Shown: piece after piece, positions 1 to 30,415 of the stretch
Layout: the number at the start of each line of letters is the position of its first letter
Numbering within the stretch: the first letter of the stretch is position 1
From: a virus
IMG/VR virus record: IMGVR_UViG_3300021961_000411
Location: 1-30,415 of that record
Reading direction: 5' to 3' (one strand)
Length of the DNA stretch: 30,415 nt
Position numbers and translations under genes: made by a program
Notes under the pieces: generated by a model
The model's database searches: none
Told to the model about the DNA's origin: nothing
Seen by the model: only the letters and a program-made list of their open reading frames with translations

Positions 1-386
1 GAAGATGTATATGCACTATAGGTTACCGGTGTTCCTGTTGAACCCGTAAAGAAACCTCTTGGCGCTGCAGAGTTATATACACTATCAATATACGATGCAT
101 CGAATGGAATACCAAACGTACTACCTGATGTTGAATCCAAATAGATTGGGTATTTAATTTCCATTCTATTTTTTTGTGGTACGGGTGCCAAATTTTGAGT
201 ATTAAATTGTGGCATCAATACATTCAAATTTACAGGGTCCAAGTTATTAACACAGTTATAACAAACCTCACTATCTCCAACTTGGAAATAGGAAATATCA
301 AATTTACCTTGTGATATTTTTTTTCTTCCCGCATCAGTTACTAACGTGTTAATTAATGCTGCCGTATTTTTAATTATGTAAGACAT
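1..386 (-). CDS. Tail-fibre-like structural protein, 5' portion only (cut by window edge)
   Basis: An open frame starts at an ATG at 386-384 and runs off the left edge without a stop, giving the first 128 residues. It begins MSYIIKNTAALINTL and continues TDAGRKKISQGKFDISYFQVGD. That opening resembles the N-termini of phage tail-collar/tail-fibre proteins, which often carry a 'T.AG...' helix followed by a '...VGD' strand and attach the fibre to the baseplate. The similarity is short and judged by eye, so the fibre call is inference from the motif and from its place as the last gene of the adhesin module. The start follows an A/T-only leader with a TATTTAT motif and no Shine-Dalgarno sequence. 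It lies 27 bases downstream, in transcription, of the 532-residue SprB-like protein. C-terminal domains cannot be seen. Confidence 0.75.
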   Translation of the reverse strand, partial: MSYIIKNTAALINTLVTDAGRKKISQGKFDISYFQVGDSEVCYNCVNNLDPVNLNVLMPQFNTQNLAPVPQKNRMEIKYPIYLDSTSGSTFGIPFDASYIDSVYNSAAPRGFFTGSTGTPVTYSAYTS

Positions 387-390
387 ATTT

Positions 391-398
391 TATAAATA
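391..398 (-). promoter_or_regulatory. TATTTATA element in leader of the partial fibre gene
   Basis: On the coding strand this reads TATTTATA, ending 5 bases before the ATG. The same core recurs before several other genes in the window. It could be part of a late promoter or an A/T-rich translation-initiation leader; the sequence does not decide. Confidence 0.3.
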
Positions 399-413
399 TC
401 TTTTTTTCTTTTT

Positions 414-2012
414 TTATTGTGTTTCACAAATAATACCTGTCTTTGTTAGTGTCGTTGTTTGTGGTGCAACGTTACTACTAATACTTCTACATTGGTTTGG
501 TGAAATCGTTATGTTCTGTAATGATAATGTATCTTTTAAAACTCCACTGTTTGGACATCCATTAATTTCACCACATGGTGTGTTTATATATTGTACAACA
601 GTACCTGACGCTAAACCGTTGGTTGATAATTGTACTGAGTATGTAGTTGTTCTTGCACTTGTATTAATAAATGCTCCTTCACAACCAGGTCTTAAAATTG
701 TTGTTCCTGTGGTATTACCACTTGAAACCAAAGTCACAGTAGTATTTGGATTGTTATTTGTTGTTATAGAATTAGTTATTGTTGGTCCGATTGTAGGTGT
801 TGCTGTGTACCCAGTCCAACCAACGTTAAATAATAAATTCATATTTACAGTAACACCTGCAGGAAGTGGGTTTGGAGAAACACTTATCGACCAAGTTGAT
901 GTTTTAGTAAATGAATTACCAACAGAAAGGGTGTTACCTTGCGTTAAAACTAAATTTACGTTATAGTTTTGGAAATTTTGTTGTGATGTTAATGTAAACG
1001 ACTGAGTGGTAATTGTACCTAAACTATCTTTAATATATGCCGTGTAGTTCCCCGAATTAAGGTTAAGGAATGTACTTGAATTTTGATATGTTACTCCGTT
1101 TAATGAATATGTATATGAAGGCACACCTCCGTTACCCACTATAGTTACAGAACCATTTGCCTGTGTTGAACATAAAGGATTATTAGCATTTACCGTAAGG
1201 GTTAATGGTGGATTACCACAAGCTCCCGTTACAACATTAATTGAGGTACTTGAGGCGTTAGGTCCTGTTATGACCCAACTACCAGTTGGTGGTGTTGTTG
1301 GTGAAATTCTATAAACAGTACCGTTAGTATATCCACTTATTTCCCATCTTGTATTACCTGTATTATAATACATTAAATAAGATGGTGTTGCGCTAGTCCA
1401 AGAAGGGTAATTATTAATTGTTGACCCCGATGAGAAATCAACTTGTGTTATTGTTGTATTTTGTGTTTGTTGTAAACAAAGTTGTGATGGATAGGTCGGC
1501 GTTGGTGGTGTTGGTGGCAAACATTCTGTACAACCTGTGTATGGTCCTGATAAAATGTTAGCAAAACTATTAATATAAGTTTGTCCTGTATATAGAGTAG
1601 TACCACTATTAGTCCAACAACCAACTTGTGTTGTTAATTCGTAAATTGAGCTAGCACTAAATTCAGGGTCAACTAAATTAGCCAAATAATAAACATATGT
1701 ACCACTATTAGAACAATCCTCAAATTGCTCTAAATAGAAACTATCATAATCTACAGTACAAGTTGTAGTACCTGTAAAATCACCGTAATAATCAACAACC
1801 GTTGCTGTGTATTCACCTGGAGATAAACTAGTTAATAACGTTCCCTGAGCACCTGTATTCCACGTAACATTATAAGGTGGTGTTCCGCCTGTTATATATA
1901 ATGTAACAACACCATTACTTGACTGAGGAGTTGATGCATTAATTGAGTTACACTCCAATCCTAAAGGAAACAATGTTATTATATTACAACTATTACCACT
2001 TAAAAGTCCCAT
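414..2012 (-). CDS. SprB-repeat virion adhesin with cysteine module (532 aa)
   Basis: Probable surface-exposed tail appendage or adhesin. Modules in order: a SprB-like repeat at about 22-86 (GGTPPYNVTWNTG, then SPGEYTATVVDYYG); a cysteine module at about 92-165 ending GPYTGCTECL; a short Pro-Thr linker (PPTPPTPTYP); a domain at about 178-250 with NYPSW, YYN and a following Trp; a second SprB-like repeat at about 270-343 (GGVPSYTYSLNG, then SGNYTAYIKDSLG); and an unrecognised Ser/Thr/Asn-rich C-terminal region of about 190 residues. The cysteine and YP..W modules are also in the protein at 3844-5442. It starts 6 bases after the stop of the upstream YadA-type fibre, so the two are probably cotranscribed. 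No signal peptide or membrane segment is seen, as expected for a virion protein. SprB-type repeats are known from Bacteroidota gliding adhesins; a phage adhesin role here is inference. Confidence 0.85.
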   Translation of the reverse strand: MGLLSGNSCNIITLFPLGLECNSINASTPQSSNGVVTLYITGGTPPYNVTWNTGAQGTLLTSLSPGEYTATVVDYYGDFTGTTTCTVDYDSFYLEQFEDCSNSGTYVYYLANLVDPEFSASSIYELTTQVGCWTNSGTTLYTGQTYINSFANILSGPYTGCTECLPPTPPTPTYPSQLCLQQTQNTTITQVDFSSGSTINNYPSWTSATPSYLMYYNTGNTRWEISGYTNGTVYRISPTTPPTGSWVITGPNASSTSINVVTGACGNPPLTLTVNANNPLCSTQANGSVTIVGNGGVPSYTYSLNGVTYQNSSTFLNLNSGNYTAYIKDSLGTITTQSFTLTSQQNFQNYNVNLVLTQGNTLSVGNSFTKTSTWSISVSPNPLPAGVTVNMNLLFNVGWTGYTATPTIGPTITNSITTNNNPNTTVTLVSSGNTTGTTILRPGCEGAFINTSARTTTYSVQLSTNGLASGTVVQYINTPCGEINGCPNSGVLKDTLSLQNITISPNQCRSISSNVAPQTTTLTKTGIICETQ

Positions 2013-2018
2013 ATTCTA

Positions 2019-3530
2019 TTACCAAGTAGCCCCACTTAATCTTTTCCAACCTATGTTATCCCTATAATAAAGGTAATTATCATCCCAAGTCACAGAACCA
2101 ATTTCACCGACAGTGGTGTCGGTTGTACCAGTTGGGGTAAAATTGTATGTTTTATATAAAACTAATTTGGGTACATATACTGTTTCGCTGGAAGTTCCCG
2201 TAATTGAGTACCCACCCAAGATAATGGAATGGTCAGCACTGAGTATTGATTGTTCACTCGCAACTATCGCCGAATTCTGTATACTTACTAAATTATCGTT
2301 ACCCCCTAAAATAATTGAGTCAAATAATGGGTCGGATGGGGTACCTCCGTTCATAACATTATTTCTACCGCCGATAATAGAACTACTATCCGTATCACCA
2401 GTTAAAATTAAATTTTGTTCCCCACCAAAAACAGTGGTTCTATTTCCTTGTGTAAAGTTAAACTCACCGACAACAAATGATGTTTGTCCTGAAGCAGTAC
2501 TACCAGAACCAAACGCCACGGAATAAGCACCTGCTGCTAAATTCCCGTCACCATGTGTGAATGACAGACCTCCTCTAGATTCAGAATTACCACCTGCATG
2601 TGAATTATTACCTGATGCAATTGAACCTTTATTTTCAGCATGTGAGTATTGACCTGAAGCCAATGACCCATCACCTTCTGCGTGGGAGAATTGCCCACTA
2701 GCAGTACTTGAACCTTCAGCATGTGAATAATCTCCGGTTGCCATAGAACCAGTTCCTTCAGCATGTGATGCATTTCCACCGGCAAACGTATTTAAACCTT
2801 CAGCATGTGAAGTAGAACCAGAAGCAATACTATTGGCTCCTTGAGCGTGTGAATATAAACCAATCGCAAATGTGCCGTCTCCGAAAGCAGAGGAATAGTT
2901 AGCAGTCGCCGATGCATTATTTCCAAACGCAAAAGATAAAGTTCCTTGCGCATCTGAACCTATTGATTGGACTCTATGGTAAAGAGTAATTTCATCATTA
3001 CATGCATGTATATTGTCAGTATATAAATCATTTATACAGTTACCTGAACCACCACTAAATGGTGTTGTCATACCCGTAATAGTAAATGTACCACCTGTAG
3101 TGTTAGTAAATGTAGCAGTTCCTCCCGTAGAGTTAACCGTACCTCCAGTGACAAATACTTCAGTACTACCTGTTGTAAATCCTGTTACACTAAACGTACC
3201 TCCTGTTGAATTTGTAAAGGTAGCATCTCCTGTACTATTATCGTAGGTACCACCCGTAACAAATACTTCAGTACTACCTGTTGTAAATCCTGTGACATCA
3301 AACGTACCTCCAATATTATTAGTGAAGGTCGCTGTTCCAATAGAATTATCGTAAGTTCCACCGGTAACAACCGTATTAGTTGAACCACTAAATAAAGGTA
3401 CCAATTGACTTAAAGTCGCTTTATAGGATGACCCATTCGCACTCTGTGAGGTGTCACCAGTTATTACAATGTGTATAAGGTCATTTAAACTCGCCCCACT
3501 TGCTAATGTCCTTGATGTTAAAGTTGCCAT
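2019..3530 (-). CDS. Tail fibre with YadA-head-like repeats (503 aa)
   Basis: Probable trimeric tail fibre. Residues 1-48 form a module (RTLASGASLNDL, then VITGDTSQ and GSSYKA) shared with the fibre at 7522-8904, probably the part that docks to the tail. Residues 51-158 are three tandem 36-residue repeats with the pattern VTGGTYDNS..ATFTN..GGTF.VTGFTTG. Residues from about 196 to 370 carry roughly 14-residue repeats of the kind ASG..SHAEG, the signature of the YadA head left-handed beta-roll, which trimerises. A C-terminal domain ends with GEIGSVTWDDNYLYYRD, a layout common at fibre tips. The gene follows a 95-residue SprB-like mini-protein and precedes another SprB-like adhesin. The start at 3530 follows an A/T-only leader. 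The receptor is unknown. The fibre call is strong from the repeats and context. Confidence 0.88.
   Translation of the reverse strand: MATLTSRTLASGASLNDLIHIVITGDTSQSANGSSYKATLSQLVPLFSGSTNTVVTGGTYDNSIGTATFTNNIGGTFDVTGFTTGSTEVFVTGGTYDNSTGDATFTNSTGGTFSVTGFTTGSTEVFVTGGTVNSTGGTATFTNTTGGTFTITGMTTPFSGGSGNCINDLYTDNIHACNDEITLYHRVQSIGSDAQGTLSFAFGNNASATANYSSAFGDGTFAIGLYSHAQGANSIASGSTSHAEGLNTFAGGNASHAEGTGSMATGDYSHAEGSSTASGQFSHAEGDGSLASGQYSHAENKGSIASGNNSHAGGNSESRGGLSFTHGDGNLAAGAYSVAFGSGSTASGQTSFVVGEFNFTQGNRTTVFGGEQNLILTGDTDSSSIIGGRNNVMNGGTPSDPLFDSIILGGNDNLVSIQNSAIVASEQSILSADHSIILGGYSITGTSSETVYVPKLVLYKTYNFTPTGTTDTTVGEIGSVTWDDNYLYYRDNIGWKRLSGATW
3057..3380 (-). repeat. Three tandem 108-bp (36-residue) repeats within fibre gene
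   Basis: Three copies with a period of 108 bases encode 36-residue units. A 35-base stretch is identical between copies at 3151-3185 and 3259-3293, so at least two copies duplicated recently or are being homogenised. Copy number could change by recombination. Confidence 0.85.
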
Positions 3531-3554
3531 ATTTTATTTTATATATATCAATGT

Positions 3555-3842
3555 TTATTCAAATTCGTATGGTATGTTGTCCATAAATTCAAAACAATCT
3601 CCGTCTTCAAACTGTTTATAGTAGCATTGTTCGTTACAATAGACACACCCGTTATCATCAATTATTTTAATAACATATGATGGATAAGTTTCAAATACCG
3701 CAGGTAATGTAAAACTATATGGTACTGTTGTTATCGTATCGATGTATTGACAAATAGCTCCTGTCGAACAATCATCACAAACCCATATATCATATGGTGA
3801 TGTTCCTGAGGTAATTGAATTTATGGTTACAAGTACTGACAT
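3555..3842 (-). CDS. Single-domain SprB-like mini-protein C (95 aa)
   Basis: A small protein that is essentially one SprB/Ig-like domain. It shows SGTSPYDIWVCDD near residue 13, a hydrophobic SFTLP strand in the middle and YVIKIIDDNGC near residue 60, matching the 'GGTPPY ... Y.V.V.D..GC' framework of SprB repeats. The last 25 residues are acidic and include paired cysteines. It is paralogous to the proteins at 8932-9216 and 9217-9504. It starts one base after the stop of the cysteine-rich Pro-Thr protein and is followed by a tail fibre, so it is probably translated together with them. It could be a small fibre adaptor, tip protein or decoration protein; which of these cannot be told from sequence. 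Confidence 0.85.
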   Translation of the reverse strand: MSVLVTINSITSGTSPYDIWVCDDCSTGAICQYIDTITTVPYSFTLPAVFETYPSYVIKIIDDNGCVYCNEQCYYKQFEDGDCFEFMDNIPYEFE

Positions 3843-3843
3843 A

Positions 3844-5442
3844 TTACTTACAATTTCTATTTACTGTACAATATTCTGTTATCATACCATCTTTAGCAAC
3901 ACTATAAATAAAGTTTCCGTATTGGATGTAATCTTCAACGATAGGTCTTGTTAATCCGCTATCAGAGAACACATACACACCAGTTGTTAATGTTGTTATT
4001 AGATTTGAGGTATAGAATGTTAGACCTTTTCCAAAGTCCGTTATTTGACAAATAGGACAATTCAAGGAGAACCCTCCTTTACCGTCCCAAGTTTTAAATG
4101 ATGAAGCTGGTGTACTCACAGTTAAACAATCAACACAATCAGTGTAAGTCGTAGCAGTAGTTGCCGTAAACTCGTTTATGTTAGCAACCACAAATCCTGA
4201 TGGTGCTACGTAATTTATATAATTTCCAACATACGTGTAACAATCACCACTTGTTGTTTTTAATAATTGACCTACAGACAAGTTGTTTGGTGGGTAAGCT
4301 GTTTGTGTAATCATACTATTAGAAGTACACGAAGTGAAGACAAACAAAGTACCAAACGCATATGTTGGTGTTGGAGTTGGTGTAGGGGTAGGTGTCGGAG
4401 TCGGTGTTGGAGTTGCTGTAGGTGTTGGTGTTGGTGTAACACAAAGTACCGAACAACTTCCTGTATATGCCGTTATAATGTATTGTACATAAGCATTTGC
4501 ACTACCGTTACTATTTTGTATATATGTTGCACATACAGTATTTCCATTTATAATACCATAAATCGTTGTACCTGTTGTTGTTACTGTAGTGGCACTTGTT
4601 CCTGAAATATATAATGGACCACTAATGTAGTACATTTCACCTGTGTTACAATCCCTTAATTCTTTAATATTACCACACTCAAAGAAGCCATTATCAACAA
4701 CAAATGTCACCGTATCCGCCGATGTAGTAATTGATGGTGTAGGTGTCGGAGTTGGGGTCGGTGTAGGTGTTGGAGTAGGCGTTACAGTATCTATTGTAAT
4801 ATTAGCGGTAAACCCACTACAAATGTTTGCCGTTGGTGTTGGTGTAGGGGTTGGGGTAGGTGTTGGAGTAGGGGTTGGTGTTGGAGTAGGTGTTGTTATA
4901 TCACATTCCAATAAAACATCAAAATCTAAAGATGAACATGGGTCTAAAGGTGGTGTTGGTGTTGAACAACTACCCGTGTACATTATTGTTTCATCTAAAT
5001 CAGGACATAATGATGATGTTGGATTTGAACCAAAGAATAGACAACTACCACCTAAAGTTGCAGATAAACACCAAAATGTTCCATTATAATAAATAAATCC
5101 CGCGTTACCCGTACCTCCTGACCAATAAGGATAACTATTATAACCACCTATTATTTGGTAATTTCCACTATATCCGCTATAGGTCGAATTATTGATGTCA
5201 ATACATAATGTACTTGAGCAACAGTCTAAACAGGATGGGTCGGTACATCCTGTTACCCCTTGTGCATTACCATCAAAACTAATGGTAGATGCGGTAACAC
5301 CTGTTATTATTGTATAACAACCATCAGGTAAATTAGAATCACCACTAACTGAGAATACTCCGCCAGGTGTTGAACTAAATCCCCAACTTGTTGCACTATA
5401 TACAATATTGTAACAACAACTACTTAAAATTACATCTGCCAT
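3844..5442 (-). CDS. Cysteine-rich virion protein with three Pro-Thr tracts (532 aa)
   Basis: A mosaic, probably surface-exposed protein. Domains in order: cysteine module A at 1-75 (DGCYTIITG, then [13 protein letters not shown]); a YP..W domain at about 80-160; a Pro-Thr tract at 184-204; a short spacer; a second tract at 221-237; cysteine module B at about 240-335 ending [10 protein letters not shown]; a third tract at 336-360; cysteine module C at about 366-440 (GDCYTYVG, then TYTDCVDCL); and a C-terminal domain with CPIC and YCTVNRNC. I count 28 cysteines in 532 residues, unusual for a cytoplasmically assembled protein and suggestive of disulfides or bound metal after release. It shares modules with the protein at 414-2012. 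It lies directly downstream of the two glycosyltransferases. No known catalytic motif was seen. The role as appendage or adhesin is inference from context and repeats. Confidence 0.85.
4364..4437 (-). repeat. Pro-Thr tract DNA repeat 1
   Basis: A degenerate hexamer repeat (GGNGTN on the plus strand, CCNACN on the coding strand) encodes about 24 residues of alternating Pro and Thr, with one Ala in place of Thr. Third positions are mixed throughout, so it is not a simple perfect microsatellite. Confidence 0.9.
4734..4783 (-). repeat. Pro-Thr tract DNA repeat 2
   Basis: The same degenerate CCNACN hexamer repeat encodes about 16 residues of alternating Pro-Thr. Only a 16-residue spacer separates it from the next tract. 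Confidence 0.9.
4832..4896 (-). repeat. Pro-Thr tract DNA repeat 3
   Basis: A degenerate CCNACN hexamer repeat encodes about 21 residues of alternating Pro-Thr directly after the LLECD segment of the cysteine-rich protein. Confidence 0.9.
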
Positions 5443-5460
5443 TCAGGATTAAACTTTATA

Positions 5461-5468
5461 TATAAATA
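5461..5468 (-). promoter_or_regulatory. TATTTATA element before the cysteine-rich protein gene
   Basis: On the coding strand this reads TATTTATA, 18 bases before the ATG at 5442, in the 40-base gap after the second glycosyltransferase. It matches the core found before other genes. A promoter here would let the downstream fibre genes be expressed independently of the glycosyltransferases. Function unproven. Confidence 0.28.
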
Positions 5469-5482
5469 ATCAAAAGTTTATT

Positions 5483-6307
5483 TTATAAATCTAAATCTAT
5501 GTCTCCAGGTTCATAATTGTAAAAATGTTTGTATAAATGTATAAAAGCTACATCAGGTTGCTCTTCCATTGGTACACTCCAACCTGTTTTATCGAACCAA
5601 TTTCCTTGATTTTTACTATCGTATTGTGCCCAATCATTCCAAATACTGCTGGTATACCCCGCATGTTGCATTATAAATGATAAACTAGCATCAGACCATT
5701 CAATAGGTCTTGTATCTAATTGTTGTATTTTTTCCCAATCAATTTCATCTAATCGGTTGTAAGCATCAATAAATGCCTCTCTTCTAAAAATTGTTCCCCC
5801 ACAACCTCCATAACTTTGGAGTGAGCCAAGGTGAGACCAATGGTTTCTTGATTCGTCCGTTACGTTAAATCTATCTTTTAAGTATTGATAAAGTCCGTTC
5901 GTATAAGCAGGTCCATTAGCCCCTGCTATGTCATGTTTTGGTGGTTTTGTTATTTCCATTTTACACCATACATCGTCTTCATAGTGAATAACCCAATCAA
6001 CATCTTTTAATGTTGTGGTACAAGCATCATAAATTCTTTTTAACCAAGCCAAATTACTTTCAAGACCTACGACAGGTCTACCAGAGTGTCTTAAATTTTG
6101 ACCTAATACATCTGTTCTTTTATAAACACAGTTAAATTTTTCCGCAACCGGTTTTAAAATATCTGAACCATCTTCATATAACGCAACAGGTATACTAGGA
6201 TAAATTTTTCTTAATTGTTCTAAAGCTTTATAACAGGCAACTAGTTTATATCCTGATTGATAAAATGCACCTATATTCATAATAAATAATCGTTTCTTTG
6301 CGTCCAT
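5483..6307 (-). CDS. GT-A-fold glycosyltransferase (274 aa)
   Basis: Probable nucleotide-sugar-dependent glycosyltransferase. The N-terminus (KRLFIMNIGAFYQSG) and the following PVALYEDGSD look like the first strands of a GT-A Rossmann-like core. WVIHYEDDVW places an acidic E-D-D at 110-112, where the metal- and sugar-nucleotide-binding DxD motif of GT-A enzymes sits. GGCGGTIFRREAF (about 167-179) resembles an acceptor-side loop, and a His near 257 (FIHLYKH) could be the C-terminal metal ligand. I cannot assign a CAZy family. The ATG at 6307 overlaps the preceding glycosyltransferase by 31 bases. An in-frame ATG at 6280 overlaps its stop as ATGA and would remove nine residues; I kept the longer form because KRLFIM looks like part of strand 1. 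Lying among adhesin genes, it may decorate virion proteins; substrate unknown. Confidence 0.82.
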   Translation of the reverse strand: MDAKKRLFIMNIGAFYQSGYKLVACYKALEQLRKIYPSIPVALYEDGSDILKPVAEKFNCVYKRTDVLGQNLRHSGRPVVGLESNLAWLKRIYDACTTTLKDVDWVIHYEDDVWCKMEITKPPKHDIAGANGPAYTNGLYQYLKDRFNVTDESRNHWSHLGSLQSYGGCGGTIFRREAFIDAYNRLDEIDWEKIQQLDTRPIEWSDASLSFIMQHAGYTSSIWNDWAQYDSKNQGNWFDKTGWSVPMEEQPDVAFIHLYKHFYNYEPGDIDLDL

Positions 6308-7473
6308 TCGCCATTTATGTCGTTAACCCAATAAACCCATTTACGTGGTTTTTCGTAAGCCTCAATTCTTATATTTAATTTTTCTTGGTACGTTGTTAAA
6401 TCTTGTCTGTAAATAACTTCACCACTTTTATCTTCAACACCTATATAAATAAACTTGAAATTTTCAGTATATGGTATTTCTAATTCTAAATCATATACTT
6501 CTTTTTGTCTTAAATACCATTCTGTTTCATCGTTTATTGGTGGATTAACTCCTTTAATTGTATTCGGGTGTAACATTCTTTCTTTAAAACTGATACCAGC
6601 ATATAATTCATAATCGTGGTGGGTTCTTACATTACCAAGACCGTAGATACCTAAATCAATATTGTTATCTTCTTCTTGTAACATATGTCTCAATCTTCTT
6701 TTTGAGTCATTGTCCATTTCCCACCAAGGTTTTTCAACAACACCTGTACTTAAATTGTCCGTATTAAAGTCGGTCCAATGTTTTGTTCTACCTTCTCTTG
6801 TATATTCATGCCATACAACAGTTTTATGTGGGTGAAATAAATCATAACCTAATGTAAATGAACGAATTGACAAACTAATTTCATCTCCAGCAAAATAGAT
6901 GTTAGGGTCATACTTATACTCTTCACAATGTTTACCAATCGTAAAAAAGAAATGTCCACTAACAAATCTTGCGGGAATTGGTTTATCTAATGTTTGCCAA
7001 TTTTCAATTGTGTGTGGTCTAAAAAGAATTGTTCCTCCTGGTGTGAAGTTTGATGCAACCATTTTATATGGTTCAACATTTAATAATTTATTATCACTTG
7101 GTCTATACATACCTGCATATGATGTAATGATTGGTTTTTCTGACCCTGTCATTTTCATCATTTCAATAAGTTCTTCATCCCAATTATTTAAAAACCTATG
7201 GTGTGAATCTAATTGTAAGGTGTATTCTTCCCCATCCCATAATTTTTGGATTTCTGAACGAGCCCAACATAGTCCTTTACTCTTTGACCAATGGTAATCT
7301 AATATTTTAAATCTTGGGTCATTTGCAAATTCTTCCATTGATTCATTTTCATCACGTTGCCAACAAATACCAAATGTTAAATTTTCAGGGTATTTAGCGT
7401 TTGCAATACAATCTCTTATGGTTGGTAAAAGTTCGGGGTCACGGTAAGATGCGATTTGAACAAATATTTTCAT
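6277..7473 (-). CDS. GlcNAc-transferase-like glycosyltransferase, Skp1-GnT type (398 aa)
   Basis: Probable GT-A glycosyltransferase of the family that includes the Skp1 hydroxyproline GlcNAc-transferase (Pfam Glycosyltransferase (GlcNAc), CAZy GT60). Visible hallmarks: the opening MKIFVQIASYRDPELLPTI; LQLDSHHRF with D89-S-H91 in the DxD position; a Gly-rich FTPGGTILFRP near 143-153; and FAGDEISLSIRSFTLGYDLF at about 195-213, very typical of this family, followed by H-E-Y. Residues from about 325 to 398 form an extra beta-rich segment with several Tyr/Trp, possibly an acceptor-binding domain. Characterised relatives transfer GlcNAc to hydroxyproline in eukaryotes; for this phage protein, sugar and acceptor are unknown. 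It overlaps the next glycosyltransferase and lies between two fibre cassettes rich in Pro-Thr tracts. The family call is confident, the substrate is not. Confidence 0.88.
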   Translation of the reverse strand: MKIFVQIASYRDPELLPTIRDCIANAKYPENLTFGICWQRDENESMEEFANDPRFKILDYHWSKSKGLCWARSEIQKLWDGEEYTLQLDSHHRFLNNWDEELIEMMKMTGSEKPIITSYAGMYRPSDNKLLNVEPYKMVASNFTPGGTILFRPHTIENWQTLDKPIPARFVSGHFFFTIGKHCEEYKYDPNIYFAGDEISLSIRSFTLGYDLFHPHKTVVWHEYTREGRTKHWTDFNTDNLSTGVVEKPWWEMDNDSKRRLRHMLQEEDNNIDLGIYGLGNVRTHHDYELYAGISFKERMLHPNTIKGVNPPINDETEWYLRQKEVYDLELEIPYTENFKFIYIGVEDKSGEVIYRQDLTTYQEKLNIRIEAYEKPRKWVYWVNDINGEWTQRNDYLL

Positions 7474-7521
7474 ATTCTTTTTTAATTAAAGAATATAAAA
7501 AAAATTACGATAATGAATAGA

Positions 7522-8904
7522 TTAAAATATTTTGTTCAGAACAAAAATATCACTATATATAGAGTTTGCAGCATTAGTACTACCCCACTCCACGGTAATA
7601 TCTAAAGTATTACTAACAGTTGTGTCGAAAGTAGTATTATTAACGGTATTAAAAGAAAAACCTTCTACATTACCAGTACTTAGTTTTGTGTAGTGAAATG
7701 CACCTAATGATACAATTGACGCAACTCCTGACCCTCCAATTTGTCGTATAGTAAAATTAATCGACATAGTCCAAACATCATTACTAACTATAGGTAAAGT
7801 TTGAGGCCCAGTATCAAGTAAAATAACAGAACCTGATTTTACTCTCACTTGTATAGTTTCATTATTTGCGGCATTTAAAACACCCGCAATGTCCGCTCTA
7901 AAACTATCACCAATAGTAAAATTATTTGAAGGTACACTAAGTGTACCAATACCACCGTCAATAATACTAGTTTCAGTAGTTGTGGCACTTACGGTTACAC
8001 TATTTCCTGTTTGAGAAAATAATCCGTATACGGTTGGTCCAGGAATTTGTTTAATTTTTACGTCTCCTGTTGAGGAATCTCTTGTTAAGTAATTAGCACT
8101 TAAACTTGTATCTGTGGTTGGTGTTGATGAAATATTCACTGTAGATGCGGTAAAATCATTTTGGATTATCGCATTTCCATTAACATCTAATTTTTCTGTT
8201 GGGGTCTCTGTTCCAAAACCCACATATCCTCTTGTTGCTCCTGAACCAACAATCATTATATCTGCAGTTGTTCCATTTGCATCTTGACCTGCATAAAACT
8301 TAATATAATCTTCAGTTCCTGTTCCTTGACGGTTCATTATGTTCAAACCATTTAATTCGTTTGAGGCATATAAAATACCATCTCCTACTTGACCATAACC
8401 GGGTCTTGTTGCGTTGTCCCAACTTCTTATCGCCAATTGTAATGTTGCTATTGGTTTTGTAAGATAAGGTGGAATAGTTACTTGAAATCTTGGTAGGTCT
8501 GTTGAACCTGACATTTCTAAAAATCCTCCTGTAGACCCTGTAAATGTTAATCTACCTTGACCCGCTCTAATGTCTAACGGCATTTCAGGCGTATCAGTTC
8601 CTAAACCAATTCTTATATTTGTTTGGTCTATTGTAATCCCTGATGTAATACCAAAAAAAGTATTACCCGTTACAGTTCCACCTGATAGTGGTAGAAATTG
8701 TCCATCACCTGCACCTGACGTACCACTTGTTCCTGAAGAACCGGTAGTACCTGTTATTGCATTGGCAATTTGTTGGATTGTTGCTTTGTATGAAGAACCT
8801 GCAACATTTTGAGATGTGTCGCCGGTAATGACGACATGTACAAAGTCATTTAATGTCACTCCTGTTGCTAATGTTCTATCAGTTAATCTTTCGTAAATTG
8901 CCAT
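7522..8904 (-). CDS. Tail fibre with shared N-terminal module (460 aa)
   Basis: Probable tail fibre. Residues 1-46 (RTLATGVTLNDF, VITGDTSQ, GSSYKA) are a clear paralogue of the start of the fibre at 2019-3530, presumably the tail-docking part. A short Gly-Ser-Thr collagen-like stretch follows (TGSSGTSGTSGAG). Then comes LPLSGGTVTGNTFFG, a common fibre-shaft motif. Two copies of an 'IGLGTDTPEMPLDI' / 'GFGTETPTEKLDV' motif come next, as seen before tip domains in many long fibres. I saw no C-terminal S74 chaperone-peptidase signature, so the beta-rich last 160 residues are probably the receptor-binding head. It follows two SprB-like mini-proteins and precedes the glycosyltransferases. The start follows an A/T-rich leader with TATTTATA. 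The receptor is unknown. Confidence 0.87.
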   Translation of the reverse strand: MAIYERLTDRTLATGVTLNDFVHVVITGDTSQNVAGSSYKATIQQIANAITGTTGSSGTSGTSGAGDGQFLPLSGGTVTGNTFFGITSGITIDQTNIRIGLGTDTPEMPLDIRAGQGRLTFTGSTGGFLEMSGSTDLPRFQVTIPPYLTKPIATLQLAIRSWDNATRPGYGQVGDGILYASNELNGLNIMNRQGTGTEDYIKFYAGQDANGTTADIMIVGSGATRGYVGFGTETPTEKLDVNGNAIIQNDFTASTVNISSTPTTDTSLSANYLTRDSSTGDVKIKQIPGPTVYGLFSQTGNSVTVSATTTETSIIDGGIGTLSVPSNNFTIGDSFRADIAGVLNAANNETIQVRVKSGSVILLDTGPQTLPIVSNDVWTMSINFTIRQIGGSGVASIVSLGAFHYTKLSTGNVEGFSFNTVNNTTFDTTVSNTLDITVEWGSTNAANSIYSDIFVLNKIF

Positions 8905-8911
8905 ATCACTT

Positions 8912-8919
8912 TATAAATA
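8912..8919 (-). promoter_or_regulatory. TATTTATA element before fibre gene
   Basis: TATTTATA on the coding strand lies in the 27-base gap between mini-protein B and the fibre, ending 7 bases before the ATG. It is one of several matching elements in intergenic gaps. Function unproven. Confidence 0.3.
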
Positions 8920-8931
8920 TTGGAAAAGTAG

Positions 8932-9216
8932 TTATTGGAAAACGTAATTGTTATCATCCATAAAAATTACAACTACATTATTTTGATATATATAATTTAT
9001 ACAATCCAAAAGATATAATTTTTCACAGATTGCACCATCTATAATTTTAAGATAAAACGACGTTTCACTAGGAAAAAAATTATCAGTATCAATAATTACT
9101 GATGGTGGAAATGTAGTAACTCCACTAACAAAAAAACATCCGATGTTATTTGAGTCGCATATGTAAATATTATATGGACTTGTACCGCTAGTAACTCCTG
9201 TAATTTCTATTAACAT
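8932..9216 (-). CDS. Single-domain SprB-like mini-protein B (94 aa)
   Basis: One SprB/Ig-like domain with SGTSPYNIYICD near residue 10, a central hydrophobic strand, and FYLKIIDGAIC near 54-64, the position where SprB repeats have 'Y.V.V.D..GC'. A hydrophobic then acidic C-terminus ends MDDNNYVFQ. It is paralogous to the proteins at 9217-9504 and 3555-3842 and closest to the latter in its opening motif. Its ATG directly follows the TAG stop of mini-protein A with no intervening base, which points to coupled translation. It may be a small appendage, adaptor or tip protein of the fibre encoded next. Function unknown. Confidence 0.85.
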   Translation of the reverse strand: MLIEITGVTSGTSPYNIYICDSNNIGCFFVSGVTTFPPSVIIDTDNFFPSETSFYLKIIDGAICEKLYLLDCINYIYQNNVVVIFMDDNNYVFQ

Positions 9217-9504
9217 CTATATCCAAACTAATCTATCACCACTTTCTGTAGTTATTATGAGTCCTGTCTCAGTTAATATAAAGAATGTATCGAATGGACA
9301 ATAAACCAGTTTAAATGTCATACATCCCGTACTATCAACAACTTTTATAAGTAATACTTGCGCTGTTGAGAAAAATGAATTTAATGTGAATGTACCACCT
9401 GAAGGCCCAAGTAAAAAACAATTGTTCATATATTGGTCACACACATAGAACTCATAAGGAGGTGTTCCTCCTGTCTCCCCCGATATGATTAGTTGTGATG
9501 GCAC
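9217..9504 (-). CDS. Single-domain SprB-like mini-protein A (95 aa), GTG start
   Basis: One SprB/Ig-like domain. GETGGTPPYEFYVCD at about 8-22 is nearly canonical for a SprB repeat, and LLIKVVDSTGCM at about 51-62 provides the closing strand. The C-terminus ILTETGLIITTESGD looks like a beta-hairpin. The start codon at 9504-9502 is GTG, two bases after the TAA stop of the 942-residue SprB protein, and no in-frame ATG precedes the domain, so GTG is the best start. It is the first of two adjacent mini-proteins upstream of a fibre. Because the domain also occurs seven times in the gene just upstream, it may have arisen by excision of one repeat. Function unknown. Confidence 0.84.
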   Translation of the reverse strand: MPSQLIISGETGGTPPYEFYVCDQYMNNCFLLGPSGGTFTLNSFFSTAQVLLIKVVDSTGCMTFKLVYCPFDTFFILTETGLIITTESGDRLVWI

Positions 9505-9506
9505 GA

Positions 9507-12335
9507 TTAACTAATAAATAAATTAAATGTTGATGCCGATGTGAATGTAGTATTCGCCGAATAAATTTGTTGGGTTTGTGAATTAGCTTGAAAATCAAGA
9601 TTTGCACCACCATATGAAAAGTCACTACTAGTTCCACTATAAATTGCACTAAACCCACCTTGTTCAACTTTAATATATCCACCCGAAGTGTTAATATTAC
9701 TAAATATAATATCATTATCATTACCTAAGGAATCATAACGATTAAATTTGAATACCATAGTCTGAGCTCCACAAATAGGGTCAATACCAAAAAAATCAGG
9801 ATTATATGTTGATGCACTTAAACAACCAATTCCTCGACCGGGTATTGTTTGGAAGAATGAGCCACCAGTAGGAACCGATGGTAATGGTGAAGGTGCTCCA
9901 TCTGCAGTATATAATAAATAACTACCAGCATTCAACGGAGCTAAAGTAGGTGTCGGTGTCGGAGTTGCTGTAGGTGTAGGAGTTGCTGTAGGAGTCGGTG
10001 TTGCCGTAGGTGTTGGTGTAGGTGTTGGTGTAGGGAATAAATATCCCGAACACGTAACATCATAAACAATCTCCAATCCTAATGTAAAATCGGCATCAGC
10101 CAAAGGGTCAACATCCCCATCGCAATTTGAAAGTATTGTTAAAGTATTATTTAATAAATCTATTTGGTATGATTGTATTTCAGTTATACCTGAAAGTATC
10201 GATTCAATTGTTGATTGCCACAAAGTATCCTGTGGAACATCATTTAGCGTAGTTGCAGTATAAAATGTTTCAGTAAACGCACTACCATTAACTATAACTT
10301 CACAAGTGAAAACTGCGGAATTAAATGTACAGTTAGTATAACCAGAAGTTATATCTAAATAACCTTCATTTAACATTTCTAACATACCTCTTTGGTTACC
10401 TGTAGTTGTTGTAAACGTATTTGTACAAAGATTAAATGTTTGGTAATTATTAATAAGGTTTCCTGTACAATTTAATGTAAAGTATTGTGTGTCAGTACAA
10501 CCAGACGCGTCTGTAATTGTAACATCATATAAACCTGATGAAAGATTACTAATTGATGAACCAGTACTACCATTTGACCATAAATAGCTAAATGGTGGTT
10601 CACCATCATAAATTACAACCGATGCACTACCATTATTACCTGTGGTACAGTTTGTGGTATTAATACCCGTTAATAAACTACCACCACTACTAATAGTAAA
10701 TCCTGTTGAAACGGAACATCCGTCATTATCAGTAACGGTAATAGTATAAGAACCGGCAGATAAGTTATTATAAGTTGTAGACGTTAAAGTAGTATTAAGT
10801 ATTTGATTACCATTACTTAAAACATAGTTTAATGGTAAAGTATATCCTGTAGATAACAAAACATCTGCAGTTCCATTTGTTTGGCCACAAGTAGAACCTG
10901 TGGTCGATACATTAATTTGAAACTTTTCAGTAGAACTTATAGTTATAGTTTCTGTATATACACATTGAGTTCCGCTACCACTAATTGTTAGTAAATACGT
11001 GTCGTTTGCAAGATTATCAAATAAATAAGTTTGATTTTGTGAAACGTTTGTTTGAATTGTATTAGTACTTAAACCTGAAAGTGAATAAGTATAAAACGCA
11101 TTTGCACCCGCAATACTTACATCGATAGAACCATTAGTTATGTTACAAGATGAATTAGTTACGACTGTTCCAACAACACTAAATCCATTTGGTGGTAATA
11201 CGTTTCCGTTAACAACTATTTCACAAAAATTAGCATCTCTTACCAAAACGTTATAGTTTCCAGAACTTAAACCTGTTAATGTAAACGTGTCAGATAATGT
11301 AAACCCAACTTGACTGGAAGTTGCAGAAAAATATAAAGGCTGAGAACCTCCACTTATAGTGAAAGTTAATTCCCCGTCAGATGAAAAACACGTAGGTTGG
11401 ACCGCAGTTAAAAATGATAATCCTAATGGGTCCGCCACTCCAACCGTTTGTGACTTTGTAGTTTCACAACCAAGTGAGTCAGTAACAGTACAAGAATAAA
11501 TTCCTTGTGTTAATCCTGTAATAAGTTGTGTTGTTTCTCCATTACTCCACAAATATGTGTATGGACCATTACCTGTAATACCCGTTACCGCTAATTTACC
11601 CCAGTTAACGGTGCAATTTGAAGTATTAACAACCCAAAAACCAAAATCAACTGACGTACTCGCACTTATAACTGCATTTTCAGTATTAGCGCTAGCACCT
11701 CCATTATCAATAATAGTTGCATAGTATATACCATCACTTAAACTATCATAATCAAATGGTAATGTGTTTGTTGTATCAACACTTTGTAAAACACCATCTT
11801 TATAAAATAGTATCGTATAAGGTGAACCTGTTGTAGTTCCTGTTACTTGTAAAAAACCGTTAGTGTCTCCACAAGTTGTTCCACTAGCGTTTATAATATT
11901 AGCTTCAAAACAAGGTGTAACCGCAACATTGATGTATAATTCGTTATTTTGTAATCCTAATGTATCATTAAGTCTAAATACGTAGGTTCCTCCAGTTAAT
12001 CCCGTAAATGTAATTTGACCAAATGATGTCTGCGCAGATATACTACCAGGTGTGACGTTATCAATCGTATAAGGAGGTGTACCACCAAAAGGTGAAAAAA
12101 TTACTGAACCTGTTGCTGCCGAACAAACACCCGACACTATAAAACTATATCCTAATGGTCCTTGATTACAGTTTTCAGTACAAGTTTGTCCTGTTGCAAT
12201 ATAAACACCAGCAGATGAACCAGTATAAGTTTCATCTAAACATATACTTTCACCAACTGACGCACCATATCTTGGTATACCACAACAATCAATATAACTA
12301 TAAACACCATTCGTTAATCCTGAAACACAAGCCAT
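9507..12335 (-). CDS. Multi-SprB-repeat virion adhesin with Pro-Thr linker (942 aa)
   Basis: Probable long surface adhesin of the virion. A Cys-containing N-terminal segment (YSYIDCCGI, TCTENCNQG) comes first. It is followed by about seven SprB/Ig-like repeats at roughly 70-140, 150-222, 235-298, 310-385, 395-465, 475-548 and 556-622. Repeats 3 and 7 are textbook (GPYTYLWSNGETT ... GIYSCTVTDSLGC; PPFSYLWSNGSTG ... GLYDVTITDASGC). A module at about 672-763 is also present in the 1120-residue baseplate protein, in both cases directly before a Pro-Thr tract (here 768-800). A unique C-terminal domain of about 140 residues ends the protein. It starts 13 bases after the 1120-residue gene. SprB repeats are known from the secreted gliding adhesin of Flavobacterium; use in phage particles is inference from neighbours. 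No secretion signal was seen. Confidence 0.9.
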   Translation of the reverse strand: MACVSGLTNGVYSYIDCCGIPRYGASVGESICLDETYTGSSAGVYIATGQTCTENCNQGPLGYSFIVSGVCSAATGSVIFSPFGGTPPYTIDNVTPGSISAQTSFGQITFTGLTGGTYVFRLNDTLGLQNNELYINVAVTPCFEANIINASGTTCGDTNGFLQVTGTTTGSPYTILFYKDGVLQSVDTTNTLPFDYDSLSDGIYYATIIDNGGASANTENAVISASTSVDFGFWVVNTSNCTVNWGKLAVTGITGNGPYTYLWSNGETTQLITGLTQGIYSCTVTDSLGCETTKSQTVGVADPLGLSFLTAVQPTCFSSDGELTFTISGGSQPLYFSATSSQVGFTLSDTFTLTGLSSGNYNVLVRDANFCEIVVNGNVLPPNGFSVVGTVVTNSSCNITNGSIDVSIAGANAFYTYSLSGLSTNTIQTNVSQNQTYLFDNLANDTYLLTISGSGTQCVYTETITISSTEKFQINVSTTGSTCGQTNGTADVLLSTGYTLPLNYVLSNGNQILNTTLTSTTYNNLSAGSYTITVTDNDGCSVSTGFTISSGGSLLTGINTTNCTTGNNGSASVVIYDGEPPFSYLWSNGSTGSSISNLSSGLYDVTITDASGCTDTQYFTLNCTGNLINNYQTFNLCTNTFTTTTGNQRGMLEMLNEGYLDITSGYTNCTFNSAVFTCEVIVNGSAFTETFYTATTLNDVPQDTLWQSTIESILSGITEIQSYQIDLLNNTLTILSNCDGDVDPLADADFTLGLEIVYDVTCSGYLFPTPTPTPTPTATPTPTATPTPTATPTPTPTLAPLNAGSYLLYTADGAPSPLPSVPTGGSFFQTIPGRGIGCLSASTYNPDFFGIDPICGAQTMVFKFNRYDSLGNDNDIIFSNINTSGGYIKVEQGGFSAIYSGTSSDFSYGGANLDFQANSQTQQIYSANTTFTSASTFNLFIS
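9946..10034 (-). repeat. Pro-Thr tract DNA repeat 4
   Basis: A degenerate CCNACN hexamer repeat encodes about 30 residues of Pro-Thr. Ala replaces Thr at three spots, in a higher-order pattern (T-P-T-P-T-A) repeated about three times. It is the longest tract in the window. Confidence 0.9.
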
Positions 12336-12348
12336 TCTTTAATTAATT

Positions 12349-15300
12349 TTAACAAATTACATATCCACTTCCAGTGTCTTGTATGTTTATGTACAGAGCA
12401 AAGTTTGTACTTGGTATAGTATAAGTGTAGTAAGAAATTAATCCACAATAACCCGTATATATACCTGAGTTATCCCCAAGTCCGAAAGTCACATTATTAC
12501 CCGAAGTATTTAAAATACCAAATTCAAGTATATCGCCAGATATAAACGAATTAAGGTATGTGTTATACAATTGAGTTAATGAAGGTTTGTTTCCTACAGT
12601 TTGGTTATTAATATATACCCAAGAACCACCATTTATTCTAAATACAAAGCTTACATTATTAGGTGTTGATGTAATTGGTGCTCCGAAATTGAATATAGCA
12701 TTGACGTATGATGGTGTTGCGGTTGGCGTAGGTGTCGGAGTCGGTGTAGGTGTAGGTGTCGGAGTAGCAGAAGACGGTGTACAATTAATGTCAATATCTA
12801 ACCCAATGTTTAATGATAAAGTACTATTCGTAAAATCATCGTAACATGTTGAATTACTCACAATTAATGTATTACCCGCAAAATAATAGTTTAGTCCGTG
12901 TTGGTATAATTCTTCTAACTCTGTATCTAATGCGTTTAATAATTGTGTTTGGGTTGGGTAATCATTTATACCATATCCTGTGTAGAATTGAGATTGTACT
13001 AACACTTGATTATCCAAACGGCAATCTACATACCAATTAGATACTATACTATTTAAATCACACTGATTTTGTGTATATCCACTAGTACTAAGTTGAGACG
13101 CCAATAGTGTCTGTAAAACATTTGCACCATCTAAAATCAAACTACACTGAAGTGTTTGGTCTATACAATCATAGGCGAATGGTTGTCCTGTGTACTTACA
13201 AGGAACACAATCAACAGGTATAAATTGACACCCTCTTTGTCTTCTCCAAACATATTTTTGTCTATGAAAAATAGAGTTCTCCATTTTTTGACCTGTTAAC
13301 CATAATGTGGTTCCAGGCACCACCTGTTCTAAAAGTCTTTGCCAATAATCACCAACACCTAATGTAAAATCAATCATTTTCTGATATGTGTATTCATTGG
13401 ACGGTATACCTACCGTTTGTTGGGATTGTAAGTATTTCCAATAGATAGATTGTAAAGTTGGATATCCTCCGGTTTTACCATCAAAAATTGTTTGTCGGTT
13501 TCTTACATTAATAAAGTTGTTGTAGAATGTTTGTGCAAACTCAAAGAATGTTTTTTCTTTTGGTTTTGGATTTATTATTGTCCAATCAATGTCACCAGGG
13601 TATGGGTAAGGCGCAGTAAGTCCTGAATTAGGTATTGGGTAGTTATATTTCACAGACATATCCCATACATCATATGTGATACCTTGACCCATATTCATAT
13701 ACAACTCTATGTTTTTAGAGTTGATGACTAATTTATCATCCGTAACCGAATAATCAACCCCATTAAAGTTAGAATTATTTTTTCTAGTTCCAACTTGGTT
13801 TACAGGCCAAGATTTTTGATTATCTGAAACTCTTCTTAAAGTATACCCAACATTCATATCAGGGAACTTTCTAAGAGTATTCATATACTCTTGTCCAAAA
13901 TTAAATGGAGCTACTTCAGTAATTAAATAAGGGTTAGACCCTGTGAATTGTGAATTTGCAACATCAACAGTTTCAACTGAGCGGTGTTTAGGGCTTTTTT
14001 CGAACCAACCCGCACCTTTTTGGAAGAAGTTGTCTTGTGTTTGTTGTGGACTTTTTGGGTATCCGTCAGAATCAATACCGTAATCATCTAAAGTAGTATT
14101 GATTAATTTAATTACCCCACTACTTGTATAACCAGTATATGTAACACCTTGAATGCTAAAAATGTTATTATTATCTAAACTTGGTGTTGTTTCAAACTTA
14201 GTACCTCCTGATATTTGAGCGTACTGTTGGTTGAATTTATCCACATTGATTTTTGTGTCCGCAACATAGACTATCTCATTAAATTCGACTAACGCATCAG
14301 GTGCCCCGATAAATCTCATTACATATTCTAAAGATTGTCTTGTACCCTTTGTTTTAAACATGTAAGCCGCGTTTAATATTAAATTTCTATAATATTGATA
14401 ATTAAGTTCGGTAGGTGTCGGTGTGTTTTTTTGTCCTTGATAAATTTGTTGTGGTGTTGGATTAAATACCGCAGTTAAAAAATCTTCGTTGGTTACTGGT
14501 GAAATGTTAGGATTAATACCTAATGTTTGAGCTAAATTAGATAGTAATTGTGAAGGTATATCATCACCAACTTGATAGTTAACTGAATTAATATAAGCTA
14601 AACTATCTATAAACTTTTTAACCTCATCAAAACTTCTACCATAGATTTGTAATACTTTTTCTATTTTTTGGTCAGTAGTATCGAATTCTTTAAATGCGCC
14701 AGTTATTAAAAATCTACTAATAAGATTTGTTTTATATTCATCTAATTTTTCAGCAATTAGTTGAAGTTGGTCTAGATATTTGTTGAATAATGAACTTGTA
14801 ATATCTAAGTTCCAAAATTTATTAATTGGCCAACTTACCTTTCGGTTATATAAAGTTAATACACCATTATCGTCGTAATCAGGGTATGAAAATTTCGCAG
14901 TATACTTTGGTGCACTATTTTGGTTCAAAAGAAACTTTTCAACTTCATCAAATGCGTCGTTAAAAATTTCCTGTGTTTTTGTATTATTAGGTTTTAATAT
15001 TAAAGAAGCGGTAGTTGCACTAACTCCACTAAAAGGGTTCCCTTGTACTGTTATAGTTACCGTACCACCAGATAAACTCTGAGTTGGTGTGAAATCTGTT
15101 AATGGGAACTCTACATTTAATGTATCATAATATAATGAATAACTTTCGAACTCAGATGTTAAAGCCCTAATTGGGTGTATAGGAAATGGTTTTACTTCTA
15201 TATTTCTTTTTGCGTTTACAGAAAAATCAACTTCGAATGGATTTCTAAACAACGCAGTATTCATATCAAATGTTGTTTCATCTTCAACACTATCGTATGT

Positions 15301-15711
15301 TATATTAAATGCGGTGTCACCAACAAACAATCCTGATTGATGTTGAGCGATAACTTCAATAGCCGCTGGGAAATTGTTTATTATTTTAATCGCGGATGCT
15401 GATAATCTTTTTGCTAAAGAACCATATAATGAAAAACTTGTTACTTCAGATAAATCATAATTAGGATAAACTTTAAAGTTTTTTTCAATTATTCTTTTAG
15501 CTTGTTCAATGTTATCAATTTTAAGATTTTCTAAAGTATAACCTTGTGAAAATACCCCCGTATCAAATTTTCTATTTGATTTTTCATATATTGCGGATGT
15601 AAATTGAAAATTTCCTTGCGTAAGTCCCCCTCCATCGGTAATTTGAACCCCGACAATATTGTCTGCGAAAGTATTTGTTCCAATAGGTGGAAAGAAAATT
15701 TTATTTGCCAT
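12349..15711 (-). CDS. Large baseplate/tail protein with tail-protein-I-like core and C-terminal adhesin-type tail (1120 aa)
   Basis: Probable baseplate structural protein. The first 870 residues look like a genuine tail protein, with mixed alpha/beta content and few cysteines. The segment YMFKTKGTRQSLEYVMRFIG around K455-G456-T457 resembles the 'KGT ... G' core of P2-type tail protein I, the wedge partner of J/gp6. A Cys-rich stretch (GCQFIPVDCVPCKY) precedes a module at about 885-975 shared with the 942-residue SprB protein, then a Pro-Thr tract (about 982-1001) and a beta-rich C-terminal domain of about 120 residues. So the adhesin-type tail appears grafted on a baseplate body, perhaps to anchor or display fibres. 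Its ATG overlaps the stop of the 302-residue gene by one base (TAATG). The structural call is firm; the wedge-I assignment is tentative. Confidence 0.82.
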   Translation of the reverse strand: MANKIFFPPIGTNTFADNIVGVQITDGGGLTQGNFQFTSAIYEKSNRKFDTGVFSQGYTLENLKIDNIEQAKRIIEKNFKVYPNYDLSEVTSFSLYGSLAKRLSASAIKIINNFPAAIEVIAQHQSGLFVGDTAFNITYDSVEDETTFDMNTALFRNPFEVDFSVNAKRNIEVKPFPIHPIRALTSEFESYSLYYDTLNVEFPLTDFTPTQSLSGGTVTITVQGNPFSGVSATTASLILKPNNTKTQEIFNDAFDEVEKFLLNQNSAPKYTAKFSYPDYDDNGVLTLYNRKVSWPINKFWNLDITSSLFNKYLDQLQLIAEKLDEYKTNLISRFLITGAFKEFDTTDQKIEKVLQIYGRSFDEVKKFIDSLAYINSVNYQVGDDIPSQLLSNLAQTLGINPNISPVTNEDFLTAVFNPTPQQIYQGQKNTPTPTELNYQYYRNLILNAAYMFKTKGTRQSLEYVMRFIGAPDALVEFNEIVYVADTKINVDKFNQQYAQISGGTKFETTPSLDNNNIFSIQGVTYTGYTSSGVIKLINTTLDDYGIDSDGYPKSPQQTQDNFFQKGAGWFEKSPKHRSVETVDVANSQFTGSNPYLITEVAPFNFGQEYMNTLRKFPDMNVGYTLRRVSDNQKSWPVNQVGTRKNNSNFNGVDYSVTDDKLVINSKNIELYMNMGQGITYDVWDMSVKYNYPIPNSGLTAPYPYPGDIDWTIINPKPKEKTFFEFAQTFYNNFINVRNRQTIFDGKTGGYPTLQSIYWKYLQSQQTVGIPSNEYTYQKMIDFTLGVGDYWQRLLEQVVPGTTLWLTGQKMENSIFHRQKYVWRRQRGCQFIPVDCVPCKYTGQPFAYDCIDQTLQCSLILDGANVLQTLLASQLSTSGYTQNQCDLNSIVSNWYVDCRLDNQVLVQSQFYTGYGINDYPTQTQLLNALDTELEELYQHGLNYYFAGNTLIVSNSTCYDDFTNSTLSLNIGLDIDINCTPSSATPTPTPTPTPTPTPTATPSYVNAIFNFGAPITSTPNNVSFVFRINGGSWVYINNQTVGNKPSLTQLYNTYLNSFISGDILEFGILNTSGNNVTFGLGDNSGIYTGYCGLISYYTYTIPSTNFALYINIQDTGSGYVIC
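12712..12769 (-). repeat. Pro-Thr tract DNA repeat 5
   Basis: A degenerate CCNACN hexamer repeat encodes about 19 residues of Pro-Thr near the C-terminus of the 1120-residue protein, separating a shared module from a unique end domain. Confidence 0.9.
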
Positions 15712-16619
15712 TAACTAATAATATTTGTAAAGTTTTTACTAAAATCTATATTAGACCCCCTATCTTGTCTAACCTCATAAAGTAGTTCATTAAAGTTATC
15801 TCGTACTTCGAATAAGTTGTATTGTTTGTAAATGTTATTATTACTATCGTAAAGAGTATAAATTCCATCCTCCATACTCTTAGTTTGGTTTCCGTAAAGA
15901 GCAATTGCCATAGTATCCAAATCGTAGTCAGCCATTTGAATATCAATAGTTATTGGGTTAAAGAATGTGTTAGAAATAATTATACTTTGGTTTGGTTGAC
16001 CAATAAATGGAGTTGCCGTTGGTTTATTTGTCGGTGATGATGACGGTGATAACGTACAAAATACTAAATCACTTCCACTATCAACATAACGATATCTTAT
16101 TGCTTTTTGTGAAGAGTTAACTTGTTCTGTCACTACGGGTTCACAGAAAAAAGATGAAGTAACGATTCTATAAAAATTTGGTATTTTACTCCCATCCGAA
16201 TTAAGATATTCTACTCTAAATCCAACCAACCCTTGGTTTGTAAATTTATTTCTAAATTGTGCAGGTACTTGGTTTATGTCAATAATAATACCTTTAACAT
16301 TTGGTAGTGCGGATAAAACCCCACAATCGGTAATCGTTGTTCTAATTTCTGCAGGTTTAATATATAAAGTATAAATTCCTTTTTTGTTGAATTCACTTGC
16401 AGGAAGTTTTAAGTTATACAAACCACCAAGAACTTCTACACCTGTGTTACCACCTGTATCTGAATTATGGAAGTACGGTGTTAATATACTTTGTGAATTT
16501 AATTTTTTAAGTAAAAAGTTGTCAGTAACATCTCTACTCGGTGTGTAATGCAAAATAATATCAACATCAGCTGGTGATACATCAGAAGGTCTTACAATAC
16601 CATATGTTCCAAGTGCCAT
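15711..16619 (-). CDS. Putative tail/baseplate structural protein (302 aa)
   Basis: Not recognised as a named family. It begins MALGTYGIVRPSDVSPADVDI and reads as a beta-rich soluble protein without signal peptide or membrane segment. A loop at roughly 190-205 (SPSSSPTNKPTATPF) is a short version of the Pro-Thr linkers seen in neighbouring proteins and divides it into two halves. The C-terminal half contains DGIYTLYDSNNNIYKQYNL and ends with a charged segment. It lies between the PKD protein and the 1120-residue baseplate protein, with a one-base TAATG overlap to the latter, so a virion role is likely. A wedge accessory or connector for fibres is plausible. A 31-base leader with TATTTATA precedes the ATG. 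Confidence 0.8.
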   Translation of the reverse strand: MALGTYGIVRPSDVSPADVDIILHYTPSRDVTDNFLLKKLNSQSILTPYFHNSDTGGNTGVEVLGGLYNLKLPASEFNKKGIYTLYIKPAEIRTTITDCGVLSALPNVKGIIIDINQVPAQFRNKFTNQGLVGFRVEYLNSDGSKIPNFYRIVTSSFFCEPVVTEQVNSSQKAIRYRYVDSGSDLVFCTLSPSSSPTNKPTATPFIGQPNQSIIISNTFFNPITIDIQMADYDLDTMAIALYGNQTKSMEDGIYTLYDSNNNIYKQYNLFEVRDNFNELLYEVRQDRGSNIDFSKNFTNIIS

Positions 16620-16628
16620 TTTTTATTT

Positions 16629-16636
16629 TATAAATA
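16629..16636 (-). promoter_or_regulatory. TATTTATA element before the 302-aa gene
   Basis: On the coding strand the context ATAAACTATTTATA ends 9 bases before the ATG at 16619. It closely matches elements at 25391 and 27785 (ATAACTATTTATT). Candidate late-promoter or translation leader element. Confidence 0.33.
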
Positions 16637-16650
16637 GTTTATCTGTATTT

Positions 16651-17793
16651 TTATGCTTCATTAATTTTGAAGAATCCGTAACCGTATTGTTCTAAATCAC
16701 CTATATTGTCAACTTCACCCAACCTTTCTAACGCCTCAAATGCACTATATTTACCTCTTTCAACATAGATGTCTGTTTGTACTTGAGGTGCCATTACAAA
16801 GTCTAATAATTGTTCATTTTTAGTAATTACAGAAACATTTAAATCATTAACAGTTAACCCATTACTATTCATTACATAAAAAGTTTTTCCATCAGGTAAA
16901 TCAAAATATGTTATGTTTTCAATAGTATAACCTGTAATTCCGTTTTGTATAGAATCTATTTGTCCGTACACTTGGTTGTTTTTAGTAAACACATAACCAA
17001 CAGTAAACGGGTTAGGTCCATATCTTTTTAAATCTTGTATTTTAGATTTAGTATAACCCGATACAACAAAAGGTACTGTTGTCCAGTTTGAAGACGCTTG
17101 ATAATTTGCATTATTTATAGCATCTAATGGGAATATATAATTTGAAGAAATTGGTATATTAGCCCAATTACCTCCTTGTGGTGTAAATACTATTGTACCA
17201 TTGGGGTTAGGTACAAACGCGTTTAATAACGGTATAGTTATAGGTTTAGATATCGTAGTAACTCCCCAAGGATTTGCACCTGATAATGTTATTACATAAT
17301 TTCCAGAGTTGGCGTATACGTGATTTTGTTGTGTTGAACTTAATTGTTGAGATGCAGTTCCATCCCCCCAATCAACACTAAATGTTGTAAAATCTAAATA
17401 ACTTTCAGTAAAATCACCAGATGTATTATATAAACTCACAGAAAATAAGTTTGTACTGTTATCCCCTGAATATAAAAAATTAGTAACAATATCTTTTTGG
17501 TACATCAATCCGTCAAACTCTGAATAATAACCTATATCGTTGTATGTTTGAGTAAACATTACCGGTAATGTCAAACCCGTAAGTAATGATGAACCATTAG
17601 TACCTCCACTTAAAATTTCAGACATACCCGAATAAACAACATAATTCTGAGTAATCGCAGTAAATGGTGTTGATGATGTAGGTATCCCATTTGAAGGTAA
17701 ATCATAAATGGTCGACGCAGTGTATACTGAAGCAAACAAATCATTTGCTAAAACTTCTGGTGATATTTTTAAACTAAATTTTTCTGATTCCAT
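16651..17793 (-). CDS. PKD-domain virion structural protein (380 aa)
   Basis: Probable tail or baseplate protein carrying a PKD (Ig-like) domain at about 136-185. VDWGDGTASQQ, then NHVYANSGNYVITLSGANPWG, has the family's WGDG turn, the 'H.Y...G.Y.VTL' strand pair and the closing Asn. PKD domains generally mediate protein or carbohydrate contacts at surfaces. The N-terminal 130 residues and the C-terminal 190 are not recognised; the latter ends with ERGKYSAFEALERLGEVDNI, which looks helical and may be the attachment part. Its ATG overlaps the TAA of the 281-residue gene by one base. Virion role inferred from the contiguous structural operon. Confidence 0.82.
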   Translation of the reverse strand: MESEKFSLKISPEVLANDLFASVYTASTIYDLPSNGIPTSSTPFTAITQNYVVYSGMSEILSGGTNGSSLLTGLTLPVMFTQTYNDIGYYSEFDGLMYQKDIVTNFLYSGDNSTNLFSVSLYNTSGDFTESYLDFTTFSVDWGDGTASQQLSSTQQNHVYANSGNYVITLSGANPWGVTTISKPITIPLLNAFVPNPNGTIVFTPQGGNWANIPISSNYIFPLDAINNANYQASSNWTTVPFVVSGYTKSKIQDLKRYGPNPFTVGYVFTKNNQVYGQIDSIQNGITGYTIENITYFDLPDGKTFYVMNSNGLTVNDLNVSVITKNEQLLDFVMAPQVQTDIYVERGKYSAFEALERLGEVDNIGDLEQYGYGFFKINEA

Positions 17794-18638
17794 TATGGGT
17801 TAATATATTCATACCAAGTTATAGCATCTGTCGCTGTTTGACCCACACCAACCCTTACAGTCCCTAATGTTTCTCTATATATTTTATAGTCATAATTAGC
17901 ATAGTCAAAAGTTACTTTATAATAAAAATATGTTTCTTTATCAAAGTTGTATTGGTTTGGTCCACTGAAGTTTGATTGTGGTTCATTTATCATTCTAACA
18001 AACTGTCCTTTTTTTGCGTTAAAAAACTTACAAGACATATAAAAATCAGTTTGAGAAATGTACGATTGATTTTTTAACCAATAAAAGAAAAATCCTTCTT
18101 TATCTTGTCCCGTGTAATCCAAAACATATTTTGGTTTTTTAACCATAACATTTGTTGGGTTCAATGGTGGTCCAATAGTGCCAGGTTCTTTTTGTCCTTG
18201 TTGTGTTGGTAGAACCACACTAAAAAGTATTTTTTGACTTTCACTTGTTTTACTATCATAGAAGTCTAGTTTGAAAAAAGACCCTTTGAATGAATTTGAA
18301 AAATAATAAATTTCAGAGTTAGTAAAGGTTGCATATTCATAATCATCTAACCAATCTGTAGACGATGGTGGATTCAAAATAAAATCAGTTGGTAGGTTTG
18401 GATTAAAAAAATTAAAGATATAACTAATTTCAGTTTTTTCAGGGTCATTATCCCAAGGAGCATGAGCAAATCTACCAATTTCAAAATCCTCTATACCGTT
18501 TAAAACTTGTTGTAACGCACTTTTTTCAAATTCTTCAACAGCCTGTTCTCTACCTTCCATATCAAAAGTTATTTCAATGGGGATATTAATTTCAGTATCG
18601 TTAGGATTTAAAGTAAATCTATAATAGTTATTATTCAC
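17793..18638 (-). CDS. Putative tail/baseplate structural protein (281 aa), GTG start
   Basis: Not recognised as a named family. It is an aromatic-rich soluble protein with many Phe/Tyr, acidic patches near 65-110 and no signal or membrane segment. The start codon at 18638-18636 is GTG and overlaps the end of the 583-residue gene by 8 bases; no nearby in-frame ATG would give a better start, the first internal Met being at about residue 27. It is followed by the PKD protein with a one-base overlap. These overlaps place it in one translationally coupled block with proteins that are clearly virion structural, so a tail/baseplate role is the best inference. Confidence 0.78.
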   Translation of the reverse strand: MNNNYYRFTLNPNDTEINIPIEITFDMEGREQAVEEFEKSALQQVLNGIEDFEIGRFAHAPWDNDPEKTEISYIFNFFNPNLPTDFILNPPSSTDWLDDYEYATFTNSEIYYFSNSFKGSFFKLDFYDSKTSESQKILFSVVLPTQQGQKEPGTIGPPLNPTNVMVKKPKYVLDYTGQDKEGFFFYWLKNQSYISQTDFYMSCKFFNAKKGQFVRMINEPQSNFSGPNQYNFDKETYFYYKVTFDYANYDYKIYRETLGTVRVGVGQTATDAITWYEYINP

Positions 18639-20382
18639 AATCGTCTACTAATGGTTCGTTTATAATTGTTGTAACAATTTCTGTACTTCTTTGTATTGGT
18701 TTTTGTAAAAACAAAACAGATTTAAATGGGTAGTGCGCACCATTTACAAATGGATAATCAACACCTAAACCTTCCGAATCAATAAACCCATATGAATATA
18801 TATCTCTCCAAAAAAATGTTTGTTCGTACTGTGAAAACCAAGCGTATGTTGGTATATTTTCTGTGTTGGTTGAGGAACCGAATTCTACATAATCACTAAA
18901 AACTCTTATAGGGATAGATGTGTGTGGTTCATAGGCGTATCCACTTGGTAGATTTACTGGTGAGTTATCTAAAAAGTAAGCGTTATTGAAAGAATATTTA
19001 TGGTACAAGGGTGATAACACATACTCCTCTTGCTCAATAAAATTATATTCACAAAAATCACCTTTTAATATATCACCTTCACTTAAAAAATCATTATAAT
19101 AAAAATACTGACCACTACCTTGTGGTTGTTCGTAAAAATTTAATGGTATATTATCTTTATTTGTTGTATTAAAATGGTCCCACCAAGTATCAACAGAGTT
19201 TTCTAAGAAGTTAAAACTCCATCCTATGTCAATTGCGGTTGGTGTGTTACTTGCATTGATTGCAGGTGGATTAAACCAACCCATATAACCCCTTTGTATT
19301 GCAGTTAAAAATAGTTGTGTAATCGGTTTACCATTATTATCTTTATAACCATTGATTGAAATGTCTTTATTAAGTGTAAAACTAAACGTTTTGGAACCTT
19401 CTTTAACTGAAATCCTTTGCGTATTGTTTGGCGTTAAAGCGGAAAATTCTAATTTTGTTTTAGTACTAAATGGATTATTTTCAAAACCAGCCTGATTGAT
19501 TATAAAATCTTTGTGTTCAGCTATTACTTTATGTAATCTTACATAATAAATTGATTTTGTTTCACCACTGTTCACAATATTAGAAACCCTTTTAAATGTA
19601 CCGTAAAAACCTGTCGTCGTTTGGTTAGTGGGAAATTTCAAATTAAATATTGTAAATACTTTTTCTTCTGAACGATAAGACCCATCACCAAGTGAAAATA
19701 CTTGATAAAGTTTCTTTCCGTTTAAACCTCCAGGGACTAAGGGTATTTCTAATTCAACCCATTCACCTACAGATAAATTATGTTTTGTCCCACAATAAAA
19801 ATACACAACATTTTTACCATCAAATTGACCTGTATCCATCACAAATGGTATACCGTCAGAAGCAGTAAAGTTTACTGTGACCCCATACTTTTCATTCGTA
19901 TAGGCCATTGGTTGTGTTGTATCACTACTAAATGGGTATGTTAAATTTAACATCCAATTATATGAAGTTGCGCTTTTTGTAATAAAGTTTCTATGTCCTG
20001 TTATCGCACTATATCTAATAAATGTAAACTCATCAAACTGCGGATAACCTTCCCACGCAACGTTTGAGCCAGGTAAAAGGTTTGATGTGGCGTTTGCAAT
20101 TTCATTAGTATAATAAAGTATATTTTTAAACGGTGTGTATGAGCAGGCACCTGATACTGAATTTTTAAAAACGTTTGTAATTTTACCAGAAATTCTAAAT
20201 ACGTCACTAACCTGTCTTTCAGTATCAAACTGCTGTGCCAAATTTAAAGTTAAAGACCTATCACCTTCAACCATAGTTCTCATATCCCCAATCAAAGGTG
20301 GTTGAATCCAAATATCTTTGTCTGAGTTTCCAGCAAACTGTTTTGAACCTAAAACTATTAATATTTCGTTTTCATTAGACAT
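18631..20382 (-). CDS. Putative baseplate/tail structural protein (583 aa)
   Basis: Not recognised as a named family. It opens MSNENEILIVLGSKQFAGNSDKDIWIQPPL and is beta-rich and aromatic-rich throughout, with isolated cysteines and no membrane segment or enzymatic motif. Segments such as YFYCGTKHNLSVGEWVELEIP look like beta-sandwich repeats used in baseplate and fibre proteins. Its ATG overlaps the end of the 1667-residue gene by 8 bases, and its own 3' end overlaps the 281-residue gene by 8 bases. The coupling to the giant baseplate protein suggests a wedge or peripheral baseplate role. T4 gene order would put a gp8-like protein about here, but I see no sequence support for that name. Confidence 0.78.
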   Translation of the reverse strand: MSNENEILIVLGSKQFAGNSDKDIWIQPPLIGDMRTMVEGDRSLTLNLAQQFDTERQVSDVFRISGKITNVFKNSVSGACSYTPFKNILYYTNEIANATSNLLPGSNVAWEGYPQFDEFTFIRYSAITGHRNFITKSATSYNWMLNLTYPFSSDTTQPMAYTNEKYGVTVNFTASDGIPFVMDTGQFDGKNVVYFYCGTKHNLSVGEWVELEIPLVPGGLNGKKLYQVFSLGDGSYRSEEKVFTIFNLKFPTNQTTTGFYGTFKRVSNIVNSGETKSIYYVRLHKVIAEHKDFIINQAGFENNPFSTKTKLEFSALTPNNTQRISVKEGSKTFSFTLNKDISINGYKDNNGKPITQLFLTAIQRGYMGWFNPPAINASNTPTAIDIGWSFNFLENSVDTWWDHFNTTNKDNIPLNFYEQPQGSGQYFYYNDFLSEGDILKGDFCEYNFIEQEEYVLSPLYHKYSFNNAYFLDNSPVNLPSGYAYEPHTSIPIRVFSDYVEFGSSTNTENIPTYAWFSQYEQTFFWRDIYSYGFIDSEGLGVDYPFVNGAHYPFKSVLFLQKPIQRSTEIVTTIINEPLVDDCE

Positions 20383-23300
20383 CCTGATTAAAAATAAATT
20401 TTGTTATATACCTGTTAATTGCACTCTTACCTTTATTAAGACCAAAATAGAAATGATATGGAGCACCAACTAAGAAACTATTTGATTGCCCAGGTGGGAT
20501 AGTTATATCGTTACCCGATGCATTTGAGTTATAAATAAACCCTTTTTGTCCACTATTTAAATTGTTAAAGTATTGCGATAATGGTGCATATTTAAAACTT
20601 AATCCTTGGTATTTTTGTTTGTAAAATCCTCCACCTATTAAATTAGTATTCCAATCATTAATATCGGAACCAAAAATAGTTGGGACTTGTTGTTGGTTAA
20701 GTTGCCATTGGTAGAATGGTACTTCTTGTGTTTTAGGGTAACCAAAGAAATTTGTAAGTTGTGGTGTGAATGTCGTAACACCAGGTGATAATTCTACCCT
20801 GTTTTCGGTACTAGATGTGAAGAATACTCCTAATGTTGCCGGTCCCGATGTTGCAATATATATATCATTTACACCATCATATTCATCCTCACTAAACCCT
20901 TCAACACCATACTCAGAGTTAATACTAAATAACTGTGTTAAATCACCATCCAATCTATCATCACTTCTTGAAAACATTTTATTGATGGATGCATCACCTA
21001 AACCTAATAACGCACCTAAGAAATTCGTATTTATTAAACGTGATATAATAAATAATTGTAATAAATCAGATGTGTCATTAAATGATGTGGATTTTATCGT
21101 ATCTACCAAATATCCTTGAAGATTTGGGTTTGCACAAATTTCAAAGGTAAATTCATCTCTTGGTCCTAAATCCATTATAGTTGTTGGGAACATAATGTTT
21201 CTATCATTAGCACCTCCAAAATCAACCGGTGCTGGCGTTGGGTTTGAGTATGTACCTTGTTGTGGTACTTGACCTATAAAATTAGTACCATTGTATGGTG
21301 TTGAGCGATAAAAGAATGAATTAGTTGAACCTGAAGTGTAAAAAATTGGTCCTTGTCCCGGTCTCACATTACTTTCATATGTACCACAATACTTATATGA
21401 TTTTGGTTGACCTAATATTGAAGTTATCGTTTGTTTTTTAAACGAGAACATATATAACGTACCATTAACCCAATTGTTTTGGAAGACGTGTGAAAAAATA
21501 CCTCTACAAGCCCCAAACATCATTCTAAATCTAGCTTTCCATTCGGAGAAGTTTTCTAAATCTTTACCAATGTTTGCAACATATGGTTTTTGAATAAATT
21601 GGTAACACCCTGATTTTATTCTTACAGGGTTTTGATTTTCAGCACAAGGTGATAAAACAGTAAAAGTATTTGTTGCCGGGTCAATTTGGTAACAATCTAA
21701 AGGTACCATCCCCGCACAATCAAAAGTAGATAATACACTACTTGCGGTTGTTTGTGGGCCATCAGGTCCAAAGTCTTGTGCATTATTAGTCGTATCAGTG
21801 GCAGTTACTGAAAATACAGTAGAAGGTCCACTATTATTATTAATGTACATCGAAAATTTATCATTTTGATGTAATAACATTGAACGAGTGCCGAATGTCT
21901 GTTGTACATCAGATGTTGGTAATCTATCTGACCTTAATAATAATTTAGGGTTCGCCCCTGATGGTATAGTATAAGAAATTGAACCATAAACAGGACTATA
22001 TAATCTACCATTATAGTTACTAAATGCAGTAATCGTGTTGTTATTAACACTATTACTTGACGCCATTAAAGCCCCACCTTCAACTCTCCCCTGATATGAT
22101 GTCCCGTAGAATCTTATCTGTTGTGTTCCGTTTCCATTATCATCAATACCTAAACCACTTGCAGTGTATGTTGATAAAGGAAGTCCACCATTTGCAGTAA
22201 TGGTGTTAGTAGATTTATCTAAAGATGAATAATATCTAATATTATTAGATGTAACTGAACTAAATTGTGTACCTGTATTAAAATTGAATGGTTGGTGGTA
22301 AAGTTTTGATGTGGCGTAAGCAACACTGTGTGATTCAGGTGTTTTACCATCATACCACCAAGTACCAGAACCTGAGTTTGGTTGAATTGGTATATTCATA
22401 TAGAATTGTCCTGAAACTTTTGGTCCTTGTCCAAAACTATAACCAAATAGTCTTGATAAATCATACTCGATATTTTGTGTATCGGTATAAGGGTCAACAC
22501 CCCTTACTAAAAATAAAATTTCTAAATTTTTCCAATTACTCCCCATTATTGTAAGTGGGTTAATTACTTCATTTCTAAATTGTCCATTATCGCCAATACC
22601 TGAGTTATCTTCGTATGTAATTCTTTGTAATTTATTTAAAATATACTTTCTAATGATATTTGTAGTATCTAATTGTGAGTTAGGGTTTGGTTGGTTGTTT
22701 AACTTAATTCCATTTGTCTGTAAATCCAAATCATTTAAAGTCATACCTGTTACTACTTGGAAATATTCTATACCCGTTTTATAAAGATATTCTTTTCCGT
22801 CAGTATTACCTGTGATTTGAACTTGTACCGTCTGTGGGTTTCCATTTTGATTGATGTATGTTATTGGTACTGTAGTTGATAATTGTGTACTACCCGTAAT
22901 TGAATTACTACCGAATTGATTTGTAACAGAAGCTCCTGTTATGTTAATATCATTAATATTGTCAGGGTTTGTGAAAGTTACCAAACTACCAGATGTCATT
23001 TGTGATATCGTATTTTGGTCAACAACCAACATCATAATATTATCATAGATTGGAGGGTTGTTGGTATTAATTGTTGTTTTAATAACATTTGGTGCGGTAG
23101 TATCGAAATATCTTATTCTAAGGTTTGCTAAGTTAAATGATTGAGATAATGTTACGTCTCTATTTGGAAAATACTTATCTTCAGAAAATTTAGTAACTAC
23201 AGGCATCCCTATTTCAGGCGCAGTTGGGTATCCCGCAATACCATATCGTATACCAAAACTATCTGCTTGATATTTTGTATTTCTTTTATTTTCTGTTCCT

Positions 23301-25378
23301 GAATAACTTTCAGGGTCTATAGTACAGAAATATGTTGGGTAACCTGATTGTAATATTTGGTCCCCATTTGAATCAAAGTTACAAAGATTGGTGTTTGGCG
23401 CACTAAGAAATAGTTGATTTGAGTTTGTGTCCGCTAGAATGGAACCATTAGTTCTACTGTTTACAGTATACTTACCTATTTTCGCCTCTTGATTACCTCC
23501 ACCTCCAAAAATATTACCTTGGACCTCGTCCATCTGTAAATCATCTGTATCACAAGGACACGCCTCACAATCAGGATATGACATCATCGGTAATGTTATC
23601 CCTTTAAACTTAAATTTAACCAGCATTGGTGCGACTTTAATTGCGAATAGGGTTGCTGCAGCTGCTAATATTAAAGCAACCGCGGCATATACAACAATCA
23701 AACCTACCGCAGGAAATGCTGCCACGGCAGCAATACCAAATTGTACCGCCTGAAATAAAAGGTAGGCGGGAAACATAATTGCAATAACCCACTTTAATAT
23801 TGGCCAAGCTAATGCCAAAACGTGAAGAACGGGTATTAAAGCTACAAAAACAGGAGTAAGAATGGTTACAAGTAGATTGAATAAGAAAAATATAAAGTCG
23901 AAGTTTTTTACACCGTCATTAACTGGAAATCTATTAGTTGTCGTTGTACATGTTCTATCTGTAATTTCTTTTATTCCTAAATGTCTACTTCTATTGTAAC
24001 CCCACTTCCATCTATCTAAGAAATTGGCGATTGTATAAACTTTATTATAATTAAACTCATAAAATCTATCTTCACAATTAATAGCTTCATTAATCATTTG
24101 CTGACCAATAGTTGTGTTACTATCACCGTAGTCATTCCAATCTAAACTGAAGGCATATGACTGTAATTGTGCAGCTGACCCAGCAGGTGGATTTATACTT
24201 GTCCACCCCCATTCTTTAATGTTAGGTACTAAATAATCAGCCCTTAAAATATTATTTTCTAAACCATCTTCGTTTTGATATTTTATTCTAAAACGGTACT
24301 TCGCCTTTGTTGGTATACCAACAGATGGGTCATTAGATAATATTTGTTCTCCAAATTCATTTGTTGTTACATAATCCAAGTTCATTGGTACCTCAACTAA
24401 CCAAGTACCATCGTCGTCAATAACTTTACCCCCTTCAGGTAACGTATATTGTTCTAATATAGGCCTACCATCAACATCATAATTAATTGTTTGTCTAATA
24501 GCTAATATTGTTCCTGAACCAGTAACCAAATCACAAAGATTACCTGAATCTTTTTTTGGTTTACAATTTGTTTTTAAAAAGTCTTCGTCTGCGGTTGAAA
24601 ATATAGACCCCATAAAAACCGCATGAGGTTTAATATCAATTCCAAATTCCCTTAAATCAAAATCCGCTCTTGTTATACCAATATTACATATTTCATTTTC
24701 ACCCCAAAAAGAAGTAACTTCAATATCTTGTTTGATATTAACTAATTGTGGTAACGAGTCTAAATCTGTTGATGATTTAAACTGGTCCCCATCAAACTGT
24801 TCTGCGGTTGCAAGACCTGACCTAATCAAATCAGCAGGTCTTAATGAAAAACAACCGATGTTTGATAAATCTAAATCTAAAACTAAGGTTTGGATACCGA
24901 GTGGTGCCCCAATTATCATAAAATCACCACTTTCATTTGTTTTTACCGTGAACTTATAATACTTTTCGTAAACCTCTAAGACTTCGGTTCTTGTAAGAAT
25001 ATCTTCTCTATCGGGAAATGTTCCTGTTGGTTTGTGCCCACTGTATTCTTGTCTGTATGGTAAAAGATTATAACGATACCCATCTTCATTTTTAGTGTCT
25101 GTTGATGTATATGGATAAAGTGTTGATATTACAGGGTCGTTTTCATCAATAGCATCAAGCGGAACAAATATAGAAACATTAGCATTAGGTATACCGTACC
25201 CACCATTAACTATGACTCTACCAGCAACCACACCATAATCGGCACAGAATCTAGTATAGACATCTTCTTGCCTTAATTTTAAAGAAAGTATTTCTAAAAA
25301 GTCAAAATCTTGATTTATATTGACTCTAATATTTTTGTCCGTACCCGGTGCTGTTCTTATCCTATAACTTTTCGTCAT
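20375..25378 (-). CDS. Giant baseplate-region protein with internal hydrophobic helices (1667 aa)
   Basis: Large virion protein encoded immediately after the gp25- and gp6-like wedge genes, the position of gp7 in T4; homology to gp7 is not evident. Residues 53-75 (GRVIVNGGYGIPNANVSIF) and 140-172 (FTVKTNESGDFMIIGAPLG) together resemble a carboxypeptidase regulatory-like Ig domain with a long insert. Residues 493-585 are strikingly hydrophobic (for example FNLLVTILTPVFVALIPVL and YAAVALILAAAATLFAI), enough for three or four membrane-spanning helices, and are followed by a CEACPCDTDD cysteine cluster near 603. The remaining 1050 residues are Asn/Thr/Gly-rich and beta-rich, with a Trp-containing segment (NFSEWKARFRMMFGACRG) late in the protein. 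No lysozyme or peptidase motif was seen. It could be a baseplate protein that also contacts or inserts into the host membrane. Confidence 0.85.
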   Translation of the reverse strand: MTKSYRIRTAPGTDKNIRVNINQDFDFLEILSLKLRQEDVYTRFCADYGVVAGRVIVNGGYGIPNANVSIFVPLDAIDENDPVISTLYPYTSTDTKNEDGYRYNLLPYRQEYSGHKPTGTFPDREDILTRTEVLEVYEKYYKFTVKTNESGDFMIIGAPLGIQTLVLDLDLSNIGCFSLRPADLIRSGLATAEQFDGDQFKSSTDLDSLPQLVNIKQDIEVTSFWGENEICNIGITRADFDLREFGIDIKPHAVFMGSIFSTADEDFLKTNCKPKKDSGNLCDLVTGSGTILAIRQTINYDVDGRPILEQYTLPEGGKVIDDDGTWLVEVPMNLDYVTTNEFGEQILSNDPSVGIPTKAKYRFRIKYQNEDGLENNILRADYLVPNIKEWGWTSINPPAGSAAQLQSYAFSLDWNDYGDSNTTIGQQMINEAINCEDRFYEFNYNKVYTIANFLDRWKWGYNRSRHLGIKEITDRTCTTTTNRFPVNDGVKNFDFIFFLFNLLVTILTPVFVALIPVLHVLALAWPILKWVIAIMFPAYLLFQAVQFGIAAVAAFPAVGLIVVYAAVALILAAAATLFAIKVAPMLVKFKFKGITLPMMSYPDCEACPCDTDDLQMDEVQGNIFGGGGNQEAKIGKYTVNSRTNGSILADTNSNQLFLSAPNTNLCNFDSNGDQILQSGYPTYFCTIDPESYSGTENKRNTKYQADSFGIRYGIAGYPTAPEIGMPVVTKFSEDKYFPNRDVTLSQSFNLANLRIRYFDTTAPNVIKTTINTNNPPIYDNIMMLVVDQNTISQMTSGSLVTFTNPDNINDINITGASVTNQFGSNSITGSTQLSTTVPITYINQNGNPQTVQVQITGNTDGKEYLYKTGIEYFQVVTGMTLNDLDLQTNGIKLNNQPNPNSQLDTTNIIRKYILNKLQRITYEDNSGIGDNGQFRNEVINPLTIMGSNWKNLEILFLVRGVDPYTDTQNIEYDLSRLFGYSFGQGPKVSGQFYMNIPIQPNSGSGTWWYDGKTPESHSVAYATSKLYHQPFNFNTGTQFSSVTSNNIRYYSSLDKSTNTITANGGLPLSTYTASGLGIDDNGNGTQQIRFYGTSYQGRVEGGALMASSNSVNNNTITAFSNYNGRLYSPVYGSISYTIPSGANPKLLLRSDRLPTSDVQQTFGTRSMLLHQNDKFSMYINNNSGPSTVFSVTATDTTNNAQDFGPDGPQTTASSVLSTFDCAGMVPLDCYQIDPATNTFTVLSPCAENQNPVRIKSGCYQFIQKPYVANIGKDLENFSEWKARFRMMFGACRGIFSHVFQNNWVNGTLYMFSFKKQTITSILGQPKSYKYCGTYESNVRPGQGPIFYTSGSTNSFFYRSTPYNGTNFIGQVPQQGTYSNPTPAPVDFGGANDRNIMFPTTIMDLGPRDEFTFEICANPNLQGYLVDTIKSTSFNDTSDLLQLFIISRLINTNFLGALLGLGDASINKMFSRSDDRLDGDLTQLFSINSEYGVEGFSEDEYDGVNDIYIATSGPATLGVFFTSSTENRVELSPGVTTFTPQLTNFFGYPKTQEVPFYQWQLNQQQVPTIFGSDINDWNTNLIGGGFYKQKYQGLSFKYAPLSQYFNNLNSGQKGFIYNSNASGNDITIPPGQSNSFLVGAPYHFYFGLNKGKSAINRYITKFIFNQDV

Positions 25379-25390
25379 TAGTCTTTTAAA

Positions 25391-25403
25391 AATAAATAGT
25401 TAT
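25391..25403 (-). promoter_or_regulatory. ATAACTATTTATT element before the 1667-aa gene
   Basis: This 13-base sequence is identical to the one at 27785-27797 before the gp25-like gene and sits in the 71-base gap after the gp6-like gene, 12 bases before the ATG. Its ends are partly self-complementary. Candidate promoter or leader element. Confidence 0.35.
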
Positions 25404-25449
25404 TTTACCCATTTTAAAAGTAGGTAAGACACGTAGGAAATAAATAATC

Positions 25450-27288
25450 TTATGAGAAATCTACAGTTGCTAAATTTTTAACAAATACTTTAATGTCTTT
25501 GTTATTAAATCTTACTTGATAAACTTGTGTTGGTTCAGCATAAATCGTATCATCAATAAGTTGTATTTCTTTAGTGGTAAGATTTGAATATCTCTGTGAT
25601 GTTTCAGAAGTAGAGTATTGACCACCCACTTTATTGAATACTTGTAAGTTAGTTAAAGTTAATACCCCAGCCGTGTTTTGTATTAATTTTCTAACATCAG
25701 ATACATTTACGTTTTGACCTAAATCTCTATTTTCAGGTGCCATATAATTAGACACTTGATTAATAATTTCTGTTATAACCTGACCTCTGTTAACATTTGA
25801 TTCTAAAACTACATATATATCAAAAGCTAAATCAATAACACGAGCAACATCAATTGAAATGTAGTCATTAATCATTCTATACTTAGATAGGTAAGTGGCC
25901 AAATTAGATTTTAGGTTATTAGAAACAGTTTGAGTTAGTTTACCATTTTGGTCGTATGATAAAATTTGTACTGTAATTTTATTATTATTTTCAGTGATTG
26001 CAACTTTAGCCGGTGCCCCAAATCGACCAGGCATCGTATCAATTAAAGATTTGTAGTCGTTTACTGTTACTGCTCTTTTTTGTGCGGCAAAATTAAATGA
26101 TACCATATTTCTTACTTCTTCAGTCGAAGGTGGGTTTGCTCCTCCAATTGCTGCTGTCACATTATTAACTGTCAAAGAATTAATAACATTAGAATTTATA
26201 CTACTTGACGGACCGTTCACCGCAAAATCAATAGTACCTACTTGATTAATCACACCTACCCCAACATTTGAAGCTAAACCACCACCAGTTCTATATTGAA
26301 CAAATATTGTTGTATTTGGTTGTACAGTAAGACCTAATCCTATATTATTTTGATAATTCGCCAAATCTAATTTTATTCCATTTTTTGCAAAATTAGTTAG
26401 TTGGTCATTTGGCGTTGTTGTTCCAGCACCAAATTGTACTTTCATAAAACCTTCGGGTGTATATTCAGTAACAAATCTTTTATCTGTTTTAATATATTTT
26501 CCAACTTTTACACCAGCATTGTCAACTGGTTTTGTTGGGTCTTCAATAAAAACTGTATCTTCAGCCAATGCATCAACCTCGTACCACCTATTAGTTGATG
26601 TCGCAAATTCTGTGTAATTAGGAACATTAGGGTATCCAGTACCATCTTTTTGTATAATTGATGTGACACCTAAAACGTTTCTTTCAGGTAAAAAGAAATT
26701 AAAGAACGGAACTACGTCTGACGGATTAATAACTCGTTTAAATACTTTTGTTGTTCCGTTAACAACAACTTCTCTTTTTGTTATTACATAATTAATAACT
26801 TTGTTGTTGGCATCAAAAGTTGGGATTTTAGTTCTATTTACTTCACCTTCTTGATTGTATTGTGTTGAAAAATCTACATCATAAACGGTTTCAAAGGTAT
26901 TACCACCACCATTGAATTGTGACCCTGCTCTTAATACTCCTAAATATCTAAAATCTTCCGCGTCACCAAAAGGTGGAACTGTGATAGAAATATCAACAAC
27001 CGCCACAGATGGTCTATATCCCGGTATTTTCAAACCATAAGTTCTTGCAATATTATATATTGATGATTTTTGTTGGGCATACTGAAGTACGGTTTCCTGT
27101 ATACTTCTATCAATGTGAAAATGAAGATTATCAGCCACCGCAGCATTTAAATCCATAAGTACTGAAAAAACAGAAGCATCATTAAAATTTTGAACAAGTT
27201 CAGGATAATACTGTTTTGTATAGTCTATAAGCCCTTGTCTAATTGCTTCAAAATCTCTATCAGTATAATTAATTTTGTTGTTTGCCAT
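25450..27288 (-). CDS. Baseplate wedge protein, gp6/J-like (612 aa)
   Basis: Baseplate wedge protein of the T4 gp6 / P2 J (Baseplate_J) family, which forms the ring that drives opening of the baseplate on sheath contraction. It opens with INYTDRDFEAIRQGLIDYTK and continues FNDASVFSVLMDLNAAVADNL and the HIDRSIQETVL helix, the typical N-terminal region of gp6-like proteins. The middle carries FGAGTTTPNDQL, matching the 'FGdG..G..P' turn of J proteins. The C-terminal half has PPSTEEVRNM...F..QKRAVTVNDYKSLI, the most conserved block of the family, then MPGRFGAPAKVAI. At 612 residues it is close to T4 gp6 (660). It starts one base after the stop of the gp25-like gene, the usual partner. Confidence 0.94.
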   Translation of the reverse strand: MANNKINYTDRDFEAIRQGLIDYTKQYYPELVQNFNDASVFSVLMDLNAAVADNLHFHIDRSIQETVLQYAQQKSSIYNIARTYGLKIPGYRPSVAVVDISITVPPFGDAEDFRYLGVLRAGSQFNGGGNTFETVYDVDFSTQYNQEGEVNRTKIPTFDANNKVINYVITKREVVVNGTTKVFKRVINPSDVVPFFNFFLPERNVLGVTSIIQKDGTGYPNVPNYTEFATSTNRWYEVDALAEDTVFIEDPTKPVDNAGVKVGKYIKTDKRFVTEYTPEGFMKVQFGAGTTTPNDQLTNFAKNGIKLDLANYQNNIGLGLTVQPNTTIFVQYRTGGGLASNVGVGVINQVGTIDFAVNGPSSSINSNVINSLTVNNVTAAIGGANPPSTEEVRNMVSFNFAAQKRAVTVNDYKSLIDTMPGRFGAPAKVAITENNNKITVQILSYDQNGKLTQTVSNNLKSNLATYLSKYRMINDYISIDVARVIDLAFDIYVVLESNVNRGQVITEIINQVSNYMAPENRDLGQNVNVSDVRKLIQNTAGVLTLTNLQVFNKVGGQYSTSETSQRYSNLTTKEIQLIDDTIYAEPTQVYQVRFNNKDIKVFVKNLATVDFS

Positions 27289-27289
27289 T

Positions 27290-27754
27290 TTATATATTAA
27301 TTATTACAAATTGTCTACTACCAAATGCCCTTGCGTCATTAGTATAATCAATTTTTATTTTTGCGGTATATTCTGCGGTATTTGCACCAGGTATACGATA
27401 AATACTTGCTTGACCTAATAGTTCATAATCTAACTGACCAACTACATCACCCGATTCGGTATATGGTTCAACTGTAATACTATTAATAGTAAGGTTTGGT
27501 ATATAAGTCGATACCTGTTCTTCTATTTCAGCCCTTATTTCTTCAAATGTTGCACCGTCAAGAGGTTCAAAAATATATTCATACAATCTAGTGCCAAAAT
27601 CAGGTAAAAAATAACGACTACCTCTTCTTGTAAGAAGTAAATGTATTAAATCTGTCCTTATTTCTTCATCTGTTGTTTCAGTAAGTTTAAGGTAATCACC
27701 TTTTGGACTTTGTAAAAAAGGAAAATTTATACCATATGTAATTCCGTTAGCCAT
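27290..27754 (-). CDS. Baseplate wedge protein, gp25/W-like (154 aa)
   Basis: Member of the GPW/gp25 family, the small baseplate wedge subunit that nucleates the sheath and binds gp6. The key block is LLTRRGSRYFLPDFGTRLY followed by IFEPLDGAT (about 40-70): the rG-R plus DFG-T-L and F-EP pattern is diagnostic. The length of 154 residues fits the family (T4 gp25 is 132). It is the first gene of the structural block, separated from nrdA by an 85-base gap holding the nrdA terminator and a candidate leader/promoter, and is followed one base later by the gp6-like gene. Like other genes here, its ATG has an A/T-rich leader and no Shine-Dalgarno match. Confidence 0.94.
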   Translation of the reverse strand: MANGITYGINFPFLQSPKGDYLKLTETTDEEIRTDLIHLLLTRRGSRYFLPDFGTRLYEYIFEPLDGATFEEIRAEIEEQVSTYIPNLTINSITVEPYTESGDVVGQLDYELLGQASIYRIPGANTAEYTAKIKIDYTNDARAFGSRQFVIINI

Positions 27755-27784
27755 ATTACATAAATATAGTGTCGTGATATTTTC

Positions 27785-27797
27785 AATAAATAGTTAT
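27785..27797 (-). promoter_or_regulatory. ATAACTATTTATT element before the gp25-like gene
   Basis: It lies between the nrdA terminator and the gp25-like ATG (30 bases before the ATG) and is identical over 13 bases to 25391-25403. A further TATTTATG lies closer, at 27759-27766. Since the terminator should stop nrd transcription, a promoter for the structural operon is expected in this 47-base interval. Confidence 0.4.
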
Positions 27798-27800
27798 GAA

Positions 27801-27829
27801 ATAAAAAATCCCGACATAGTGTCGGGATT
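27801..27829 (-). terminator. Intrinsic terminator downstream of nrdA
   Basis: A perfect 10-bp stem (AATCCCGACA / TGTCGGGATT, 27807-27829) with a 3-base loop is followed on the minus strand by a run of T (27803-27808). It starts 11 bases after the nrdA stop. It is the only strong intrinsic terminator I see in the window and separates the nucleotide-metabolism genes from the structural genes. Confidence 0.93.
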
Positions 27830-27839
27830 GGTATCTAAA

Positions 27840-30269
27840 TTAGGATGAACACCCAAAACAATCAAAGTCACTATTTTCAGGTTTTGGTGGTAGGTTCATA
27901 TCACTATAACTAACACTAGGTATTTCAACTTTAACTTTGGGTTGTTGTATTTTTGATACGTCAACCGCTAAGTGTTTTGCACCTGTTGAAATTGCTTTGG
28001 TTCTTACATAGTAACACAATGTTTTCAAACCTCTTTCCCAAGAGTGGAAGTGTGACGATGTGATTTTAGATAAAGTTGGGTTACCCATATAGATATTCAT
28101 TGACTGTGATTGGTCGATGAATGGCGCCCTATCCGCGGCCATATCAATTAGTTGTTTCTGCGAAATCTCCCAAATTGTTTTATACTTAGGAATTAAGTGT
28201 TCAATTCTTTTTACTTTTTTCAAATAGTTCTTGTCTTCAGGGTCCAAGTAATTGTTAAAGTTAATATTTTGAATTGACCCTTCGTTAAGGATAATTTCAT
28301 TTTTCAAATCTTCAGACCAAATACCAATTTTTTCAAAGTCGTTGATTAGGTATTTGTTTACTATCATAATCTCACCACCTACAACACGTCTGTTAAAGAT
28401 TGCTGAGTGCGCCGGTTCTGTCATTTCGTATGAACCTGTGATTTTTGCTGAAGATGCCACCGGCATTTGAGCTGTGAATAGTGAATTACAAACACCATAA
28501 TCGGATACGCTTTTCTTTAATTTGTTCCAATCCCACATTCCAGAAAGTTCCGTTTCATTAACATTCCACATATCGAATTGGAAAATCCCTTTAGACATAG
28601 GTGAATCTTTAAAAAATGAATATGGTTGATACTTACCGTCCATACATAATGCATTACTTTCTGTGATTGCCGCAAAATAGATAGTTTCAAAAATATTTTT
28701 ATTTAATTTTTTTGCTTCATCAGATGTGAAAGTGTAATCCATTAAATAAAATACGTCAGCCAAACCTTGTGTCCCAATAGCTATCGCCCTTTGTTCTAAT
28801 CCACCTCTACGTCCCTTTTCAGTTGAATAGTTGTTAATGTCAACGACTTTGTTTAACGACCTTACAACTTTACGTGTTTCTTCATATAATAAGTTGAAGT
28901 TGAATTCGCCATCTTTTACAAAGTTTTTCAATACCATAGATGATAAAGTACAAATAGCCGTAGTCTTCTCGTCGGTATATTGGTAAATCTCATTACACAA
29001 GTTAGATTGCTTAATTACCCCAATATTTTGGTGGTTAGTTTTTCTGTTTGCGTTGTCTTTAGAACATAAATAAGGAACACCTGTCTCTACTTGTGACTCA
29101 ACAATTTTAGTCCAAATGTCTTGTGCTTTAACTTTTTTACCTAGATTCATGCTAACTGCTGTGTTATACACTTCTTCATACTCTTCACCATAACATTCTT
29201 GTAATGGTTTCAATCCAGCCCTTTTAATATCGTTAGGACAGAACAAATACCAATCAGTATTATTTTTAACTGCCCTCATAAAATTATCAGGAATCCAAAG
29301 TGCCGTAAATAAATCACGAGCTCTTAGTTCTTCTGCCCCTGTGTTCTTTTTAATATCTAACAAATCAAAAATATCTTTATGCCAAGGTTCAAGATAGATA
29401 GCGGCACTACCCGGTCTACGACCTTGTTGATTAAAGAATCTAAGTGATTCGTTTACAATTTTTAAGTATTTTAAAAGTCCACCGGCATACCCACCTGAAG
29501 TTGAAATTCTACTTTCTTTGCTACGGATGTTTGACATTGAAAGTCCGATACCGGCAGCATCTGAAGAAAATGTTGAAATGTCTCTCAAAGTACCTAGTAA
29601 ACCTTCTCTTGAATCAGAATCGTTATAATGTAATACACAAGATGCCAATTGTGGAACTTTAGTTCCTGAATTAATCATAATAGGTGTTGCCTTAGATATA
29701 AGTTGATTAGATAAAGAATTGTAATATTCCTTAGCTTGTTCAAATGTTTCGGTAACCCACAATGCAACTCTCATATACATATGTTGTGGTCTTTCTATTA
29801 CTTGACCATTAGGTCTTTTTAATAGATACATTTCTTGTAATGACCTCCAAGCAAAATAATCAAAATTATAATCATTTTCGTGGTTAATAACTGAATCGAT
29901 ATTTTCTTTTCCGTACTCATTTATTTTAATCATCAAATCTTCATTAATGATACCATCATAATACAACACATCCATTGTCTCACAAAAACTATCATTAGTT
30001 TCTTTGTGATATGATGATATTGCAACTGATGATGCTAAACGTGAATAATCGTGATGACTACCGGTGTATGCTGCTGCAATCTCGTAAATCAATTTATCCA
30101 ACTCTTTAGTTGTGACTTTACCTTCGGTTGGTACCGAAGTAATTACTTTAATAAAGATTTCATCAGAATTAACATTTAATCCTTTGGCTGCTCTCTTTAC
30201 TCGGTTGTAAATTTTTTGTGGGTTAAATGCTACATTATCACCACTTCTTTTTGTTATTTTTAATGACAT
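27840..30269 (-). CDS. nrdA: Ribonucleoside-diphosphate reductase large subunit, class Ia (809 aa)
   Basis: Catalytic subunit that reduces ribonucleoside diphosphates to deoxyribonucleotides for phage DNA synthesis, working with NrdB. An ATP-cone lies at about 1-90 (KRSGDNVAFNPQKIYNRV, then VTTKELDKLIYEIA). The active site is intact: C211 (LASCVLHY) and C440 (AICTLSS) form the redox pair; N423, C425 and E427 sit in NLCNEI, with C425 the thiyl-radical residue; Y753-Y754 (CYYVRT) form the radical-transfer pair; and C804-F-G-C807 is the C-terminal thiol shuttle. The 15-residue spacing of C425 and C440 and the APFIDQSQSMNI block match eukaryote-type R1 rather than E. coli NrdA (23-residue spacing). 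Length is normal, with no sign of intein or split. It starts 10 bases after nrdB and ends at a strong terminator. Confidence 0.98.
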   Translation of the reverse strand: MSLKITKRSGDNVAFNPQKIYNRVKRAAKGLNVNSDEIFIKVITSVPTEGKVTTKELDKLIYEIAAAYTGSHHDYSRLASSVAISSYHKETNDSFCETMDVLYYDGIINEDLMIKINEYGKENIDSVINHENDYNFDYFAWRSLQEMYLLKRPNGQVIERPQHMYMRVALWVTETFEQAKEYYNSLSNQLISKATPIMINSGTKVPQLASCVLHYNDSDSREGLLGTLRDISTFSSDAAGIGLSMSNIRSKESRISTSGGYAGGLLKYLKIVNESLRFFNQQGRRPGSAAIYLEPWHKDIFDLLDIKKNTGAEELRARDLFTALWIPDNFMRAVKNNTDWYLFCPNDIKRAGLKPLQECYGEEYEEVYNTAVSMNLGKKVKAQDIWTKIVESQVETGVPYLCSKDNANRKTNHQNIGVIKQSNLCNEIYQYTDEKTTAICTLSSMVLKNFVKDGEFNFNLLYEETRKVVRSLNKVVDINNYSTEKGRRGGLEQRAIAIGTQGLADVFYLMDYTFTSDEAKKLNKNIFETIYFAAITESNALCMDGKYQPYSFFKDSPMSKGIFQFDMWNVNETELSGMWDWNKLKKSVSDYGVCNSLFTAQMPVASSAKITGSYEMTEPAHSAIFNRRVVGGEIMIVNKYLINDFEKIGIWSEDLKNEIILNEGSIQNINFNNYLDPEDKNYLKKVKRIEHLIPKYKTIWEISQKQLIDMAADRAPFIDQSQSMNIYMGNPTLSKITSSHFHSWERGLKTLCYYVRTKAISTGAKHLAVDVSKIQQPKVKVEIPSVSYSDMNLPPKPENSDFDCFGCSS

Positions 30270-30279
30270 ATTATATAAT

Positions 30280-30415
30280 TTAAAAATCGTCTGTGAATGT
30301 TATTGTTTCGTTTAACTTTGCTTTTTGATATTCCATAGTTCTTGACTCGAAGAAATTACCTTTAGTCTCAACGGCAATTTGTTCCATAAATTTAAATGGT
30401 TGTTCTACGTTAAAT
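30280..30415 (-). CDS. nrdB: Ribonucleoside-diphosphate reductase small subunit, C-terminal end (cut by window edge)
   Basis: The last 44 residues plus stop of a frame entering from the right edge: NVEQPFKFMEQIAVETKGNF, then FESRTMEYQKAKL, ending TFTDDF. This matches the C-terminus of eukaryote-type R2 proteins, which have 'NPF.FME.IS.E.K.NFFE.RV.EYQ' and end in an acidic, Phe-terminated tail that docks into the large subunit. The iron ligands and radical tyrosine lie outside the window. The stop is 10 bases before the nrdA ATG, so the two form an nrdB-nrdA operon. Confidence 0.93.
   Translation of the reverse strand, partial: FNVEQPFKFMEQIAVETKGNFFESRTMEYQKAKLNETITFTDDF

What the first reader, a model, noticed from the sequence alone, without database searches (positions are those of the whole stretch)
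2019..12335. Duplicated adhesin cassette: Pro-Thr protein, SprB-like mini-protein(s), fibre with common N-terminus
In transcription order, cassette 1 (12335-7522) is a Pro-Thr-linked 942-aa protein, mini-proteins A and B, and a fibre. Cassette 2 (5442-2019) is a Pro-Thr-linked 532-aa protein, mini-protein C, and a fibre. The mini-proteins are paralogues, and so are the fibre N-termini (about 46 residues), while shafts and tips differ. This looks like segmental duplication followed by swapping of the receptor-binding parts, giving the phage two sets of adhesion devices. Seen: order and shared motifs. Inference: duplication history and dual host specificity.
Basis: partly seen in the sequence, partly recalled or inferred. 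Interest (0 to 1): 0.7.

Follow-up and report, generated by a model that had tools for sequence, protein, structure and literature searches.

The report
Two-slot swappable adhesin locus in phage
An uncultured large phage carries two receptor-binding fibres built on a shared, exchangeable base; each fibre begins with a short position-specific peptide and sits next to its own small anchor-like protein, so the phage seems able to swap tips while keeping each fibre on its own mount.

Summary
The sequence observation holds: gene order, three homologous mini-proteins (blastp E 1e-7 to 7e-10) and two homologous fibre N-termini (67% over 40 aa). "One duplicated cassette" does not hold. The two Pro-Thr proteins are not homologous (HHalign probability 0.2%). 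Across about 55 distinct viral loci the minis form three old lineages, each tied to its own neighbour: PT1, a glycosyltransferase locus, or PT2. In distant relatives these units lie 60-80 kb apart or inverted. The mini domain (M) is always N-terminal and often carries a Pro-Thr linker plus a different C-terminal domain. In the core group a stand-alone M is followed by a fibre 33/33 times and an extended M 0/12. Fibre bodies and shafts are exchanged between slots, but the first residues are slot-specific: 10-11 aa in slot 1 (11/11), 7 aa in slot 2 (19/19). Homologous tips hang on different carriers behind Pro-Thr linkers. My reading: M is a docking adaptor, the fibre prefix an address peptide and Pro-Thr linkers swap joints. 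It works like the K1-5/SP6 dual receptor-binding-protein system (hepta- and undecapeptide docking). No gp10-like adapter was found and docking is inferred. A new variant of a known kind.

The parts
9507..12335 (-). PT1 (942 aa): conserved carrier of SprB/Ig-like repeats to about aa 765, then Pro-Thr linker, then variable tip (aa 803-942, about 9510-9929)
   Evidence: Pfam SprB E 2e-13; occupancy 0.99 to aa 750 then 0.05
9217..9504 (-). M_A (mini A), PT1-adjacent lineage
8932..9216 (-). M_B (mini B), glycosyltransferase-locus lineage; stand-alone, followed by fibre
   Evidence: AF2 all-beta model pLDDT 69.5
7522..8904 (-). Fibre F1 (slot 1). FN module aa 1-62 (8719-8904); long slot-1 prefix MAIYERLTDR (8875-8904)
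6277..7473 (-). GT1, PF11397 GlcNAc-transferase family
   Evidence: Pfam E 5e-65, phrog_24687 E 1e-105
5483..6307 (-). Small gene (274 aa) overlapping GT1, present in many relatives; possible second glycosyltransferase (YEDDVW motif, by eye)
   Evidence: no Pfam or PDB match; synteny
3844..5442 (-). PT2 (532 aa): conserved along its whole length in the core group, small beta domains joined by disordered Pro-Thr linkers
   Evidence: alignment A3; AF2
3555..3842 (-). M_C (mini C), PT2-adjacent lineage
2019..3530 (-). Fibre F2 (slot 2). FN module aa 1-59 (3354-3530); short slot-2 prefix MATLTSR (3510-3530); YadA-head repeats
   Evidence: Pfam YadA_head E 9e-16
414..2012 (-). T3 (532 aa), SprB-repeat protein, the true homologue of PT1 in the window
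   Evidence: HHalign probability 98.4% with PT1
12349..15711 (-). W1120: conserved protein of the baseplate region to about aa 980, then Pro-Thr linker and tip (aa 1001-1120, 12352-12711)

Best explanation
This is a modular host-attachment locus beside the baseplate genes of a large myovirus. It has two fibre slots. In each slot a small all-beta module (M) is a docking adaptor: either it stands alone and a separate fibre follows it, or it is fused through a linker (often Pro-Thr) to its own tip and no fibre follows. The fibres share an exchangeable 47-residue N-terminal body, and a 7- or 10-11-residue leading peptide addresses each fibre to its slot. Pro-Thr linkers on PT1, PT2, W and M are flexible joints at which receptor-binding tips are exchanged, between phages and between carrier genes. 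The locus was assembled from three old M-units (PT1-M, M-fibre-glycosyltransferase, PT2-M) and not from one recently duplicated cassette. Shown: homology, gene order, slot-specific prefixes, tip sharing. Inferred: physical docking, the address role, receptor binding by the tips.
For: M is N-terminal in all hits and often carries a linker and a variable C-terminus up to 1428 aa, including BspA-type DUF285 repeats in one. In the core group a stand-alone M is followed by a fibre 33/33 and an extended M 0/12. M types A, B and C are clean clades and group with PT1-, GT- and PT2-adjacent M of distant phages. Prefix class matches slot 30/30 in the core, while the body tree rejects one clade per slot (p-AU 1.5e-43, 7 slot switches on the best tree). 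Shafts cross slots: L013 F2 matches window F1 (46% over 183 aa) and L052 F1 matches window F2 (40% over 292 aa). Homologous tips sit on PT1 and W (E 8e-37), PT1 and PT2 (8e-34), M and PT1 (3e-14). Distant genomes have the units 60-80 kb apart or inverted. K1-5 directs two receptor-binding proteins to one adapter with MAKLTKP and MIQRLGSSLVK (PMC6872550); slot-2 prefixes MAKLTTR and MATLTSR are close to the first.
Against: No binding or structural evidence. No T4gp10-like adapter or known docking fold was found. The extended-M/no-fibre rule rests on about two independent gains in the core. Outside the core several stand-alone M genes are followed directly by the glycosyltransferase. One distal fibre (L040) has a slot-2 prefix in a GT-type locus. 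Prefix conservation could be passive, if cross-overs happen only inside the shared body.
Confidence: 0.55

Rival explanations
1. One reading: a whole segment (Pro-Thr protein, mini, fibre) was duplicated and the receptor-binding parts then swapped.
For: Paralogous minis and fibre N-termini in the same order; both sets present across the core group.
Against: PT1 and PT2 are not homologous. M lineages predate the core group and track different neighbours. Units are unlinked or inverted in distant relatives.
Confidence: 0.1
2. The minis are fibre assembly chaperones or trimerisation helpers encoded just upstream of their fibre client, not virion parts.
For: Small genes directly before fibres.
Against: M is the N-terminal domain of long proteins with adhesin-like tips. 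M_A sits next to PT1 and precedes another M, not a fibre, in most core loci. PT2-adjacent M in distant phages has no fibre.
Confidence: 0.15
3. The minis are themselves receptor-binding (SprB-like) tips and the C-terminal extensions are add-ons.
For: Ig-like all-beta model; weak local profile matches to the SprB proteins (50-60% probability over 22-30 aa).
Against: M is the conserved part and what follows it varies; no SprB family match. M lineages follow neighbour genes, as docking parts would.
Confidence: 0.1
4. Slot-specific fibre prefixes are neutral: recombination needs homology, which starts only after the prefix, so each slot keeps its own start by descent.
For: Upstream flanks of the two slots differ, so cross-overs there are unlikely.
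Against: Prefixes are well conserved within a slot (0.73 identity against 0.45 between slots). Length class is kept across phages with 50-60% protein identity and in distal loci (16/17 GT-type, 24/24 others). Similar short docking peptides are known (PMC6872550).
Confidence: 0.25

Closest known systems
K1-5 / SP6 dual receptor-binding-protein system (adapter gp37, K5 lyase heptapeptide MAKLTKP, endosialidase undecapeptide MIQRLGSSLVK; PMC6872550)
   Same: Two receptor-binding proteins per phage, told apart by a short and a longer N-terminal peptide; slot-2 prefixes share 3-5 of 7 residues with the heptapeptide, and slot-1 prefixes often carry [QNE]RL as the undecapeptide does (QRL)
   Different: Myovirus baseplate; no T4gp10-like adapter found; a conserved 47-aa body follows the prefix; a family of small M adaptors encoded next to each slot; peptide resemblance may be convergent
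T4gp10-like branched systems (G7C, CBA120, Klebsiella KP32/KP34/Menlow groups; PMC6872550)
   Same: Conserved docking parts with exchanged receptor-binding parts, two or more receptor-binding proteins
   Different: No sequence or fold match to gp10 seen; docking module is a free-standing or fused small beta domain
Phage Ig-like and SprB/FnIII display domains
   Same: PT1 and T3 carry SprB repeats; M is modelled as an Ig-like sandwich
   Different: M is always N-terminal and single, with no SprB family match
Moraphages, large freshwater phages of Bacteroidota (PMC12619734)
   Same: Genome sizes of relatives up to about 294 kb; SprB repeats point to Bacteroidota
   Different: Kinship not tested; the paper does not describe these adhesin modules in the passages read

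Membership tests
K1-5/SP6-type adapter system | Two receptor-binding proteins with distinct short N-terminal docking peptides | tested here: met
   10-11 aa vs 7 aa prefixes, 30/30 by slot; docking itself not tested
K1-5/SP6-type adapter system | T4gp10-like adapter protein binding both peptides | tested here: inconclusive
   M and PT2 profiles and models gave no gp10 match; PT1 and W not folded
K1-5/SP6-type adapter system | Both receptor-binding proteins present on one virion | not testable with these tools
   needs cryo-EM or virion proteomics
SprB repeat (PF13573) for the minis | Match to the SprB repeat model | tested here: not met
   no hit at E<=1 for A, B or C
SprB repeat (PF13573) for PT1 | Match above gathering score | tested here: met
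   50.2 bits, cut-off 28, 4 repeats
YadA-head fibre (F2) | YadA_head repeats above gathering score | tested here: met
   58.3 bits, cut-off 25
Myovirus contractile-tail baseplate locus | gp6-like and gp25-like wedge genes nearby | tested here: met
   phrog_219 E 3e-22, phrog_261 E 3e-18
Moraphage lineage | TerL and MCP phylogeny | not tested
   marker genes not in the window

The most novel reading that the evidence does not exclude
A previously undescribed family of small adaptor domains (M), with three ancient addressed types, forms a general plug-in system in large Bacteroidota phages: each type mates with one carrier and one fibre address peptide, so shafts and tips can be traded between slots, carriers and phages without losing their mount. 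The address peptides would share a docking logic with K1-5-type podoviruses.
Probability: 0.35. Interest if true: 0.7.

Novelty: new variant of a known kind. Interest (0 to 1): 0.52.

Why it matters
If true, it gives a readable code for which fibre goes to which mount in large phages that have no cultured relative in the collections searched. It explains how such phages exchange receptor-binding parts between slots without breaking assembly, and lets the receptor-binding tips be found automatically as whatever follows an M domain, an FN body or a Pro-Thr linker.

Tried and rejected
No DNA or protein match in 50,697 phage records, so no cultured relative or host. PDB fold search of M gave only low-confidence Ig-like or transthyretin-like matches (Z 6.7 or less, under the tool's caution level), and BFVD hits that are probably the same uncultured-phage family. 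PT2 fold search gave nothing, and PDB sequence search of the glycosyltransferase gave nothing. Considered and dropped: PT1-PT2 homology; whole-cassette duplication; a T4-like late-promoter motif before the genes (TTTATAAA occurs 7 times on each strand, only 3 of them within 10 nt of a start).

Full report
WHAT WAS CHECKED. The window is a 30,415-base fragment of an uncultured virus. All main genes are on the - strand. gp6- and gp25-like baseplate wedge genes lie upstream of the adhesin region. The three minis are homologous (blastp E 1e-7 to 7e-10; shuffles 0/500), and the fibre N-termini share 67% over 40 residues. Shuffled proteins give no hits with either profile.

WHERE THE DUPLICATION IDEA FAILS. 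After masking the linkers, the 942-aa and 532-aa Pro-Thr proteins are not alike, and their profiles do not align (HHalign probability 0.2%). The real homologue of the 942-aa protein is the SprB-repeat protein at 414-2012 (98.4%). In about 25 core phages (PT1 51-95% identical to the window's) the order is W - PT1 - M_A - M_B - F1 - GT - (GT2) - PT2 - M_C - F2 - T3, with some genes absent in some loci. M_A, M_B and M_C are separate clades. With distant phages added, M_B groups with M genes next to the glycosyltransferase (98/90), M_C with PT2-adjacent M (95/92) and M_A with PT1-adjacent M (98/95). In those distant phages the glycosyltransferase unit lies 60-80 kb from the baseplate locus, and the PT2 unit can lie on the opposite strand with M before PT2. 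The window locus is therefore a gathering of three old units. Which arrangement is ancestral is not known.

WHAT THE MINIS ARE. M is always at the N-terminus (169 domain hits). Many copies continue into a linker, often Pro-Thr, and a different C-terminal domain, up to 1428 aa, in one case BspA-like DUF285 repeats. In the core, a stand-alone M at the end of an M run is followed by a fibre in 33/33 cases and an extended M in 0/12. These 12 come from about two gains, so the support is weaker than the Fisher value (3e-11). Outside the core the rule is looser. The model is an Ig-like all-beta fold of moderate confidence (pLDDT 69.5) with no confident PDB match. The conserved, N-terminal, neighbour-specific behaviour is what one expects of a docking module; the docking itself is inferred.

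THE FIBRES. The first residues depend on the slot: M[AP]..Y..LTDR-type, 10-11 residues, in slot 1 (11/11), and M[AS].LT.[RK], 7 residues, in slot 2 (19/19). The following 47 residues do not depend on the slot (identity 0.59 within a slot, 0.57 between slots). A tree of these bodies rejects one clade per slot (p-AU 1.5e-43), with seven slot switches on the best tree, three on well-supported branches. Shafts also cross: the slot-2 fibre of L013 is of the window's slot-1 type, and the slot-1 fibre of L052 of the window's slot-2 type, each with the prefix of the slot it sits in. In distal loci, GT-type fibres have the long prefix in 5 of 6 and PT1-locus or similar fibres the short one in 5 of 5; L040 is the exception. 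A neutral account, with cross-overs confined to the shared body, is not excluded.

THE PRO-THR LINKERS. PT1 is conserved to about residue 765 and W to about 980, then both become variable at the linker. The nearest relative (L081, PT1 95% identical over 767 residues) has a completely different tip after the linker. Homologous tips hang on different carriers: PT1 and W (E 8e-37), PT1 and PT2 (8e-34), M and PT1 (3e-14). PT2 in the core is conserved along its whole length, so it is more likely a scaffold than a variable receptor binder.

KNOWN SYSTEMS. The closest is the K1-5/SP6 arrangement, in which one adapter holds two receptor-binding proteins through a heptapeptide (MAKLTKP) and an undecapeptide (MIQRLGSSLVK) (PMC6872550). 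Slot-2 prefixes such as MAKLTTR share 3-5 of 7 residues with the heptapeptide; none of 529 other N-termini shares five and 1.3% share four. The comparison was made after the fact and the peptides are short, so it is a lead only. No gp10-like adapter was found. The glycosyltransferase (PF11397) sits beside slot 1 in nearly all groups; that it decorates the Thr-rich linkers or the fibres is a guess.

VERDICT. The thing is a modular dual-adhesin locus with a new family of adaptor-like domains and probable address peptides: a new variant of a known kind.

Noticed in passing
6277-7473: PF11397 GlcNAc-transferase-family gene beside slot 1 in nearly all loci, including distant ones (about 40% identity); may glycosylate fibres or Thr-rich linkers.
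   Followed up: partly
414-2012: SprB-repeat protein homologous to PT1 (HHalign 98.4%), placed after fibre 2.
   Followed up: partly
12349-15711: The 1120-aa protein ends in a Pro-Thr-linked tip (aa 1001-1120) that most relatives lack; its aa 822-980 resemble PT1 aa 607-765 (HHalign 89%).
   Followed up: partly
3-386: Start of a long conserved protein (MSYIIKNTAALINTLVTDAGRKKISQG...) cut by the window end; about 730-870 aa where complete in relatives, no Pfam match.
   Followed up: no
L032:6471-7256 and L033:10221-10907: Zinc-finger/HNH-like genes (by eye; L032 gene has no Pfam match) between M and the glycosyltransferase.
   Followed up: no
L040 (97-aa M, 180-aa fibre): Only exception to the prefix rule: slot-2-type prefix in a glycosyltransferase-type locus.
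   Followed up: no
7522-8151 (F1 tip): The C-terminal about 210 aa of fibre 1 are 63% identical to the fibre of a distant phage (L062), pointing to horizontal tip exchange.
   Followed up: partly

Follow-up and report, generated by a model that had tools for sequence, protein, structure and literature searches.

A glycosyltransferase pair within a baseplate and fibre cluster

What do glycosyltransferases act upon when their genes lie among those for the baseplate and fibres of a phage? The question is raised by a virus record of 30,415 bases (IMG/VR record IMGVR_UViG_3300021961_000411, analysed over its full length and hereafter called the window), the main genes of which lie on the minus strand and encode, among others, gp25-like and Baseplate_J-like baseplate proteins, a YadA-head protein, SprB-repeat proteins and a ribonucleotide reductase. 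The interval 5483-7473 consists of two genes, for a GT60-type glycosyltransferase and a second enzyme (Table 1). A first-pass annotation, made from the sequence alone, had placed this pair between proteins with Pro-Thr tracts and suggested that the phage might glycosylate its own adhesins. The positions of the five tracts agree: three fall in the gene of the 532-aa protein, which is the next gene downstream of the pair, and one each in the genes of the 942-aa and 1120-aa proteins on the other flank. To judge from homology, predicted folds, recurrent gene linkage and the precedents discussed below, we favour with moderate confidence a phage-encoded mucin-type cassette that would O-glycosylate Pro-Thr linkers, on threonine, in the fibres that the same phage encodes.

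The small repeated domains of the 532-aa protein are strung together by three Pro-Thr linkers, each with 8 to 10 repeats. The tracts are encoded by a mixture of synonymous codons (CCA/CCT/CCG and ACA/ACT/ACC/ACG), indicating that it is the protein sequence that is maintained and that simple DNA slippage is not the cause. The 460-aa protein is probably fibre-like, judging from its position and composition. Promoter and terminator scans gave signals no higher than in shuffles.

Several other features of the window were recorded. Three paralogous domains of 94-95 aa (3555-3842, 8932-9216 and 9217-9504) lie on both sides of the fibre and enzyme genes, and in two relatives (L003 and L007) one of these domains is fused to a Pro-Thr tract. 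The Pro-Thr fibre gene adjoins a region encoding YadA-type head repeats (2019-3530; PF05658, E 8.6e-16), and a ribonucleotide reductase large-subunit gene (27840-30269) adjoins the baseplate genes. SprB-like repeats (PF13573), elsewhere typical of Bacteroidota gliding adhesins, are encoded at 9507-12335 and 414-2012, which suggests, on sequence grounds, a Bacteroidota host.

Table 1. Genes and Pro-Thr tracts of the glycosyltransferase region.
Feature	Position	Strand	Remark
GT60-type (PF11397) glycosyltransferase, 398 aa	6277..7473	-	proposed initiating enzyme (alpha-HexNAc on Thr)
Second glycosyltransferase, 265 aa from ATG 6280 (ORF listed to 6307)	5483..6280	-	proposed elongating enzyme
532-aa Cys-rich bead-on-string protein, three Pro-Thr linkers	3844..5442	-	proposed main acceptor
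Pro-Thr tract 1, (PT)10	4831..4890	-	inside 532-aa protein gene
Pro-Thr tract 2, (PT)7PS	4732..4779	-	inside 532-aa protein gene
Pro-Thr tract 3, (PT)8	4363..4410	-	inside 532-aa protein gene
942-aa SprB-repeat protein, interrupted Pro-Thr tract (9946-10034)	9507..12335	-	possible further acceptor
1120-aa protein, (PT)7 tract (about 12721-12767)	12349..15711	-	possible further acceptor
460-aa Thr-rich protein, no tract	7522..8904	-	directly upstream of GT60

Predicted folds of the two enzymes

The GT60 hallmark motifs attributed to the 398-aa protein (ASYRDPELLPTI, LDSHHRF and GDEISLSIRSFTLGYDLF) were found exactly, and the protein matches PF11397 with an E-value of 4.6e-65 and 220.8 bits (cut-off 21) over profile positions 2-45 and 99-351 of 352, as well as the PHROG family phrog_24687, annotated as 'glycosyltransferase' (E 1.3e-105). 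Its AlphaFold model, built on an alignment of 31 phage and bacterial relatives, has a mean pLDDT of 94.2 and comprises a GT-A catalytic domain (about residues 1-320) followed by an all-beta C-terminal domain (about 320-398). The best 29 PDB rows for this model are all GT27 polypeptide GalNAc-transferases, with Z of 19.3-23.0 over about 270 residues, and the next unrelated enzyme follows at Z 17.9; Foldseek likewise ranks GT27 nearest. The structural alignments to GT27 end near residue 323, the predicted all-beta domain lying beyond.

The model contains the catalytic GT-A fold with a DxH metal motif (Z up to 23.0), and D89, S90 and H91 (DSH) are, together with H222, invariant across the 31 aligned relatives. 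In GalNAc-T2 the manganese ligands are DSH plus a later His, and we presume, from the motifs, that the GT60 relatives follow this GT27 pattern. A sequence search of the PDB, with the enzyme alone and with the 31-sequence profile, returned no relative and no GT27 chain, and the Pfam matches of the protein include no GT27 model, so that the likeness is one of fold and not of family membership. GT27 enzymes resemble the modelled GT60 protein in fold (Z about 23), in DSH and in having a C-terminal beta domain after the catalytic domain, a ricin-type beta-trefoil lectin in GT27 and a predicted all-beta domain in the phage protein, but show no detectable sequence similarity to it. As far as the model goes, the nearest solved folds leave the donor and the acceptor of the GT60 enzyme unfixed.

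Translation of the second enzyme probably starts at ATG 6280. This codon overlaps the stop of GT60 as ATGA and yields 265 aa, the same length as in the relatives of the second enzyme; given this overlap, the two enzymes are probably translated together. The ORF (5483-6307) has no match in Pfam, PHROG or phage records, and hhalign found no relation to other cassette enzymes. Its model, less certain than that of the GT60 enzyme (pLDDT 78.4), has a GT-A-type predicted fold. The top Foldseek matches are GT6 alpha-1,3-Gal/GalNAc transferases (E 6.5e-8), whereas by VIA Z the GT6 family ties with other GT-A families at 11-13.

Threonine or hydroxyproline as acceptor

The GT60 members include Skp1 Gnt1 and the pp-alpha-GlcNAcT of Trypanosoma cruzi (PMC6939170). 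The first-pass annotation had framed the phage enzyme after the Skp1 system, in which GlcNAc is attached to hydroxyproline; this framing is less well supported, the predicted fold being closest to GT27 and pointing to nothing specific to Skp1. Gnt1 shares the PF11397 domain with the phage enzyme but requires hydroxyproline made by a prolyl hydroxylase. The first-pass annotation had seen no such hydroxylase in the window. A P4H-type oxygenase, sought as the single family PF13640 in 50 long and possibly incomplete records, was found in five, all outside the window's clade, and in none of the 16 longer GT60-positive records of that clade, which include records of 292, 229 and 214 kb. On the absence of PF13640 from these 16 records, possibly incomplete as they are, the hydroxyproline route is probably not the one used in the clade.

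The T. cruzi enzyme provides the other precedent: it transfers alpha-GlcNAc onto Thr of KPPTTTTTTTTKPP, a Pro-flanked poly-Thr peptide (PMC3769586). The absence of PF13640 from the clade and this activity together make Thr the likelier acceptor, as the first-pass annotation had supposed. The T. cruzi and phage enzymes belong to the same CAZy/Pfam family, a comparison at the level of annotation, and the former takes Thr in Pro-flanked Thr runs as its acceptor; it is, however, a eukaryotic Golgi enzyme acting on mucins, whereas the phage protein has an additional all-beta C-terminal domain and a predicted function. Galactopyranose or galactofuranose can be added to the T. cruzi glycans, and a UDP-galactopyranose mutase is encoded in some phage cassettes (L014 and L099). 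In view of the closeness of the predicted fold to GT27, an enzyme of mucin type that initiates on Thr is the better model, and the biochemical picture should shift accordingly from Skp1-hydroxyproline to mucin-type Thr glycosylation.

Certain cassettes do recall the Skp1 pathway (Gnt1-PgtA-Glt1/AgtA-Gat1). GT60, GT2 cassettes occur in L018 (488-4260), L025, L036 and L038 (10001-13387), in an order resembling the sugars of the Skp1 glycan: L038 has GT60, GT2, GT11 and a further GT-A enzyme, and L018 has GT60, GT2, an unnamed gene and GT8, both reminiscent of the GlcNAc-Gal-Fuc-hexose assembly. The window, by comparison, has just GT60 and one GT-A enzyme.

Linkage of GT60 to Pro-Thr tracts across phages

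Is the neighbourhood of enzyme and tracts peculiar to this window? Among 55 viral loci retrieved through the enzyme, there are 36 in which a homologue of the 532-aa Pro-Thr protein comes next after GT60, with at most the second enzyme in between. Elsewhere (L027, L036, L051, L260 and L261) GT60 adjoins unrelated Pro-Thr proteins. A tract of five or more repeats lies within 10 kb of GT60 in 33 of the 75 phage loci left at a non-redundancy of 85%, whereas 120 random viral loci (1.07 Mb in all) yield none; these controls came from viral contigs of every kind, which are fragmentary, with no matching by the host or habitat of the phages. At 60% non-redundancy the count is 8/19. Under a broader P/T/S-rich criterion, 75/116 GT60 loci and 2/120 random loci are positive, the GT60 loci representing about twice the DNA.

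In the reverse direction, 50 contigs were sampled by a Pro-Thr tract alone and 50 by an arbitrary 14-mer; PF11397 exceeded its cut-off in nine of the former and none of the latter (length-adjusted p 0.006). GT2 is also richer in the Pro-Thr contigs (11/50 over cut-off, versus 4/50 controls), and the PF11397 excess may therefore partly reflect glycosyltransferase-rich aquatic phages. The linkage does not descend as one inherited gene block: a P/T/S-rich protein lies within 5 kb of 61 of 138 non-redundant GT60s, and on the tree of these 138 enzymes the P/T/S-rich label changes 27 times, at least 14 of which are forced by well-supported branches. Distance tests over whole records are individually weak (P 0.01-0.25, one 0.90), as many records are fragments and related; in one record of 203 kb, the longest-matching tract listed sits 142 kb from GT60.

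The co-occurrence of the enzyme family with Pro-Thr tracts proposed in the first-pass annotation thus holds across phages and extends into bacteria, and the idea of self-glycosylation is strengthened by the controls. The same annotation had reasoned that an enzyme found mostly in tract-less phages would refute it, and in a weak sense this is the case: a narrow majority of the non-redundant phage loci (42/75, some of them truncated) are free of tracts for 10 kb around GT60. Those phages must consequently have acceptors of another kind: either other Ser/Thr-rich fibres are modified there, or the family also modifies host glycans.

GT60 in bacteria and beside type VI secretion genes

Among loci from a bacterial collection, 13 of 59 have a P/T/S-rich protein near GT60, and the stretches around GT60, 0.67 Mb in all, contain 14 such proteins, whereas control DNA from seven of the same genomes (0.80 Mb) contains none. 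Some of these loci are probably phage contigs in MAGs, so that not all 13 are chromosomal, since crAss-like muzzle domains are present in L449 and L478; five others (L451, L454, L463, L470 and L477) come from contigs between 230 kb and 1.3 Mb long. The type VI secretion locus of Paraburkholderia ferrariae has the order TssA-GT60-Rhs-VgrG, with a VgrG whose C-terminus is a long Pro-Thr tail, and in this genome of 7.9 Mb matches to four Pro-Thr repeats occur only in that tail, 4 kb from GT60. In a Bacteroidia MAG of 5.3 Mb the sole four-repeat match lies 454 bases from GT60. Among the matches listed for Burkholderia dolosa and Paraburkholderia tuberum, no GT60-Pro-Thr link was found. Within Burkholderiaceae, type VI secretion VgrG genes with a long C-terminal Pro-Thr tail, close to GT60 and Rhs genes, are those of loci L463 (11075-13066), L470 and L477.

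An exchangeable glycan slot beside the fibre gene

Loci were also collected by a neutral anchor, a conserved downstream gene independent of both GT60 and the fibre, yielding 74 fibre-protein loci. GT60 accompanies fibre tracts of at least 10 repeats in total in 30 of 36 non-redundant loci, and tracts totalling fewer in 3 of 11 (p 0.001); in L083, one of the long-tract exceptions, GT60 lies just outside the fetched stretch. The slot before the Pro-Thr fibre gene is variable in content in the window's clade yet glycan-related in the loci read. It may hold GT60 alone or GT60 with the second enzyme; an HtrL_YibB protein together with a GT60 of roughly 43% identity; a GT34-like protein; a UDP-galactopyranose mutase and other enzymes; or, in four more of the long-tract exceptions, L069 (5203-5787), L070, L075 and L077, an opposite-strand GT29-like gene (sialyltransferase family) and no GT60. 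A constant fibre with swapped glycan genes is what would be expected if the cassette decorates something under changing selection.

Two further gene orders recur. A GT32-like gene and then a sulfotransferase gene come after GT60 both in a phage (L051, 9995-12437) and on a Verrucomicrobium chromosome (L442, 5998-8522), and a NodU-like carbamoyltransferase gene adjoins GT60 in jumbo phages (L058 and L059) and in Jiulongibacter (L454, 7235-8803).

The thing decorated might be the host: the cassette could modify surface glycans (LPS or capsule), for example to block superinfection, and adjoin the fibre genes because both evolve with the same receptor. Many relatives do lie in cassettes of several glycosyltransferases, as is typical where surface glycans are synthesised (GT2, GT11, GT8, GT32-like, UDP-galactopyranose mutase or sulfotransferase genes), and the 42 tract-less phage loci fit as well. 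We nevertheless regard this as unlikely, because it leaves unexplained both the repeated Pro-Thr linkage, VgrG tails of bacteria included, and a predicted fold nearest to the protein-modifying GT27; an unsystematic look at the window pair and the loci read, moreover, noticed no flippase, polymerase or membrane anchor.

A second alternative retains virion glycosylation but directs it to Ser/Thr-rich or globular fibre domains, the Pro-Thr tracts being passive linkers that mark modular fibres. Outside the tracts the neighbouring fibres contain 15-18% Thr and 9-13% Ser, and GT60 is retained beside fibre genes with short or absent tracts in L066, L102 and L127. Against this stand the association of GT60 presence with tract length among homologous fibre proteins, the bacterial VgrG, an otherwise ordinary spike that ties the enzyme to a C-terminal Pro-Thr tail, and the activity of the family precedent on a Pro-flanked Thr run; passive linkers therefore seem to us improbable, the more so than host glycans.

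Proposed modification of the fibre linkers

Under the favoured reading, glycosylation of Thr in the fibre linkers, the PF11397 enzyme would act in the host cytoplasm with a UDP-sugar donor (UDP-GlcNAc by family precedent) and place a first HexNAc, probably GlcNAc, onto Thr of the Pro-Thr linkers while the neighbouring fibre proteins are made, the chief acceptor being the 532-aa protein encoded just downstream. The second GT-A enzyme would then extend or decorate this sugar, a step that in relatives may fall to GT2, GT11, GT8, GT32-like, GT29-like, UDP-galactopyranose mutase or sulfotransferase genes. The outcome would be a virion fibre with a variable glycan coat, which might stiffen or protect the linkers or alter adsorption or antigenicity. 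The sequences themselves establish the family, the predicted fold, the gene order, the recurrent linkage to Pro-Thr tracts and the exchangeability of the glycan cassette, whereas we infer the donor sugar, the Thr acceptor, the presence of the fibre in the virion, the making of the glycan, the order of steps and the purpose of the glycan.

Glycosylation of phage virions has parallels. Freeman and colleagues are said (as cited in PMC12619734) to have described in 2023 that phage-encoded glycosyltransferases modify virion proteins of mycobacteriophages, the glycans of actinobacteriophages reportedly sitting at the C-termini of capsid and tail-tube proteins; to our knowledge, no link of this glycosylation to GT60 or to Pro-Thr fibre tracts has been described. 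Closer in sequence, ORF334 of Xanthomonas phage XacN1 is a full-length homologue, 38% identical to the GT60 of the window, and at least two glycoproteins in the XacN1 virion were reported by those who described its genome. By analogy, these glycoproteins may lend indirect support to fibre glycosylation. XacN1 differs from the window in having no Pro-Thr tract near the homologue and a carbamoyltransferase gene adjoining ORF334.

Such surroundings bear on a third alternative, that the enzymes glycosylate modified bases of the phage DNA as a defence against restriction. Phage glycosyltransferases are by default annotated for hypermodification of DNA, the role also cited for the four core glycosyltransferases in a 2025 survey of large aquatic phages, and the XacN1 and RAS14 homologues lie near a DNA polymerase or RNase H gene, beside a carbamoyltransferase. 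In the window and its clade, by contrast, the pair lies inside a baseplate and fibre cluster with no recognised base-modifying enzyme; members of the same family occur on bacterial chromosomes beside P/T/S-rich surface-type proteins, and also beside a NodU-like carbamoyltransferase; and the predicted fold is nearest to polypeptide-modifying enzymes. A DNA target is accordingly the least probable of the alternatives, and in our view very improbable.

Implications for phage fibres and related machines

Virion glycosylation and GT60 are each already known; what is unusual is the pairing of enzyme and substrate, and no open literature treating GT60 together with phage was found. The VgrG tails suggest that one modification may be common to phage tails and the spikes of type VI secretion. 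More tentatively, and with somewhat less than even confidence, prokaryotes and phages may share a mucin-type system in which GT60 acts on Thr of Pro-Thr stretches in fibres and VgrG spikes, and from which the eukaryotic GT60 enzymes may descend; if this is true, phage-tail-like machines have mucin-like glycosylated linkers in common.

For annotators, the pairing offers an alternative to the default DNA-glucosylation label on phage glycosyltransferases. Few phages have been shown to glycosylate their virions, and the sites that receive the sugar are difficult to foresee; with an enzyme and substrate that are regularly paired, glycosylated fibres could be predicted at the sequence level in abundant aquatic phages. 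Such a pairing would also supply compact bacterial or phage enzymes for the synthesis of mucin-like glycopeptides, and would account for the persistence of long Pro-Thr tracts in the adhesins of phages.
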